Origin: an uncultured Duodenibacillus sp.
GTDB taxonomy: Bacteria; Pseudomonadota; Gammaproteobacteria; Burkholderiales; Burkholderiaceae_F
Assembly: GCA_944388865.1 (NCBI GenBank)
Contig: CALXKM010000043.1
Span: 1-64,000 of the forward strand
Reading direction: 5' to 3'
Length of the DNA stretch: 64,000 bases
This document shows, piece after piece, positions 1 through 64,000 of the stretch. The position numbers and the translations under genes are program-made. The notes beneath the pieces were generated by a model. The model saw only the letters and a list, made by a program, of their open reading frames with translations. It was not told the DNA's origin and searched no databases. How positions within the stretch are numbered: position 1 is the stretch's first letter; each line of letters begins with the position of its first letter.

Positions 1-150
1 TCTAGCTGTCAACCGGATTCGGCTTTCCTCAAAGGATCTGTTGAGTGAATCAGGCGAGAGACAATCTGCTTGTCAACTCAATCAGTCAATCAGTGTAAAA
101 ACTGTCAACCTTTTTCAGGCAACGTCAATGACTAAGCTCAAATATGAACA

Positions 151-172
151 TTTTGGGATTACAATCCCAAAA
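151..172. promoter_or_regulatory. palindromic operator-like site upstream of AAA ATPase
   Basis: Perfect inverted repeat with 10-bp arms (TTTTGGGATT and its complement) and a 2-bp spacer. A second, degenerate copy (TTTGGGATT, then a 6/9 matching arm) runs from 184 to about 203 and abuts the ATG at 204. Two symmetric sites ending at the start codon suggest autorepression; that function is inferred. Confidence 0.6.
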
Positions 173-203
173 AAGTTAAACAATTTGGGATTACATTGCC
201 GAA

Positions 204-1346
204 ATGCTCAAATTTCCCTATATAACGAGGCAACTGGAAACGCAGTTGTCAATGCCAAGGTCGTCAGGTCGTGCAGAAATCATTCTCGGACCAAGACAGG
301 TAGGAAAAACGACGCTTCTCAACAATTTGGTGAAAGGCAATCGTCATTTGGTTCTTACGGGCGAAGATGATGACGATCTGGCCGTGCTTGCCGACCCAAA
401 GTCGTACCTGAAGCTGCTCGATGACTTTGGCTGCATCGTTATTGATGAAGCGCAGTTCGTGCCGGGAATCGGCCGCGTCATCAAGCGCATGGTCGATTCG
501 GGGCATGCCGAGAGCCGCATATTTGTGACGGGGTCCAGCTCGCTGGAACTCGCTGGCGGAATGAAGGAATCGGCTGCAGGGCGATTTAACGCTTATAACC
601 TTTGGCCGTTTTCTTTAGCTGAACTTGCCGCGCACACTTCCTGGATTGAAGTTAAGCGCCAGATGCACGAGCGCATGATTTACGGCTGCTCTCCGGCCGT
701 CATCAACGAGCCGCAGCATGCTCAGCAATATCTCCTCGACTTTGCCGATGCTGTTCTTTACAAAGACCTTTTCAAGCTGGCGGAAATGCGCAAACCTACT
801 GAACTTGTGAAGCTTGTCAAGTATTTGGCCTATAACGTTGGTTCGGAGGTAAAGTATGGCACCTTATCAAGCGAACTCGGCATTCAAAATAAAACCATTG
901 AGCGCTACGTTGACTTGCTCGAATCCTGCTTCATCATCAAGGTCGTCTCTTCGCTTTCGCGCAACCCGCAATCGGAAATCAAGCTCGGCAAAAAGATCTA
1001 CTTTTACGACAACGGCATTCGCAATGCGCTCATCCGGGATTTTTCTCCTCTGCCAGCAAGAGGCGATGTGGGCGCGCTTTGGGAGAATCTATTTTTTACT
1101 GAGCGCTTGAAGCATCACGCATTTCGCAACGACGGCGCAGAGATTTATTTCTGGAGAACACGCGCAAAGCACGAAGTTGATTTTCTGGAAGTCGTGAACG
1201 GCCAAGTCCGAGCCTTCGAATGCAAGTGGAGCGCCAAATCAAAAACGACGTCAATCAGGGCTTTCGAACGAGCCTATCCGGATACGCAAGTCACCATCGC
1301 AACGCCGGACAATATTGACGAAATTGAGTCCGAGTACGGAGCTTAA
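204..1346 (+). CDS. ATP-binding protein, AAA_14 / DUF4143 family
   Basis: Stand-alone P-loop ATPase of 380 aa, a normal length for the family. Walker A GPRQVGKTTLL lies at residues 29-39 and Walker B IVIDEAQ around 78-84. A winged-helix-like stretch (SSELGIQNKTIERYVDLLES) follows in the middle. The C-terminal DUF4143 part carries a PD-(D/E)XK-like signature (EVDF then FECKW). Such proteins are common in gut anaerobes; their cellular role is not established. No partner gene is fused or overlapping; an antitoxin-like gene starts 62 bp downstream. The ATG at 204 sits at the edge of a palindrome. A later ATG at 252 would leave very little sequence before Walker A, so the first is preferred. Confidence 0.85.
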   Translation: MLKFPYITRQLETQLSMPRSSGRAEIILGPRQVGKTTLLNNLVKGNRHLVLTGEDDDDLAVLADPKSYLKLLDDFGCIVIDEAQFVPGIGRVIKRMVDSGHAESRIFVTGSSSLELAGGMKESAAGRFNAYNLWPFSLAELAAHTSWIEVKRQMHERMIYGCSPAVINEPQHAQQYLLDFADAVLYKDLFKLAEMRKPTELVKLVKYLAYNVGSEVKYGTLSSELGIQNKTIERYVDLLESCFIIKVVSSLSRNPQSEIKLGKKIYFYDNGIRNALIRDFSPLPARGDVGALWENLFFTERLKHHAFRNDGAEIYFWRTRAKHEVDFLEVVNGQVRAFECKWSAKSKTTSIRAFERAYPDTQVTIATPDNIDEIESEYGA

Positions 1347-1408
1347 GCAACCGTTCTGAAGAAGATGCAGATAAAAAGCTGGCGCATTGCCGGCAGCAAG
1401 GAGGGGCT

Positions 1409-1768
1409 ATGAATAAAGAAACGATCGAAATCCACATCGACAAGGCTCTTCGGTCCGAAGCACAAGCCGTTTGCGAACGTCTGGGCATGGATCTCTCAAC
1501 GGTCATCCGTCTTTTTCTCAAAGAGCTTGTCGCACAAAAAAAGATGCCGCTTCAACCTAAGGCAGATATGTTTGAGTCTGCCGCAAACATGCAGCACCTC
1601 AAGAGCCTGCACGATGACTACGTCGCAGGCCGCAACATTGTCCTTCGCGATTTGATTGACGAACCCAAAAGCGGCGTGCACGAGCGCACATTGGGCGATG
1701 CTTTCAGAGAATCGAGCAAAGAGGTTGCCGATATCGAATTGAAAATTCATCGCGAAGGCGCTTCATAG
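1409..1768 (+). CDS. RelB/DinJ-family antitoxin-like protein, no adjacent toxin
   Basis: 119 aa. The first 50 residues look like the ribbon-helix-helix domain of RelB/DinJ antitoxins (IEIHIDKALRSEAQAVCERL, then MDLSTVIRLFLKELV). The acidic C-terminal half would normally wrap a YafQ/RelE toxin. A strong ribosome binding site (AAGGAGG, 1398-1404) precedes the ATG. No small toxin-like reading frame follows: the next gene is a LysR regulator on the other strand. It is therefore either an orphan antitoxin, a transcriptional repressor, or part of a system whose toxin was lost. Confidence 0.7.
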   Translation: MNKETIEIHIDKALRSEAQAVCERLGMDLSTVIRLFLKELVAQKKMPLQPKADMFESAANMQHLKSLHDDYVAGRNIVLRDLIDEPKSGVHERTLGDAFRESSKEVADIELKIHREGAS

Positions 1769-1885
1769 AAAACGGCAAGAGATCCTCGTCGGCGGACGCA
1801 GCTTTCAAACCCAGCCGCAAATTCAGCTTGAGCCATTTGCAGAGATCTCGTTTCTAATCATGTTTCTATAGTCTGCCGTCGATGC

Positions 1886-2938
1886 TCATATGCAAGCCGC
1901 ATCAACGCCAAAGTACTCGTACCAATGCGTCCATTCAGCCTTCGAGCAAGCCGGATCAAACTGCAGATACCAGTCGACGAACTCCTTGATCCAGGGCTTT
2001 TCGAGATTCTTCGGCTTGACGATAAGCGATTTTCTCCACGGCTGACGATGCCAGCCGTTTAGAACCGGAACGAGCTTGTGCTCAAGAAGAAGTTCGCGCA
2101 CCGAACCAAGCGCTAGATCAAAGCAAATGCCGTAGCCTTGAACCGCTGCCAGAAGCGTCGGGTGGTAGCTGGCAACAACGCGTTTGACGTCAGCGGGGCA
2201 GGCGCTCTCAGCTTCGCCTGCCTCAGCATTTAAGCTCGAATTTGAAGCATTTTCGGAGTCTTCGGCATTCAAACGACGCATGCTTTTGAGGCAAAACACT
2301 TCGTTTGCACGAAAAAGCTTGTCGCACAGCGCGATGTGATTTCTTCGGGCCAAAAGAAGCGTATGACCTCGGAGGTCTTCCGGCTCATGCGGCACGCCGC
2401 AGCGGGCAAGATACTTGGGACTGGCCAAAGGCAAATTTGCGCAAACGCCAAGAGGAAAAACGGCCAATTCCGGGTGCTTGACCGGATAGGAGACGGCGGC
2501 AGCCTGCACCTCGTCTCGAAGCACGGCCAGATGATCCTTGTCAACCACGACCTCAAGCTGCAGATCCGGGTGCGCGGCTTGATAGTTGTTGAAAGCCTGC
2601 ATTTTTTTGCTGTTGAGAGACCCGTGGCTCAATGAAAATCGAAGCAGCGCGTGCTTTTCATTGCCGAGGCTTCCGACAGCCGTAAGAAAACCTTCCTGCG
2701 CTGCAACCACATCTCGAATTTTCGGCAGCAGCTGCAGCGATTGCGCAGATAACCGCATGGGGCGAACGGTGCGGTCGACAAGCGGCAAGCCAAGACCCTG
2801 CTCAAGCCTTGATATCGCCTTGGAGGCTGCAGGCAACTCCATGCCCGCGTTTTGAGCTGCCGCCGTCAAAGACAATCCGCGGCTCATGAGTTCAATCATT
2901 TTCCAGACATGGTGGCTGCTGAAAATGTGCTGCTTCAT
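1886..2938 (-). CDS. LysR-family transcriptional regulator
   Basis: 350 aa, N-terminal winged helix-turn-helix (residues about 5-65: SLTAAAQNAGMELPAASKAI, then LGLPLVDRTVRPMRLS) followed by a substrate-binding domain, typical LTTR length plus a short insertion rich in Glu/Ala/Ser near residue 230. A GAGG ribosome site lies just upstream of the ATG. Divergently transcribed from the flavin-reductase pair at 3117-6029, with a symmetric TTGCCA-N3-TGGCAA site between them, so it probably controls that operon in response to the substrate. Ligand unknown. Confidence 0.9.
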   Translation of the reverse strand: MKQHIFSSHHVWKMIELMSRGLSLTAAAQNAGMELPAASKAISRLEQGLGLPLVDRTVRPMRLSAQSLQLLPKIRDVVAAQEGFLTAVGSLGNEKHALLRFSLSHGSLNSKKMQAFNNYQAAHPDLQLEVVVDKDHLAVLRDEVQAAAVSYPVKHPELAVFPLGVCANLPLASPKYLARCGVPHEPEDLRGHTLLLARRNHIALCDKLFRANEVFCLKSMRRLNAEDSENASNSSLNAEAGEAESACPADVKRVVASYHPTLLAAVQGYGICFDLALGSVRELLLEHKLVPVLNGWHRQPWRKSLIVKPKNLEKPWIKEFVDWYLQFDPACSKAEWTHWYEYFGVDAACI

Positions 2939-2976
2939 GCGGTATTCCTCAAGACTCCATCATGGGTTTGTGCATC

Positions 2977-2991
2977 TTGCCATGATGGCAA
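2977..2991. promoter_or_regulatory. LysR-type operator candidate
   Basis: TTGCCA-TGA-TGGCAA, perfect 6-bp arms, 15 bp in total and matching the T-N11-A pattern of LTTR sites. It lies in the divergent region between the LysR gene and the flavin-reductase operon. Confidence 0.5.
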
Positions 2992-3116
2992 CTTTTCTTT
3001 CCTTTTGCACTCTGACAATCCCTAAAAAAACGCCATAGACTCATTAAAAGGCATATCCATTTTGCAGGCGCTGCGGCTTTCGCCGGCGTTGTCTGCAGCT
3101 TTTGGGGAGAAACACC

Positions 3117-4619
3117 ATGACGATCAACAGAAGAAATTTCATCATTGCTTCGGCTGGCTCAGCGGCTTTGTTTGCGGCAAGCGCACCGGTTTGCGCCGCT
3201 TCCAAGAAGGTGTCCTGGGATCGAACGACGGATGTGCTCATTTTTGGTGCCGGCCAGGCGGGCCTGTGCGCTGCCATTGCGGCTAGAGAAAGCAAGGCCG
3301 AGGTCATCCTTTTTGAAAAAGGCGCGTTTTGCGGCGGCCATACCGGCATGAGCGGCAGCGGCTACTACATCGGCGGCACCGAGATTCAAAAGAAGGCCGG
3401 CATTGACGACTCGGTCGAGATCAACTGGAAGGACTCAGTTGACCGCGGCGTTAAGACTTATCGCTTCATTAAGCGCGACACCGCAGTCGTTCGCCGCGTC
3501 TACGACGAAGGCGTGGCCGGCATGGCCTGGCTTGAAAAGCACGGCGTGAAGTTCATGCCCAAGCCCGTGCAGGGCATCGGCAACCGCCGCCGCGTGCATT
3601 ATGTTGCCCCGGGCTACAAGAAGGGCTCTCCGGTTCTGATTGATACGCTTCTTAAAGAAGCGCAAAAACTCGGAGCCAAGGTGGAAACCGAAATGCAGCT
3701 TGCTTCTTTGATCACCGAGACGGGCGAACCCACGCTCGGCGTGCGCGTTGTCGGCGCAAAGGTCAAGGCTGCCGACGGCAAGACCATCAATGTGCGCGCA
3801 AGAAAAGGCGTCATTCTTGCCACCGGGGGCTTTGCCAACAGCCCGCAGCTTGTCAAGCGATTTCATCCGTATCTCGCAGGTCTCCCGTCTCTGGGATCCA
3901 AACTCAATACGGGCGACGGCATCGTTGCCGCCACCGATATCGGAGCCAACATGATCATTGAGACCAACGGCTTTGGCATGAACATGCTCTTTGTCGGGAC
4001 GCACAAAGGTCAGTCCATGGGGCTTCCGATGACCGAAGCGCCGCTCATTGTCGTCAGCAAAGCGGGCGAGCGCTTCGAAGACGAAAGCAAAGGCTACCTT
4101 GCGGCCTGCCACAAGATGACCGAAAAAGGCATCAAGCTTGCCGATTGGATTTTTGATGAAAAGACCTATCAGAAATTCCGCGAAGGGTGCTTAAAGCCTA
4201 TGTTTGAAACCGAAGTCGTCAACAAGTATGACTCAATCGATGCGCTTGCCAAGGGCGAGGGCATTGATGCGCAAAAGCTCAAGAAAACCATTGAGCGCTA
4301 CAACAGCGATGTGGCCAAAGGCAAAGACAGCGTGCTGGGGCGCTCAAAGCTTTTGCAAACAATCGATAAGCCGCCCTTTTACGCCTTTGAATGCGGCCCG
4401 AAGATCTACACGTCTTATTCAGGCATTGAAATCAACCGCGAGGCGCAGGTCATGGATACGCGCGGCAAGCCCGTCGCAGGCCTTTATGCCGCAGGCGACG
4501 TCACCGGACACCTTGCCTACCAGTGCAACCTCGGAGGAGGCGGCATCAGCGGCATTTCCATGGCGACCGTCTACGGCAGAATCGCCGGCACGAATGCGGC
4601 TAAAAACAAATCCGTTTGA
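3117..4619 (+). CDS. Tat-exported FAD-dependent reductase, flavocytochrome c-like
   Basis: 500 aa. Twin-arginine leader (NRRNFI plus hydrophobic segment, about 32 residues), then an FAD-binding Rossmann motif (FGAGQAGLCAA) and the fumarate-reductase-type flavoprotein fold. The ATG at 3117 is preferred to a TTG 15 bp upstream because GGGGAG lies 7 nt before it. A GR pair in the capping domain (VLGRSKL) fits the family's proton-donor Arg. The C-terminal loop reads GLYAAGDVTGHLAYQCNLGG instead of the HGANRLGG of fumarate reductases, so another substrate is expected. No heme domain. First gene of a two-gene operon, divergent from LysR. Periplasmic respiratory reductase with unknown acceptor is the best reading. 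Confidence 0.85.
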   Translation: MTINRRNFIIASAGSAALFAASAPVCAASKKVSWDRTTDVLIFGAGQAGLCAAIAARESKAEVILFEKGAFCGGHTGMSGSGYYIGGTEIQKKAGIDDSVEINWKDSVDRGVKTYRFIKRDTAVVRRVYDEGVAGMAWLEKHGVKFMPKPVQGIGNRRRVHYVAPGYKKGSPVLIDTLLKEAQKLGAKVETEMQLASLITETGEPTLGVRVVGAKVKAADGKTINVRARKGVILATGGFANSPQLVKRFHPYLAGLPSLGSKLNTGDGIVAATDIGANMIIETNGFGMNMLFVGTHKGQSMGLPMTEAPLIVVSKAGERFEDESKGYLAACHKMTEKGIKLADWIFDEKTYQKFREGCLKPMFETEVVNKYDSIDALAKGEGIDAQKLKKTIERYNSDVAKGKDSVLGRSKLLQTIDKPPFYAFECGPKIYTSYSGIEINREAQVMDTRGKPVAGLYAAGDVTGHLAYQCNLGGGGISGISMATVYGRIAGTNAAKNKSV

Positions 4620-4637
4620 TGACCGTAGGAGACTTTT

Positions 4638-6029
4638 ATGAAAGAAAAGAAATTCAGCATTTTGTGCTGCGCGCTCGCAGCAGCCTTTGCCGCCGCATCG
4701 GCTCATGCGGGGGCTTCTGACGTACAGTGCGAAACGGTCATCGTTGGGGCCGGAGGCGCTGGCATGCGTACGGCCATTGCTCTAAAGGAAGCCGGCCGCG
4801 ACGTGATCTTGGTTGAAAAGCTTGCTTTTGCCGGGGGCGCAACCAATTTGGCCGCAACCTACATGACGGTTGTTGGAACCAAAGAGCAGGCGGCCGCAGG
4901 CAAAGTTCTCTCGCTTGATGACTACGTCGCGCGGCAGAAAAAAATCAATCCCAACATGAACGAAAAACGCATTCGCGAGGTGCGCGGCGCTTCTCAGGAG
5001 ACGCTCGATTGGATCAACGCTCTGGGCGCAAACATTACGCGGGCCATCAGCGACTACCAAGTCGGCACGGCCGACGGGCGTTCGTTGGGATCAACCATCG
5101 TCAAGGCTATGAAAAGTAAGCTCGATGCCGTGGGCGTCGTGCCGCGGTATGAAACAAGAGCCGTAGCGCTTTTGGGCGACAAGACGCGCGTCACGGGCAT
5201 CGTCGTCAAAGACAAAACAGGCGAATACAAAATTTCAGCTAAAAACGTGGTGCTTGCAACGGGCGGCTATGCAGCCGGCCAGGAAGCCATCGGCAAATAT
5301 GCCCCGCAGTGGAAGGGACTGCCCTCGACATCATCTCCGGGCGCAACGGGAGACGCCATTGCCATGGTTGAGCCTTTCGGCGCATCTTTGAAGTTCATGG
5401 ACGTTGTGCGCATGAACCCGTCGGTGTATTCAGCCAACGGCAGAAACCTGAGCCTATCGGCTGCTCGAGCTGAGGGCGGCATCATGGTCAACAGCGACGG
5501 CAAGCGTTTCTGCAACGACTACTACACGGACTACACGCAGCTTTCTCGCTGGATGATGGAGCAAAAGGGCAGCATTGCCTTTATTGTCATTGACGATAAA
5601 GCCATGCAGAAGTCTAAGCGCCTGCAGGGCTTTAAAAAGCAGGGCGTGTTGCTGCAGTCCGATACGATCGAAGGGCTCGCCGAAAAAATGGGCGTACCTG
5701 CAGCCAACCTGAAGGAAACGCTTGTGACGTACGGCGGTTATGTCAGAGATGGCGTCGACAAGCAGTTCGGACGCAAGCACAACATGTCGATTGACTTTAC
5801 GACGCCGCCCTTTTACGCCGCGCAAACCCATCCTGGCATCCAGGTGACGTTGGGCGGCATTGAGGTCAACGATGACATGCAGGTGCTCAATAAGCAAGGC
5901 AAGGTCATCGAAGGACTGTACGCCGTGGGCGAAGTCGCTCACGACGGATTGTTCGGCACAGGGCCGACGGCGATCAACATCTACTACGGCAAAAAGGTTG
6001 CTGACCATATTCTGAAAACAACACGTTGA
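4638..6029 (+). CDS. exported FAD-dependent reductase, flavocytochrome c-like
   Basis: 463 aa with a Sec-type signal peptide (about residues 1-25, ending AHAG) and a GAGGAG FAD motif near residue 38. Starts 18 bp after the preceding reductase with a GGAG site, so the two are cotranscribed. FGR in the capping region fits the catalytic Arg of the family. The C-terminal loop (YAVGEVAHDGLFGTGPTA) lacks the fumarate-reductase signature and differs from the first gene, so the two enzymes may use different acceptors or act as unlike subunits. No heme motifs; an external cytochrome or quinol donor would be needed. Confidence 0.83.
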   Translation: MKEKKFSILCCALAAAFAAASAHAGASDVQCETVIVGAGGAGMRTAIALKEAGRDVILVEKLAFAGGATNLAATYMTVVGTKEQAAAGKVLSLDDYVARQKKINPNMNEKRIREVRGASQETLDWINALGANITRAISDYQVGTADGRSLGSTIVKAMKSKLDAVGVVPRYETRAVALLGDKTRVTGIVVKDKTGEYKISAKNVVLATGGYAAGQEAIGKYAPQWKGLPSTSSPGATGDAIAMVEPFGASLKFMDVVRMNPSVYSANGRNLSLSAARAEGGIMVNSDGKRFCNDYYTDYTQLSRWMMEQKGSIAFIVIDDKAMQKSKRLQGFKKQGVLLQSDTIEGLAEKMGVPAANLKETLVTYGGYVRDGVDKQFGRKHNMSIDFTTPPFYAAQTHPGIQVTLGGIEVNDDMQVLNKQGKVIEGLYAVGEVAHDGLFGTGPTAINIYYGKKVADHILKTTR

Positions 6030-6063
6030 TTGTCGCTGACTTCAGAGACAAAGAGTTCAGTTG

Positions 6064-6105
6064 AAGAGGCTGCATAAGTTCTGATTGGGATTGCAGCCTC
6101 TTTTT
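6064..6105 (+). terminator. rho-independent terminator of the flavin-reductase operon
   Basis: Stem GAGGCTGCA (6066-6074) pairs with TGCAGCCTC (6092-6100), followed by TTTTTC. Confidence 0.85.
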
Positions 6106-6731
6106 CTTTCCTTCAAGACCGTTGATGCGTCACGTCAGGTGATTTTATGTTGCGAGAGGGAGCAAGACCTCCGTGTTCTTAGCTTCAGATCAACCGCATT
6201 TTGTTGGAGTAATAAAGGTTGAAAAGTGGTTGCCGCACCAATGTCAATGGTCGTGTAGACAGCAGGGGAGTGCTGTTTGGTGGCAGGTTTGCACCAATTT
6301 TGTCAAGCGCAACCAGACTTGGAACTTCTTAATCCAAACGACAATCTGCATAAGCTTCAACTTCCTTGCTGGGTTGAATCGTTTCGTTTGAATTGACGAG
6401 GATGCGGTGACTCTTTCGGTCGGAAGGCGATTGCAGTCTCGTCCCTAATTTTGACAATATGGTTGAAGACGATATTCGAAGTGTTGACTTAGGATGCGCA
6501 AAAATATTTTCTTTTAGCTCAAGGCTTGATGTACTTGTTGCTGAATGTTGAGAAGCTTCAAGTTCATTGACTGCAACAAACTAAAAACAAGCTGTAAGGT
6601 AATTAACGAAGATTTTGCAAAAGTTCACTTTCATGGTGATTTGTGTTTGGTGACCCCCGCTGAGAAATCCTAATTGTGGGGGGGGGGTTCTGATGTAACA
6701 ATGAAACGGTCGCTTTGGGAGTGAACTTGAA
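6106..6731 (+). other. AT-rich gene-free leader of the autotransporter
   Basis: About 620 bp with no convincing coding region and much lower GC than the flanks. The AT-rich character continues into the first 40% of the autotransporter gene. The only marked feature is the homopolymeric G tract at 6678-6687. Confidence 0.5.
6678..6687 (+). repeat. G10 homopolymer, possible phase-variation tract
   Basis: Ten consecutive G residues ending 44 bp before the autotransporter ATG. A TTG-containing hexamer (6675-6680) and a TGTAAC hexamer (6694-6699) flank it at a sub-optimal distance of 13 bp, so gain of G residues could bring them to promoter spacing. The promoter assignment is speculative; the tract is plain. 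Confidence 0.6.
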
Positions 6732-9503
6732 ATGACATATAAGAAAAGAAGTGCAGCTCGGATATTAACACGTACGTCAATTGCTCTGATAGTAGCTTCT
6801 CTGCTTTCAGTCGCCGCTGAGCGGAGTGAAGCTATGGATCGTGATGTAATTTGGATTCAGAATGATACTCCAGATTTGCATGTTGAAGACGACGTTTTAA
6901 ACCTTGGAGCAGGACTAAACGGGAAATATTATCCTATCTTTTATTCGTCTGATGAGCTTTTCTCAATTATCTTTGATAATCAACCCGGAACTGTATTCAT
7001 AACAAAATCGTATTGGAATGAAAGTGCGATAAATGGCTATGATACAACTTCTCTAAATCTCCGTATCGTCAATGGCTCTTTACACATTGATATGTCTGGA
7101 CAGACTCTAGAATCGCAAGGGGTTATCACAATGAATTGGGGTAGCTCTCTTGAGGTTGACGGGGATTTGACTATTCAATACAAAGTGACATCAGATTCTT
7201 TTAGCTATGAATACCCTTATGCAGCTCTAATGGCCGCAGGAGCAAAAGTAAATGTCAAGGGGGACACATTTGTAAGTCTTACAAGAAATAAGATCAGCGA
7301 AGGTTATCAGAGTCTTTGCGGATTGATGTTTGCATACAAAAATGCTAGTGGAGATATTTCGAGATCTATCGAATGGAATTTCGGCAATCAAGGAAATTCT
7401 GGATATCTCAGAATACAAGGAGTAGAAGCGCTGACATCTAATGGCAAAGCGATATCAACAGGAATAGATGCTAGTGATCCACTTTATTTGGGTATAGATG
7501 GCAGCCTTTTGCACGGGGTCATTAATGTAAATCAATCTGCTGAGATACGTAATATCCAAGCTTATACAGGTTCAAGTTCGTCTTTTGCCAGTGCCTATGG
7601 TATTAATACGGCATATACGACAATGCATTTTTACGGTGCAACTATTATTGAAAACATCCACGCAGCCAGTGCCTATGACGCATATGCCATTGGTGCCGAG
7701 GTTGTAGGTGCTGATGTTACTTTTCACGATTCTCTAACGATTCAAAACATTTCCGCTTGGGCTGATGATGCCGTAAATTTCGATCCAGCCTGGACGCATT
7801 GTCCTTCTGGAACCTGCGGGTCAAAACAGACTGCAGCATACGCAATCGGTTCTTATGCCAAAGCCAATGTACAGATAAATCCTGATGCTAAGAAAGACGC
7901 TGTGGTCAAGATCGAAAACGATTTGACCGCTGGTGACGGCGGAAAGATCACTGCAAATTTCACCAATGCGCAGTCACACTTTTACGGAAGCGTTGTGACT
8001 ACGCCTTTGGTAGACAATCTCGGCAGCATTAAGTTGTCGTTTGACGATGGAGCCAATTGGCGACTATCCCAGTCCAACACGCACCCCGTAGATCTGACGC
8101 TCGCCAACAACGCCGCCGTATACCTCAACCAAACCTCTGACGGCAGCACCAAAGAGCTCACGAAAGATAACGCAAACACGCTGACGCTCTCCTCCCTTGA
8201 AGGCAGCAACGCTACCTTCCATCTGTCCACCGCCGTCAATGAACCTTATGGCGACAGCATTCACATCGCTTCCGGCTCAGGAAGCTTCGGCTTGATGGTG
8301 CAAGGAACCGGTGAAGAACCCACAGAAGCTGCCTTAAACCGCGCATTGGTTAGAGACGAAGAAGGAAACATCGGGTTTTCGCTCGCCAACGCCGGCGGCG
8401 TTGTTGATCTCGGCAACTACGTCTACGGCTTGGCAAGCCGTACGGCAAATCAATCCAAAGAGTGGTATTTGACCAATCAAACAACTGACAACCCCGATAT
8501 TGAAGATCCGGATCAGCCCGATGTTCCTGTTGACCCTGATGAGCCGGGCGGAGAAACAGAAGGAGAGGGCGGACATTCTGTTTTGTCGCCGTCAGCGACG
8601 GCTGTTCTTGCACTTGCCGGCAGCGGCGCACAGACTTCGCAGTTTCTCTACGGGCTCTCAGACATCAGAAAGCGCATGGGCGACGTCAGACAAAAAGCTG
8701 CCGCTGGTCTCTACGCCATGGCGCGCGGCGGCAAAAACCGCATCAGCGGCTTTGCTTCGACATCCTTCAAAGATGAATACGGGGCCTTGAGCATCGGCTT
8801 TGACAGAGAGTTTGCCTCAAACTGGATTGCCGGCGCTGTGTTTGAAGCCATTGAAGGCGATCAGACCGTCAGGAGCAACGGCTATAAAGCCGAAGGCGAG
8901 AGTTCAACTCAGGCACTCAAAGGCTATCTTTCCTGGTTCGGCGAGAAGGGGTCGTACGCCGATGTCGTATTTGGCGTGTCGTACTTTGATCAGGACATCA
9001 GCACAAAGATGCTCGACGGCACAGGCGTATCGGGCGGCTTCAGCGGCTGGGGATGGGGTGCTTCCATTGAAGCCGGGCACCAGTTTTTGATGGATTCTGA
9101 TCCGACTTGGTTCATTGAGCCGCAGGTGCAGCTCTCATACTTTCGCGTGCAGGGCGACAGTTTTGCTCTGACAAACGCAATGCGCGTAGATCAAGACGAT
9201 GCCGACAGCCTCACAGGACGACTGGGCCTTGTCGTGGGAAGAACCATCCTGACGGACTCCGGCAGCGGCTGGCAGTTTTCCGTCAAAGGCGGCCTTTCTC
9301 ATGAATTTCTTGATGAGGCCGACATTCATGTCAACGGCGAGCGCTTCACAGGATCGACGCTTGGCACGCGAGGCTACTACGGCGTTGCCTTTGATTGGTA
9401 CGCCAGTGATGCCGTTCGCGTGTTCGGGCAAATCGAACGCGAAGAGGGCGCGCACTACACAAGCGAAATCAATGCCCGCATCGGCGTGAAATACTGCTTC
9501 TAG
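6732..9503 (+). CDS. autotransporter (type Va secretion) outer-membrane protein
   Basis: 923 aa. N-terminal signal sequence (hydrophobic segment about residues 16-30), a long beta-rich passenger, a Pro/Asp/Glu-rich linker near residue 600 (DPDQPDVPVDPDEPGG), then a beta-barrel translocator of about 280 residues ending in the typical aromatic terminus (GVKYCF). Passenger contains many Asn/Ser/Tyr residues and short repeats but no recognised catalytic motif; adhesion is the usual role. DNA coding for residues 1 to about 410 is AT-rich with unusual codon use; from about position 7950 onwards composition matches neighbours, implying a recombined passenger on a resident barrel. Upstream G tract suggests variable expression. 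Confidence 0.88.
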   Translation: MTYKKRSAARILTRTSIALIVASLLSVAAERSEAMDRDVIWIQNDTPDLHVEDDVLNLGAGLNGKYYPIFYSSDELFSIIFDNQPGTVFITKSYWNESAINGYDTTSLNLRIVNGSLHIDMSGQTLESQGVITMNWGSSLEVDGDLTIQYKVTSDSFSYEYPYAALMAAGAKVNVKGDTFVSLTRNKISEGYQSLCGLMFAYKNASGDISRSIEWNFGNQGNSGYLRIQGVEALTSNGKAISTGIDASDPLYLGIDGSLLHGVINVNQSAEIRNIQAYTGSSSSFASAYGINTAYTTMHFYGATIIENIHAASAYDAYAIGAEVVGADVTFHDSLTIQNISAWADDAVNFDPAWTHCPSGTCGSKQTAAYAIGSYAKANVQINPDAKKDAVVKIENDLTAGDGGKITANFTNAQSHFYGSVVTTPLVDNLGSIKLSFDDGANWRLSQSNTHPVDLTLANNAAVYLNQTSDGSTKELTKDNANTLTLSSLEGSNATFHLSTAVNEPYGDSIHIASGSGSFGLMVQGTGEEPTEAALNRALVRDEEGNIGFSLANAGGVVDLGNYVYGLASRTANQSKEWYLTNQTTDNPDIEDPDQPDVPVDPDEPGGETEGEGGHSVLSPSATAVLALAGSGAQTSQFLYGLSDIRKRMGDVRQKAAAGLYAMARGGKNRISGFASTSFKDEYGALSIGFDREFASNWIAGAVFEAIEGDQTVRSNGYKAEGESSTQALKGYLSWFGEKGSYADVVFGVSYFDQDISTKMLDGTGVSGGFSGWGWGASIEAGHQFLMDSDPTWFIEPQVQLSYFRVQGDSFALTNAMRVDQDDADSLTGRLGLVVGRTILTDSGSGWQFSVKGGLSHEFLDEADIHVNGERFTGSTLGTRGYYGVAFDWYASDAVRVFGQIEREEGAHYTSEINARIGVKYCF

Positions 9504-9519
9504 AGGGAATCGACAAGAT

Positions 9520-9561
9520 GCTTTCCTCGTCCGGATGGTCAGGATTTCGGACGAGGAAAGC
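9520..9561 (+). terminator. strong hairpin after the autotransporter
   Basis: Perfect 14-bp arms (9520-9533 and 9548-9561, GCTTTCCTCGTCCG and complement) with a 14-nt loop, 17 nt after the stop codon. No T run follows, so it may stabilise the 3' end instead of terminating. A smaller AAGCCCC/GGGGCTT hairpin lies at 9579-9604. Confidence 0.5.
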
Positions 9562-9672
9562 TGCATTTGCATCTACGAAAGCCCCAGCACAAAGGAAGGG
9601 GCTTGGGAACCGGAGTACAGCAAAATCTGGACTTCCAGCAGAGAAGTTATCGGCAAAGACTTCACCAGTCAA

Positions 9673-9722
9673 TTGGCTCTTAACCTCTGAAATTGAGCAA
9701 AGAGGCCAACCCCCATTTTTTT
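9673..9722 (+). terminator. probable terminator, convergent to ATPase gene
   Basis: TTGGCTCTT (9673-9681) pairs with AAGAGGCCAA (9700-9709) with one bulge, followed by CCCCCA and a T run ending at about 9721. Confidence 0.5.
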
Positions 9723-11085
9723 ACGCATATCCACAGCAAATTTCGTCGACGCTCTTGGCGAGGTCTTCAAGCGACAGCCCTCTAAAGACAATCTCATTGT
9801 CTTTGAGCTCTGCGTGTCGATCAAGGAACGCATGGGCTTTAAGGCGCAGCTTCCCAATGTTGATCTTCTTGGGATTTCGCTTGATTTCAAAAAAGTACAA
9901 AGATTTTGCATCCTGAGCGATGAGGTCGATCTCGTTTTCGCCTTTTCTGTCCCACCAGCTGCCGACCAGAGAAAAACGACTTGAAGCTTTTAATTTCTCA
10001 AGAAAGCATTGTTCGAGAGCGCGGCCGGAGAAGGTTTCATATCGAGCAAGAAAGTCCTCTCTTGCTGCTTTGAAGTTGCCTCGCTCCAACAGGCTCTGAT
10101 TGCCCTGAACAAAGCTAAACCAAAACATCAGATAACGGTCGGTCATCTTGTAGCGGACCTTGCGGTAATTGGGCTCGAGCAGGGGAGAGTTTTTCGAAAT
10201 CATCTCAAATTGACTTTCAAGTCTAGAAAGCGCTCCGCTGATTTGCGTTGGACCGACTAAGTTCTGAAGTTCGTCTCGCTTAGTAATGCCCGAAGCAATC
10301 GCCTGCAGAATCGTTCGGTTGACGTTTGCATCAGCTCGAAACTCATTGGCTAGCAAAATGTCCCCGTCCGAAATAAAAATTGATCCCGGCGCAAAGGCGG
10401 CGTCTGCCATACTCTGAAGACTGAATGCGCTTCGCTCCATCAGGTCCTCAACAAACCACGCCACGCCTCCGGTTAAGGCATAGAGCGCAAGGAGCTCTTC
10501 TGCGCCGCTCTCGGCACTGTAGTCTTTGAGGATTTCCTGCAGCACGTCGATGCCAAAGGGACGAACATGAATAAAGCGATCGACTCTGCCGTAAAGCGGT
10601 TCGCTGTAAGTCTGAAAAATGTTTCTCATGGCAGATGCAGCAGATCCGCTCAGGATTAAGAAAAGCTGAGAGTTCTTCTTTTGCATGTCCCAGAATTTCT
10701 GCACCTCCGACCAGAACGAAGGCTCAATGGCGTTGATGTCCTGGCACTCGTCAATGGCGATGTTGATTCGTCGGTCTTTACCTAGAAAAAGAAGATAGTC
10801 GACAACTTGCGAAAGCCTCTCGCAGTGCGGAGCAAAGGTGATTCCTAGTTCGGTTTTGATGGCTCGCAGCCAGTCTTCAATGAGCTGCTTTTGTGAGACT
10901 CTTGCACAAAAGAGGTAGATGAAGGGGACGTCGGAATTTTGCGCAGCGTGCAGGATAAGTTCAGTCTTTCCAACTCTTCTTCGTCCGGTAATGACGGCAA
11001 GACGAGAGCGGGCATTGGCTTTAACCAAACTCATTTCCTCGGCCAGAGCCTGAAGTTCTTCTTTTCGGTCGTAGTATCGTTTCAT
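9721..11085 (-). CDS. ATP-binding protein, archaeal-type ATPase with DUF234-like C-terminus
   Basis: 454 aa. Walker A GRRRVGKTEL at residues 34-43, Walker B (IAIDECQDI) near 113, a central winged-helix-like region, and a C-terminal part with a PD-(D/E)XK-like signature (NEIDLIAQ then FFEIKRN). Length and order fit the stand-alone ATPases of the DUF234 group, function unknown. No partner gene. A 15-bp-period array of GTTCG/CGAAC half-sites lies 55-90 bp upstream. A short broken relative lies at 53550-53723. Confidence 0.85.
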   Translation of the reverse strand: MKRYYDRKEELQALAEEMSLVKANARSRLAVITGRRRVGKTELILHAAQNSDVPFIYLFCARVSQKQLIEDWLRAIKTELGITFAPHCERLSQVVDYLLFLGKDRRINIAIDECQDINAIEPSFWSEVQKFWDMQKKNSQLFLILSGSAASAMRNIFQTYSEPLYGRVDRFIHVRPFGIDVLQEILKDYSAESGAEELLALYALTGGVAWFVEDLMERSAFSLQSMADAAFAPGSIFISDGDILLANEFRADANVNRTILQAIASGITKRDELQNLVGPTQISGALSRLESQFEMISKNSPLLEPNYRKVRYKMTDRYLMFWFSFVQGNQSLLERGNFKAAREDFLARYETFSGRALEQCFLEKLKASSRFSLVGSWWDRKGENEIDLIAQDAKSLYFFEIKRNPKKINIGKLRLKAHAFLDRHAELKDNEIVFRGLSLEDLAKSVDEICCGYA

Positions 11086-11139
11086 GACATTAGCGTTTTG
11101 AGTGTCGCGAAAAAGGTTATGCTGATTTTATCAAATAGT

Positions 11140-11174
11140 GTTCGCGTCACGAACGTTCGAATTGCGAACGTTCG
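11140..11174. repeat. 15-bp-period palindromic array, operator-like
   Basis: GTTCG-N5-CGAAC occurs twice head to tail and is followed by a third GTTCG (half-sites at 11140, 11150, 11155, 11165 and 11170). It includes the palindromes CGAACGTTCG and GCGAACGTTCGC. The array is in the 336-bp gap between the ATPase gene (minus) and the binding-protein gene (plus); apart from this and the hairpin at 11365 the gap holds nothing I recognise, other than a lone TATAAT at 11337. Confidence 0.6.
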
Positions 11175-11364
11175 CTAAAAGAATATTGTCTACTGGCATG
11201 AATCTTGAGACTTTTCGTGCACGCCTAACAGCCAGAGCTTTAAGATGCGGACAAAGCGGCAAGGAGCAAACAGCACCTGCACAAAATGCCGCGGGCAGGT
11301 AGAAGCAATGCTTCCAGAAGCTCGTGGGCCTCTCTGTATAATGCTTGCTCGTTGTGGATTCAAC

Positions 11365-11393
11365 GGACGATACTTTGCGTCCATTATTTTTTT
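11365..11393 (+). promoter_or_regulatory. small hairpin with T run in binding-protein leader
   Basis: GGACG (11365-11369) pairs with CGTCC (11378-11382) and a T-rich run follows, about 30 nt before the start codon. It downstream of a TATAAT hexamer (11337-11342). Could be an attenuator; weak. Confidence 0.3.
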
Positions 11394-11421
11394 CAAAAAC
11401 AACCAAAAAACCATACCCAAA

Positions 11422-12180
11422 ATGGCATTCAAAAAATTTGTCACGATTGCCTGCGCTGCAGTTGCGATGTTGGGCAGCGTCTGTCAAGAAACTTTTGCAC
11501 GCGATGCTTTGCGCGTCGGCCTTGAGCCCACATTTGCTCCCTTTGAATTCATGAATACCGAGACAAGGGAATTCGTCGGCTACGATATCGATTTGATTCG
11601 CGCGGTGGCCGATAAGGCAGGCTACGACATTGAAGTCGTCAACATGGGGTTTGACGCTTTGATTCCAGCGCTTTCCACCGGCATTGTTGATGTTGTTGCT
11701 TCGGGACTGTCCATCACTGAGGAGCGCGCAAAGCGCGTGGACTTCACCGAACCCTACTACACGGCCGGACTCTCAATGCTCGTCAAAAAGGAAAATGCCG
11801 GGAAGTATCCTGACTTTAAGTCGCTTGCCAACCAGCCGATTGCAGTGCAGATCGGCACCACTGGTGCAGAAAAAGCCAAGTCGATTCCGGGTGCGAAGGT
11901 AACGAGCTTTAATGGAACAAGCGAAGCCTTCATGGCGCTTTCCGTTGGAAGCGTTGCCGCTGTTGTCCATGATCGACCTGTTCTTGCATACTTCTTGAAG
12001 ACCCAGCCGCGTGCTGCCAAAGGCCTGCAGCTGCAGCCTGTCGTTGAAGACGCTCAGCAGTACGGCTTTGCCGTCAAAAAGGGCAACAAAGAACTGCTCG
12101 ACAAGCTCAACAAGGGTTTTGAAGCCGTTCGCAAGGCTGGTGAAGACAAGAGAATTTACGACAAGTGGTTTGCGCAGTAA
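11422..12180 (+). CDS. periplasmic amino-acid-binding protein of an ABC transporter
   Basis: 252 aa. Signal peptide about residues 1-27 (ends ETFA), then a bacterial SBP_bac_3 fold: RVGLEPTFAPFEF at the mature N-terminus, GYDIDLIRAVADKAG, and LSITEERAKRVDFTEPYY, the classic polar amino-acid/opine signature. The start at 11422 was chosen because it begins the signal peptide; no Shine-Dalgarno is visible before it, and longer frames upstream would put 59 unlikely residues in front. No permease or ATPase gene is adjacent, so it must work with a transporter encoded elsewhere. Ligand not predictable. Confidence 0.88.
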   Translation: MAFKKFVTIACAAVAMLGSVCQETFARDALRVGLEPTFAPFEFMNTETREFVGYDIDLIRAVADKAGYDIEVVNMGFDALIPALSTGIVDVVASGLSITEERAKRVDFTEPYYTAGLSMLVKKENAGKYPDFKSLANQPIAVQIGTTGAEKAKSIPGAKVTSFNGTSEAFMALSVGSVAAVVHDRPVLAYFLKTQPRAAKGLQLQPVVEDAQQYGFAVKKGNKELLDKLNKGFEAVRKAGEDKRIYDKWFAQ

Positions 12181-12193
12181 AGTGATCTGCTTC

Positions 12194-12221
12194 AAGCCGG
12201 GGAACAATCTCCGGCTTTTTC
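12194..12221 (+). terminator. rho-independent terminator after binding protein
   Basis: AAGCCGG (12194-12200) pairs with CCGGCTT (12211-12217), followed by TTT. Confidence 0.8.
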
Positions 12222-12312
12222 GCACTTGCGGCTTGCATGCTGCTAGCTCTCATGAGCTCAGCTGCTGATGTTGCCGGAGAGTTCGTTCGCCAAATTTTTG
12301 CAAAAAATTTTC

Positions 12313-13339
12313 TCAGGCATCAAACTCACCGGCGAGGTAAAGCTTTTCTAGATTGTTTCCTGCTCTGATTTCTCGCTGCGTGCGATCGGCAAATGACTTA
12401 ATGGAAGAATTGCCAATTTCAAAACAACAATCAGCTCGAGTGAATCGGTGATCAAGAAGATTGGTATTGTGAGTAGTAACAACAACCTGCTGCTTGAGTT
12501 TTTTCAATAACACAAAAACATCCTCGGCTGTTTTTGAATGATAGAAAGCATCAAAGTCATCAATAAAGACAAAGCTGGCAGACTTAAAAAAGTTTTTCCA
12601 ATAATACAAAACGGCGAGAGCTGATGTGCCGCTTGAAGCTATGTCAAAGAAGGGGAGATTCTTGGCATGCTTGCAGTAGATGGCTGCGGAACCGTCGGGA
12701 TTCGTTAGAGCTTCAAGTTCTTCGCAAACGCCGAATTTATTGAGAAATTTCTCTAAATCTTTGACAAGATTATTGTCGATAATATACCGGTCGATTGCTT
12801 CTGGATGCGAAAAAAATCCGATGAAATTATTTCCATTGTCGGCTCTTCTGAACCAAACCATCTTGTTGACGAAATCCATCAGCCGAGAAATAGGAGAACT
12901 CTTCTTCAAGTTGCTGTTGTTTGCTGCATAGCGCAGGTATGAAGATTGGTCGTTGTAAACATTGTTGAGCTTGTCAAGCCCCCATTGCTGCAAATTCGAA
13001 AAATCTGATCGCTTGGCTTGCAAGTCCCACATGAATACCAGCTTGCCGTTGATGCTCAGCAACTCAGCAGTGATTTTGGTGCTCGATGTCTTCTTATATT
13101 CGTATAGAACCACATCCTCACCGAATTTGAATTTGTAGGAAAACTGAGCAGGTTCGTTGGGATTGTCTGCGTTGAGGTAGTAGCGATAGGCCTGCGGAAT
13201 GCTTACTTTGTCAAATAGGTGCTGCACGATGTCAAACAGTGCAACCCCTAAGTTGCTTTTGCCTGAAGCGTTGGCGCCATAGATGAGAAGTGTTTTCAAG
13301 GCATCTTGCTCTTTCGTTAGGCAATCTCGATTGAACGCA
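12313..13339 (-). pseudogene. AAA_15-type ATPase, 3' part, split by ISL3 insertion
   Basis: C-terminal 340 codons of an ABC-like ATPase of the AAA_15/AAA_21 group: Walker A GANASGKSN, Walker B VFIDDFDAFYH and an H-loop TTHNTNLLD. The first 28 codons lie on the other side of the insertion element at 15042-15126. Removing the element and one copy of the 8-bp duplication restores one open frame of 367 aa reading VRDYAFNRDCLTK across the joint. An ATG inside the element (13416) could drive a chimeric product that lacks the first strand. No RloB/TOPRIM-type partner gene is adjacent, so a defence role is not supported by context. Confidence 0.85.
13332..13339. repeat. target-site duplication, left copy
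   Basis: TGAACGCA, identical to 15042-15049. Eight bp is the usual duplication length for ISL3-family elements. Confidence 0.9.
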
Positions 13340-13345
13340 GGCTCT

Positions 13346-14764
13346 TCAGGAATAATGGGGAAAAGCAAGGGTTTCCCTGATCCCGTTCCAAACAAGTTCC
13401 CAACCACGCTTTGCAAGCTGTTGTTTATGGCGAATGCCTGGGAAAGCTCCCATCAATTTCAGAGTGAAATATTCGAAGTCTCTGAAGCCGTAGGCGATTC
13501 TCTTGATTACCTTGGCCGTGTTGTTCGCGCCTTCGAGGATGTTGGTTCCAAACCTCACCACGCAGGCCGCAGCAATACCCTCGGCACGCCGACGCAGCAT
13601 CCTGCCGAATTTGCGGACCTCGTCAAAGCCATGCTCGTCGGCAATTGCCTCGCACAGTTCAATGCACTCGTTGAGCAAACTCAATGCGCTCTGCTCGCAG
13701 CAAGCCGTCCAGACCGTCTTAAGCTTGGCGGTGACGGCGTAGAGGTCGGCAAACAGTTGGTTGTTTTCGCGCAGCTGTCGTAATCGTTCTTGCCTTCCCG
13801 GAGAAAGCAACTCCGGATCCGTGATGACCAGCCATTCGGCATTCTTTACGCACTCAACGGCGACGGCCCTTGCCTTCTTGTTTTGGGGCAGCTTGCGTTC
13901 CTTGGCTGGAAGATTGCGGTACGCCATGAGTGCCCTTTTGATGGAAAACACCTTCGCGGCTGCCAACACCTGCTTGTTGAGCTGCTGCATCACGTGAAAG
14001 CGGTCGTAGGCAATCTTGGCGTGCGGCAGATTTTCTTTGATGAGCTTTGGGTAGGCGGCATTCATGTCCACCGAAACCGACTCAATTTGTTTATCGATGC
14101 CGAGCTCTTTGAGGTGATCAAAGAACGGCTGCAAATCGACCTGCCGTTTGCCTTCAACAACATGAATGACGGCTCGCTCATCAAGATCCATCACGACCGT
14201 CGCGTATTTGTGCCCCTTGTGAATACTGATCTCATCAATGGCTAGGCGCCGAATACGGGACAGATCCTTTTGCCCGCCATGAGCAAGCTGCAGCGCGGCT
14301 TTGTCGAGATCTTTGATCAGGGCCCAGTCGAGACCCGTGATGCGCGAAACGTCCTCAATGCTGATTCGGTGCCTCAGAAGCTTTTGAACAAAAGCCCCCA
14401 ACTGCTTGGTGACCAGGTGACCTGGCAGAACCCATTGCGGACGATCTTCGGTCTTGGAACAGCCGCAACGGCAGCGCATCCTTCTGGAGGGCACCACTAC
14501 CTTGATGTGACTGCCGGCGGCAATATCCCAGTCGTTGATGAAGAGTTTGCGATCTTTATCCTTCCAGCGATTGCAGTAGGCACCGCAACGAGGACACACC
14601 ACGCCGTTGAGCAATGGCTCAAGCTCAAGCACGCTCAGTGATTTTGTTTCTTCATTGCACTGATATGAAACCAGCCTGTAGCCGGGATAGCGATTGTTGA
14701 AGTAGGCATTAGTAGCGTCTGGGGTTTTGAGATTTGAGCTGTTAGAAGGTACACTGACGGCCAC
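13346..14764 (-). CDS. ISL3-family transposase
   Basis: 472 aa. N-terminal zinc-finger-like cysteines (CPRCGAYC near residue 57 and MRCRCGC near 97), a helix-turn-helix-like middle, then the DDE catalytic domain: first Asp in LAIDEISIHKG, second in SVDMNAAYP, and the acidic residue near NILEGANNTAK close to the C-terminus. Length is usual for the family. Full-length with no internal stops. It overlaps the left terminal repeat of its element, as often seen in compact insertion sequences. Confidence 0.95.
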   Translation of the reverse strand: MAVSVPSNSSNLKTPDATNAYFNNRYPGYRLVSYQCNEETKSLSVLELEPLLNGVVCPRCGAYCNRWKDKDRKLFINDWDIAAGSHIKVVVPSRRMRCRCGCSKTEDRPQWVLPGHLVTKQLGAFVQKLLRHRISIEDVSRITGLDWALIKDLDKAALQLAHGGQKDLSRIRRLAIDEISIHKGHKYATVVMDLDERAVIHVVEGKRQVDLQPFFDHLKELGIDKQIESVSVDMNAAYPKLIKENLPHAKIAYDRFHVMQQLNKQVLAAAKVFSIKRALMAYRNLPAKERKLPQNKKARAVAVECVKNAEWLVITDPELLSPGRQERLRQLRENNQLFADLYAVTAKLKTVWTACCEQSALSLLNECIELCEAIADEHGFDEVRKFGRMLRRRAEGIAAACVVRFGTNILEGANNTAKVIKRIAYGFRDFEYFTLKLMGAFPGIRHKQQLAKRGWELVWNGIRETLAFPHYS

Positions 14765-14869
14765 GGCATCCTCTCTTGGTTTGTATTGTTTGCTATCTCA
14801 AATCTAGCAGGGGGATGCCGTTTTTGTTTGGCTGCATGACCGCAGAAGTTGCAGAAGGCTGCTGAGGCA

Positions 14870-14935
14870 GACTTATCCACAGCCTCGGCCGCTCAGGCTA
14901 CTTACTGGGCTGTAGGCCGAGGCTGTGGGTAAGTC
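14870..14935. repeat. 21-bp inverted repeat inside the insertion sequence
   Basis: Arms 14870-14890 and 14915-14935 match at 20 of 21 positions, with a 24-nt loop. It lies between the transposase start and the right end. Could fold as RNA or cruciform and limit transcription from the flanking gene into the transposase. Confidence 0.7.
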
Positions 14936-14956
14936 GTGCATGGGGACGAGAACAAT

Positions 14957-14990
14957 AACGGGCGCCGTTTATTGCTTTGGCGCCCGTTTT
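14957..14990 (+). terminator. terminator-like hairpin at the end of the insertion sequence
   Basis: AACGGGCGCC (14957-14966) pairs perfectly with GGCGCCCGTT (14979-14988), followed by TT and AAAA. Short T run, so strength is uncertain in either direction. Confidence 0.5.
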
Positions 14991-15041
14991 AAAAGTGGGG
15001 ATGGGTTAACCATGAAGTTTCCCCATTTTTCCTGATGAACC

Positions 15042-15126
15042 TGAACGCATAATCTCTAACACGTTCAAAATCAAGTTCCAGTTCCTTGAACTGTTTGAAA
15101 TTTTTGACTAGTAAACGAAGCAGCAT
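15042..15126 (-). pseudogene. AAA_15-type ATPase, 5' part, cut off by ISL3 insertion
   Basis: First 28 codons of the split ATPase (MLLRLLVKNFKQFKEL and on), the usual N-terminal beta strand of this family. The right copy of the target duplication is at 15042-15049. Read-through would add about 20 residues coded by the element before a stop. Confidence 0.85.
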
Positions 15127-15159
15127 ATGAGAGTTCTTGTTCAATGAAGAGGGCACCAT

Positions 15160-15197
15160 CCGTAAAAATTTTACGGCAATTGCAAGCTTGCGCAAGC
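15160..15197. promoter_or_regulatory. palindromes upstream of the split ATPase
   Basis: CCGTAAAA-A-TTTTACGG (15160-15176, perfect 8-bp arms) and, overlapping each other, GCAAGCTTGC (15182-15191) and GCTTGCGCAAGC (15186-15197). They lie 34 bp upstream of the ATG at 15126. Confidence 0.5.
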
Positions 15198-15340
15198 CTT
15201 GCTGGTCCATGTCTGAGGCTTCAATGCCGCAGATAAACTTTCAATCAGTTTGAATGCGGCCTTCAAGAGAACGTCTTTCGAGCCTTTGCCGCAAACAGCG
15301 TATAGTCCCACCAAAGGACAGTACTTTTTTGGTTGGCGCC

Positions 15341-16507
15341 ATGCAGAAATTTTTCGTTTATCTGCTCTCCATCGGACACCTAAGCGTAGATCTCGCGCCG
15401 GGGGCGCTGCCTGCGATCCTGCCTTTTCTTGTGCTCTACAACGGGCTTTCCTATACCGAAGTCGCAGGACTCATGTTTGCCTCTTCGTGCCTGTCTTCGA
15501 TCGTGCAGCCCGTTTTCGGCTTTTGGGCCGACAAAAGCTCCAAAACCTGGTTCATGGCTCTTGGCATCTTGATGAGCGGCCTGGGGCTCGGCCTTTCGGG
15601 ATTGGCCTCAAACTACTGGCTCATCTTTTTGTCGATTACGGTCATGGGGATCGGGAGCTCCATCTTTCACCCGGTGGCCGCGCAAACCGTCAACCGCATC
15701 AGCGAACACAAAGCCACCGGCATGGGCATCTTTTCGGTGGGCGGAAATTTAGGATTCGGCATTGCGCCATTGATTGCAGCCGCAGCGCTGACGGCTTGGC
15801 AGACGACTGGCACTGCCCTTTTTGCCGTCTGGGGCGTATTGATGGCCGCATTGATGCTTTGGGCTGTGCCAAAAATGACCGCCTCTGCCGGGCAAAAGCG
15901 CATGAGCCCTGCAAGCGCCCCAGTACCCGCAATGAAAGAAGTCGCCAAAAACGACTGGCCTGCGTTTGCGCGTTTGAGCATCGTCATTTTGTTTAGAAGC
16001 GTCGCGCAAACGAGCGCGCTAGCCTTTGTGCCTTTGTACTGCATCGGCAAGTTTGGGATTTCCGAAGCCTTTTCAAGCACGCTATTGACGTTTTTGTGTC
16101 TGTGCGGAGCCGTGATGACGGCAGCCGGCGGGTGGCTCACCGACCGCGTGGGACTTGTGCGCGCCTGCAAGCTTGGCTACATCTTGATGGCTCCTGCCTT
16201 TGCGCTCATTCTTGTCGTGCCGTCTATCTGGTGGGTGTATCCGCTGATGATTGTGTTGAGCTTCACGCTCAACGGCACCTATGCGGCATTTGTCGTGCTC
16301 GGGCAGTCGTATTTGGCTAAGAACGTTGGCTTTGCCTCTGGCGTCACGATGGGGCTTTCGTCGAGCTTGGGCGGGATGCTCACGCCTTTGCTGGGGCTTT
16401 TGGCCGACTCTTGCGGAATTGAGTGCGTGATGCTTGCGCTTGTCGCCATCGGGGCACTTTGCGCGGCAAGCTCCTTCTTTCTTACGGAGCCCGCAGGCAA
16501 AAATTAA
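15341..16507 (+). CDS. MFS transporter, fosmidomycin-resistance (Fsr)-like
   Basis: 388 aa with about 12 predicted membrane segments. The N-terminus (LLSIGHLSVDLAPGALPAIL) and the region MGIGSSIFHPVAAQTVNRIS are characteristic of the Fsr branch of the major facilitator superfamily, proton-driven drug exporters. The ATG at 15341 begins the first membrane helix; a longer frame from 15254 would add 29 polar residues. Transcribed alone. Substrate not predictable from sequence. Confidence 0.85.
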   Translation: MQKFFVYLLSIGHLSVDLAPGALPAILPFLVLYNGLSYTEVAGLMFASSCLSSIVQPVFGFWADKSSKTWFMALGILMSGLGLGLSGLASNYWLIFLSITVMGIGSSIFHPVAAQTVNRISEHKATGMGIFSVGGNLGFGIAPLIAAAALTAWQTTGTALFAVWGVLMAALMLWAVPKMTASAGQKRMSPASAPVPAMKEVAKNDWPAFARLSIVILFRSVAQTSALAFVPLYCIGKFGISEAFSSTLLTFLCLCGAVMTAAGGWLTDRVGLVRACKLGYILMAPAFALILVVPSIWWVYPLMIVLSFTLNGTYAAFVVLGQSYLAKNVGFASGVTMGLSSSLGGMLTPLLGLLADSCGIECVMLALVAIGALCAASSFFLTEPAGKN

Positions 16508-16865
16508 GCCTACGGCTTCATAGAGAGCTTTTTTTGCTCAACTCTTTGCAAAATCTGAGCAAAAATTCTCCAATGTCCGCACGCAAAGCCTTCGAAATCC
16601 GTAGAATCTCGTGACGCGTCAAAAGGTCGGCGCTGCCCGGCAGAAGCCTTTAGCACCAGACATGCACGCTGCAGCTTCTGGTCAAACCAATCTGCGCATG
16701 AGCCCCTTTGCGAGCATCTCATCATTTTTTGGGCAGGCTTTATGCAATGCGCGCCATGCGCGGGCTTTGAACTTGCGACTCTTGAGTTTTTCCGCCTCCG
16801 CCCCCATATGACGACTGACGCTTGTCAACTTTTGACATTTACTTTTTTTCGCATCAGATACATAC
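16508..16865 (+). other. intergenic region upstream of lon
   Basis: About 358 bp without a credible gene. A short AAGCC/GGCTT hairpin followed by a T run (16506-16537) could end the MFS transcript. The heat-shock promoter for lon is at 16781-16809. Confidence 0.5.
16781..16809 (+). promoter_or_regulatory. sigma-32 heat-shock promoter of lon
   Basis: CTTGAGT (16781-16787), 14 bp, then CCCCATAT (16802-16809): a near-exact match to the CTTGAAA-N14-CCCCATNT consensus known for sigma-32. Transcription would start about 50 nt before the lon ATG. Confidence 0.85.
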
Positions 16866-19385
<2,520 letters not shown>

Positions 19386-19423
19386 AAAGTTCGCGCACTC
19401 GTCTCTGTTTTTTGACGTCCAAG

Positions 19424-19466
19424 AGCCGCTTTCCGAATGGCAGCATCAACGGGAAGCGGCTTTTTT
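19424..19466 (+). terminator. rho-independent terminator of lon
   Basis: AGCCGCTT (from 19424) pairs with AAGCGGCT (ending 19461), followed by TTTTT. Confidence 0.85.
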
Positions 19467-19573
19467 CGCATCGGCATGAAAATTGAGGACAATGTCCGGT
19501 GTCAAAATTTAGGAAGAACTGGGCGATGCGACATGGGCAAGGAAGAATGGATTCCAGATTGGGACGATAGACC

Positions 19574-21199
19574 ATGTTTTCTCTTACTCTCAACAAGCCA
19601 AGCAAGATGATCGTAAAGCAAGAAAAAATTCTTCCTCTCGGGCAGTCTGATTTCCCGTATCTGAGAAAGAGCAACGCAGTTTACGTCGACAAGACGGATT
19701 TGATCTGCAGCCTATGCTCTGTGCCGGCAAAAATTCTTTTGACTAGACCGCGACGTTTTGGGAAATCGTTGCTCGTCTCGACATTTGAATCGCTCTTTAA
19801 ACATGGCTTGCGCGACTTCAAAGGATTGAAGATTGAAAAACAATGGACGGATCGACTGTACGATGTTGTTCGGCTTGATTTTTCCAGCGTTAAGGAATTT
19901 TCGAGCGCCGAAGATTTTTCACTGCAGCTTGGCCGTCTGCTGTCGAGCAGCTTTTCCAAGGTCGGATTTCAAAAGCAAAATGCCGGCCAAACGCTCTCTG
20001 AGCTTGCTCAATGGATGCAGGACCTTGACAGCGGTACTCTTGTGGTTCTGATCGATGAATATGATGCGCCACTCACGGCCTGCCTTGACGATGCTCGACT
20101 TTTCGAGGAGGTCCGTTCGGAAATGGGGCGTTTTTTTGCTTGCCTCAAGAGCAATTCCGGATGCCTGCGCTTTTTGTTCATCACCGGCATTACAAAATTC
20201 AGCAGCACGACGATTTTTTCAGAACTCAACAACCTCACCGACATTTCGCTCGATGAGCGCTATGGCGCGTTGCTGGGCTATACCGAAGAAGAGCTCAAGC
20301 AATCTTTTTCTTCGTACCTGACGCAGTCGGCTCAATCGTTAGGCCTTTCCGAGCAAGAGCTCGCACAAGAGCTTCAGGTCTACTACGATGGATTTTGCTT
20401 TGAAGAAACAGGCTGCGTGCATGTGTACTGTCCATGGTCGGTGCTCAATTTCTTCAATCGCCCCGAGCGCGGCTTTCAAAATTATTGGTTTGCCAGCGGA
20501 GGTCATCCGGCAGTCTTGATGAAGCACCTCAAAGGACACCGACTGGGAAACCCAGATAGTTTCAACCAGCCCGTTGCTCTTTCTTTGGATGCGCTTTCTA
20601 CGCCTCGGCAATTGGGCGAATTTTCTGTTGAAGTCCTTTTGGCGCAAACAGGCTATCTCACCATCAGGCAAAGACTGTCTGCGGATCATGTCCTGCTTGG
20701 TTATCCAAACCGCGAAGTCTGCTTATCCATGGGGCGGCTTTATGCTGATGAACTTCTTGAAAGTCGCCCCGGCGCAGAATGTTCTCTGGCATATTGGGCG
20801 CAGATCTTAGGTCAGCAGTCCCCGGCCCAAGTCGTCGAAGCCTTCAACACCGTCTTCAACACAATTGACTACATTCGCTATCCAGTCAAGGACGAGGCAA
20901 GCTGCCGCAGTCACCTGCAGATGCTTCTCATCGGAGCTGGCTTGAGCCCGGTGACAGAATTGCATTCTGCTCTGGGGCGCAGCGACTTGGAAGTCGATGC
21001 TGCAAACCGAAGATGGGTTTTCGAATTGAAGTTCGTCAAAAGCACTGTCTCGGTTGACGATGCTCTGGCGCAGGCTCTCGAGCAGATCAAAAGCCGCCGC
21101 TATGGTCAAGCTCCAGGCGGCAAAGAGCTCATTTGCATCGCTTTGGTGTTTTGCGCTGACCAACGACGCTTTGCCGCCTGGCGGCAGGCTAGCAATTGA
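19574..21199 (+). CDS. AAA-ATPase-like protein with PD-(D/E)XK nuclease-like C-terminus (DUF1703 type)
   Basis: 541 aa. N-terminal segment ILPLGQSDFPYLRKSNAVYV followed by DKTDLI and the family's P-loop RPRRFGKSLL (about residue 56), Walker B LVVLIDEYDAPL, and a C-terminal nuclease-like signature (LEVDAANRRWVFELKF). This AAA-ATPase_like/DUF1703 organisation is widespread in gut bacteria with unknown role. The start could instead be the ATG at 19607; neither has a good ribosome site. A GGACA-A-TGTCC palindrome lies at 19487-19497. No partner gene. Confidence 0.85.
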   Translation: MFSLTLNKPSKMIVKQEKILPLGQSDFPYLRKSNAVYVDKTDLICSLCSVPAKILLTRPRRFGKSLLVSTFESLFKHGLRDFKGLKIEKQWTDRLYDVVRLDFSSVKEFSSAEDFSLQLGRLLSSSFSKVGFQKQNAGQTLSELAQWMQDLDSGTLVVLIDEYDAPLTACLDDARLFEEVRSEMGRFFACLKSNSGCLRFLFITGITKFSSTTIFSELNNLTDISLDERYGALLGYTEEELKQSFSSYLTQSAQSLGLSEQELAQELQVYYDGFCFEETGCVHVYCPWSVLNFFNRPERGFQNYWFASGGHPAVLMKHLKGHRLGNPDSFNQPVALSLDALSTPRQLGEFSVEVLLAQTGYLTIRQRLSADHVLLGYPNREVCLSMGRLYADELLESRPGAECSLAYWAQILGQQSPAQVVEAFNTVFNTIDYIRYPVKDEASCRSHLQMLLIGAGLSPVTELHSALGRSDLEVDAANRRWVFELKFVKSTVSVDDALAQALEQIKSRRYGQAPGGKELICIALVFCADQRRFAAWRQASN

Positions 21200-21303
21200 G
21201 CTATCTGCAAAAGACGCTGCCTGCAGGTTGGCTATACTCTTAGCCGTTGCGATTTTTCGCACTTGTGATGTCTTCCAGCAAATAAAGAAGGGAGCTTGCC
21301 GAT

Positions 21304-21579
21304 ATGCGTCAGTGCATGGATGCTGAAAATCTTCATCGCAGAATGAAAAAAATCATCGGTCAGTGCAATGCCATCAACAAAATGATCGACGAAGACGTGC
21401 CCTGCGAAGACATTCTCACCCAGGTCAATGCAGCCAAGAGCGCGCTGCACAAAGTCGGCCAAATCATTCTCGAAGGGCATCTCAACCACTGCGTGCGCGA
21501 AGGAATCGAACACGGCGACGTTGAAAAAACTATCTCAGACTTCGCAAAAGCCGTCGATCGCTTTGCCAGACTTTCTTAA
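21304..21579 (+). CDS. CsoR/FrmR-family metal-sensing repressor
   Basis: 91 aa, all-helical DUF156 fold. Cys34, His59 and Cys63 occupy the three metal-ligand positions of CsoR copper sensors; extra cysteines at 4 and 21. It would repress the downstream P1B ATPase and release DNA on binding metal. The likely operator lies after this gene, directly before the ATPase gene, so the repressor and pump have separate promoters. Copper is the default guess; the family also senses nickel, cobalt and formaldehyde. Confidence 0.85.
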   Translation: MRQCMDAENLHRRMKKIIGQCNAINKMIDEDVPCEDILTQVNAAKSALHKVGQIILEGHLNHCVREGIEHGDVEKTISDFAKAVDRFARLS

Positions 21580-21595
21580 CTTTTTTCCTCTCGGT

Positions 21596-21655
21596 TTGAC
21601 AAATCTGAGCTCGCGGCTTTAATCTATCGCCGATACCCGTAGGGGGTATGGGTAT
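21596..21655 (+). promoter_or_regulatory. promoter and CsoR-type operator of the metal ATPase
   Basis: TTGACA (21596-21601), 16 bp, TTTAAT (21618-21623). Just after the expected start site lies ATACCC-N5-GGGTAT (21633-21649) with a third GGGTAT at 21650-21655, the G/C-tract-flanked palindrome type recognised by CsoR-family repressors. Confidence 0.7.
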
Positions 21656-21678
21656 TTAAAACCAAAAGGCGAAGGATC

Positions 21679-23571
21679 ATGCGCTTAGAGATTGCTCAGT
21701 GGATAGACGCCGAGGCGCGTCGCACAATTGTCTTTCTCATCATTTCTGGGGTGGCGCTTGCCGCAAGCATGCTGGGTTTGGGCGAGAAGTTTTTGCTGGA
21801 TCCGGCCTGGATTGCGATCGTGCTGTGCGGCGTGCCGATTCTCAAGGAAGCGGCCATCGGCCTATTTACGCGCTTTGACATCAAAGCCGATGTGCTCGTT
21901 TCCATGGCGCTTATCGCGTCGGTCGTGATTGGAGAAATATTTGCCGCGGGAGAAATCGCCTGGATTATGACGATCGGCTCGCTTTTAGAAGAGCTCACCG
22001 TGGAGAAGGCGCGCGCAGGCATTGCTGAATTGGTTCATTTGTCGCCGGAGACCGCGCGCGTGGTTAAAGACGCCAATGAAACAGTCATTGCGGCCGACGA
22101 TGTTCAAGCCGGCGACATTCTTCGTGTGCTCCCGGGCGAAAAAATTCCTGCCGACGGCGTTGTTCTAGAAGGCGCAACGGCTGTTGACGAGTCGGTTATG
22201 ACGGGCGAGTCGATGCCCGTTGACAAAACCGCAGGCTCCTTGGTTTTGAGCGGCACGATCAATCGGTTCGGGGCTTTTCTCATGCGAGCCGACAAGGTCG
22301 GAAGCGAGAGCTCGGTCAAGCGGCTCATTGCGCTTGTGGAAAGAGCAGATGCCGGGCACGCAAAGATCGTAAGGCTTGCCGATCGCTGGGCCACTTGGAT
22401 CGTGGTGGGCGCATTGGCTTCGGCTGCCGCAACGTGGTTCGTCACAGGCGAAGTTGTTCGTGCAGTGACGATTCTTGTGGTGTTTTGTCCCTGCGCTTTG
22501 GTTCTGGCAACGCCTACGGCCGTCATGGCTGCCATCGGCAATGCAACGCGGCACGGCTTTCTGGTGCGAGCAGGGGACGCACTTGAGCGCTTAAGTGAAG
22601 TGCGGCGCGCGGCCTTTGACAAAACCGGGACGCTTACGCTCGGAAAACCTGTTGTCAACACCGTTGAATCTGCTTGCGGCTTTGAGCGCAAGGATGTTTT
22701 TCTTCTTGCTGCCTCGGTTGAATCTTTGAGCGAACATCCCCTTGGCAAAGCAATTGCAGAAGGTTTTCGCCGACAATATGAGTCTGAGAGAATCAAAAGC
22801 CCTTCGAGCTTTCAGATGATTCCGGGCAAAGGAGTGCAGGGGGTCGTCAACGGCCGAAAGGTCGCCGTCGGCACGCTTTCCTTTGCAAGTGAAAAGTCAA
22901 GCGCAATTAAAGATCAAGATGAGCTCCTTGCGAAGGCCAAGGAACAGACCCAAGCCGGCAGCACGGTTTCATTTGTTGTCGTTGACGGAGTCCTTGCCGG
23001 TTTTATTGCGCTTGAAGACGAAATGCGCCCCTTTGCCAAAACCGTCATCTCAAAGCTTCGCGCTCTAGATGTTGTTCCCGTGCTTTTGACCGGAGACCAT
23101 CAGGCTGCGGCAAATCATGCAGCTCACTTGACAGGCATCGAGGAGGTCGTAAGCGACTGTCTGCCGCAGGCTAAGCTCGAATACATCCAAAGCCAGAGGC
23201 GCAGCAGCCAGAAGGTGCTCATGGTGGGCGACGGCGTCAACGATGCGCCGGCCCTTAAAAGCGCGTATGTGGGCATTGCCATGGGCGGCGTCGGCAGCGG
23301 CATTGCGCTCGAGGCGGCAGACATCGTGGCCGTAAGCGACAAAATCGAGGAGCTGCCGCACCTCATCAGACTTTCAAGAAAAATGATGCGCGTCATCGCC
23401 ATCAACCTGACGCTTGCCATGACGATCAACTTCATTGCCATCATTCTTGCCATGGGCGGCTGGATGGGGCCAGTCGTCGGAGCGCTTGTGCACAATGCGG
23501 GCTCGGTGCTCGTGATCATGCATTCAGCGCTGCTGTTGCGGTTTGAGAAAGATAACGAGGCTAATTTTTGA
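21679..23571 (+). CDS. P1B-type heavy-metal-transporting ATPase
   Basis: 630 aa, inner-membrane metal exporter. No N-terminal metal-binding HMA domain. Actuator motif TGES (VMTGESMPV), membrane CPC at residues 270-272 (FCPCALVLATPTAV), phosphorylation site DKTGTLT with Asp314, hinge GDGVNDAPAL. The last membrane pair carries HNAGSVLVIMHSALLL: the position that is Asp in zinc/cadmium pumps is Asn here, and the copper-pump signatures are not evident, so the ion is uncertain. CsoR-like neighbour favours copper; the HN motif recalls CtpC-like pumps. Confidence 0.92.
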   Translation: MRLEIAQWIDAEARRTIVFLIISGVALAASMLGLGEKFLLDPAWIAIVLCGVPILKEAAIGLFTRFDIKADVLVSMALIASVVIGEIFAAGEIAWIMTIGSLLEELTVEKARAGIAELVHLSPETARVVKDANETVIAADDVQAGDILRVLPGEKIPADGVVLEGATAVDESVMTGESMPVDKTAGSLVLSGTINRFGAFLMRADKVGSESSVKRLIALVERADAGHAKIVRLADRWATWIVVGALASAAATWFVTGEVVRAVTILVVFCPCALVLATPTAVMAAIGNATRHGFLVRAGDALERLSEVRRAAFDKTGTLTLGKPVVNTVESACGFERKDVFLLAASVESLSEHPLGKAIAEGFRRQYESERIKSPSSFQMIPGKGVQGVVNGRKVAVGTLSFASEKSSAIKDQDELLAKAKEQTQAGSTVSFVVVDGVLAGFIALEDEMRPFAKTVISKLRALDVVPVLLTGDHQAAANHAAHLTGIEEVVSDCLPQAKLEYIQSQRRSSQKVLMVGDGVNDAPALKSAYVGIAMGGVGSGIALEAADIVAVSDKIEELPHLIRLSRKMMRVIAINLTLAMTINFIAIILAMGGWMGPVVGALVHNAGSVLVIMHSALLLRFEKDNEANF

Positions 23572-23590
23572 ATAGCCAAAAGGAAATGAA

Positions 23591-23618
23591 GCCGCCTTGC
23601 ACAACTTGACAGGGCGGC
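23591..23618 (+). terminator. hairpin after the metal ATPase
   Basis: GCCGCC (23591-23596) pairs with GGCGGC (23613-23618); no T run. Confidence 0.4.
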
Positions 23619-23735
23619 AATATCAAGCGCGGTCAGTCGATGTTTGTTCCCACGCGAAAAAACTAACTGCGTACCACTCGGTCCTACAATTCGTCAGCAG
23701 AGGATGACTCAAATACACAGCAAAAGGACTCAACT

Positions 23736-25121
23736 ATGCGGTACACAACCATTTCGCTTGCACTCATCTCCTTCATCTGGAGCGCATCAGCCTGCGCACA
23801 GAACAATCTTTCGGCCGACATCGTCATTGTCGGCGCCGGCGGCGCAGGAATGTCTGCGGCCATTGAAGCAGTCGAATGCACCGACGGCAAAGCCAAGGTG
23901 CTTGTATTGGAAAAGATGGCCTTTGTCGGCGGCTCGACATTGCTTTCATCGACCGCCTACAACGCGGGCGGCGCTTCCGTGCAGAAAAACTACACGGCCG
24001 AGGACTACGAAGCGAAGCTTCTCAAAGGCATTCCCAACGCCGATGAGCACGATCGCGCAAACGTCAAGCAGCTTGCCCAGTTGAGCGGTCCTACTGCCGA
24101 CTGGCTGATGGCAATGGGAGCGGATCTCTCGCGCGTGCGAAACGGCTCGCAGCTCATGCCCAAGGACGGCGGCGCGTTTGGGCAGATGATCGTGCCGGTG
24201 CTCTACAACCGTGCTCAAAAGCTGGGCGTGCAGTTTGTCACCAATGCCAAGGTCGAAGAGCTCATTACCAACGACAAAGGAGCCGTTGTGGGTGTCTCGG
24301 CAACGCTCTCCGAAGGAGGCAGACAAAATATTGCCGCCAAATCCGTCATCCTTGCAGCTGGCGGCTTTGCTTCAAATCCCGAGCTTGTCAAGCGCTTCTC
24401 TCCGCAATGGGCAGGCTACCCGTCGACAGCAAGCGTAGGCGCAACGGGAGAAGCAATTCTCATGGCTCAAAAGCTCGGAGCCAAGCTCGACAACATGGAT
24501 CTGACGGGGCCCCAGACCGTTGCCTACGACACAGGGCGCGGCGCAGTGTCGCTTACCAACGTCCGCTACAACGGCGCAATCATCGTCAATCGCCAAGGCC
24601 GGCGCTTTGCCGATGAGCTCGGCAGCATGACGGTGCTAGGCACGGCAACAACCAAGCAAACCGACGGCGTGGGCTTTCTCATCTTTGACCAAAAGTCCGT
24701 CGACAACGCTGCTCTCATGAAAAACTACAAGGAAAAAGGCTATTTTGTGCAAGCGCAGACCTTGAAAGAACTCGCTTTGAAGCTGGGCATTGATTCAGCA
24801 GGACTTGCCGATACCGTCAAACGCTGGCAGGGCTTTTTTGATGCCAAAAAAGATGACGACTTCGGCCGCACGCTCTCGATGGTCACCCGCATTGATCAGG
24901 CTCCTTTCTATGGACAGAAAGTGTCGCCCGCAAGCCAGCAGACCTTCGGCGGCGTTGAGCGCGACAATCAAGGCCGCGTGCTTAAGCCTGACGGCACGCC
25001 CATCGCGGGACTTTATGTGGCTGGAGAAACAGCTGATCAATACGGGCAGGGCGTCTCGCTTGGCATCGTTACAGGCCGCATCGCTGCGCGCGGCGCTGCG
25101 TCATACGTCTTCGGGAAGTAA
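23736..25121 (+). CDS. exported FAD-dependent reductase, flavocytochrome c-like
   Basis: 461 aa with a Sec signal peptide (residues 1 to about 22, ending ACAQ) and GAGGAG FAD motif near residue 36. Closest in this window to the second reductase at 4638. DFGR in the capping domain keeps the family's catalytic Arg. C-terminal loop YVAGETADQYGQGVSLGIVT differs from fumarate reductase and from the other copies. A remnant of another reductase lies directly downstream. Likely periplasmic reductase for an unknown organic acceptor; its electron donor is not encoded next to it. Confidence 0.82.
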   Translation: MRYTTISLALISFIWSASACAQNNLSADIVIVGAGGAGMSAAIEAVECTDGKAKVLVLEKMAFVGGSTLLSSTAYNAGGASVQKNYTAEDYEAKLLKGIPNADEHDRANVKQLAQLSGPTADWLMAMGADLSRVRNGSQLMPKDGGAFGQMIVPVLYNRAQKLGVQFVTNAKVEELITNDKGAVVGVSATLSEGGRQNIAAKSVILAAGGFASNPELVKRFSPQWAGYPSTASVGATGEAILMAQKLGAKLDNMDLTGPQTVAYDTGRGAVSLTNVRYNGAIIVNRQGRRFADELGSMTVLGTATTKQTDGVGFLIFDQKSVDNAALMKNYKEKGYFVQAQTLKELALKLGIDSAGLADTVKRWQGFFDAKKDDDFGRTLSMVTRIDQAPFYGQKVSPASQQTFGGVERDNQGRVLKPDGTPIAGLYVAGETADQYGQGVSLGIVTGRIAARGAASYVFGK

Positions 25122-25243
25122 TTGCCTTTTCTCCGTTTTCTTTTCAAGGCTCTCTTACATTGATTCCAAGAGTTCTTGAAAACCGTCTCGGCAATCGCTG
25201 CATGTCGAGGCGGCTTTGCCTTTGCAGAAGACAAGCATCATTG

Positions 25244-25546
25244 ACAAGCCTTCAGGAATTCGGTCGTGCGGGTTTAGCTTCTGGCCAAGGCAAGCTTGTG
25301 CGCATCGAAAAGGCGCCGTTTTTCATCTTCCCGTCGGTGGGCGCGATGATCGGCACCTATTGCGGCGTGCGCATCACGCCCAAGGCAGAAGTGGTCGACG
25401 TCTTTGGCGAAGTCATCCCGCATCTGTATGCCGCCGGCGAAATGACGGGCGGCGTGCACGGCGCTTCCTACATGACGGGCACGGCTTTCTCCAAGGCCAT
25501 GTCCTTTGGCCGCATTGCGGTTAGAAGCATTGCGCAGAAGAAGTAA
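25244..25546 (+). pseudogene. C-terminal remnant of a flavocytochrome c-like reductase
   Basis: About 100 codons equal to the last fifth of the family: KAPFFIFPSVGAMIGTYCGV then LYAAGEMTGGVHGASYMTG. The catalytic core and FAD-binding domain are missing; upstream sequence to 25160 is open but does not resemble the family. No ribosome site. Probably left by deletion or recombination between tandem reductase genes. Confidence 0.8.
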
Positions 25547-25590
25547 AAGGCATCTTTCTTAACGCGGTTCAATGAGCCGCTGCGCATGAG

Positions 25591-25637
25591 GCGGACTGCT
25601 TGACGTCTCGACAGACAATGGGCAGTCCGCTTTTTTT
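25591..25637 (+). terminator. rho-independent terminator
   Basis: GCGGACTGC (25591-25599) pairs with GCAGTCCGC (25622-25630), followed by seven T. Confidence 0.88.
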
Positions 25638-25736
25638 GCTCGTCAATTGAGTAAAAAACAAGTCCCCGCAATGGCATAATCGAGTCGACCGCGCACGTGG
25701 TTTTGCGCATTCTTTCCCTGACTTTGCTCATTGACT

Positions 25737-26009
25737 ATGAAGCAACTCATCGCTGTTACCTTCTTTTCTCTTTTGATGGGCGCAGCCGTGCCTGCAGCGG
25801 CGGGATCATTTTTTGATTCCGTTAAAGAGGCCGGCCGCAGCATTGGACATGCGACGCGAGACATCACCCGAGACATCGGCCACGCCACGCGCGATGCGAC
25901 GCGCGACATCGGGCACGCATTTAGAGACGGGGTGTCTGACGCTGACAAGGATTCAAAGAGTAAAGAGGGCGGCAAGGACGAGAGCGCAAAGCCTGAAAAG
26001 AGCCAATAG
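25737..26009 (+). CDS. small exported protein with GHATRD repeats, unknown
   Basis: 90 aa. Signal peptide of about 20 residues (ends AAAG), then a repeat region in which (I/G)GHATRD-ITRD/ATRD units of about 11 residues recur between residues 33 and 63 (GHATRDITRDIGHATRDATR), then a highly charged Lys/Glu/Ser tail. Probably helical and periplasmic. I do not recognise the family. Lies directly upstream of the manganese riboswitch promoter but is separately transcribed. Possible TTG start 6 bp earlier. Confidence 0.6.
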   Translation: MKQLIAVTFFSLLMGAAVPAAAGSFFDSVKEAGRSIGHATRDITRDIGHATRDATRDIGHAFRDGVSDADKDSKSKEGGKDESAKPEKSQ

Positions 26010-26039
26010 GACTTGTTGCTTTGAGCTTGCAAGACGGCA

Positions 26040-26068
26040 TTGGCATTCGGCAGCGGCGTTGATATAAT
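26040..26068 (+). promoter_or_regulatory. sigma-70 promoter of the manganese riboswitch
   Basis: TTGGCA (26040-26045), 17-bp spacer, TATAAT (26063-26068). Predicted start about 26075, just before the riboswitch core. Confidence 0.8.
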
Positions 26069-26074
26069 CGCGCA

Positions 26075-26210
26075 ACCCTCTGGGGAGTAGCCAAACCTGT
26101 GCGAGCTTTGAGCATTTCAATGTCCAGCGCAGGTCTCGCGCGTCAACATGCTTGAGCGTTGTCTCATGGCGGCGAGCGCAGCTTCTTTAACCTTTCAGCC
26201 AAGAATTGAG
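26075..26210 (+). ncRNA. yybP-ykoY manganese riboswitch
   Basis: Contains the conserved GGGGAGTAGCC core (26082-26092) and the second-loop element CGTCAACATGC (26141 region) that together form the manganese pocket in the yybP-ykoY class. Sits in the leader of a GDT1-family manganese exporter, the usual genetic partner. The 3' boundary is approximate. Confidence 0.8.
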
Positions 26211-26293
26211 AATAAAAACGGGTTGAAAAGGAGACTGTGCGGCAAGACCAGCGGCATACCGGCTTTGTGCATTCCCCAATTTCAACAGGAGAC

Positions 26294-26372
26294 GGGGCAG
26301 CAGCCTGACAGGCAAAGCCGGCGTGTCGTTTCGTCTTGTATAAAACCTCTGTCGCCGCATGCTGCTTGCCCC
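26294..26372 (+). promoter_or_regulatory. expression-platform hairpin of the riboswitch
   Basis: GGGGCAGCAGC (26294-26304) can pair with GCTGCTTGCCCC (26361-26372), closing 15 nt before the start codon. A ligand-dependent switch through this stem is inferred. Confidence 0.5.
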
Positions 26373-26387
26373 ATAAAAACTTCAAGC

Positions 26388-27011
26388 ATGTTTCTTGAAT
26401 CCGCAGGACTTTCGACGCTTGTTGTCGCAGCCTCTGAAATCGGCGACAAAACTCAGCTTTTAGCTTTGATTCTCGCCGCACGCTTTCGAGCTCCCGTTCC
26501 CATCATTGCCGGCATTCTCGGCGCAACGATCTTCAACCACGCGCTCGCCGGCATCTTCGGCGCTGCGCTCTCAAGCTGGATTGATCCCGTTTGGCTCAAA
26601 TGGGCGCTTGTCATTTCGTTTTTGGCTATGGCCGCTTGGATGCTTGTGCCGGACAAGGCCGACGATGACGTCGTCAAGCAAAACCATCGCTTCGGCGCTT
26701 TCGGCACGACGCTCATTCTCTTTTTTCTTGCAGAAATGGGCGACAAGACCCAGTTTGCCACCATTGCTCTTGCCGCTCACTATCAGGAAGCCTTGAGCGT
26801 GGTCGTAGGCACAACGCTTGGCATGCTCATTGCCGATGTGCCGGCCGTGTTCGTCGGAGAATGGATCATGAAGCGCGTTTCCATGAAGGTAATGCGCATA
26901 ACAGCGTGTCTGATCTTTGTTGCGCTTGCCGCGCTTTCCTTCATGACGCCGGTTCCGCAGTCTTCAGACGCTGCAAACTCAGTTCCTCCTGCAGAAGTTG
27001 TCAGCCCGTAG
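26388..27011 (+). CDS. GDT1/TMEM165 (UPF0016) family manganese exporter
   Basis: 207 aa, six membrane segments in two homologous halves, each with the family signature: SEIGDKTQLL near residue 16 and AEMGDKTQFA near residue 119. Bacterial members export Mn2+ (established for the family). ATG at 26388 begins the first helix and fits the family start. The yybP-ykoY leader predicts induction by manganese. Confidence 0.9.
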   Translation: MFLESAGLSTLVVAASEIGDKTQLLALILAARFRAPVPIIAGILGATIFNHALAGIFGAALSSWIDPVWLKWALVISFLAMAAWMLVPDKADDDVVKQNHRFGAFGTTLILFFLAEMGDKTQFATIALAAHYQEALSVVVGTTLGMLIADVPAVFVGEWIMKRVSMKVMRITACLIFVALAALSFMTPVPQSSDAANSVPPAEVVSP

Positions 27012-27211
27012 AGATTTGGACGTATTCAAAGACTTGGGCCGAGTAGGGGCGACGAAAAGGCCTCATTCACAAGGAAATCCAGAAGAAGGCAGAAGCAGTT
27101 TATGGGAGCTTTCAGCCGTTTGGCTGAGACCGAGAACGATACGAAAAACTTTTCCCAAGGGCCTTCTGCCGATAGACTGAGCCGTCAGAAGGAAATTTCC
27201 GGAGTACCGAA

Positions 27212-27460
27212 ATGGTTCAGGCTCTATGCAATGCACAGTCGAATTTGATGGATCGCATCACAAGCGACATTCGCACCTATGGCGACGAAAAAACTTTTCA
27301 GGCTGTCTGGCGGCAGGTTTCGCCTGAATCAGTCGAGCTTGTGGATTATCTGACTTCTGACGCTTCGCAGAGTGCTCAAGACGATGTCAGGGACATTGTG
27401 CACGCCATGCCTGCCTGGCAAATTCTTAAAGTTCTGCAAACGCAGATCAAGCCGCAATAG
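27212..27460 (+). CDS. small WRQVSP-family protein, unknown
   Basis: 82 aa. Shares VWRQVSP, LVDY and (D/H)AMPAW-x2-LK-x-L-x2-Q with the first 85 residues of the protein at 44268, so the two form a paralogous family I do not recognise. GGAG ribosome site before the ATG; a CCTTCTG/CAGAAGG hairpin (27162-27192) lies in the leader. Cytoplasmic, no signal or membrane segment. Followed 265 bp later by the HU gene. Confidence 0.75.
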   Translation: MVQALCNAQSNLMDRITSDIRTYGDEKTFQAVWRQVSPESVELVDYLTSDASQSAQDDVRDIVHAMPAWQILKVLQTQIKPQ

Positions 27461-27634
27461 TGTTCTGCACGCATCGAAAATCTGCGTTGCCTTGTTCGGT
27501 TGCTTGGGTTTTATTTGTGCCGTCTTGTGGAAAAAAGCACTATCGACCACGGGGCTTCCCGCGGTTTTCTTCATCGCCGCCTCTGCAAATACGACAAAGT
27601 TTGCAGAAAATCATCAAAAATTTCCTTAATCTGC

Positions 27635-27662
27635 TTGTGCTCAGGCCAAACTAAGGTATAGT
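27635..27662 (+). promoter_or_regulatory. promoter of the HU gene
   Basis: TTGTGC (27635-27640), 16-bp spacer, TATAGT (27657-27662). Confidence 0.6.
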
Positions 27663-27725
27663 TGCGCTTTGTCAATCAACGGCCTCAAGCTAAGGGGCAA
27701 GAATAAATTCATAGGGGATAATCCG

Positions 27726-27998
27726 ATGAACAAGAATGATTTGGTTGAGCAGATTGCAACCGCTGCCGACATTTCCAAGGCTAAGGCCGGCATGGCTCTC
27801 GATGCTTTCGTTGAAGCCGTGACCGCTTCTCTGCAGAAGGGCGAGGATGTTTCTCTGGTTGGCTTCGGCACCTTTACGGTTTCCGAACGCGGTGCCCGCA
27901 CCGGCCGTAATCCTCAGACCGGCGAAGAAATCCAGATTGCCGCGACGAACGTTCCGAAGTTCCGCGCTGGCAAGAAGCTCAAGGATGCTGTAAACTAA
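27726..27998 (+). CDS. hup: HU-family DNA-binding protein
   Basis: 90 aa, full-length nucleoid protein. [20 protein letters not shown] at the N-terminus, the GFGTFTV turn and the arm region [10 protein letters not shown] with the DNA-intercalating Pro. ATG at 27726 with AGGGGAT upstream fits the family start. Compacts DNA as a dimer. A tRNA gene follows 44 bp downstream, separated by a stable hairpin. Confidence 0.97.
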
Positions 27999-28007
27999 TG
28001 CTCCTTG

Positions 28008-28036
28008 ACGTCCGGTCAAGATTGTTGATCGGACGT
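28008..28036 (+). terminator. stable hairpin between HU and tRNA-Val
   Basis: ACGTCCGGTCAA (28008-28019) and TTGATCGGACGT (28025-28036), 12 bp with one G-U pair and a 5-nt loop. No T run, so it may be an RNA-processing or stability element, not a terminator. Confidence 0.5.
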
Positions 28037-28042
28037 ATATGT

Positions 28043-28118
28043 GGATGCTTAGCTCAGTTGGTAGAGCGGCGCCCTTACAAGGCGTAGGTCGGGAGTTCGA
28101 GACTCTCAGCATCCACCA
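28043..28118 (+). tRNA. tRNA-Val (anticodon TAC), CCA encoded
   Basis: 76 nt cloverleaf: acceptor GGATGCT/AGCATCC, D-arm AGCTCAGTTGGTAGAGC, anticodon loop CTTACAA, T-arm GGTTCGA-type stem (GGGAGTTCGAGACTCTC), discriminator A and encoded CCA. Confidence 0.95.
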
Positions 28119-28142
28119 AAAAATTTGATTGATATTGTTGAG

Positions 28143-28165
28143 GCCTGATGTTTTCAGGCTTTTTT
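28143..28165 (+). terminator. terminator of tRNA-Val
   Basis: GCCTGA (28143-28148) pairs with TCAGGC (28154-28159), followed by six T. Confidence 0.85.
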
Positions 28166-28204
28166 GTTGCCTCAAACTTTGAAAAACAAAAGCGTCTGAC
28201 GCAA

Positions 28205-28229
28205 AGAGAGAGGCGAGGAGCCTCTCTCT
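28205..28229 (-). terminator. hairpin after the cytochrome-flavin operon
   Basis: AGAGAGAGGC (28205-28214) and GCCTCTCTCT (28220-28229), 10-bp perfect stem, 5-nt loop, 17 nt after the cytochrome stop codon on the minus strand. Confidence 0.5.
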
Positions 28230-28245
28230 GTCAATTTAAAGCAGC

Positions 28246-28584
28246 CTAGGGGACTTTGATATCGAGCTTGTGACAGCTGGCGCACATGTTGACCGAAGGT
28301 TCATGCGCACGGTGGCATTCTTCGCAAGGCTGGTCAAGCATATGCGTATAGTGAGGATTTGGCTTGAGGTTTTTTGTCTTCTCGGCCAAGTCCTTATAGC
28401 TTCCGTGACACTTTTGACATTGCGCGGTCGGCACCGCTAATTTCGGCGGAGTTTCGACGTGGCAGCCAGAGCACTGTACTTTGTTTGCAGCATGCCGGTC
28501 AGCAAGGAAGTCGGCAGCAAGGCCTGATGTGCACAAACTCATCAATGCAAGGGCACTCAAACCGAAAATCGTAGTTTTGAGCAT
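28246..28584 (-). CDS. periplasmic tetraheme cytochrome c
   Basis: 112 aa. Signal peptide about residues 1-24 (ends GLAA). Four c-type heme motifs: CSGCH 38-42, CQKCH 56-60, CEECH 87-91, CASCH 101-105, with extra His residues for axial ligation, as in the heme domain of flavocytochrome c fumarate reductases. Starts 14 bp after the flavin-reductase gene, so the two make a split flavocytochrome: this protein should feed electrons from the quinol pool (through a NapC/CymA-type donor elsewhere) to the FAD subunit. ATG at 28584 chosen for the signal peptide. Confidence 0.92.
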   Translation of the reverse strand: MLKTTIFGLSALALMSLCTSGLAADFLADRHAANKVQCSGCHVETPPKLAVPTAQCQKCHGSYKDLAEKTKNLKPNPHYTHMLDQPCEECHRAHEPSVNMCASCHKLDIKVP

Positions 28585-28598
28585 TTTGTCATCCTCTC

Positions 28599-30080
28599 TT
28601 ATTTGGTGTTGCCGGTCATGGCGTGACGAGCTGCGAGTCGACCAAAGACAATTGCACTTGAAAGCTGAGAGCCCGCAATGTCTTCTGCATACCACAATCC
28701 TCCGGCGGCATTTCCGGCAGCATAAAGTCCTTTGATCGGCTTGTCGTCCAAATCAACGACCTGAGCATTGGCGTTGACCTTGGGACCGCCGAATGTTGCA
28801 GCAATGCCGCCGCTCATCGGGATCGCGTAGTACGGAGGCGTTGCGACCGGATGAGGCGTTTTTCTATTGTGAGGCGGCACGAGCTCCCGAGCCTTTCCAT
28901 CGGCAATGGCTTTGTTGAACTGCTTGACGCTGGCAACCAGATTTCCTTTATCAATGCCCGCGGCACCGGCCAGTGCTTCGATCGTGTCGGCTTTGTAGAT
29001 TGGGCTATTGAGTCGGTTGAAGCGATCGATGAGCTTGGTAAGAATGTTGTCTTCATCGTCCGTTTTGGCGTCGCAGATAATGAAGGTTCGATTGTCAGGC
29101 GTGACCTGCGGCAACAGCTTTGAGCGCATCGCCTGACCCAGACTTTCATCAACGCACCGCTTGCCGTCGCGTCCGACGATCATGCCGTAGGCGGAGTTGC
29201 TCACACGTGCTGGGTTGGCGTGCGTCTCAGGAACGATGGGGCCGGCGTAGAACTCCGTCATGTTGACGAGCTTCGCTCCGAGCGGGCGCGTCATAAGAAT
29301 GTTTTCGCCGGTGTTGCGCGTCGAACCGCGAAGCTTGAGCTGTGTTGCCCACGGCCCCATGTAGATGCCGCGCATTTCTTCATTCGCGCCGAAGCCGCCT
29401 GTGGTGAGCACGACGCCTTTGCGCGCCATATAGTGCTTGGGGCCTTCGGGCGTCATGGTCTTGACGCCGATGACTTCCAGACGGTCATTAGTGATCAGTT
29501 CATAGGCTTTGGTATTGACGTGCAGAGGCACGCCTTTCTTTTTAAGCTCTGCCAGAAGCTTGCGCATCAAAATAGAACCGCCGGTCGTTCCGTCCGTGGT
29601 CATGAAAAACGCACGGCTCTTGTGCGGAAACGGCAGACCGGTTTTAAGCGTCAAGGGAACGCCCATATCGATGAGCCAATCAATCGTGGGGCCGGAGAGC
29701 TCGGCAAAAGCTCGCAGACACTCAGGATCACCGATGCCTTTCGTCTCGTAAATTTCATCTTTGACGAAATCTTCGAGTGTTTCTCCTGTGTCCTTTTGAT
29801 AGCGGCTCCCGACGCCGCACAGTCGCCCTGAAGCATAAAGCGTATTGCCGTCAGGACGCATGTATTTCTCCAGCAAAACAACGCTTGCACCAATGTTTTT
29901 AGCCTCAAGTGCGCAGCCGGCACCAGCGGCACCTGCACCAACAACGACAATGTCGTAGGTTTCGACGGGGATTTTCGATTTTGCGTTTTTCGGCGTCTTG
30001 GCCGAAGCAGCAGCTGTCAACCCGAGACCAGCGGCAGTGCCGACTGAGGCCGCGATGAAATTTCGGCGTCCAACTTGCAT
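28599..30080 (-). CDS. Tat-exported flavin subunit of a split flavocytochrome c reductase
   Basis: 493 aa. Twin-arginine leader (GRRNFIAASVG), FAD motif VVGAGAAGAGCALEA, and the flavocytochrome c fold. AAAAGGAG precedes the ATG at 30080. Downstream partner is the tetraheme cytochrome. C-terminal loop reads YAAGNAAGGLWYAEDIAGSQ, unlike HGANRLGG of fumarate reductase, so substrate is different. Divergent from an RpiR-type regulator that may control it. Confidence 0.87.
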   Translation of the reverse strand: MQVGRRNFIAASVGTAAGLGLTAAASAKTPKNAKSKIPVETYDIVVVGAGAAGAGCALEAKNIGASVVLLEKYMRPDGNTLYASGRLCGVGSRYQKDTGETLEDFVKDEIYETKGIGDPECLRAFAELSGPTIDWLIDMGVPLTLKTGLPFPHKSRAFFMTTDGTTGGSILMRKLLAELKKKGVPLHVNTKAYELITNDRLEVIGVKTMTPEGPKHYMARKGVVLTTGGFGANEEMRGIYMGPWATQLKLRGSTRNTGENILMTRPLGAKLVNMTEFYAGPIVPETHANPARVSNSAYGMIVGRDGKRCVDESLGQAMRSKLLPQVTPDNRTFIICDAKTDDEDNILTKLIDRFNRLNSPIYKADTIEALAGAAGIDKGNLVASVKQFNKAIADGKARELVPPHNRKTPHPVATPPYYAIPMSGGIAATFGGPKVNANAQVVDLDDKPIKGLYAAGNAAGGLWYAEDIAGSQLSSAIVFGRLAARHAMTGNTK

Positions 30081-30169
30081 GCTTTTCTCCTTTTGCAATT
30101 TGGAAATTGGTTGAGCAAAGCTTTTCGTTGCGGACTTTCAAGCCGCGGCAGAATATACTTTGCATGAAA

Positions 30170-30203
30170 CAAACTGTTCATGTTTGTGAGAAACGAATGT
30201 TTC
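30170..30203. promoter_or_regulatory. paired symmetric sites in the divergent reductase/RpiR region
   Basis: CAAAC-N7-GTTTG (30170-30186) and GAAAC-N4-GTTTC (30190-30203). Related half-sites recur nearby (TGAAACAAA at 30165, TTGTTTGTTTCA at 30222). Plausible binding sites for the adjacent RpiR protein. Confidence 0.45.
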
Positions 30204-30322
30204 ATATCGCCCATTTTAGGATTGTTTGTTTCACCACTAGAGGGGCATCAGGGAAAACCTTAGCCCCGTTCATATGGAGCGTTGTTTTGACAAAGCAAGA
30301 AACAAAAAGGCAAGCCGTTGAA

Positions 30323-31213
30323 ATGGCAAAAATGCCGCCGTTGCTCAAGATGATTGAGCAGAAATCTTCAACAATGACGTATCAGCACCAGCGAATCGGT
30401 GCATTTCTCAAACGCCATCATCTCAAGGCTGCATTTCTGACGGTTGCTGAAGTGGCTAAAGAGGCTGGCGTCAGTCCTGCTACCGTCGTTCGTTTTTCCA
30501 CAGCCCTTGGCTACAAGGGATTCAGCGAGCTTCAAAAAGAGCTTCAGGCATTGGCTGTAAATGCTTCAGGGACAAAAGGCGGCAGAACTGAATTCTTAAG
30601 CGTAAAGCCCGATGATGCTGGCGAGGGATCCATTCTGCAGAAGATGACGACCAAGGTTGCGAATGCTGTAGGGGAGTTTGCTGCGCAAATTGATGCTGAG
30701 CCATTCGACAAAGCTGTCAAAATCCTTTTTGATGCGAAAAAAATTGCAGTTGCTGGACACAAGGCAAGCTTGGGAGTAGCGGCACATGCTGCATATGTTT
30801 TATCGAAGGTGCACGCCAATGTACGGCATCTCTCAGGAACGGACGAATTTACTTCGTTTGCCGACATTGAAGACATGGGGCCCGATGATGCACTGCTTGC
30901 CTTTGCCGTCATTCATTACCCCAATACGACGCTGAAGTTGATTAGGCTTCTGAAGTCCAAGGGCGTGAAAGTTGTTCTAGTTGCTGATTTTTTGGCTTTT
31001 CCCGAAGCACAGCTCGCAGATGCGGTTCTCATCGCCAATTTGGATTTTCATGGCTTTCTGGATCTGATGGAGCCCTTCTTGATCTATGCCGACGCGCTTG
31101 CCTATGGGGTCTTCAGCATGGACGAGGAAAAGGCGAAACGTCGTCTGAAAGCCTTTAACGCCTTCAACGAAGCAGACCGAGCTTTCCTGCATGTCTGCCG
31201 GTTTGCCGATTAG
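30323..31213 (+). CDS. MurR/RpiR-family transcriptional regulator
   Basis: 296 aa: N-terminal HTH_6 domain (LTVAEVAKEAGVSPATVVRF) and C-terminal SIS sugar-isomerase-like domain (IAVAGHKASLGVAAHAAYVL). Start uncertain: ATG at 30323 fits the family N-terminus; in-frame TTG codons upstream are possible. Such regulators usually bind phosphosugars, but the SIS domain here serves a locus with a flavocytochrome reductase and a DUF401 permease, so the effector may be a carboxylate or other ligand. Confidence 0.87.
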   Translation: MAKMPPLLKMIEQKSSTMTYQHQRIGAFLKRHHLKAAFLTVAEVAKEAGVSPATVVRFSTALGYKGFSELQKELQALAVNASGTKGGRTEFLSVKPDDAGEGSILQKMTTKVANAVGEFAAQIDAEPFDKAVKILFDAKKIAVAGHKASLGVAAHAAYVLSKVHANVRHLSGTDEFTSFADIEDMGPDDALLAFAVIHYPNTTLKLIRLLKSKGVKVVLVADFLAFPEAQLADAVLIANLDFHGFLDLMEPFLIYADALAYGVFSMDEEKAKRRLKAFNAFNEADRAFLHVCRFAD

Positions 31214-31227
31214 GGACTCGCTGCAGC

Positions 31228-32418
31228 ATGCGTTTGCAACAAATCCTTCGTTTGGCAAAAAGCTCGTTTGCCGCTTGGCTCGCGTTGGGCGCGCTTTTCA
31301 TCGGCTTTTTATTCGGAAACACGCCAGGCATCAATGGCGTACTTGGAACCTTCATTGATTTAAGCCGCTCTGAGAGCTTTTGCCGTACTCTGGGCATTTT
31401 GTATTTGGCTTGCCTCATCGGCGGAGTGCTTCAGAAGCTCGATTTGGATTCGCTGATCTGCAGTCGTTTGTCATCGAACATCGGCAAACCTGCAGCGATG
31501 GTAGTCGTGCCTTTCCTTTTAGGGCTTTTTCCTACAGTAGGAGGTGCGAAGCTCTCGCTCGTGTTCGTTGAAAATCTTGGCAAGGAGACGAAAGCGCAAA
31601 AGCAGGATTTGGCGCTGATCAATTTCTGGTTTCGTCACACATGCAATTTTGCAAACCCTCTCATTCCCGGAACGGTTCTTGCCAGTGCAATTTCAGGTGC
31701 CGATCTTGGATCCATCATTGAGATCACATTCCCATTGATGATCATTTCCACGGTGTATGGATGGAAAAAATTTGTTGCGCCGATTTTTCCGGCAGAGTCT
31801 TCTTTGTCAGCGAATGCGTGCAAGGCAAGTTTGCTTCTTTTCATCCCGACGGCCATTTTGTGTGCATTGGCTTCTGCACAAATCGTCATCGCCATGCTTG
31901 TGACGGCCGCGTGTGCCGGACTGGTTTTAACCGCGGCAAAGCTCGGAGCAGGTCAAGCTGTGCAGGCAGTCTTTCTGACGCGAAAAGATTGGAAGCTGAT
32001 GGTGCAGGTGTGTTCGGTTCTCTTCTTTGTCGAAGTCATTAAGCAGACGAGCCTCATGGGAGCGCTTCAAAACTTTGTCCACAGCGGCATCATCAGCTCA
32101 ACCTTCGGACCAATTGTTGTTTTGGTTCTGGCAACGATAGTTCTGAGCATCCTGACTGGTCTCAGCCAGTGCTATCAAGCCTTGGTGATGCCTGTAGTTG
32201 CTGCCGTTTATCCCGGTCAGCCGATGTTTGCAGCCATTATCGTTGCCGTCGGTCTCGCGGCCCAGTTCGTTACGCCGGCGCATTTGTGCCTGCTCATATC
32301 GGCGCAGCATTTCAGCATCTCCGTCTGGAGCATCATCAAAAGTGTGGCGCCGGCAATTGTTCTGAGCTTTGCCTTTTGGCTGCTTTTCGTTGCAGTCATC
32401 GGCAGCAATTTTCATTGA
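31228..32418 (+). CDS. DUF401-family membrane permease
   Basis: 396 aa, about 10-12 hydrophobic segments. Family signature around FLLGLFPTVGGAKLSLVFVE and NFWFRHTCNFANPLIPG. Distantly related to the GntP/DctM-like ion-transporter class. Begins 14 bp after the RpiR gene, hence cotranscribed. Probably imports the substrate of the divergently encoded reductase; substrate unknown. Confidence 0.8.
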   Translation: MRLQQILRLAKSSFAAWLALGALFIGFLFGNTPGINGVLGTFIDLSRSESFCRTLGILYLACLIGGVLQKLDLDSLICSRLSSNIGKPAAMVVVPFLLGLFPTVGGAKLSLVFVENLGKETKAQKQDLALINFWFRHTCNFANPLIPGTVLASAISGADLGSIIEITFPLMIISTVYGWKKFVAPIFPAESSLSANACKASLLLFIPTAILCALASAQIVIAMLVTAACAGLVLTAAKLGAGQAVQAVFLTRKDWKLMVQVCSVLFFVEVIKQTSLMGALQNFVHSGIISSTFGPIVVLVLATIVLSILTGLSQCYQALVMPVVAAVYPGQPMFAAIIVAVGLAAQFVTPAHLCLLISAQHFSISVWSIIKSVAPAIVLSFAFWLLFVAVIGSNFH

Positions 32419-32491
32419 CTCTTCGATCTCAAATTCGGCCCGCATTGACGCATTCGTGCACAGACTGATGCTGCAGCCCGTTGGCTGAGGC

Positions 32492-33077
32492 TCAAGCAGA
32501 TTTTCTCTTCGTCAATCCAGATCGTTGCTCGAGAGCCAACCCAATCAGCCGGTCGGTCTGATCAGCCATAAATAACGGAATGTAGAGCAAGTCGTCATCC
32601 ATCTTGAGATTTTCGAGAGAAAATCTCAATCTGAGTTTGATCTGATCGGCAAATAGTTTCTTGAACTTATTGAGACTGCGGCTGGCGAGAGCATTGCCAG
32701 GCGACGCCCAGCAAAGACCCAGCGCAGGCGACATGGTATTGAGGAGCGTTCTCGCAGAAATACTTCAGCGCATTGATGACTTCAGGACAATCCTGAATCT
32801 CATCAAAAATGACGAGCGTCTTTGACGGCAATATTTTTAGACCGCTCGCGAGCATCAGATTCTGAAGGATGCGCCCGACATCTTTTGTCGCTTCGAAAAA
32901 TTGCTTGTAGTCCTGGTTCTCATCGAAGTTGAAGTAGGCCGCATCGTCGTAGCACTGACGGCCGAACTCTTTGAGAAGCCACGTTTTGCCGACTTGCCGA
33001 ACGCCCTGCAGGATGAGCGGCTTGCGGTAGGCCGAGTTTTTCCAGTTAACGAACTTTTGCAGTGCCAGACGTTGCAT
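32492..33077 (-). pseudogene. DUF4143-family ATPase with internal deletion
   Basis: The 5' part (33077 down to about 32690) codes for the N-terminal 125 residues: Walker A GVRQVGKTWLL, Walker B LVIFDEIQDCPEVI, ACAGSLLGVA. After that the frame shifts and the last 60 residues of the family follow at once in another frame (SLNKFKKLFADQIKLRLRFS then MDDDLLYIPLF). Roughly 200 codons including the winged helix are missing. Non-functional. Confidence 0.85.
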
Positions 33078-33091
33078 AGAAGATCCTTAAA

Positions 33092-33129
33092 TTACATAAA
33101 TATTAATAATTATGTGATTCTCATCACAT
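33092..33129. promoter_or_regulatory. palindromes upstream of the ATPase remnant, one CRP-like
   Basis: TTACATAA-N10-TTATGTGA (33092-33117) sits 15 bp before the ATPase start. Overlapping it, ATGTGAT-TCTC-ATCACAT (33112-33129) is a perfect match to the TGTGA-N6-TCACA pattern of CRP/Vfr sites. A third symmetric element TGTCA-N5-TGACA is at 33154-33168. The decarboxylase homologue starts 200 bp away on the plus strand. Confidence 0.55.
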
Positions 33130-33328
33130 TCTTATTGGTTTTTCTGTGATCCTTGTCATCCTGTGACATTCGAGAGTTATCGCCGTCAAAAAAACACCGC
33201 CCGCACCGTCGTTGTCCGTACTTACGCCTAGAGCAAGCAGGATTCATGGCGCGTCTTGATAATATGAAAGCTGCAGACAATGAATGCATAGCAGAGCAGG
33301 AGGCTTGTACCTTTCTCGCGGGGGAAAC

Positions 33329-34693
33329 ATGACGGGAAATTCGTTTGCATTGCGCTTTGGCCGAATCTTTCTAGCCGCATCAATGGCCTGCGCGCTGGCC
33401 GAAGGCCTTGCGGCCTGCGCCTATGAGCAAGGCGTGCGTGCCGATGCCGCGCAAGCCGAACAATGTCTTGGGAATGCAGACGGCAGCTTCAGGCCAATGA
33501 CGCAGGAGTTGGCAAATCTCATCAAGAGCGACGCCAACCTAAAGCGCATGCTTGAGAAGTCGATTGCCGCTGCTGCCGCAATCAATCCGGATCCGCTTAC
33601 CAACCCGGCGCAGACGCTTGAGCAGTATCTTGAATACATCAACTGGGCGGAAACGGCCATGCCCTGGGCGATTTTGCCAAACGTCGAGAAAAACCATCCC
33701 AAGCTCTACGAGCAAATCGATCAAAGTCTGAACTACTTTTACTTCGTCAACGACAGGCCCCTTGAAGAACTCAAGGGCAAGGGGCTCTACATCCCGTCGC
33801 TGCAGTATGCAGAGCCCTATCGCTCCTGGATGATTCGCTTCGTCAAGCAATACGGCAGCTACCTCTCCGAGCCGCAGTCCTGGAGCGCCGAGCATCTCGA
33901 GGCTGCGCGCTCCGATGAGCGTTTTCGTCTGGACTCTGGCGACTATGAGCACCCGTCGAACTGGAAGAGCTTCAACGACTTTTTCGTTCGCAGGCTCGCA
34001 GATCCTTCCAAACGGCCAATTTCGGACGTCAATGACGACGCGGTCGTTGTTTCGCCTGCCGATGCCGTGCCGCAGGGCGTTTGGAGAATTGATGAAAAGA
34101 GCATGCTGACGGCAGCGGGCTCTCAAAGGGTTGGACAGCCTGACTTCGTTGCGATCAAGTCAAAGAAGTTTTCCTCTGCCGCGGAACTTCTGGGACCGAG
34201 CCGATATCGCGATGCCTTTGCGGGCGGCACCATGACGCACACGTTTTTGGATGTCTTTGACTACCATCGCTTTCATTTCCCGATCTCCGGAACGATTCGA
34301 GAAGTCATGAACATCCCTGGAGATGCTGCCGTAGGCGGCTACATCTCATGGGATCCGGTCTTGAAGAAGTACCTGCTCAACGCCGGTACGCCGGGCTGGC
34401 AGACAATCGAGTCTCGGGCTTTGGTCATTGTCGAAACCGAGCAATTTGGTCTGGTCGCAGTTTTGCCCATCGGCATGAGCCAGATCTCTTCGGTGGCACT
34501 TGAAAAAGACCTCAAGCCCGGCAAGCAGATCAAAAAGGGCGACGAGTTCGGGGCTTTTCTTTTCGGCGGCAGCGACATCGTCCTGCTTTTTCAAAAAGGC
34601 GTGAAATTTGAGCTCTCGACAGCTCAAAAAGACGGCAGCTATCCGCACCTTCTGATGGGACAGAAGTACGGAACGCTGTCAAAGAAGCGCTGA
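33329..34693 (+). CDS. phosphatidylserine decarboxylase-family protein, predicted lipoprotein
   Basis: 454 aa. The C-terminal 300 residues match the Psd fold: FNDFFVRRL, VVSPADA, TFLDVFDYHRFHFPISGTI, and the cleavage region FGGSD with Ser415 at the pyruvoyl-forming position, although Thr of the usual GST/GSS is Asp416. The N-terminus has a signal sequence ending LAAC, a fair lipobox, so the protein would be periplasmic and lipid-anchored, unlike the cytoplasmic-face housekeeping enzyme. ATG at 33329 has a GGGGGAA site. May decarboxylate a different substrate. Confidence 0.75.
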   Translation: MTGNSFALRFGRIFLAASMACALAEGLAACAYEQGVRADAAQAEQCLGNADGSFRPMTQELANLIKSDANLKRMLEKSIAAAAAINPDPLTNPAQTLEQYLEYINWAETAMPWAILPNVEKNHPKLYEQIDQSLNYFYFVNDRPLEELKGKGLYIPSLQYAEPYRSWMIRFVKQYGSYLSEPQSWSAEHLEAARSDERFRLDSGDYEHPSNWKSFNDFFVRRLADPSKRPISDVNDDAVVVSPADAVPQGVWRIDEKSMLTAAGSQRVGQPDFVAIKSKKFSSAAELLGPSRYRDAFAGGTMTHTFLDVFDYHRFHFPISGTIREVMNIPGDAAVGGYISWDPVLKKYLLNAGTPGWQTIESRALVIVETEQFGLVAVLPIGMSQISSVALEKDLKPGKQIKKGDEFGAFLFGGSDIVLLFQKGVKFELSTAQKDGSYPHLLMGQKYGTLSKKR

Positions 34694-34728
34694 CGGCTTA
34701 TGCAAAGCCTGCCTTTTGCTGAGCCGTC
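34692..34728 (+). terminator. hairpin overlapping the stop codon of the Psd-family gene
   Basis: GACGGCT (34692-34698) pairs with AGCCGTC (34722-34728). No T run. Confidence 0.4.
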
Positions 34729-34796
34729 GCGCGGCTGTTGGAGACTGCTTTGCCGAGCAGAGCCCGCTTGAACAAATCCGGCATGAGGTTTTGAGG

Positions 34797-36140
34797 CTAG
34801 TGCACTAAAGAATATTGAACAAATCTTCCTTTGCGCAGCCTTTCAAGAACTCGATTGTCCATCATTTTTTTGAGCAGCACAATCGCTGCCGTCTGCGAAA
34901 TACCTAGTCTTTGCTGGACGTCTTTTCGAGTGATCAAATTTTTCGCACGGCATAAATCAACAATTTCTTCGACGTGCTTGCGATCGGATTCGCTCCAACG
35001 TGACTGCAGCTCAATGGGATTGGCCTTGCTTGCCGAAGTTTTTGCTCCGAGCGCGTTGCGATTAGGCAGCGTCAGACAAAAGCTGTTGGCAGTGACGGAA
35101 ATTTGTCCGGTTTTGCCGCTTCCGTCGTAGGAGGCGTCAATTTTGTCGTAGCCGGTTCCATAAGCCTCAATTAGTCTCAGAGGATAAAAAATAGCAGCGA
35201 GCTCTTTGTTTCGTTGTACAGAGATGCCGCGCAGAACTTCCGCCACCGTCATATTCGGCAGCAGACCGCCCGGGTTCAAAAGTTCCAGTCGATCATCAAA
35301 AATGCTGATGATGATTGGGCCGCTGCATCCATAGTCTCTGTGCACAACTGCATTCAAAAGTCCCTCGCGCACAGCTTCGGCAGGAAAATCAAGCGTGTCG
35401 ATTCGATCTAATCCGTTATATGTCGAGCGAATGTTGTTGTGCTTCATGATGAAGCCGTAGGCGTCTTCGAGTTGTCTAAAAATGGATCCTGAGAATTCAG
35501 CTCTGTCGCGAAAGATGGTTTTGCGCGTTCCTTGAAAAACTGCGGCTTTAATGCTGTGCTGACACTGATCTGACAGCAAAAGCGCTAGGTTTGTATAGAG
35601 CTTGTCTTTGTTGATGAGACCCAAAGTCTGCATTTGAGCAGACTCGAAAGCTACCTGCTTTTGTGCAAAATAGCTCGAGGCCGCATTAAGAGTGAGATCC
35701 TGAACAAAGGACACGCCTTTTTCAAAGTCTCCTCCGCTGGTTTCAATGATCATTTGACGGATGGCGTCATAGCTGGCCGGGTCGGTTGAAGGCGCTTGCC
35801 TGACATAAACTCCTTCAGGACGAATGCCTTTTCCGCGCAAAAAATACGGACGCTTCGTCCCGCGCCGCACATCGACTTTGATCATCGTTTTGCCTTCGGC
35901 GTTGACGAATGAGCAGTTAACAAACATCATTACATCTGGCAAAATCGAATCCCGCAGCGAATTTTGTATTCGCAAAATCACTTCGTCCGGATTTTCAACG
36001 CCGCGGATCGTTCCATCATCCTCAACACCAACGTAGACAACGCCGCCATTTGTGTTGGCAAAGGCAACAACGGTCTATCTTATGTCGTCGGTGTATTCAC
36101 GCTTGTATTCGGTAGTCAAATCTTCTCGATGATGCAGCAT
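34797..36140 (-). pseudogene. AlbA_2 (Schlafen-type) ATP-binding transcriptional regulator interrupted by an amber codon
   Basis: The full frame from ATG 36140 encodes 447 codons. Residues 1-21 (MLHHREDLTTEYKREY then TDDIR) and 23 onward (TVVAFANTNGGVVYVGVEDD) are the AlbA_2 domain, the middle holds the GHKL-like HATPase region (EAVREGLLNAVVHRDY then LELLNPGG) and the C-terminus a winged helix (LISRKDVQQRLG-like: ITRKDVQQRLGISQTA). Codon 22, normally Lys in this motif, is TAG (36077-36075). Unless suppressed, translation would restart downstream (a later ATG lies at 35981 region) and lose the N-terminal domain. COG2865-like family. Confidence 0.8.
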
Positions 36141-36157
36141 GGCTATCAAATTGTTGG

Positions 36158-36188
36158 CTAACGGTTAGCTAACTGATCTAACGGTTAG
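36158..36188. promoter_or_regulatory. paired palindromes 20 bp apart upstream of the AlbA_2 gene
   Basis: CTAAC-G-GTTAG occurs twice (36158-36168 and 36178-36188), centres exactly 20 bp apart, with another GTTAGCTAAC palindrome joining them. They end 18 bp upstream of the ATG at 36140. Two helical turns between identical sites fits cooperative binding, perhaps autoregulation. Confidence 0.6.
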
Positions 36189-36668
36189 GATGGATAGGAA
36201 GATACCGAGAAAGTAGAAAAAGTGCAACTAGCGGCCCAAACTTAAGCTAAATTTTGTGCTTGCATCGACACCCGAAATTTTTCGCGTCCTCAAATTTGCA
36301 TCGAGCCATCGGTTTTTATACGCCTTGCATCATGGGCATAGGCTATTAAACTTTTTGATCGGGCGTCTTTCTTCGCGCATGATGGGAAAGTACAATCCGG
36401 TTTCCGCCTTTTTTCTGTGAAGGCTTGCAGAGGATCAATGCTTTGCGTAGTCACGGGTTCGCAAGACAGCTTCATAAATCAGCTTGTTCGTGCCGAATCC
36501 AAAGAAATCAGCGCGTTTGGTCTTGATTGTTCGGACAAAAGGCAAGAGCGCGCCGGCCTTTCATCTGGCAAACGGCTTTGCCGGAACCAAGACACTGGCA
36601 GCAACCTTTTCTTTTGTTTCGAAACATCGGCCAATTCGAGATTGATTTTTCAAAAAGGAATTTTTTTC
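36189..36668 (+). other. gene-free region upstream of asparaginase
   Basis: 480 bp without a supported gene. A long open frame running into the asparaginase from 36417 has no signal peptide or family similarity before position 36669. No promoter hexamers stand out. Confidence 0.4.
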
Positions 36669-37673
36669 ATGAATCGTCCCACAATCGCCGTGCTTGCCAT
36701 GGGCGGCACGATCGTGAGCTCAGGCAGCACGGCTGCGCAGATGACCGGATATTCGCTGCAAGGCGTCAAGGTCGACGACATTCTTGCAGGCGTGCCCGAG
36801 GTCGAAGACATTGCTGATCTGCAAGTTCAGACGGTTCGCAATCTTTCCTCGTGCTCCATTGTCCTTGACGATTGGCTCAGTCTTGCGCAGGCCGTCGAGG
36901 CGGCTGCGCTCAGAGACGACGTTGCGGGCGTGGTCATCACGCACGGCACGGATACGCTTGAAGAAACTGCGTTTTTTCTCAACCTGATTTCGAAAACGGA
37001 AAAGCCCGTTGTGCTCACGGGCGCCATGCGGCCTTCAACGGCCATCTCAGCCGACGGCCCCTTAAATCTTTTAAACGCCGTGCGCGTTGCAGCCAGCAGC
37101 AAGGCTTGCGGCAAAGGCGTTTTGATTGTGTTGAACGGCGCAATCAACGGCGCGCGCGACACCACCAAAACGCACACGCTTGCGCCTGAGACATTCACCG
37201 GACGCGACTTCGGCAGAATGGGCTATGTGGTGGGCGACGAGGTCGAGTTCTTTATGCAAAGCACGCGGCCGCATACGGTCAAAAGCGAATTTTCTCTGGC
37301 CGATTTTGTCAATTCCGAGAGTCTTCCTCGCGTTGACATCATTTATGCTCACATCGGCGAAGATTCGGCAATGCTCAATGCCAGTCTTGCAAGCGGCGCA
37401 AAAGGCATCGTTTTTGCCGGCACTGGGCATGGCTCGATTCCGGTGCAGATCGAGGATCAGCTCTTTGAGGCCTCCCGCTCGGGCGTTGTCGTCGTGCGCG
37501 CTTCGCGCATCGGAGCTGGTCCCGTTCTCAACGGCAAAAAGAAGTGGCAAAACGCAGGCATTATTCCCTGCGGCATGCTCAATGCGCAGAAGGCGAGAAT
37601 TCTGCTGCAGCTTGCCCTCAAGAAGTTCGGAGGCGATCTGAAGGAAATTGAGCGCGTCTTCAGAACGTATTGA
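36669..37673 (+). CDS. L-asparaginase, type II-like, without signal peptide
   Basis: 334 aa. Catalytic signatures of the bacterial enzyme: MGGTIVSSG with nucleophile Thr14 and HGTDTLEETA with Thr94-Asp95, plus LTGAMRPST. Hydrolyses asparagine to aspartate and ammonia. AAGGA lies 8 nt before the ATG. The sequence class resembles the high-affinity periplasmic enzyme, yet it starts directly at the first beta strand, so it should be cytoplasmic. Followed by a LysR gene and, further on, DcuC, which could export or exchange the aspartate-derived dicarboxylate. Confidence 0.93.
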   Translation: MNRPTIAVLAMGGTIVSSGSTAAQMTGYSLQGVKVDDILAGVPEVEDIADLQVQTVRNLSSCSIVLDDWLSLAQAVEAAALRDDVAGVVITHGTDTLEETAFFLNLISKTEKPVVLTGAMRPSTAISADGPLNLLNAVRVAASSKACGKGVLIVLNGAINGARDTTKTHTLAPETFTGRDFGRMGYVVGDEVEFFMQSTRPHTVKSEFSLADFVNSESLPRVDIIYAHIGEDSAMLNASLASGAKGIVFAGTGHGSIPVQIEDQLFEASRSGVVVVRASRIGAGPVLNGKKKWQNAGIIPCGMLNAQKARILLQLALKKFGGDLKEIERVFRTY

Positions 37674-37705
37674 GGTTTGACAAGATGTTTTAGGAAAGTA
37701 CGGTC

Positions 37706-38719
37706 ATGACGCACCAGAGTCTGCATGGCGTCTTTTCGCGCGAGTTCGAAATTTTTCTGACGCTTGCGCAAACGCATTCCGTTAAGCAAACGGCAGAGAA
37801 ATTTGGTCTGTCTGCGCCATCTGTTTCAAGATTGATGAGCGAGCTCGAAGAGAGGCTTCATATTTCGCTCTTTGACAGATCCTGCAAACCGATGCAGCTC
37901 ACTGCCGAAAGTCGCTGGTTGATGAACGAAATCAAGCCCGGCATTCGCAGAATCGCGCAATCGCTCGAAAGCGTGCACAGCGCCAGTTCTTTCAAGCCGT
38001 ACCTTCGCATCGGCTTTATTGACAGCTTCTCGTACGATATTGCGCCCGCGTTCATTGATCGAATTTTGCCGCAGCTGCAGGGGATTTCTTGTCTCACAGG
38101 CGGAGCTGATCGGCTTATCGAACGACTCAATGCTCAGGAAGTCGACGTCATTCTGACCATTAATCCGTGTTTCGATATTCCCGATCTAAGACGGCATCTG
38201 CTGCTGCGCGAGCCTTCGGCGATTATTTTTCCGCGCGAGGAAAAATATGCTTCCGCCGGCTCCTGGTCTTGGAATCAATTGAGCCTCTGCGGGCTGCCCT
38301 TCATCAGAAACTACTGCTTCAGCGGCGGCGGCAAGCTCGAGAGCGTGCACTTTACGACGCACGATCTTGACATCGTCAGCCGCATTCATTCCGACAGCAT
38401 CGGCATGCGCGAAAAACTCGTTGCCCGCGGCAACGGCTGGGCCATCGTGCGTCCGCTTTCGCTTTTGCAGCACGCCGAACTGATTCCGAGACTGCACATT
38501 TTCCGCACGCCGCCGCCAGTGATCATGCGCGACATCTACGTACTGGCGCGCTCAATGATTTCCAGCGCGCTTTTTGCCGAAATAGTCAACCTGCTTGCCG
38601 ACATCGTCCAGAAAGAAACGCTTCCCGCTCTGCATTCGATTCTGAGCGCAGACGTGCTTGAAGGCACTCAGGTCTTCGGCTTGAGACAAGAGAGCGAGCA
38701 AAAGAAAAAAGACAGCTAA
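37706..38719 (+). CDS. LysR-family transcriptional regulator
   Basis: 337 aa. N-terminal helix-turn-helix (HSVKQTAEKFGLSAPSVSRL) and LysR substrate domain. Starts 32 bp after asparaginase on the same strand, suggesting cotranscription and control of the asparaginase/DcuC/M20 set. Ligand unknown. Confidence 0.9.
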   Translation: MTHQSLHGVFSREFEIFLTLAQTHSVKQTAEKFGLSAPSVSRLMSELEERLHISLFDRSCKPMQLTAESRWLMNEIKPGIRRIAQSLESVHSASSFKPYLRIGFIDSFSYDIAPAFIDRILPQLQGISCLTGGADRLIERLNAQEVDVILTINPCFDIPDLRRHLLLREPSAIIFPREEKYASAGSWSWNQLSLCGLPFIRNYCFSGGGKLESVHFTTHDLDIVSRIHSDSIGMREKLVARGNGWAIVRPLSLLQHAELIPRLHIFRTPPPVIMRDIYVLARSMISSALFAEIVNLLADIVQKETLPALHSILSADVLEGTQVFGLRQESEQKKKDS

Positions 38720-38870
38720 GCGGCTGCGACTTTCGTTTGGCAATCGCACAAAATTCATCAGACGAAACATCCTTTCTGAAAATTTTGCTTTTGGCATATT
38801 TCAGTCTGAGGCTGCAGGCCTCCGGAAGGTTTGCTGCCTCGCGTCAGAAAAACCAACAGGAGATTCGTCT

Positions 38871-40241
38871 ATGTCCATAGCTGCTTCTCTCTTGGCTGTC
38901 ATTGTGATAGTCGTCGCCGGCTGGATGGTGATTAAGCGCTATCCGACCGTCATTGTTCTTTTTGCCGCAGGTATGGTGATGATTGCCATTGCCATTATCT
39001 TCGGCGCCGAACATATCCTTCCCAAAAACGCCAAGTCGACCGGTCTGATCTGGTTTGACATGGTCGACCTCATCCGCATCGCCAGCGTCAAGCAGGTCGC
39101 AGGCATCGGCATGATCATCATGGTCGCCGGCGGCTTTGCCAAATACATGGAAACGATCGGTGCAAGCGGCGCTCTCGTGCACGCCTGCATTTCTCCCTTA
39201 AAGGCAATGAAAAGTCCTTATTTGGTGCTTTCGCTTTGCTATGTGCTGGGCGCAGCCATGTGTCCGGTGGTGCCGAGTCACGGCGGCATGGCCATGCTGC
39301 TGCTGACGACGATGTACCCAATTCTTACCAATCTGGGCGTTTCCAAAGCCGGCTCGGCAGCGGCAATATTCTGCGCGGGCACCATCGGCATGGGGCCGGG
39401 GACCGGAACGGCGCTTTTTGCCGCCAAGGTTGCCAACATTGAGCCCATCATCTACTTTGTGCACTATCAGCTGCCCGTCGCCATCCCGATGATCATCACG
39501 ATTGCCGTGCTCAACTTCTTCGTGCAGCGCTACTACGACCGCAAAAACGACGACATTTACGAAGACTCTGTTTTTGCCACCGACAAGATTCTCAAGGTGG
39601 GACCTGCCTCGTACGCCTTCTTGCCGGTGCTTCCCATCGCGCTTTTGTGCGTCTTCTCAAAGCTCGGCTACCAGTCGATTCAGCTCACGACTGTTACGGC
39701 GCTCTTTTTGAGCTGGATCATCGGCGTTGTCGTTGAGCTCATTCGCGTGCGCGACGTGCACAAGGTCTTTTCCGACGCCATGGCAATGATCAAAGGCATG
39801 GGCTCTCTCTTTTCGACCATCGTCGCGCTCATCATCGGCGCGGAAGTCTTTGCCACCGGCATCAAGCTTTGCGGCGTGATCACGCTGCTTCTTGACGGTG
39901 CGCACGCGGGCGGCCTAGGAATGACGGCCATGTCGGCCGTTTTGTCAGGACTCATCGCCATCGTTGCCTTCCTGACCGGAAGCGGCGTCGGCGCGTTGAC
40001 GAGTCTGGGCTCCATTGCCACCGATGTTGCCAACGGGCTCGGAGGCGATGTGACGCAGCTTATTTCCTCGATGCAGTTTACGGCTGGCCTTGCGCGCGGC
40101 ATTTCGCCTGTGGCCGGCGCCACGATCGTGGTGGCGGCAGCCGCCGGCATCACGCCCATTGCCATCATTCGCCGCACAGCCATCCCGATGCTCGGCGGCT
40201 GGCTCGTCATGATGATCGGCAACTATCTGCTGTTGAACTAA
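38871..40241 (+). CDS. DcuC-family C4-dicarboxylate transporter
   Basis: 456 aa, about 12 hydrophobic segments over the whole length. Family features include the conserved MCPVVPSHGGMAML and TGSGVGALTSLGSIA loops. DcuC-type carriers exchange or export succinate, fumarate and aspartate in anaerobes. CAGGAG ribosome site. Followed 38 bp later by an M20 hydrolase. In this setting it may move dicarboxylates formed from asparagine/aspartate or an acyl-amino acid taken up for the M20 enzyme. Confidence 0.85.
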   Translation: MSIAASLLAVIVIVVAGWMVIKRYPTVIVLFAAGMVMIAIAIIFGAEHILPKNAKSTGLIWFDMVDLIRIASVKQVAGIGMIIMVAGGFAKYMETIGASGALVHACISPLKAMKSPYLVLSLCYVLGAAMCPVVPSHGGMAMLLLTTMYPILTNLGVSKAGSAAAIFCAGTIGMGPGTGTALFAAKVANIEPIIYFVHYQLPVAIPMIITIAVLNFFVQRYYDRKNDDIYEDSVFATDKILKVGPASYAFLPVLPIALLCVFSKLGYQSIQLTTVTALFLSWIIGVVVELIRVRDVHKVFSDAMAMIKGMGSLFSTIVALIIGAEVFATGIKLCGVITLLLDGAHAGGLGMTAMSAVLSGLIAIVAFLTGSGVGALTSLGSIATDVANGLGGDVTQLISSMQFTAGLARGISPVAGATIVVAAAAGITPIAIIRRTAIPMLGGWLVMMIGNYLLLN

Positions 40242-40278
40242 CAAAAAAAGCGCTTTGTACGCAAAGGAGATCAAACTC

Positions 40279-41502
40279 ATGAGCATGCAGACTCTTTATG
40301 AAGCGATCAAGCGCGATGCTTTGGCGCTAAATGACGAAATCATCGCCTGGCGTCATCATCTGCACAGCCACCCTGAACTTTCCTTTAAAGAAGTCCAAAC
40401 GACGCGCTTTATCGCAGACAAGCTTCGGGAATTCGGCTACAGCGACATCCAAATCGGGTTCGGTCCGCTCGAAACGGGCGTCATGACCTCCATCGGAACA
40501 GGAGAAAAGTGCCTTGCCTTGCGCGCAGACATTGATGCTCTGCCAGTCAAAGAGAACACAGGCCTAGCGTACTGCTCGCAAAACGAAGGCGTCATGCACG
40601 CCTGCGGGCACGATGCGCATGCGGCCAATCTGCTGGCCGTAGCAAAACTGCTCAAGCTGCATGAGTCCGAACTCAAGGGTAGGGTGAAATTGATTTTTCA
40701 GCCTGCAGAAGAAACGCGCATCAAGATTTTTGAAAAACCGCTCTCGGGCGCAGGCTATGTTGTGCGCAGCGGCGCAATTGATGACGTTGAGGCCATGTTC
40801 GGCATGCATGTCTGGGGCGTGTTTGAAAAGGGAAAAATCTTCGTGAAGACCGGCCCCACCATGATGGCCTCCGGACGCTTCAACCTAAAGGTGATCGGCA
40901 AGTCAACGCATGGCGCAAGTCCGCATCTTGGCTGCGATCCCGTGACCACGACCTGCCGCATCGTTGATGCCATTCAGACAATTGTGGCCCGTGAGGTAAG
41001 CCCTCTTGAGCCGCGCCTGATCACTGTCGGGACCATTCACGGCGGCACGGCCACCAATATTGTTCCCGGCGAAGTGGAGATTTCCGGCACGCTGCGCGCG
41101 GCCAAGGAGGAAGTGGTCCGCTTCATGGGAAAGCGTCTGGGTGAAGTGGCGCAGAAAACGGCCGAGTCCGGCCGCTGCACGACCGACTACAACCTGCTCA
41201 TTAATGGACCGGCTGTCGTCAACAACCCAGAAATGGTTGAAGTCGTGCGCACGGCCGCCCGAGGCATTCTTGGAGAAACTGGCGTAAGCGACGTAGAAAT
41301 GCTCACGGGATCTGAAGACTTTCGCGAGTATTCCGCCCGCGTGCCGGCGGCGCTCTACTTTATGGGCATGTGTTCGCCCGAAGAGGGCATCGGGCAGCCT
41401 CAGCACGCGCCGGACTTTCGCGTCAATGACGGCGTTCTTGCCGAGGCCGCAGCCGTCATGGCCGCAATAGCCATGACGTACTGGGAGAGCAAAGTGCAAT
41501 AG
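40279..41502 (+). CDS. M20-family amidohydrolase (N-acyl-amino-acid hydrolase type)
   Basis: 407 aa. Zinc ligands in MHACGHDAHAAN, catalytic Glu-Glu pair in FQPAEETR, and a dimerisation/lid domain (HGASPHLGCDP). This is the HipO/IAA-amino-acid hydrolase branch that removes acyl groups from amino acids. ATG 40279 has a perfect AAGGAGAT site. Last gene of the DcuC operon, followed by a bidirectional hairpin. Exact substrate unknown. Confidence 0.9.
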   Translation: MSMQTLYEAIKRDALALNDEIIAWRHHLHSHPELSFKEVQTTRFIADKLREFGYSDIQIGFGPLETGVMTSIGTGEKCLALRADIDALPVKENTGLAYCSQNEGVMHACGHDAHAANLLAVAKLLKLHESELKGRVKLIFQPAEETRIKIFEKPLSGAGYVVRSGAIDDVEAMFGMHVWGVFEKGKIFVKTGPTMMASGRFNLKVIGKSTHGASPHLGCDPVTTTCRIVDAIQTIVAREVSPLEPRLITVGTIHGGTATNIVPGEVEISGTLRAAKEEVVRFMGKRLGEVAQKTAESGRCTTDYNLLINGPAVVNNPEMVEVVRTAARGILGETGVSDVEMLTGSEDFREYSARVPAALYFMGMCSPEEGIGQPQHAPDFRVNDGVLAEAAAVMAAIAMTYWESKVQ

Positions 41503-41524
41503 GCCAACGCTGTTCTTGTGAAAA

Positions 41525-41567
41525 GGCCGCCTTTGCCGGTGAGAGACTCCGGCTGAGGCGGTCTTTG
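41525..41567. terminator. bidirectional terminator between M20 gene and umuD-like gene
   Basis: CCGCCT (41527-41532) with AGGCGG (41556-41561), inner GCCGG/CCGGC stem, then TCTTTG. Confidence 0.6.
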
Positions 41568-41591
41568 TCTGTGCAGCGGCGACGCGGGCAG

Positions 41592-42236
41592 CTAATTGCG
41601 AAACTTCCTTCCCAAGCCCACCACCACGCCTTCAATCTGAAAATTGTCGAATTCTCCGGGCCGAATGACAGGATAGGCTCCCGTGTGATTTTCCGGATGC
41701 AGCTCCGGCACTCCCTCGACGATGACAAGACGCTTGATCGTGAAGTCCCCATGCAGAAAAGCGAGCACGATGTCGCCGTTTCTTGGCTCTACCGAGCGAT
41801 CAATGATGAGAATGTCGCCCTCGCAGATGCCCGCATCAATCATCGAGTCGCCCTGAGCTTCGACAATATAGGTCGCATCCTGGTGCTTGACGAAATAGTC
41901 GTTGAGCGACATTTCCTTGGCCTCATAGTCAAGCGCAGGGGAGGGAAAGCCGCAGGCGGCAAGCATGTCGACGAACTTGACTGCAGGGTCTTTGGCCGTC
42001 GGCTTAAAGAGCTTTGGATAAGTCGAGGGCGCTACCTGAGCCGCCTTTGCCGCCCGTTCAATGAGCGGGCGCAAAAAGTCGGATCCGCCCAGCCTGCGGC
42101 AGACCTGCGCCACGTCTTCGGTAACGCGCACCTGCAGGTTTACCTTGTAGGGCGCTTCTCCTTTCGGGGGACGCCCGGGATGGCGGCGCGTACTGCGGGG
42201 ATCGGCTTCGAAAGCTTCCTTTGTCTTTTTCGGCAT
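41592..42236 (-). CDS. UmuD-like S24 protease with N-terminal extension
   Basis: 214 aa. The C-terminal 145 residues are UmuD-like: cleavage site Cys95-Gly96, catalytic Ser131 (QGDSMIDAG) and Lys168 (FTIKRL). The spacings (36 and 37) equal those of E. coli UmuD exactly, shifted by 71 residues. The extra N-terminus (basic residues 11-30, then VNLQVRVTEDVAQVCRRLGG and an amphipathic helix) looks DNA-binding. Divergent from umuC with a large dyad between them. Likely a self-cleaving SOS repressor of umuC, comparable in concept to UmuDAb of Acinetobacter; it may also supply UmuD'. Confidence 0.85.
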   Translation of the reverse strand: MPKKTKEAFEADPRSTRRHPGRPPKGEAPYKVNLQVRVTEDVAQVCRRLGGSDFLRPLIERAAKAAQVAPSTYPKLFKPTAKDPAVKFVDMLAACGFPSPALDYEAKEMSLNDYFVKHQDATYIVEAQGDSMIDAGICEGDILIIDRSVEPRNGDIVLAFLHGDFTIKRLVIVEGVPELHPENHTGAYPVIRPGEFDNFQIEGVVVGLGRKFRN

Positions 42237-42250
42237 GGCTGCTTGGCAAA

Positions 42251-42328
42251 AAAATTGATCGTGACGGAGAATATTGTATGCAAAATAATTGCGTATGCAA
42301 TATTATTTTGCATGCAAAAATCAATTTT
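42251..42328. promoter_or_regulatory. nested dyad operator between umuD-like gene and umuC
   Basis: Three concentric inverted repeats around position 42290-42296: AAAATTGAT (42251-42259) with ATCAATTTT (42320-42328); ATGCAAAATAAT (42278-42289) with ATTATTTTGCAT (42302-42313), perfect 12-bp arms; and TTGC-GTAT-GCAA (42289-42300). The short word ATGCAA recurs three times. No E. coli LexA box (CTGT-N8-ACAG) is present. Confidence 0.75.
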
Positions 42329-42363
42329 CTTAAAAACGCCCCACAAACGAGAACAAAGACGCC

Positions 42364-43662
42364 ATGCAGCCGGTTTTTCTGCACATTGACGGCAATTCCT
42401 TTTACTGCAGCTGCGAGAGGCTCTTTAGGCCGCAGCTGCGCGCAAAGCCCGTCGTTGTTCTTTCCAACAACGACGGCTGCATTGTGGCGCTCACCAAGGA
42501 AGCCAAAGCGCTGGGCTTAAAGCGCGGCGTGCCGTTTTTTCAGGTCAGAGACTTGATTAAAGAGCAGGGCGTGACAGCGCTTAGCTCCAACTACGAGCTC
42601 TATCAGTCGATTTCCGGCCGCATGCAGAGAACGATTGCGGGCATGATTCCGAAGATGGAGTCCTATTCGATCGATGAGATCTTCGGCGACCTGACGGGCG
42701 TTGCAGACGGCGACCCCAAGCAGCTTACGGCACTTGTTCAAAGCATCCGCTCTCGCGTCAGGCAATGGGTGGGAGTGCCGACATGCGCAGGCATTGCGCC
42801 GAGCAAGACGCTCGCTAAGCTGTGCGACCACTATGCAAAGACGTACCCGACTTTTGAGGGCGTCGTCAACTGGCTTGAGCTCAGCGATGAGCGCAGACGC
42901 AGGGCGATGAACCTGACGCCCGTGGGCGAAGTCTGGGGCATCGGCGCAAAAACGCGAGAAAAGCTTCTGGCCATGGGCATTGAAACCGTGCTTGATTTTG
43001 CCCAAGCCGATGCCGCTTTCGTGCGCAGGCGCTTTGGCGTGGTGCTCGAGCGCACGCACAGAGAACTCAACGGCATCAGCTGCATTGCGCTTGAAGAAAA
43101 CCACTCGGCACGCAGGCAAATCGTGCGCACCAGAAGCTTCGGCAAAGCCTGCTCGCAGATGGATGCGCTCATTGCCGCCGTCAGCGTGCACATGACCGAG
43201 GCCGTGCGCATGCTGCGGCTGCAAAAGTGCGCTGCGCACACCGTCGGCGTTTTGTTTCACACCGATCCCTTTGATGAGGGAAGGGCGCAGTACGGCGTTT
43301 TTGAAAGCACGCGGCTCGATGTGCCCTGCGCCGATTTGATGACGCTTACTTCTGCGGCGCTCGAACTTGTGCGCAAGTTCTACAAAAGCGGCTTTGCCTA
43401 CAAGAAGGCAGGCGTCTTTTTAACCGATTTCGTTGAAGAAAAAAGAGCGCTTGCCCCGGTCTCGCTTTTTGACTTTGAAAGGCTTGACGTGCTCAGAAAA
43501 CGCGAGCGCATGCAGAGCTCGCTCGACGAACTCGACAGGCGCTTCGGCAAGCGGGCGGTGATGATGGCCAGCGCAAAGCTCTCTGGCGAGTGGATCATGA
43601 AGCGCGATCTGCTCAGTCCCTGCCCGACGACGAACTGGAACGACATCCTAAAGGTCAGCTAA
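42364..43662 (+). CDS. umuC: UmuC-type DNA polymerase V catalytic subunit
   Basis: 432 aa, full-length Y-family polymerase. Palm catalytic residues in [13 protein letters not shown] and [12 protein letters not shown], nucleotide loop [13 protein letters not shown], thumb and little-finger domains ([17 protein letters not shown]), and a C-terminal region typical of UmuC. Performs translesion synthesis after SOS induction. Usually downstream of umuD in one operon; here divergent from an extended UmuD-like gene. Confidence 0.96.
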
Positions 43663-43789
43663 AGCGCGCGTTTGCAGACAAAGTTTGCGGCCGCCGCGGG
43701 CGGCGCGTGATAGCATGCGAAAAAAGCGGTTCCGAGAGAGGCTTTTTTTAAACGACTTGGAAATTTTTTTGCAATGAGAGCAGCCATTG

Positions 43790-44110
43790 ATGTCGAGCAC
43801 CGGAAAAATCATCACGCGATGCCGTCAAAACGGCGAGCAAGTCGAGGTCTTCGGGCGTCTGCAGCCGGAAGCTGAGGAGGCGCTGCTTTTTCGCAAGCCC
43901 GGCATACTCAAGCGATTTGATGAAAAGTCGGTCGTTTTGGAAGATTTCAGCGGATTAGAAGAAGTCTATGATGTAGACGGCAAATCAGACTTTTTTAGCG
44001 AAGATCTCTTTGACTCTCTTAGAAAAGGCGACAAGAGAGCCATTGGAGAAGTCTTTTTCGTCGTGCTGGTCGTGCTTCTGACGTGGCTGACGGGAGGTCT
44101 GGACTTCTGA
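43790..44110 (+). CDS. small protein with C-terminal membrane segment, unknown
   Basis: 106 aa. Soluble acidic/basic N-terminal 80 residues with no recognised motif, then one strongly hydrophobic stretch (VFFVVLVVLLTWLTGGL) that ends at the C-terminus, as in tail-anchored proteins. ATG at 43790 lacks a clear ribosome site. Not coupled to its neighbours. Confidence 0.55.
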   Translation: MSSTGKIITRCRQNGEQVEVFGRLQPEAEEALLFRKPGILKRFDEKSVVLEDFSGLEEVYDVDGKSDFFSEDLFDSLRKGDKRAIGEVFFVVLVVLLTWLTGGLDF

Positions 44111-44267
44111 GCAAAACTTCCGGGCACGCGATCGTACCCAGGCGAGAAAGTCCGGGAAGTCCGAAAAATTTTACCTCGATCAACCGCACAGCTTCGCGAA
44201 TTTCTCGATACACTTCGCGCAATCAGCGAAGCATCGTGCAATATTGAGCTCAACTTGGAAATTCGTC

Positions 44268-44804
44268 GTGCAGACAGATTCAGCTTCATCAACATCTCTT
44301 GTCGAAAGACTTGCCGCAGACATTGAAGCAAACGGCAGGGACAAGGTCTATTGCGGCGTATGGCGTCAGGTTTCGCCAGGCGTTTATGCGCTCGTGGACT
44401 ATGTCGATGAAAAATCCGTTGCCCGCCGCGTGCGCCGCGACATGAGCGAGATGCTCGACGCCATGCCGGCTTGGAAGCTTCTGAAGCTTCTCAAGAGCCA
44501 GCTCGAAGACAAAGCCCAACAGCCTCAAGCCGAGGAAGAGGCCGCCGAGGCGCTGCCGCTTTGGTCGCAAATCAATGAATTTCTCGCCTCGGGCCGTCAA
44601 GGCGATCTGCTTGAAGATCTCTTGGCCGACGCTGTCCCGGCAGCTGCGCCGGCCCCGGCAAAACGCGCGCGCAAAACAAAATCTGCAAAATCTGCGCCCA
44701 AGCGTGCAAAGAAACTTCAAAAAAACCTTCCCAATCCGGACTCTGCGGCTTTTGCGCTTGAAAGAGAAACCTACATAGGCGCCTGGCCCGCCGGACGCGC
44801 GTAG
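44268..44804 (+). CDS. WRQVSP-family protein with basic tail, unknown
   Basis: About 178 aa from a GTG at 44268 (TTG at 44244 also possible; no ATG is available). Residues 1-85 are paralogous to the protein at 27212 (VWRQVSP, ALVDYV, DAMPAWKLLKLLKSQ). The C-terminal half adds a linker and a Lys/Arg/Ala/Pro-rich stretch (KRARKTKSAKSAPKRAKK) like histone H1 or bacterial nucleoid-protein tails. DNA or RNA binding is inferred from that tail. Next gene on the strand is H-NS. Confidence 0.7.
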   Translation: MQTDSASSTSLVERLAADIEANGRDKVYCGVWRQVSPGVYALVDYVDEKSVARRVRRDMSEMLDAMPAWKLLKLLKSQLEDKAQQPQAEEEAAEALPLWSQINEFLASGRQGDLLEDLLADAVPAAAPAPAKRARKTKSAKSAPKRAKKLQKNLPNPDSAAFALERETYIGAWPAGRA

Positions 44805-45371
44805 TTTTTTTTTCAATGTGCGAGCGCGCAGCTCAACTTCGCACGCAGCCTTCTTCAAACGCCGCTGCAGCAGGTGCTCGCAACATTGACCATTGCGCTT
44901 TTGGGAACCCAAAGCAGCAAAAACCCCCCTTGCATACGCCTCAAAATTCAAAGCCAAACCAAACGAGAAATTGCAGAGCTTTTCTTCTCGAATAATGTCC
45001 GAAGTCCTTCTTATTTCAGCCTTGATTGATTGAGGCTCAATGCCGGAACTGACTTGCGCAATCTGCATAAATATAAAAAAAACTGCCCGCAGTTGTCGAT
45101 CGATATTTCCGCCGGACGAATCATTCGCATAATTGCTGAAATCATCTCAATTCATTTGCCTCCTTCAAAAGAAGGCAGGCGAAGCCCTCAAAAAACGAAG
45201 CGCCCCCATCATGAAAAATTCTCTAAAAACGCATCGGCAGGTTATTTACATTTAAGCGAATATTTGGTTAAAATCTCAGCAGATTAAATTCAAGAGTAAT
45301 ACAAGCTGTCTTTCAAAGACTTGCCGTTGGAATACAGCAAAGACATTTCTGGAATAAAAGGAGAATCGCCG
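44805..45371 (+). other. gene-free region with probable hns promoter
   Basis: 567 bp without a convincing gene on either strand. The 3' half is AT-rich. TTTACA (45245-45250), 18-bp spacer, TAAAAT (45269-45274) is the best promoter for the H-NS gene. Confidence 0.5.
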
Positions 45372-45749
45372 ATGAATTCGAATCTGATGAAGTTGATGAA
45401 GGACATTGAGCAGGATCAAGCGCGCGTTGACGCCAAGAAGGAAACTGCCAAGCGTACGGTAATCGAAGAAATCAACAAGCTTGTCGCCACGTTCGGCATC
45501 AAGGCTTCCGAACTTGATTTCGGCGCGCAGCGCCGCGGTCGTCCTGCCGTCAAGGCCGAAGCCGTCAAGGTCAAGCGCCCGAGAAAGAACGCCGGCCGCA
45601 AGGTTGAGCCCAAGTATCAGGCTCCGGACGGCACCACGTGGACCGGCCGCGGTCTCAAGCCGAAGGGAATTCGCGCCGCTCTCGAGGCGGGCTTCTCGCT
45701 TGAAGACATGCTCATCAAGAAGGAACCGGCTGCCGCCGAAGCTTCTTAA
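45372..45749 (+). CDS. H-NS family nucleoid protein
   Basis: 125 aa. N-terminal coiled-coil oligomerisation region (residues about 1-45), a basic linker (GRPAVKAEAVKVKRPRKNAG), and the C-terminal H-NS DNA-binding motif KYQAPDGTTWTGRGLKPKGI followed by the terminal helix. AAGGAGA lies 8 nt before the ATG. Silences AT-rich DNA; the AT-rich passenger region of the autotransporter in this window would be a natural target. Betaproteobacterial type with extended linker. Confidence 0.93.
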   Translation: MNSNLMKLMKDIEQDQARVDAKKETAKRTVIEEINKLVATFGIKASELDFGAQRRGRPAVKAEAVKVKRPRKNAGRKVEPKYQAPDGTTWTGRGLKPKGIRAALEAGFSLEDMLIKKEPAAAEAS

Positions 45750-45772
45750 TCGAGCTGGCAAATTGCTCAATA

Positions 45773-45810
45773 AGAGGGCGCAGGAAAGCAATTCCGGCGC
45801 CTTCTTTTCG
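45773..45810 (+). terminator. terminator of the H-NS gene
   Basis: AAGAGGGCGC (45773-45782) pairs with GCGCCTTCTT (45798-45807) with one G-U pair, followed by TTC. Confidence 0.6.
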
Positions 45811-46045
45811 TTTGCGGCTCCATGTTTTGCGAATAATCCATTCTTGCGTTTTTTCTCGAAGCTGCGCTTTTTTTCCCGAGGAAAAAACGAGATTGTTCAA
45901 ATTGAGCAATCAATTGCGAGGATTGGCCTAAGTCGATGCGGCGCACTGAAGCTATAGTTTCATCAAACGGCAAAAGCCCTGCGCAAACTGCGTGATTGGA
46001 GCAAAGCGCGCTCTAAGCGCGCGTGCCGGTCATTTACTAAAAAAA

Positions 46046-46083
46046 CGTGCCTTAGGGAATTTTTTTCGCGCATTTTAGGCACG
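46046..46083 (+). promoter_or_regulatory. inverted repeat in the leader of the alcohol dehydrogenase
   Basis: CGTGCCT (46046-46052) and AGGCACG (46077-46083), 24 nt apart, 38 bp before the start codon. Rest of the 371-bp gap after H-NS holds only the terminator and AT-rich sequence. Confidence 0.4.
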
Positions 46084-46120
46084 GATTTTGATCTGATTTT
46101 TTTTGAAGGAGCTCAAGGCC

Positions 46121-47290
46121 ATGCTTGGCAATTTCACGTACTGCAATCCGACGAAACTTTATTTTGGGCAAGATTCTCTCATAGGACTCAAAGCGGAGCT
46201 TCCCAAATACGGCGACAACGTCGTTCTCATTTACGGCGGCGGCTCAATTAAAAAGTCCGGACTCTATGACGAGGTGATGGAAATTCTTCAAGCTTGCGGC
46301 AAGAATGTGGCTGAAATTTCAGGCGTCATGCCCAACCCAACGCTTGAAAAGCTCTACGAAGGCGTAGAAATTGCACGCGCGCACAAGGCCGATTTTCTTC
46401 TTGCCGTGGGCGGCGGTTCGGTTTGCGACTACACCAAGGCCGTGGCCGTTTCCGTGCACTGCAAGGAAGATCCCTGGGAGAAGTACTTTCAGAGATTTGA
46501 AGAGCCCGAGTGCGAAACGCTGCCCTTGGGCTGCGTGCTTACGCTTGCCGGCACCGGCTCGGAAATGAATGCCGGAGCCGTGATCACCAACACGAAGACC
46601 AAGCAAAAGATCGGGCACGTCTTTGCCGACGAAAAGATCATGCCGCGCTTTGCGATCCTCAATCCGCTCTACACGCTCTCGTTGCCGCACTACCAGATGG
46701 TTGCCGGGATCTTCGACATCTTCAGCCACATCTGCGAGCAGTACTTCTCGGGCACCGACGACAACACGAGCGACTACATCGCCGAGGCTTTGATGCGCTC
46801 GCTTCTTGTCTCAAGCCGCATCGCCAACGCCGATCCGCAGGACTATGAAGCCCGCAGCAACATCATGTGGACGGCCACCTGGGCGCTCAACACGCTCATT
46901 GCCAAGGGAAAAACGACAGACTGGATGGTGCACATGCTCGGTCAGTCGGTGGGCGCCTATACGAATGCCACGCACGGCATGACGCTGTCGGCCGTCTCGC
47001 TTGCATACTATCGCCATATCCTTGCCTTTGGACTGGCAAAATTCAAGCGCTTCGCGCTCAATGTCTGGGACGTCAATCCCGAGGACAAGAGCGACGAAGA
47101 AATTGCGCTCGAAGGCCTCAAAGCCATGGAGGGTTGGATGCGCGAGCTTGGGCTGGCGATGACAATCAGCGAGCTTGGCGCAACCGAAGAGATGATCGAG
47201 GGCATTGCCGAGGGCACGCTTGTGCTCAAAGGCGGCTACAAGGTGCTCGAGCGTGAAGAAATCATCAAAATTCTCAAGGAGTCGCTCTAA
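46121..47290 (+). CDS. iron-containing alcohol dehydrogenase, YqhD/BdhA type
   Basis: 389 aa. N-terminal NAD(P)-binding half with YGGGSIKKSGLYDEV and LLAVGGGSVCDYTKAVA; metal ligands Asp and His in GIFDIFSHICEQ, His in DWMVHMLGQ and His in NATHGMTLS. Reduces aldehydes to alcohols, typically with NADPH, and protects against reactive aldehydes. ATG 46121 with AAGGAG upstream; a TTG at 46103 is less likely. Coupled to the flavodoxin gene 2 bp downstream. Confidence 0.94.
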   Translation: MLGNFTYCNPTKLYFGQDSLIGLKAELPKYGDNVVLIYGGGSIKKSGLYDEVMEILQACGKNVAEISGVMPNPTLEKLYEGVEIARAHKADFLLAVGGGSVCDYTKAVAVSVHCKEDPWEKYFQRFEEPECETLPLGCVLTLAGTGSEMNAGAVITNTKTKQKIGHVFADEKIMPRFAILNPLYTLSLPHYQMVAGIFDIFSHICEQYFSGTDDNTSDYIAEALMRSLLVSSRIANADPQDYEARSNIMWTATWALNTLIAKGKTTDWMVHMLGQSVGAYTNATHGMTLSAVSLAYYRHILAFGLAKFKRFALNVWDVNPEDKSDEEIALEGLKAMEGWMRELGLAMTISELGATEEMIEGIAEGTLVLKGGYKVLEREEIIKILKESL

Positions 47291-47292
47291 CC

Positions 47293-47757
47293 ATGTCGAA
47301 AAAAACACTGGTCGCTTATTTTTCCGCCTCGGGCGTCACGCGCGGCAAGGCTCTTGCAGCTGCCAAAGCTCTTGGCGCCGATCTCTATGAGATCGCCCCG
47401 GAAGTTCTCTACACCGAAGCAGACCTCAATTGGCGCAATTCGGCAAGCCGCAGCTCGGTTGAAATGGCCGACAGCGCCTGCAGGCCGTCTCTTGCCCAAC
47501 CGACGCCGGATCTGTCGGCCTACGAGGCGATTCTCGTCGGCTTTCCGATCTGGTGGGGCGTTGCGCCGCGCGTGGTCGACACTTTTCTTGACGAGGTTCA
47601 GGCCGCAGGCAAAAAAGTGGTGTTTTTTGCAACCTCGGGCAGCAGCACCATGCACGACGTCGTCGTGGGCGCCAAGCGCCTGCACCCGCAGCTTGAGATT
47701 GAATCAGCGGAACTTTTAAACGGCAGAGATGCCGCAGCCTGGGCCAAAACGCTCTAA
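47293..47757 (+). CDS. flavodoxin-like protein
   Basis: 154 aa. FMN phosphate loop AYFSASGVTRGKA near the N-terminus and the isoalloxazine loop GFPIWWGVAPRVVDTFL, as in the flavodoxin_4 group. Cytoplasmic electron carrier or quinone/aldehyde-stress reductase. Separated from the alcohol dehydrogenase gene by 2 bp, so translationally coupled; the pair recurs in bacteria as an aldehyde/electrophile response unit (inference). Confidence 0.9.
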   Translation: MSKKTLVAYFSASGVTRGKALAAAKALGADLYEIAPEVLYTEADLNWRNSASRSSVEMADSACRPSLAQPTPDLSAYEAILVGFPIWWGVAPRVVDTFLDEVQAAGKKVVFFATSGSSTMHDVVVGAKRLHPQLEIESAELLNGRDAAAWAKTL

Positions 47758-47788
47758 GCTCCTGAGTTCGCCCAAAAAGGCAGTTTGC

Positions 47789-47820
47789 TTCCCGATTTTC
47801 GCTGCGGCGAGAATCGGGAA
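47789..47820. terminator. bidirectional hairpin between flavodoxin and bioD
   Basis: TTCCCGATTTTCGC (47789-47802) and GCGAGAATCGGGAA (47807-47820), 14 bp with one G-U pair and a 4-nt loop. No T run. Confidence 0.55.
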
Positions 47821-47866
47821 GAATCTTGGTTGTTCAAAAACGATTGGATCGGATCAAATTCCGCCG

Positions 47867-48658
47867 TCAAATGTCCAAAATCGGCACGTCAAGCCACAGA
47901 GCCTGGGGTGCGTTTTTTTCAACATATTCGCGCAGAAATGCTTGCGTATCCTCGACAATCACCGCCGGCGTCTGCCAAGCATCGTAGAGATTGAACGCAA
48001 AGACAGCAAGCGGCATGCTGCGGCTTGCAAGAGCTTCAAGCGACAACAGCGCGTGATTGATGGATCCGAGCTTGGCATTGGCGACAAAAATCACCGGCCA
48101 GTGGTGCTGCGCAGCGTAGTCAATCGTCAGAAGCTTGCGCGTCAACGGCACCATCAGTCCTCCGGCGCCTTCGATGAGGACGTAGTCGTAGCGGCTTTCC
48201 AAAACTGCAAGCGAGTGCTCGATGCGGGCAAATTCAATCGCTCGGGCATCAATTTCCGAAGCCAGATGGGGAGAGCCGGGAAAAGAAAAGGCCTGCGGAG
48301 CAGTCAGGCCTGCGGCGTCTTCTGGAAAACCGCAGCCCATAATGCGCCGGTGCACGCGAATGTCGACCGAAAGCGGATGGTCTTTCAGCACGCCTTGTTG
48401 CGCATATTCTTCTCCTGTCTGCACAAGCTTCATCGTGATCGTCTTTCGTCCAAGAGCAAGAAGCTCTCGGGCAATAAAGCCCGTTGCTGCCGTTTTGCCG
48501 GCATCGGTATCAATGCCGCTGACAAAGTAGGTGCCGGGCACAAGGTCTTTGATGCCGCGGCTGTCTTTTCCTGAAGGCGGAAACGAGGAAGACTGCGGCA
48601 AGGCCGCTTTTGCATGTGCTGCACGCATGGCTGCTGCTTGATCAGAAATCGTCGTCAT
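47867..48658 (-). CDS. bioD: dethiobiotin synthetase BioD
   Basis: 263 aa. P-loop GIDTDAGKT near residue 48, MKLVQTG with the carboxylate/diamine-binding Lys, and IEGAGGLMVPL. Makes dethiobiotin from DAPA, CO2 and ATP. About 40 extra N-terminal residues precede the usual start at GTYFVSG; no better start is evident between. Its first codons overlap the end of the BioB-BioA gene by 17 bp, so the two are translationally coupled. Confidence 0.95.
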   Translation of the reverse strand: MTTISDQAAAMRAAHAKAALPQSSSFPPSGKDSRGIKDLVPGTYFVSGIDTDAGKTAATGFIARELLALGRKTITMKLVQTGEEYAQQGVLKDHPLSVDIRVHRRIMGCGFPEDAAGLTAPQAFSFPGSPHLASEIDARAIEFARIEHSLAVLESRYDYVLIEGAGGLMVPLTRKLLTIDYAAQHHWPVIFVANAKLGSINHALLSLEALASRSMPLAVFAFNLYDAWQTPAVIVEDTQAFLREYVEKNAPQALWLDVPILDI

Positions 48659-50915
48659 AGAGGCCCGCTAGAAATGCTTCGAGTACTTCGCCGAAAGCGC
48701 GCGTCAAAATCTCGAGCTCTTCGTCTGTGATGACAAAAGGCGGCATCAGGTACAGAAGCCGGCCGATTGGTCGGATCCATACGCCGCGCTTGACGAATTC
48801 GGGCTGCACTCTGGCGGCATTCATGGGACGATCGGTTTCAACCACGCCGATGGCTCCGCACACGCGCACATCATGCACGCCGCTTCTGCCGGCAAAAGGA
48901 CTCAAGGATGTTTTCAACTTTGCCTGAATGCGCCTGACTTCGGAGAGCCAGTCGCGGCTTGCGTAAACGTCGAGCGCTGCACAGGCTGCCGCGCAGGCCA
49001 AAGGATTGGCCATGAAGGTCGGCCCGTGCATGAAGGCCGCTGGGGGTGTTCCCGAGACGGCGTCAGCAACAGCGTTTGTTGCGAGCACGGCCGAAAGCGT
49101 CATGACGCCGCCCGTGAGCGCCTTGCCGATGGTCATGACGTCAGGCGTAATTTGAGCCCAGTCGCAGGCAAATGTGCGGCCGGTGCGGCCAAATCCCGTG
49201 GCAATTTCATCGAGCACAAGCAGCACGCCGTATTCGGAACAAAGTCTGCGGGCGTGTTGCAAATACTGAGGATGATAAAAGCGCATCGCCCCTGCGGCCT
49301 GCACGATGGGTTCAAGAATAAAGGCAGCTGTCTCAGATCCGTGCTTTTCAAAATAAGATTCAAGAAGCGCAGCATCGCGCTCGTCAAATTCTCCGTCAAA
49401 GCGCGATATGGGACTCGGAACAAAAAAGCGCTTTTGCATGAGGCCCGAGAAAATCGCGTGCATGCCGCTTTTGGGGTCGCAAACGCTCATGGCGTTCCAT
49501 GTGTCGCCGTGATATCCGTCGGCCAGACTCATAAAGCCCGTGCGCTGCGGCTGCGAACAGGCGCTTTGATACTGAAGCGCCATTTTCATGGCTGCTTCAA
49601 CGGCCACCGATCCGGAATCAGCAAAAAAGATTTTCTGCAGTCCTCTCGGAACAATCTGCAGCAGTTTTGCGCCTAGCTCAATTGCCTTTTCATGGGTAAG
49701 TCCAGCAAACATCACATGCGGCAATTGCCGAGCCTGCTCAATGACGGCCCTGACGATGTCTGGATGTCGATGGCCGAACGAGGCGCACCACCATGAGCTG
49801 ATGCCGTCGATGAGCTCGCGTCCGTCGGCCAGAACAATGCGCGCGTCGTGAGCGCTTTTGACCATTTCCACTGACGGCGGATTGCTCGCCGAGGCATATG
49901 GGTGCCATAAATGCGCGCGGTCAAAGGCAATCGCGTCGTCGTCCTCAAAACTATAGCCTGCTTTTTTTGCGAGCACCTTATCCGAGTCAGGGGCGGTGCC
50001 GGCAGTCGTGAGCATGTCGCCGGCAATAGCGCTGTTGATGCCGGCCTTCATGGCGGCAAGCTGCACGGTTGGGCTCAGTCTTGCGCGTCCTCCGGCAAAG
50101 CGCAGCTGTGCTCGAGGATTAATGAGACGAAAGAAGGCGATGGAGCGCAAAATCGCATCATCTTCAAGAATCGCTTGCTGAGCCAAAGGGGTGCCGGCAA
50201 TGGGAGTGAGAATATTGATGGGAATTGATGGCACGCCAAGTCTGCGCAGCGCCAGCGCAAGGCTCACGCGATCGGCTTCGCTCTCTCCAAGACCAATGAT
50301 GCCGCCCGAACAAAGCTGCAGTCCGGCGCGCCTGGCCGCCTCAAGAGTTTTTACCTTGTCGGCAAATGAGTGCGTTGAGCAAAACCTCGCAAAAACATTC
50401 TCGGCAGCTTCGAGATTGCAGTGACAGCGAACGACGCCGGCCGCAGCCAAAAGCCGGAATTCCTTTTCGTTGAGAAGCCCTGCCGAGATGCAGACTTCGA
50501 GGTTGGTTTCCCGACGGATGGCTCGCACAAGATTTGCTGTCTCGCGCACCTCTCTTGCAGAGAGCTTGCGTCCTGCAGTTACAAGAGAAAATCGGCTGCA
50601 GCCTCGCTCCTTCGCTTTAGTAGCAGCGGCAACCGCCAGAGATTCATCGATGAGCGGATGCTCCTCAATGCGCGCATCGAAATGGCGAGACTGCGCGCAC
50701 CAGGCGCAGTTTTCCGTACAACGGCCGGATTTGGCATTGACGATTGCGCAGAAATTAAAGCGTCTGTCGGCAAATTGTTCTGTGATCGCTTCAGAAGCTT
50801 CAAGCAGCACGGGCGTTTGCGCCTGACGAAGTGCCTGTGCGTCTTGTTCGTCTGGAACTTGCTCAAGAGCACGGACTGCAAAATCCATCAAATCCTGCAC
50901 TGAAAGCTCAGGCAT
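48642..50915 (-). CDS. BioB-BioA fusion: biotin synthase plus DAPA aminotransferase
   Basis: 757 aa. Residues 1 to about 325 are BioB: radical-SAM cysteines C66, C70 and C73 (CTENCAWC), [2Fe-2S] ligand candidates C106, C142, C202 and R272. Residues about 328-757 are BioA: WHPYAS at the N-end, FADSGSVAVEAAMKMALQY, PLP-phosphate/Asp569 in VLVLDEIATGFGRTGR, catalytic Lys598 (TIGKALTGG). No stop, frameshift or repeat separates them; the joint reads TTAGTAPDSDKVLAKKAGYS. It thus covers the aminotransferase step and the last sulfur insertion, with BioD between them encoded next. BioF, BioC and BioH are not in this window. ATG 50915 chosen by BioB similarity. Confidence 0.93.
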   Translation of the reverse strand: MPELSVQDLMDFAVRALEQVPDEQDAQALRQAQTPVLLEASEAITEQFADRRFNFCAIVNAKSGRCTENCAWCAQSRHFDARIEEHPLIDESLAVAAATKAKERGCSRFSLVTAGRKLSAREVRETANLVRAIRRETNLEVCISAGLLNEKEFRLLAAAGVVRCHCNLEAAENVFARFCSTHSFADKVKTLEAARRAGLQLCSGGIIGLGESEADRVSLALALRRLGVPSIPINILTPIAGTPLAQQAILEDDAILRSIAFFRLINPRAQLRFAGGRARLSPTVQLAAMKAGINSAIAGDMLTTAGTAPDSDKVLAKKAGYSFEDDDAIAFDRAHLWHPYASASNPPSVEMVKSAHDARIVLADGRELIDGISSWWCASFGHRHPDIVRAVIEQARQLPHVMFAGLTHEKAIELGAKLLQIVPRGLQKIFFADSGSVAVEAAMKMALQYQSACSQPQRTGFMSLADGYHGDTWNAMSVCDPKSGMHAIFSGLMQKRFFVPSPISRFDGEFDERDAALLESYFEKHGSETAAFILEPIVQAAGAMRFYHPQYLQHARRLCSEYGVLLVLDEIATGFGRTGRTFACDWAQITPDVMTIGKALTGGVMTLSAVLATNAVADAVSGTPPAAFMHGPTFMANPLACAAACAALDVYASRDWLSEVRRIQAKLKTSLSPFAGRSGVHDVRVCGAIGVVETDRPMNAARVQPEFVKRGVWIRPIGRLLYLMPPFVITDEELEILTRAFGEVLEAFLAGLYDDDF

Positions 50916-51199
50916 GCCGGTTTCTCCATTGTTTGGTTGTTTTTTGAGCAAAAAGTTCGCCCAATGTAGCACGAAAAGCAGGGGCTTTCGAAGCAGACTG
51001 CCGGGAAAAGAGCCGGCAAGCACAAGCTCTCATAAACGAGCTGACGTGTGTGGATTCGTTTGAGTCAAGACTGTAAAAAAATGCCCGCCGAGCAACCCGG
51101 CAGGCATGAAAACAAAAGGAGAAAAATCTGACGAAACTGAGATGACGAAGATCTTCGTCTGGTGCAAGCATTGTGCCGCACAAGTCTTAACCAGCCATT
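50916..51199 (-). other. region upstream of the biotin operon
   Basis: No supported gene. Contains a minus-strand terminator (51075-51107) and a perfect 16-bp palindrome GACGAAGATCTTCGTC (51144-51159). No BirA operator is recognisable. Open frames here carry no family similarity. Confidence 0.45.
51075..51107 (-). terminator. rho-independent terminator on the minus strand
   Basis: ATGCC-C-GCCG (51081-51090) pairs with CGGC-A-GGCAT (51098-51107 region); on the minus strand the stem is followed by seven T (51074-51080 as A on plus). Confidence 0.7.
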
Positions 51200-51238
51200 A
51201 AAAAGCGCCGACATGCGGATATGGGCACATCAGCGCTT
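51200..51238 (-). terminator. terminator of the small lipoprotein gene
   Basis: AGCGCCGACATGC (51204-51216) pairs imperfectly with GCACATCAGCGCTT (51224-51237); A run at 51200-51203 gives the T run on the minus strand. Confidence 0.55.
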
Positions 51239-51251
51239 GAGTCAAGCCGTC

Positions 51252-51464
51252 TCAGCGGCGAGGCGGCGGCATGCCGTCGGGACCAGGTCCTCTTCCCGGA
51301 CCAGGGCCAGGGCCGCCAGGACCACCGGGACCAGGTCCTCGGCCTGAAGCAGGGCCGGGGCCGGGCGGGGGACCGGGACGACGATGGTGCCAATGGCAGC
51401 CCGTCAGAAAAATCGCAGCCAAAGCTGCAGGCAAAGCCAGAAGTTTTCGCTTGCTTGTCTGCAT
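51252..51464 (-). CDS. small Gly/Pro-rich lipoprotein, unknown
   Basis: 70 aa. Lipoprotein signal with lipobox LTGC (Cys23), then HWHHRRP and a tail made almost only of Gly, Pro and Arg (GPGP/GPGG repeats). Strong AGGAGG site 8 nt before the ATG and a terminator downstream support a real gene. The His cluster after the lipidated Cys could bind metal. Low-complexity family not recognised. Confidence 0.65.
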   Translation of the reverse strand: MQTSKRKLLALPAALAAIFLTGCHWHHRRPGPPPGPGPASGRGPGPGGPGGPGPGPGRGPGPDGMPPPRR

Positions 51465-51579
51465 GTCAAAATCCTCCTGTTCTCTGAGAATGGATTTTCA
51501 TTGCAACCCGAATGCAATATAGCAAAGAGGCCTCTGCTAATGCGTTAAGTTGTGCAAACAATATTCGAAAAAAAATCGG

Positions 51580-52179
51580 TCAGCGCGAAGCGTTGATTTT
51601 ACGTGCGTCTTCGGGGAGCAGGACAATAAGATTGGCTTCCGTCATCTCAGGATCGGGAAGAAAAGACGGCTGTGAACCCTTGCCGTACAACTCGCGCAGC
51701 TTGCTGATTTCGCCAAAGACAAGCGCCCCGTAAGGGCAGGCATCAACGCAGTCAGGATTGAGCCCTTCGCGCAGTCTGTCTTCGCAGGCATTGCATTTGG
51801 TCATTTTGCGGGTGACGGGATTGAGATTCAATGCGCCGTAGGGACATGCTCTGGCGCACATGCCGCAGCCGATGCACTTATCTTCGTCGATCAATACCAG
51901 TCCGTCTTCAAAGCGCTTGTCTTGAGCGCCTGTCGGGCAAGCATCTGCGCATGAGGGTTCATCGCAATGATTGCAGCTCATCGAAACGCCCAAGGCAACA
52001 ACATCATTGACCCAAGCCCCGGTCATGCGGTCCTGCCGCCAGCTGCCCCTCTCATAGACTTTTACGCGGCGAAAGCTTCGCCCGTCCGTGAGATTGTTCT
52101 TGGCAATGCAGGCAGCCTGACATGTTCCGCATCCTGTGCAGAGGGCTGTGTTGATGAGAAATCCGTATTGCTTGCTCAA
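51580..52179 (-). CDS. DmsB-like four-cluster ferredoxin subunit
   Basis: 199 aa. Four Cys clusters of the DMSO-reductase iron-sulfur subunit family: CTGCGTCQAAC, CNHCDEPSCADAC, CIGCGMCARAC and CNACEDR-x-REG-x-NPDCVDAC. Normally moves electrons between a membrane anchor and a molybdopterin catalytic subunit. No catalytic or anchor gene is next to it, so it is an orphan or serves a remote enzyme. Divergent from the DUF134-NifX fusion with palindromic sites between. Confidence 0.9.
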   Translation of the reverse strand: MSKQYGFLINTALCTGCGTCQAACIAKNNLTDGRSFRRVKVYERGSWRQDRMTGAWVNDVVALGVSMSCNHCDEPSCADACPTGAQDKRFEDGLVLIDEDKCIGCGMCARACPYGALNLNPVTRKMTKCNACEDRLREGLNPDCVDACPYGALVFGEISKLRELYGKGSQPSFLPDPEMTEANLIVLLPEDARKINASR

Positions 52180-52371
52180 AGCTTGCTCCCTAAAGCGCCT
52201 GCGTCAAAAGCTGCAGCTGCTGTCGCTTTTTTTTTCGCCGCCAGCCGCAGTGGCTCGATATTGCACGAAAAAGTTTAGCGCGTCGATGAGGAAAAAATTT
52301 TGCATCCAAACTCTTGGCTCAATCAGCAAAAAGTACGAAATCGGAGCGACTTAATTTTTCCATATAGGTCA

Positions 52372-52425
52372 TTGCCAAGACCTGGCAAGAGGTATAACAT
52401 TGATTCCGACAAATGTCGGAATCAA
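52372..52425 (+). promoter_or_regulatory. two perfect palindromes and promoter elements before the DUF134 fusion gene
   Basis: TTGCCA-AGACC-TGGCAA (52372-52388) and TTGATTCCGAC-AAAT-GTCGGAATCAA (52400-52425, perfect 11-bp arms). TATAAC (52393-52398) lies between them as a probable -10, 15 bp from TTGCCA. The second dyad ends 4 bp before the ribosome site. Fits tight autoregulation. Confidence 0.65.
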
Positions 52426-52440
52426 CTTGGAGAAGCCTTC

Positions 52441-53388
52441 ATGCCAAGACCGAGACGGTGCAGGCGCGTATGCGCCGAACCAGCCATCGAGAAATTTCTG
52501 CCGCAGCCCGATGAGGGAAGGCCTTGCGTCGTCCTCAACGTTGATGAATACGAAGCGCTTCGCATCATCGACCTTGAAAAGCGCTCGCACGAAGAGTGCG
52601 CAGCACAAATGGAAATTTCGCGCACAACAGTAACGGAAATCTATGAAAAGGCGCGCTTTAAAGTTGCCGACGCCATCGTCAACGCAAAGCCGCTTGTGAT
52701 CACCGGCGGCCATTATCGAATTTGCCTCGGGGAAAACTGCACGAACTGTCCGGGAGCGCGCCATGCCAAATGTTGGGCAGCGTCTGCCCGCGGACGTCAA
52801 GGAGAAACCATCATGAAAATCGCCATTCCTTTCAAAAACGACAACATCTACCAGCACTTCGGCATGGCCGAGATCTTCAAAATCTATACGATCGAAGACG
52901 GCGCTATCGTCTCCAGCGAACTTGTTGAGTCCGCAGGCGGCCACGGCCATGTTGCTCGACTCAATGTACTCATCAAAAATGGCGTTGACTGCTTGATCTG
53001 CGGGGGCATCGGTCCTGGAGCCATTGCAGCTGTTGCCGAGGCGGGGATCAAACTTTATGCCGGCAACAGCGGCTCGGCCGATCAGGCTGCGGCTGCTTTG
53101 ATTGCCGGAGACATTGCCAACGACCTTGAGGCAGCCGCGGCGAAAAGCTGCGGACATCATCGCCGCGGACATGAGCATGGCCATTCAGAAGGGTGCGGAT
53201 GCGGCAGCGAGCATGGCCATGGATGCGGCTGCAGTCACGAACATCAGGGTGAAGAATGCGAGTGCGGGCGTGATGCCCATGGCCAAGGATGCGGGTGCGG
53301 TCATGATCACCATGCAGACGGCTGCGGCTGTCGTGGTCACCACGGGCACGGCAATGGCGGCTGCTGCGGCGGACATGGTCATTGCTAG
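52441..53388 (+). CDS. DUF134 DNA-binding domain fused to NifX-like domain and His/Cys-rich tail
   Basis: 315 aa. Residues 1-100: DUF134/UPF0251, with helix-turn-helix EECAAQMEISRTTVTEIYEK and a CLGENCTNC cluster. Residues 125-230: NifX/NafY-type dinitrogenase cofactor-binding domain (MKIAIPFKNDNIYQHFGMAE). Residues about 238-315: tail dominated by His, Cys and Gly in repeats such as GCGCG and HGHGCGC, ending GGHGHC. A metal- or cluster-sensing repressor is inferred. GGAG before ATG 52441. Nothing else nitrogenase-related is present. Confidence 0.85.
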   Translation: MPRPRRCRRVCAEPAIEKFLPQPDEGRPCVVLNVDEYEALRIIDLEKRSHEECAAQMEISRTTVTEIYEKARFKVADAIVNAKPLVITGGHYRICLGENCTNCPGARHAKCWAASARGRQGETIMKIAIPFKNDNIYQHFGMAEIFKIYTIEDGAIVSSELVESAGGHGHVARLNVLIKNGVDCLICGGIGPGAIAAVAEAGIKLYAGNSGSADQAAAALIAGDIANDLEAAAAKSCGHHRRGHEHGHSEGCGCGSEHGHGCGCSHEHQGEECECGRDAHGQGCGCGHDHHADGCGCRGHHGHGNGGCCGGHGHC

Positions 53389-53549
53389 AACAGACTTCTA
53401 GAGCTTCTAAAGAAGCCTCAATTTTTTTGCTTCTGCGGCTGCGCTTGAAAAAACTCAATAGCTCAAATCCAGTCGGGAAAACCTAAAACCGCAACGCCGC
53501 AATGCCTGGAGACTGCTGCCGAAAACATTGAGAGCTGCTGAGCGTCTCG

Positions 53550-53723
53550 TCAGGTTTTTGCCGTGAAGAAAAGCGTCTCCTTGTCACTGCAGAAATGCTT
53601 GAGCAACGCTGTTTTTCCAATGCGCCGCCGCCCGTAAACAATCGCCATTTCTCCGCGAGAGCTGTCGAAAGCGTCCTGAAGAATCTCGAGTTCTCCGTGT
53701 CTGCCGATGAATGAGTTCGTGGT
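53550..53723 (-). pseudogene. N-terminal remnant of a DUF234-type ATPase
   Basis: 57 codons in one frame read NSFIGRHGELEILQDAFD, then VYGRRRIGKTALLKHF (Walker A), then a TGA stop. The usual Met before FIGR is absent and a TAG lies just upstream, so it has neither start nor the rest of the ATPase. Related to the intact gene at 9721. Confidence 0.75.
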
Positions 53724-53789
53724 AAACAGTATCTAAATTTGCATTAACAAGAAAAACAGTAGCGTAATACCGTATAAAAATCATGCAAC

Positions 53790-53819
53790 AAAAAACCCCG
53801 TAGACATTGATCTACAGGG
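53790..53819 (-). terminator. terminator of the tRNA-Asp pair
   Basis: On the minus strand CCCTGTAGA pairs with TCTACGGGG around a 6-nt loop, followed by six T. Confidence 0.85.
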
Positions 53820-53831
53820 CTATTTGCTAAT

Positions 53832-53908
53832 TGGCGGAGTGGACGGGACTCGAACCCGCGACCCTCGACGTGACAGGCCGATATTCTAACCAACTGAACT
53901 ACCACTCC
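53832..53908 (-). tRNA. tRNA-Asp (anticodon GTC), CCA encoded
   Basis: 77 nt cloverleaf: acceptor GGAGTGG/CCACTCC, D-arm AGTTCAGTTGGTTAGAAT, anticodon loop CTGTCAC, T-loop GGTTCGAGTCC, discriminator G and CCA. Second gene of an identical tandem pair. Confidence 0.95.
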
Positions 53909-53976
53909 AGTTCCAAATTTTTTTCAGACATCAATGCATGGTTTTGTTGTCGCCGCTTCGCTCAAAGAGGGAAGTC

Positions 53977-54053
53977 TGGCGGAGTGGACGGGACTCGAAC
54001 CCGCGACCCTCGACGTGACAGGCCGATATTCTAACCAACTGAACTACCACTCC
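53977..54053 (-). tRNA. tRNA-Asp (anticodon GTC), CCA encoded
   Basis: Sequence identical to the copy at 53832-53908 and 68 bp upstream of it; cotranscribed from the promoter at 54098-54125. Confidence 0.95.
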
Positions 54054-54097
54054 GTTGGGACATCAGAAACTTTGCATTTCTTACGTCTGAAGCTCGC

Positions 54098-54125
54098 ATT
54101 TTACAGAAATCATCAACTTTTGCAA
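54098..54125 (-). promoter_or_regulatory. promoter of the tRNA-Asp pair
   Basis: Minus strand TTGCAA (54125-54120), 16-bp spacer, TAAAAT (54103-54098), about 38 bp before the first tRNA. Confidence 0.65.
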
Positions 54126-54282
54126 GAGCATTTGTTGATTTTTCCTGCATCCCGCTTGGGACGAAGGCGCATTCTACAGAGTTTTTCCGTCTTGTAAAGA
54201 GCGCACGCAAGAAAACTAAAGCTAAAGCACACAAGTTCTTGAAAAAGAAAGAAACTTTTTTCAACCTATGGTGCGCTTGCTA

Positions 54283-55215
54283 TCAGGGCCACATTTCGAT
54301 TTCAGGGCAATCAGCCGCAATGCGCGTTCCGGCTTTGCCTTCTACGGCAAGCTCAATCTGCTCGAGCGATCCGATGACGGCGGGATTTCCGGTTCGTTCG
54401 ACAAATTCAATGGCGGCAGTGACTTTCGGGCCCATTGATCCGGAAGCAAAGCCCTTGATTTTGAGATCCCTAGGCGAGGCCCCTCGTATCAGTTTTTGCT
54501 CTGGAGTTCCCCAGTTGAGATAGACGCCAGCCACATCTGTAGCGATCACAAACAGATCCGCTTGCAGCTCGCATGCAAGAATAGAGCAGCAGTAGTCCTT
54601 GTCGATGACGGCTTCAATGCCGTCAACGGCTTTGTCATCACCGACGCTGACTGGCACTCCGCCGCCACCCCCTGCAATAACCATAATTCCTGAGTCAACT
54701 AGTTTCTTGATGGCGTCAATTTCAAGAATTCTTACTGGTTTCGGACTTGGTACAACTCGACGATAATAGACACCGTCGGCTCGCATCGTCCATCCCTTTT
54801 CCTTGGCAAGAGCCTCTGCTGTCGGCTTGTCGTAGACTGGCCCAATGAATTTAGTCGGATTTTTAAAAGCTGGGTCGTTTTTATCGACTTCCGAGTGCGT
54901 GACGATATTGACGATTTTTTGCTCTGGCAGGACGCTGTGCATGGCCTGCGCAAACATGCAGCCGATCATTGCTTGACTTTCCGCCCCGAGAACATCAAGC
55001 GGGTAGGGGGCGGCAGTTTCTGAAAAAGCCTCATTTTGCAGAGCAAGAAGGCCAACCTGCGGGCCATTGCCGTGACCGAGAACAAGTTCGTGGTTTGCGG
55101 CTAAATTCTTAAGCGAGCTACACGCAAGCCGTATGTTTCTCATTTGGTTTTCCGCCGTCAGTGCTTCACCGCGACGAAGAAGGGCGTTGCCGCCTAAAGT
55201 CACAACGATTCTCAT
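54283..55215 (-). CDS. arcC: carbamate kinase
   Basis: 310 aa. Amino-acid-kinase fold: VVTLGGNALLRRGE at the N-terminus, GHGNGPQVGLLALQNEA, VIAGGGGGVPV, and IDKDYCCSILA. Makes ATP from carbamoyl phosphate. ATG 55215 fits the family start. No arginine deiminase genes are near; instead the gene follows FdrA/YlbE-type genes, matching the catabolic carbamate kinase of anaerobic allantoin/oxamate use in E. coli (AllK/YbcF). Confidence 0.95.
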   Translation of the reverse strand: MRIVVTLGGNALLRRGEALTAENQMRNIRLACSSLKNLAANHELVLGHGNGPQVGLLALQNEAFSETAAPYPLDVLGAESQAMIGCMFAQAMHSVLPEQKIVNIVTHSEVDKNDPAFKNPTKFIGPVYDKPTAEALAKEKGWTMRADGVYYRRVVPSPKPVRILEIDAIKKLVDSGIMVIAGGGGGVPVSVGDDKAVDGIEAVIDKDYCCSILACELQADLFVIATDVAGVYLNWGTPEQKLIRGASPRDLKIKGFASGSMGPKVTAAIEFVERTGNPAVIGSLEQIELAVEGKAGTRIAADCPEIEMWP

Positions 55216-55373
55216 CTCGATCACCATCAAAAGCCAAAGGCTGCGTTTGTCGGATGAATTCATTCTAGTGACGGAGGCATGCTGTATTTATTGAAACATT
55301 GTTCTCGAAAAGCCCTGATTTTCAAGAAAAATTTGCAGTACACTGAATTCGCCTCAGAAGATGAACATGCCGC

Positions 55374-56318
55374 TTACTCATTGCGTACTTGCATAAACGG
55401 CTGGATGATTGGGTCGTTCGTTTTAAAAAGATGCTTGAGATACCTTGCAACTTGTCCACAAGCGTTTCGGTGAAAAGCAACGCCTTGCGGCGACGGCTTT
55501 CGAGGATACTGCACATTTCTGGTGGCCAGAGCTCCTTGTTTGAGATATGGAGCAGCAACACCGACTGGCATAAAACCAACTCCGAGCCCTTGCAAGTGAC
55601 ATTCAAGCTTGGTTGCCATATTGGGCACCAGAAGTTCCCTCTGTCCGGGCACCAGCCAAGCCGTTCTCTTCCTAAGCGTTACGGCCGTATCCTCAACGTT
55701 TATGGCCAAATAACGAGCCAGGGTTTTGTTGCTCAACGGATCTTCAGTCTCTTTCATAACGGGGTGATTCGGCGAACAAACAAAAACCCATCGGATCTCT
55801 CCGATCGGAATCGTTTCACAGTCTTCGCTGATTGAATGCCAAGTCGGCACGCCTATGCAGAAATCGGCTTCATGCCGCATTAGAGCATCCCATACTCCCA
55901 TGTAGACGCAGCGGGTGACTTCAATTCGGGTGTAGGGGAATTTGTCGTGGAGCTCAGCGAGCAACGGCACAATGTTTGAGCTTGTCAGAAGCAAATTGTT
56001 GACGGCAATGACAAAGTGAGACTCAATGCCGTGAGTGATCTGCTCAAGTTCAAGAGGGATTTCCTGAAGACGCGTATAGAGGTTTGAGACAAGCTCCAGC
56101 AGCCTTTCGCCTTCGGGCAGCAGTTCAATGTTGCGCGTTGTGCGCTTAAACAACGGCATGCCGAGTTGATCCTCGAGCGTCTTGATGCGGTAGCTGATCG
56201 TTGCGGGCGTTTTGTGCAAGATTTCAGCCGCCTGACTGAAGTTCCTGCACTGAACCACCGTCATGAAAGTCTTGAGTCCGTCAATGTCAAAGTTCGGCGC
56301 TTTTAGATGCTCTTTCAT
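55374..56318 (-). CDS. LysR-family transcriptional regulator
   Basis: 314 aa. Helix-turn-helix in the first 65 residues (RNFSQAAEILHKTPATISYR then LGMPLFKRTTRNIELLPEG) and a LysR effector domain. AAGGAG precedes ATG 56318. Same strand as, and between, the YlbE-like and carbamate kinase genes, but separated from the former by a terminator. Probable regulator of the amide/oxamate cluster. Confidence 0.9.
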   Translation of the reverse strand: MKEHLKAPNFDIDGLKTFMTVVQCRNFSQAAEILHKTPATISYRIKTLEDQLGMPLFKRTTRNIELLPEGERLLELVSNLYTRLQEIPLELEQITHGIESHFVIAVNNLLLTSSNIVPLLAELHDKFPYTRIEVTRCVYMGVWDALMRHEADFCIGVPTWHSISEDCETIPIGEIRWVFVCSPNHPVMKETEDPLSNKTLARYLAINVEDTAVTLRKRTAWLVPGQRELLVPNMATKLECHLQGLGVGFMPVGVAAPYLKQGALATRNVQYPRKPSPQGVAFHRNACGQVARYLKHLFKTNDPIIQPFMQVRNE

Positions 56319-56454
56319 AATGCTCCTTTGGGCCTTATGCTCGGCTCTTTGTGCAGAGTGATACAACAACGACGACTCCGCATACAGTACCAAACTAATA
56401 CCGCAGGCAGACCAGACGAACTAGGAAAAATTAGTCGCCTGTAGTTCGGCAAAA

Positions 56455-56490
56455 GTAAAACGCCCCCGCAAGTTCTTCTGCATGGGGCGC
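56455..56490 (-). terminator. terminator after the YlbE-like gene
   Basis: Minus strand GCGCCCC (56490-56484) pairs with GGGGGCG (56467-56461), followed by TTTTAC. About 30 nt after the stop codon. Confidence 0.75.
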
Positions 56491-56522
56491 ACTTAGTTAA
56501 AAGGCTAGCTCGGCTACATGCG

Positions 56523-57788
56523 TTATTGCGTGAGCTCAAGCTTTTCGGCAAGCGCTTCGAAAGCTGCAATGAAGCACTTGAGTGGCGCGCGCACAGTTCC
56601 CGCTCCGACCTGCCCGATGCCCGCCTGCTTGTGGGCAATGCCCGTATTGATGAGCGGCGTGATGCCTGTTTCGACCACCTTGCGGATGTCGAGTCCTAAG
56701 GGAGAACCGCGGAAATCCCAGCTCGGAATCAAAAACAGGGGATTGTTGTCGGAATAGATTTCCTGCATCTCATTGCTGATGCGAAGCGCGTCCTGAAAGC
56801 CGCCGGCTCCGACAAAACGCGTCACGCCAGGGGCAGCCACCATGGCAGCGCCGCCCACGCCGAACGTTTCCGTAATGGCGCTGTCGCCGATGTCAGGATT
56901 GGCGTCGTCTTGCGTATAGCCGGTAAAGAAGAGTCCGACGGGCGTGTTGACGTCAGCCGTGAACCAACGCTTGCCCAGACCCGAGACGCGAATGCCGAAA
57001 TCGCGCCCGTTGCGCGTCATGGCCGTGACGATCGAGCCTTCTTCGATTTCAGCTGCCGCATCCATGACGCACTTGCAGTAGGCCATCATGACGTTTAAGA
57101 AGAACTGATCGGTGCGGGCAAGAAAATCAAGAACTTCTTCGCACTGCTCAAGCGGCATGCCGCTTTCCATGACCGGAACCGTGATCGAGCGCATCAAAAG
57201 CGCCGAGGCTGCGATGTTGCGCTGATGAAATTCGTCGCCCATCGTAATGGCCTGAGCAACCAGACTGGTGATGTCAATGCCCTCTTCGGTGCTCCTGAGC
57301 GCCGCAGAAAGCACGGGACCGAGCGTGCGCATCATCCAGCGATGACGGGCGAGCACTTCTTCGTCATAGGCGCCAAAGCGCATGACTTTGCCGATGCCTT
57401 CGTTGAGATTGCAGAAGGATTCGTTGCCATGGACTTTGTTTCTCATGATGATCACCGGCATCGATTTGGAAGTGATGCCGCCCATCGGGCCCACGGCGCG
57501 CACATCGTGGCAGGGAATGAAGCGAATCTTGCTGCTTTCGGCCAAAACCGCTGCCTGCTCATCGGTCTGCGCCCAGCCTTCGAGCTTTGCCGCGCCGAGC
57601 ACGGCGCCTTGCATGGGACCGGTCATGCGCTCCCAAGTGATGGGAGGACCGGCGTGCAGCAGCGTCATGCCGTCATTGAGTTCCTCAATGACCTCTCCGG
57701 CAGGCTTCACGTCGACCCAATAAGGACGAGCTTCTTTGATGCGCGCAACAACTGCATTGTTGGCTTCTTGTACCGTCGAATACATCAT
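56523..57788 (-). CDS. DUF1116 protein, YlbE/AllG-like
   Basis: 421 aa. Contains the DUF1116 family features, including ANNAVVARIKEARPYWVDV at the N-terminus, GGITSKSMPVIIMRNK and GDEFHQRNIAASALLMRSI. In E. coli YlbE (AllG) is required with FdrA (AllF) and YlbF (AllH) for oxamate carbamoyltransferase activity, forming carbamoyl phosphate from oxalurate. GAGGAGA site before ATG 57788. 24 bp downstream of fdrA, so same operon. Confidence 0.88.
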   Translation of the reverse strand: MMYSTVQEANNAVVARIKEARPYWVDVKPAGEVIEELNDGMTLLHAGPPITWERMTGPMQGAVLGAAKLEGWAQTDEQAAVLAESSKIRFIPCHDVRAVGPMGGITSKSMPVIIMRNKVHGNESFCNLNEGIGKVMRFGAYDEEVLARHRWMMRTLGPVLSAALRSTEEGIDITSLVAQAITMGDEFHQRNIAASALLMRSITVPVMESGMPLEQCEEVLDFLARTDQFFLNVMMAYCKCVMDAAAEIEEGSIVTAMTRNGRDFGIRVSGLGKRWFTADVNTPVGLFFTGYTQDDANPDIGDSAITETFGVGGAAMVAAPGVTRFVGAGGFQDALRISNEMQEIYSDNNPLFLIPSWDFRGSPLGLDIRKVVETGITPLINTGIAHKQAGIGQVGAGTVRAPLKCFIAAFEALAEKLELTQ

Positions 57789-57811
57789 TCGGGTCTCCTC
57801 AGAATAAGAAT

Positions 57812-59479
57812 TTATTTCATGCGGCTCAAAAGTTTTTTGAGTCGATCGTTTCCCTGACAGACAGGCGCCCATTCATACTGAACGCACGGAACTTGGCAGT
57901 CCTGAAGGTTCTGGGCGAATTCACGCAGGCCGATGTTGACGACATGAAGCTTTTGCTTCAAAAGCGACAATGCCGCACCGTTTGCTGAAGATTGCCGGCG
58001 CGGCCGGACAAGTCTTGCCGCGACGAGAATTGCTTGGCGCGTGTTGCGCACAACGACAACGCCTGCGGTCTGCAGCTTTTCGATCTGCGCGCTGCGCACC
58101 TGCACGTCTTCTTCGGTGCCGGTGACGGCGGCAATGCAAATCGGCCGACATGCTCCGTTCGAGCTTTGTTTGAGCGCTTCATAGGCCACTGCAAAGGCGC
58201 CGGCCGGGTCACGGTGGCTGCCGTAGCCCAAAACCACATCGACGAGCAGAATCTCAACAGGCCTCTTGCCGGCAATATCCAAAAGAACGTCGTTTCTGAC
58301 GCTTGGATCGATCATTGGATGCGGGCGGCCGCGCGTATAAACATCGTCGCCAAGATCAATGATTTGGTGGCCCTGATCGTCAAGCATCACGCCCTTGTCG
58401 TGGTGCGCAGGCATCTTGAGTCCAAGAAGCTGCGCAGAAAGGCCCGCAGCTTCGGCCGCAAGCGTACCGCCCGTGTATAAGCCCAGGATCCTGCAGCCTG
58501 CTGCATCAGGAAGAGCTTCGGCCACGGCTTCAGCGTCGTCGAGTTCGACGGCCAGACGCGCAGCCTCGTCAAGCGACTCAGCAAACCACACATTTCCCTG
58601 CTGCCGCGACTGAGGCTTTGTGCCGAGAAAGAGAGCGACGACGGGCTTGCCGAGCGTTTCCATCAGCTCGGCGATGCGCTTTGCAACGCTCTCGGCCGGA
58701 GGCTTCGAAACAAAGACAATGACGCGGGTGGCCTCATCACCGGCAAGCATGCCGAGAGCGGCCTGCGCCGAGATGCCGCCGACTTCGGCCGACAAATCGC
58801 GTCCGCCCAAACCGATGGCGTGCGTAATGCCTCGGCCTGCAAGGGCAATCTGCGAGCATACTTCCTGAATGCCGGTTCCGGATGCTCCAACGATGCCGAT
58901 GCCTCCCGAGGGCATGCGGTTGGCAAAAGCCAACGGCGCGCCGGCTATGACCGAGGTTCCACAGTCCGGGCCCATCACGATCAGATTGCGGCTTTGCGCA
59001 AAGCGCTTGAGTTCGACTTCCTTGGCAATGGGCACATTGTCGGAAAAGAGCATGACGTGCATGTTCTTTTCGAGGGCCTGCATGGCTGGTTCATGCGCGT
59101 ATGAGCCGGCCACGCTGATGAGCGCAAGATTGCTCTCGGGATCGATGCGCAGAGCCTGAGAAAGGCTGTGCACAACAGGGTAGCTTGCCGAGCGCCTGCC
59201 TTTGGCAAGCTGCGCCAAAGCCTGCTCCAAGCGCTCTTCGACTTGGGCTGCTATCTCTTGGGGCTGGTCGCTTTCGATCACGACGCAGACGTCGTTGGGC
59301 CCTGCCTGTTCGAGCAGTTCGTGCCACATGCCGGTTTCCCGAAAGACGTCCTTGTTGGCCGGCGTTCCCATCATAACCGAAACGCGCTTGACGTCGTCGG
59401 CCTTGCTCAGATCCCTTGAGATCAGCATGAGGCTGACTGAATCCTGAAAGCATCCCTTTTTCAAAAAGGCGTAAAACAT
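57812..59479 (-). CDS. fdrA: FdrA (AllF)-like acyl-CoA synthetase-fold protein
   Basis: 555 aa. Two succinyl-CoA-synthetase-like halves: N-terminal CoA-binding-type region (LALISVAGSYAHEPAMQAL, MGPDCGTSVIAG, GIGIVGASGTGIQEV) and ligase-type second half (LGLYTGGTLAAEA, DVVLGYGSHRDPAGAFA). Subunit of oxamate carbamoyltransferase in anaerobic allantoin breakdown (known for E. coli FdrA). AGGAGG-like site before the ATG. Operon with the DUF1116 gene; the third subunit (AllH/DUF2877) is not in this window. Confidence 0.9.
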   Translation of the reverse strand: MFYAFLKKGCFQDSVSLMLISRDLSKADDVKRVSVMMGTPANKDVFRETGMWHELLEQAGPNDVCVVIESDQPQEIAAQVEERLEQALAQLAKGRRSASYPVVHSLSQALRIDPESNLALISVAGSYAHEPAMQALEKNMHVMLFSDNVPIAKEVELKRFAQSRNLIVMGPDCGTSVIAGAPLAFANRMPSGGIGIVGASGTGIQEVCSQIALAGRGITHAIGLGGRDLSAEVGGISAQAALGMLAGDEATRVIVFVSKPPAESVAKRIAELMETLGKPVVALFLGTKPQSRQQGNVWFAESLDEAARLAVELDDAEAVAEALPDAAGCRILGLYTGGTLAAEAAGLSAQLLGLKMPAHHDKGVMLDDQGHQIIDLGDDVYTRGRPHPMIDPSVRNDVLLDIAGKRPVEILLVDVVLGYGSHRDPAGAFAVAYEALKQSSNGACRPICIAAVTGTEEDVQVRSAQIEKLQTAGVVVVRNTRQAILVAARLVRPRRQSSANGAALSLLKQKLHVVNIGLREFAQNLQDCQVPCVQYEWAPVCQGNDRLKKLLSRMK

Positions 59480-59574
59480 GAGGCCTCCTCACTTTGTGTG
59501 CAGTGCAGACGCGCCCGGCGCGGACCGCGCTTGAGACGCCTGCAAACGCATGAACTAAAAAGGGATCAGCAAAA

Positions 59575-60810
59575 CTAAATCGTTGATGTGCGCACGATTT
59601 CAGCACCCAGACGGCCGAGCGCGAGGTCAGTTCCGCGAGATGCAAGCAGCGAGATGCCTAGGGGAACTTCGTGCTGCTTGACAAGCGGAAGCTGCAGCTG
59701 CGGAATGCCCGAAAGAGGCGAGATGCACAGCAGATTCGTAGACTGCAGGCGCGTGGTGTTGATGTCCTCCAAGGCAGCCGTTCGCAGCGGAGCAATGGAA
59801 GCAGCCGTCGGCAGCACCAGAGCGGCATCCGGACCAATCACTTCTCTGACGCGGGCAACGATCTCCTTGCGGATGCGGCTGGCTTCATTGAATTGCTGCA
59901 AGGTGATGGTCGAGGCCCATGCCAAGCGTTCCTTCGGACCGCGTGAAAGGTGCGGACGATACTTGCGGATCCAACCGCCGTAGCTCTCCCAGACCTGATA
60001 GCCCTGAACGGTTCTGAAGACTTCCACCCACTGGGCAAGTCCGTTGGGGGCAACGGTGATGTGCTCGACCTTTTCAAAGAATTTACCGATGTGCTCAACA
60101 GCCGGCGCCAGGGCTTGTGCGACGTCGTCGTTGACCGACTTGAAGCAGTCGTCGGCAATCAAAAGGCGCTTGAATTGCGTGGGCTGGGCGTCTTCGCCGA
60201 GCATCACTGGGCAAATTCTCTCAAACGTATCGGGATTTGCGCTCATGAAGCCCACAACGTCCATGCTAGCGCAATAAGGCGCTTCGCCATCGCCCGGCAC
60301 GCGACCAAAGGTTGGGCGAAGAGCAAGAAGACCGTTGTAGCTTGCGGGCACGCGCACGCTTCCCAGACAGTCGCTGCCCAGCGCAAAGTCGACCAAGCCT
60401 CCGGCAGTGGCCGCGGCCGAGCCGGCCGAAGAACCGCCTGTGTAGCGGCGAGGATCATGCGGATTAATCGGCGAGCCGTAATTCCAATTCTCGCCGCTGA
60501 TGCTGAAGCACAGCTCGTCGCAGACGGTCTTGCCGACAAGGTCGCCGCCGGCATCCAAGAGCTTGGTCACGATGCTGGAGGTAAAGTCGTCCGGTCCGTG
60601 CGTGCGCAGCCAATCCGGGTGACCATTTCCGCACGTGCTGCCGAGCACCTTCCACACATCCTTGATGGCGAACTTGAGTCCTTCGAGCGGACCGCTGCCG
60701 CTTCCTTGGATGGCAATATGGTTTTCACGCACGAAAGCCTGAAGCGGGTCGTACGGAGGTTCGCTTGAAACGTCCAGACGCGGGAGGTTGAGCAAAGTCT
60801 GTTGGGACAT
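59575..60810 (-). CDS. amidase-signature-family hydrolase
   Basis: 411 aa. Ser-cisSer-Lys triad of the amidase signature family: Lys in LKFAIKDVW, Ser pair in TGGSSAGSAAATAGGL with GSDCLGSVRVPAS. Cleaves a carboxamide to acid and ammonia. GGAG before ATG 60810. In the same run as fdrA and an FAH-family gene, so it probably acts on an amide or ureide intermediate of the pathway; exact substrate not predictable. Neither a GatA partner set nor a fused allophanate domain is present. Confidence 0.9.
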   Translation of the reverse strand: MSQQTLLNLPRLDVSSEPPYDPLQAFVRENHIAIQGSGSGPLEGLKFAIKDVWKVLGSTCGNGHPDWLRTHGPDDFTSSIVTKLLDAGGDLVGKTVCDELCFSISGENWNYGSPINPHDPRRYTGGSSAGSAAATAGGLVDFALGSDCLGSVRVPASYNGLLALRPTFGRVPGDGEAPYCASMDVVGFMSANPDTFERICPVMLGEDAQPTQFKRLLIADDCFKSVNDDVAQALAPAVEHIGKFFEKVEHITVAPNGLAQWVEVFRTVQGYQVWESYGGWIRKYRPHLSRGPKERLAWASTITLQQFNEASRIRKEIVARVREVIGPDAALVLPTAASIAPLRTAALEDINTTRLQSTNLLCISPLSGIPQLQLPLVKQHEVPLGISLLASRGTDLALGRLGAEIVRTSTI

Positions 60811-60868
60811 GACGAGTCTCCTATAAAAAAATGTGAAGATCACATTCGTTTCACATGAAAAACACTGA

Positions 60869-61666
60869 TCACTGGCCGCAAATGTGATTTTCAATGCTGC
60901 CTAGATTTGAAATCTCGATTCGGACAGTGTCGCCGGGCTTGAGATAAACAGGGGGCAGCTGCGAGATGCCGGTGCCTGCGGGCGAACCGGTAAGAATCAA
61001 ATCTGCGCTCTGCAACGTGTTCGTCTGCTTGATGATTTCAAGCAGTTCATCAATCTTGAAAAGCAGATCCTGAGTCAAGCTGTCCTGACGCAGACAGCCA
61101 TTAACCCAAGTGCGCAAACTAAGTCCGTAGGGGTTAGGAATTTCATCGGCCGACGTAATCCACGGACCAAACGGGCAGGAGCTGTCAAAGCCTTTGGCCC
61201 TTGTCCATTGCTTTTCAGTTTTTTGCAGGTCTCGAAGCGTGAAGTCGTTGGCTGCGCAATAACCAAGAACACGACCGCCGCGACCGATGACGACGGCGAG
61301 CTCCCCTTCATAGTCCATGCATTGAGTGACGGCAGGACAGCGAACATCGTCAAAAGGACCAGCAGCGGCATTGCATCCCTTCAGAAAGATGAGAGGAACG
61401 GCCGGCTTTTGCACTTGACCGAGTGAATCCTGCAACGGATGCGAGGGATAGTTGAGTCCAATGCCGTAGATGGTTTTCGGCATAAAGGGAAGAATCGGCT
61501 TGACGTCTTCGTAGCGGTAGACCGGGCAGTTTTCGTCCGGCAGCTCGCGCATTTCCAAAACGCCGATCAACTCGAAGCGGTCAGCGTATTCATAGACCAT
61601 TCCATCGATATATTGACCCAGACGAACCTTGTTTTCGCCCGGAAGAACAAAACGCAGTACTTTCAT
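60869..61666 (-). CDS. fumarylacetoacetate hydrolase (FAH) family enzyme
   Basis: 265 aa. N-terminal small domain, then the FAH core with KTIYGIGLNYPSHPLQDSLG, metal-binding MDYEGELAVVIGRGG and LILTGSPAGTGI. Family members hydrolyse or decarboxylate beta-keto or oxo acids, including oxaloacetate and acylpyruvates. Close to the amidase (58 bp) and overlapping in operon direction with the MFS carriers, so likely processes the carbon part of the imported compound. Confidence 0.9.
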   Translation of the reverse strand: MKVLRFVLPGENKVRLGQYIDGMVYEYADRFELIGVLEMRELPDENCPVYRYEDVKPILPFMPKTIYGIGLNYPSHPLQDSLGQVQKPAVPLIFLKGCNAAAGPFDDVRCPAVTQCMDYEGELAVVIGRGGRVLGYCAANDFTLRDLQKTEKQWTRAKGFDSSCPFGPWITSADEIPNPYGLSLRTWVNGCLRQDSLTQDLLFKIDELLEIIKQTNTLQSADLILTGSPAGTGISQLPPVYLKPGDTVRIEISNLGSIENHICGQ

Positions 61667-61675
61667 ATCGACTCC

Positions 61676-62908
61676 TTAAGCGCCTGCGCCGGTCTGCGGC
61701 TTGAGCGTGCAGAGGGCAATCCAGCCGATTGATAAAAGAGCAACGGCAAAGTAAAACCCGCTGTTCCACGTGCCGGCGGTATCTTTAAGCCAGCCTGTGA
61801 CGTAGGGGGCGGCAATGGCGCCGACCATGGCAATGCAGTTGTAGAGGCCGTAGACGGTCGACATCTTGTCTTTCGGTGCATGGTCGGCGATCAAGGCCAG
61901 CAGAAGCGGATCGCAGGCAAGCTTTCCGACGAATCCGTAGGCCACCAATGAGGCGATCATGACTGTCCAGCTCTGCGTGCTGATGAGAGAGAGAATTGAG
62001 GCGATCGTCAGCGGAATGAGCACCATCAAAAGCGGCTTGCGGGCATGGAAGCGATCCGAAATTCGAGCAAACGCAAGCGCCATCGGAATGCTCGTCCACG
62101 CGACGAGAGAGGAAAACATGCCGGTCTCAGAAAGCGGTATTGCGCGCACGTCGGCCAGATAGACCGGCAGCCAAGTCACCATCACGAAAAAGCCGTAGAC
62201 ATTGCAGAAAGAAATCAGAAAGATCGTTGCAAGTGTTCTGTTCGAGAGAATTTCCTTTACGGGCCCAAGCACGCTTTTGTGCGGCAGCTCAACCGTTTCG
62301 GACCTATGGGCATGGATGCCTTCCTTAACGAACAGATAAATGGCAATCCCCACCAGAATCGTCGGCACTGCAAAGAGCAAAAATGTCGTTCGCCATCCCA
62401 ATCCTAGCTCAAACGATACGAAGCTCGACCCGATCAAGCCCAAGGAGATGCCGGCGGCCTGGCCGCTGTTGATGATCGCAAAGCTCATCGTTCTATACTG
62501 CTTGGGCGTTGAATCCGAAGAGACGGCATACTGCGGACCGTAATAGAACCCTTCGCCGAATCCGGCCAAAACTCTGACCGCAAGAAGCACTGCAAAGGTC
62601 GAAACCAAGCCTGTGAGCGCAGTCGCGCAGCCGAAGATCAGAAACCCGGCGCAAATCAGCTTGGTGCGCCCCCACTTGTCGCCGAGCAGCCCTGAGGGAA
62701 TCTGCACGGCTGTATAGACGATGAAGAAGACGCTGCTGATGAGACCGACTTCTGCATTGGTCAGCGCGAATTCATCCCTGATGACGCCCTGCACGGGGCT
62801 CAAGATTGTGCGGTCCGCATACATGAAAACCCAGCCGAGGAAAAACAGCAGCGATGTGAGCATCCAGCGCTTTCCTGTCGTTGTTTGCTTAGTCATTGCG
62901 GTCGTCAT
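61676..62908 (-). CDS. MFS transporter, anion:cation symporter type
   Basis: 410 aa, 12 membrane segments. Signature loops GLLGDKWGRTK between helices 2 and 3 and an ISDRFHARKP equivalent in the second half, as in ACS-family organic-anion carriers. ATG 62908 chosen over an upstream alternative because it sits close to an AAGG; MTKQ at 62896 is possible. Starts 81 bp after the neighbouring paralogue and ends 9 bp before the FAH gene, so part of the cluster. Likely uptake of the pathway substrate. Confidence 0.88.
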   Translation of the reverse strand: MTTAMTKQTTTGKRWMLTSLLFFLGWVFMYADRTILSPVQGVIRDEFALTNAEVGLISSVFFIVYTAVQIPSGLLGDKWGRTKLICAGFLIFGCATALTGLVSTFAVLLAVRVLAGFGEGFYYGPQYAVSSDSTPKQYRTMSFAIINSGQAAGISLGLIGSSFVSFELGLGWRTTFLLFAVPTILVGIAIYLFVKEGIHAHRSETVELPHKSVLGPVKEILSNRTLATIFLISFCNVYGFFVMVTWLPVYLADVRAIPLSETGMFSSLVAWTSIPMALAFARISDRFHARKPLLMVLIPLTIASILSLISTQSWTVMIASLVAYGFVGKLACDPLLLALIADHAPKDKMSTVYGLYNCIAMVGAIAAPYVTGWLKDTAGTWNSGFYFAVALLSIGWIALCTLKPQTGAGA

Positions 62909-62988
62909 AAAAAACCTTCGTCGTTTGTCGTTTGCAGTGCCTTGCAAAGCGGGCCACGCACGAAGGCACTGCGAAATATGGAAAGTCT

Positions 62989-64000
62989 CTAGCTGATGCG
63001 CTTTCGCTCATCGATGCACAGCACAACGACGATGCCGATCAGAAGCAGCGCTACCGCCACGTAAAAGCCGCTGTTCCACGATCCGGTAATGTCGCGCAGC
63101 AAGCCCGTTGCATAGGGTGCGACGATGGCCGAACTCATGCCCACAAAATTGAAGATTCCAAAGGCTGTTGAAAGCTGATTGCGGGGCGAATTGTCGGCGA
63201 TCAGCGCAATGGCCAAAGGATCAGTTGCAAGCTTGCCGAAAAAGCCGTAGCAGACGAGCGCAACGATCATGAGCGTGCGGCTTTCGGTGAGAAGCAGCAG
63301 CGCGATGCTGCAGGCCGCAAGAGGCAGCAGGCACAAGATGACCGGACGCCGCTTACCGATTTTGTCCGAAATGTAGCCGTACAGAAGCGCTGCAGGAATC
63401 GAAGTCCAAGCCACGAGCGAAGACACGAATCCTGTATCCGAGCGTGAAATCTGGCGAACTTCCTCAAGATAGACCGGCAGCCACGTGCACATGACGAAGA
63501 ATCCGTAAAGACTGCAGAAGACAAGAAGGTAGGTGAGGACAAGGTTCTTGTTCTTGAGCAAATCCATGAATTTGGGCTTTTCCTGATGCTGAGCGACGGC
63601 AGGGTCTGATTTCGGCGAGCGGATGAAAACCAATATGGCCAAACCCACCAGCAGCGTCGGCACGGCAAAGACGTAAAAGGGCATTCTCCAGCCGCCATCG
63701 AGATCAACGGCAATCCAGCTTGAGGCAACCAAGCCCAGCGTAATGCCGAAAGCCTGGCCGCTGTTGATGATGGCGCTGCCGAGAGTGCGATACTTCGTCG
63801 GAATCAATTCCGAGGACAGACCGTATTGCGGCCCGTAGTAAAACCCCTGGCCGATGCCCATCAAGGCTCGCGCGACCAGCAAAACGCCGAAAGACCCTGC
63901 AATGCCGGTGATGCCGGTAAACAGGCCGAAGATGGCAAAGCCCAAAGCAATGACCTTCGTCTTGCCGAACTTGTCGCCCAGCATGCCCGAAGGAACCTGC
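62989..64000 (-). CDS. MFS transporter, paralogue, 5' end beyond the window
   Basis: 337 codons visible; about 60-70 N-terminal residues lie past position 64000. Strongly similar along its length to the neighbouring carrier (QVPSGMLGDKFGKTK, FYYGPQYGLSSE, GFFVMCTWLPVYLEEV). The tandem pair suggests a recent duplication, perhaps for two related organic anions. Same operon direction as the amidase cluster. Confidence 0.88.
   Translation of the reverse strand, partial: QVPSGMLGDKFGKTKVIALGFAIFGLFTGITGIAGSFGVLLVARALMGIGQGFYYGPQYGLSSELIPTKYRTLGSAIINSGQAFGITLGLVASSWIAVDLDGGWRMPFYVFAVPTLLVGLAILVFIRSPKSDPAVAQHQEKPKFMDLLKNKNLVLTYLLVFCSLYGFFVMCTWLPVYLEEVRQISRSDTGFVSSLVAWTSIPAALLYGYISDKIGKRRPVILCLLPLAACSIALLLLTESRTLMIVALVCYGFFGKLATDPLAIALIADNSPRNQLSTAFGIFNFVGMSSAIVAPYATGLLRDITGSWNSGFYVAVALLLIGIVVVLCIDERKRIS

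Follow-up and report, generated by a model that had tools for sequence, protein, structure and literature searches.

A BioB-BioA fusion with an adjoining bioD in an uncultured Duodenibacillus sp. and its probable role in a truncated biotin pathway

The window, a stretch of 64,000 nucleotides from contig CALXKM010000043.1 (GenBank assembly GCA_944388865.1) of an uncultured Duodenibacillus sp., carries on its reverse strand a bioBA fusion gene followed by bioD. As presented in Table 1, bioBA is a single reading frame of 757 codons from ATG to TGA. The list of open reading frames places the 5' start at a GTG (position 51023), giving 793 aa; we used the ATG of the original prediction. The BioB domain matched the NCBIfam model TIGR00433 with 348.9 bits (cut-off 225) and the BioA domain matched TIGR00508 with 543.2 bits (equivalog cut-off 405), in agreement with the Pfam matches to Radical_SAM, BATS and Aminotran_3. 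According to the profile matches, both domains are complete and lie in one frame without interruption, which bears out the fusion originally proposed. The bioD product matched TIGR00347 with 133.1 bits (cut-off 83.3) and the overlap of 17 nt with bioBA holds if the first bioD ATG is used. The joining of two non-consecutive steps with an overlapping bioD downstream was also recovered.

Table 1. Coordinates of bioBA, its parts and bioD in the window.
Feature	Coordinates	Strand	Remarks
bioBA fusion gene	48642..50915	(-)	Start ATG at 50915, 757 aa; curated cut-offs exceeded for TIGR00433 and TIGR00508
BioB half, residues 24-321	49953..50846	(-)	C66/C70/C73 and C56/C142/C179/C202, type II-like
Junction, residues 322-330	49926..49952	(-)	Between the conserved BioB end G320-Y321 and the BioA core from F331
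BioA half, residues 336-745	48681..49910	(-)	PLP Lys598, Tyr340, Tyr468, Asp471, Arg577, Arg715
bioD, dethiobiotin synthase	47867..48658	(-)	Overlaps the 3' end of bioBA by 17 nt at the first bioD ATG

The fusion is real and looks functional from its sequence. Since other assemblies contain this in-frame fusion as well, among them that of a Bacteroides bouchesdurhonensis isolate on a 5.26-Mb contig, an origin by chance or by assembly error is unlikely. In a search of the window genome (G000, a draft of 53 contigs, 98.8% complete), the fusion was the only BioB and the only BioA found, the three remaining matches scoring at most 79.2 bits. An AlphaFold model of the fusion, computed from 14 rows (L123 was omitted because of an N run), was poor in the BioA half (mean pLDDT 76, rmsd about 12-14 Å) and too weak to inform on the domain arrangement.

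The junction is nearly linkerless, with few variable residues between the conserved G320-Y321 of BioB and F331-D332 of BioA. Nothing was found in favor of a cleavage of the chain in the cell to give BioB and BioA as separate proteins; among relatives, both fused and separate forms occur. We consider such a cleavage very unlikely, as the junction is short and conserved on both of its sides. Moreover, no in-frame ATG, GTG or TTG was found from residue 316 to residue 348 of the fusion, so that a separate BioA could not start at a usual codon without losing Tyr340. Against the nearest relative, L005, dN/dS was 0.146 for the BioB half and 0.116 for the BioA half. The corresponding values were 0.17 and 0.17 against L086, and 0.18 and 0.20 against L087, two comparisons in which dS (1.6-1.9) was near saturation. 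Both halves are under purifying selection.

In the BioB half, the radical-SAM CxxxCxxC motif is formed by C66, C70 and C73, and cysteines occupy these positions in all 75 aligned BioB rows. In the type I BioB of E. coli, Cys97, Cys128, Cys188 and Arg260 ligate a [2Fe-2S] cluster. When aligned with E. coli BioB, the fusion conserved the last three as C142, C202 and R272 and had Ser110 at the position of Cys97, which leaves the type I auxiliary ligand set incomplete. The claim that all cluster cysteines are present therefore holds for the radical-SAM triad and fails for the classical auxiliary set. Two extra cysteines of the fusion, Cys56 and Cys179, are common to the solved chains 8vdw and 8vcw and are lacking in E. 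coli. These chains, which we take to be type II biotin synthase structures, were the nearest solved BioBs (245.5 and 221.2 bits), with E. coli 1r30 behind them (159.1 bits). After removal of six duplicate loci, all 16 fused rows and all 10 BioB-only rows displayed the pattern C56/S110/C142/C179/C202, as did 30 of the 46 rows with unfused genes on the same strand. Of the other 16 unfused rows, seven showed the E. coli-like pattern S/C/C/I/C, also seen in E. coli itself and in two Marinobacterium rows, and nine matched neither pattern. According to PMC11099021 (citing Lachowicz 2024), the BioB of most anaerobes is of type II and carries a [4Fe-5S] cluster. At the level of the sequence pattern, the cysteine set of the fusion fits this type of enzyme, which would imply the same type of cluster.

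In the BioA half, all 19 E. coli BioA positions checked aligned with the window and 18 of them were identical, the exception being F393, which is I717 here. The identities include E. coli K274 (K598 in the fusion), Y17 (Y340), Y144, D147, R253 and R391, and the PLP lysine announced by the original prediction is thus present. We take K598, Y340, Y468, D471, R577 and R715 to be PLP or substrate residues. With a score above the equivalog cut-off and these residues in place, the BioA half has the features expected of a DAPA aminotransferase, and its similarity to E. coli-type BioA suggests that SAM is probably its amino donor.

We then considered the pathway around the fusion. Nineteen genomes of the window's family were searched for BioF, BioC and BioY. 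None exceeded the curated BioF or BioC cut-off, full-cluster genomes included, and absence is read here as a gap in scores. The best BioF-family score in G000 was 25 bits, against 304-382 in G003, G007, G033, G043 and G064. For BioC, G000 reached 50 bits, against 132-168 in the related operons of G033, G043 and G064, and therefore has no comparable gene. Neither BioY nor E. coli BioP/YigM had a match in G000. The four other genomes G004, G008, G009 and G052 were likewise without comparable BioF (family scores of at most 25 bits), BioC or BioY; G008 had a single weak BioP match (24.6 bits), and no biotin ligase match was found in G052 (88% complete). This pathway setting differs from the one assumed in the original prediction: with no BioF and no operon-type BioC methyltransferase found, it has the look of a truncated pathway that starts from KAPA. 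No transporter gene was observed beside bioBA-bioD among the 20 flanking proteins scanned, save an MFS gene in G009.

According to PMC6593275, the A3 variant of the pathway (BioA, BioB, BioD and BirA) occurs in 68 genomes and the BioB-only A1 variant in 169. The same paper argues for salvage of KAPA, DAPA and dethiobiotin in such genomes, and reports BioY in 240 of 275 gut genomes with an incomplete pathway. The window genome has BioA, BioB, BioD and BirA, and BioF was not found in its 98.8% complete draft. It thus fits the A3 pathway, although, unlike most of the gut genomes with an incomplete pathway, it shows no known importer. Biotin synthesis would probably start from KAPA taken up from outside, since the upstream enzymes were not found. 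An organism making its own KAPA through an unrecognized BioF and pimelate route seems improbable to us. In its favor, upstream enzymes of the pimeloyl part have been proposed, as unknowns, for 74 other gut species in which BioF is present. However, PMC6593275, which proposes them, argues for salvage in genomes such as this one; the BioF score gap described above, in G000 as in the four other genomes, also speaks against this route.

As for regulation, BirA of G000 scored 138.4 bits (cut-off 83.1) and matched ligase models only. In the 335 bases upstream, no BirA operator-like palindrome better than chance was found (best 8 mismatches; 200 shuffles mostly gave 6-8). Together, these two observations make BirA control of bioBA unlikely.

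A search for the same architecture, as suggested in the original prediction, was successful. Fusion calls rest on stop-to-stop frames, since a frame length counted through stops misleads, and all of the following are minimum counts. The window's family yielded seven fused cases in 67 genomes (G000, G004, G008, G009, G052, G043 and G064), and a sample of 201 Bacteroidaceae, to which B. bouchesdurhonensis belongs, yielded nine. In a Bacteroidota sample with three candidates scored per genome, 2 of 296 were fused, both among those already counted. No stop-free row spanning both halves was found in 53 genomes from other families of the window's order, nor in 247 sampled genomes of the phylum of G123 (Thermodesulfobacteriota by the name of L008); in G123 and G708 both halves were spanned with one stop inside. 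Among the best 80 named loci, three were fused: those of an uncultured Duodenibacillus (Sutterellaceae), Candidatus Aphodousia faecipullorum and the isolate Bacteroides bouchesdurhonensis. Three candidates with long apparent frames, G258 (785 aa), G286 (809 aa, with 3 TAA) and G761 (887 aa), were dropped because their stop-to-stop frames correspond to separate genes, and no BioB was found in a fourth long-frame candidate, G798, the only one checked individually among the other long frames matching over one half in the Bacteroidota and G123-phylum samples. The window's own family also contains a BioD-like/BioA fusion of 829 aa (G049).

The unfused state is varied in this family. In ten of its genomes BioB is a separate protein and no match of BioA strength is listed. 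The genomes G017, G031 and G041, members of genus g9 (to which the Aphodousia record belongs), possess BioB without BioF, BioY or a BioA-strength match, and G055 has BioB without BioA on its 6.7-kb contig. At the other extreme, G043 and G064 carry bioBA, bioF, a bioG-like gene, bioC and bioD together.

Concerning the origin of the fusion, we examined the 37 of 46 same-strand unfused loci whose starts lie within 400 nt. In 16 of them, the overlap between the bioB stop and the bioA start is exactly 11 nt, and all 16 are either named Bacteroidales or were retrieved by the Bacteroidaceae search. In such an arrangement a small indel would yield the fusion directly, and we infer that the fusion probably arose by a small indel joining the overlapping bioB and bioA genes, in that order, of a Bacteroidales-like operon. 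The window's family contributed 17 rows, 7 fused and 10 BioB-only, to the BioB tree of 75 rows, and these clustered as a single group (SH-aLRT 100) in a radiation composed mainly of Bacteroidales sequences. The concatenated tree (40 rows) recovered the seven fused rows of the family as a group (100) nested in a larger Bacteroidota group (32 rows; 98). In the BioA tree (109 rows, with BioA-only rows thinned), 7 of the 10 rows from other families of the order formed a distant Burkholderiales group (100); L092, L093 and L097 fell outside it, L093 being placed without resolution beside the Bacteroidota group. The simplest reading of these trees is a horizontal transfer from a Bacteroidales-like donor, one that the three rows outside the distant group keep from being airtight. 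A fusion preceding the transfer into the window's family and a fusion following it are both compatible with the data.

The number of fusion events was examined on the same trees. The best concatenated tree, which includes 15 of the 16 fused rows, did not recover them as one clade. Two state changes suffice on this tree, for example a gain and a subsequent split, three would be needed with gains only, and its starred branches force just one change; the single-domain trees required five changes (BioB) and four (BioA). With all fused rows constrained to one clade, the AU test gave p = 0.0226, and p = 0.191 without L123, L114 and L061; these values concern the one-clade constraint and are not direct counts of fusion origins. 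One gain with a later split and three separate gains both fit the concatenated tree.

These data bear on why the fusion exists. A functional coupling, in which the fusion was selected for a shared local SAM pool or for holding BioD between the two sites for channelling, would agree with the near-zero linker and with the maintenance of the fused state in two families of different phyla. However, the BioD step lies between those of BioA and BioB, which leaves no direct channel, close Bacteroidales relatives have unfused, overlapping genes, and ten genomes of the window's family have BioB as a separate protein, with no BioA-strength match among those listed. In addition, since one gain and one later split also fit the distribution, repeated selection for the fusion does not follow from it. 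We therefore give little credence to a coupling, and found nothing in support of the benefit from shared SAM use that the original prediction had put forward. A neutral fusion, in which one or a few frameshifts merged the overlapping genes and were tolerated without advantage, is a reasonable but minority possibility. It agrees with the commonness of 11-nt overlaps in unfused relatives and with the patchy distribution of the fusion in both families. Against it, the frame is open throughout in fused proteins of the window's family that have diverged to 56-82% identity with the window, which suggests some value, although this is a weak point.

Overall, we consider it likely that a bifunctional BioB-BioA enzyme and BioD make up a truncated KAPA-to-biotin pathway, that the fusion was born from an indel and that its main effect is co-production. 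KAPA would be taken up from neighbouring microbes and converted to DAPA by the C-terminal BioA half, with PLP and probably with SAM as the amino donor. The product of the overlapping bioD would then close the ureido ring, giving dethiobiotin, and the N-terminal type II-like radical-SAM BioB half would insert sulfur to yield biotin. A single chain, resulting from a small indel between the overlapping bioB and bioA of a Bacteroidales-like operon, would ensure the production of BioB and BioA in a fixed ratio, with no need for channelling.

As a less likely reading, BioBA and BioD may form a dedicated KAPA-to-biotin salvage module, in which the fusion keeps the first and last enzymes at 1:1 and KAPA enters through a carrier unrelated to BioY and BioP. 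If so, the family would show how a transferred Bacteroidales pathway was reduced step by step, from the full cluster (G043, G064) to BioBA with BioD (G000, G004, G008, G009, G052) and then to BioB alone (G017, G031, G041). A simple series of this kind is at odds with genus g11, other members of which have only BioB, or have BioB and BioA encoded apart from each other (G033, G065). No BioB remnant was found in the N-terminal extension of the G033 BioA.

Taken together, these results extend BioB-BioA fusions from the Bacteroidaceae to gut Betaproteobacteria, tie them to a type II-like BioB of the kind found in anaerobes and place them in a pathway that would depend on a precursor from other microbes. 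With full, shortened and BioB-only states in one family, biotin cross-feeding and the missing KAPA importer become directly testable.

The novelty implied by the original prediction did not survive the comparison with known systems. The architecture is not new: besides the Bacteroidaceae and the seven genomes of the window's family, it is already in protein databases and in print. Our literature search, which covered few subscription journals, returned, among the results listed, no study of a BioB-BioA fusion and one relevant paper, PMC5837055; the accessible parts of PMC7645780 and PMC10790697 contained nothing on it. The protein concerned is the Swiss-Prot 'biotin biosynthesis bifunctional protein BioAB' (P53656), which resembles the window's protein in having a BioA and a BioB domain in one chain, as described in PMC5837055. 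The closest system that we compared directly, BioBA of B. bouchesdurhonensis (L007), shares the domain order and the near-linkerless junction, with 50% identity over the whole protein. It differs in the genes that follow, which we take, from family features and matches, to be bioF, a bioG-like gene, bioC and bioD, whereas bioD alone follows in the window. Proteins of Bacteroides fragilis presumably carry the BioAB name as well. The BioD-BioA fusions named in the original prediction (plant BIO3-BIO1) are also fused biotin enzymes that include BioA, but the partner is BioD and not BioB. The A3 pathway, as described in PMC6593275, has in common with the window genome BioA, BioB, BioD and BirA without BioF; in the window genome, by contrast, BioA and BioB are one protein and neither BioY nor BioP was found. 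Finally, the BioB half resembles type II biotin synthases in the loss of the E. coli Cys97 ligand and in the extra cysteines of 8vdw and 8vcw, and differs from them in being fused to BioA, with a [4Fe-5S] cluster that is here a prediction from the sequence.

A flavodoxin gene faces bioD in convergent orientation at three loci of the window's genus: the window itself, its nearest relative (L005) and L177. A flavodoxin match of this kind was not found at L178, the locus of genome G009. As a lead only, BioB might receive its electrons from the flavodoxin encoded by the gene facing bioD.

As regards uptake, BioY was detected in only three of the 19 genomes of the family searched (G001, G003 and G007, all of the window's genus), and all three are devoid of BioBA. 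A BioF-like gene was also observed without BioBA in G003 (382 bits) and G007 (338 bits), both scores being below the curated cut-off. In G009 only, the MFS transporter encoded upstream of bioBA is a possible candidate for precursor uptake.

We looked for a DNA-binding domain in the biotin-protein ligase of the window's genome and did not find one, in line with the absence of any detected operator-like site upstream of bioBA. Elsewhere in the window, the product of the DUF134 gene carries a long His/Cys/Gly-rich tail, which is possibly metal-binding.

Features of the window and of related loci
Feature	Locus	Position	Strand	Remarks
Flavodoxin gene	window	47293-47757	+	Pfam Flavodoxin_4
Flavodoxin gene	L005	7866-8327		Pfam Flavodoxin_4; 82% identity to window's flavodoxin
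Flavodoxin gene	L177	5161-5769		BLAST match; 56% identity to window's flavodoxin
MFS transporter gene	L178 (G009)	4701-5945		~300 bp upstream of bioBA, same direction
Biotin-protein ligase gene	L210 (G000, contig C10)	3114-3983		matches ligase models only
DUF134 + dinitrogenase iron-molybdenum cofactor domain gene	window	52435-53385	+	
BioD-like domain + BioA	L194 (G049)	4987-7473		one 829-aa frame; same family as window

At the G049 locus, a separate BioB-like gene adjoins the BioD-like/BioA frame. Together with the BioB-BioA fusion, this frame therefore brings to two the kinds of biotin fusion within one bacterial family.
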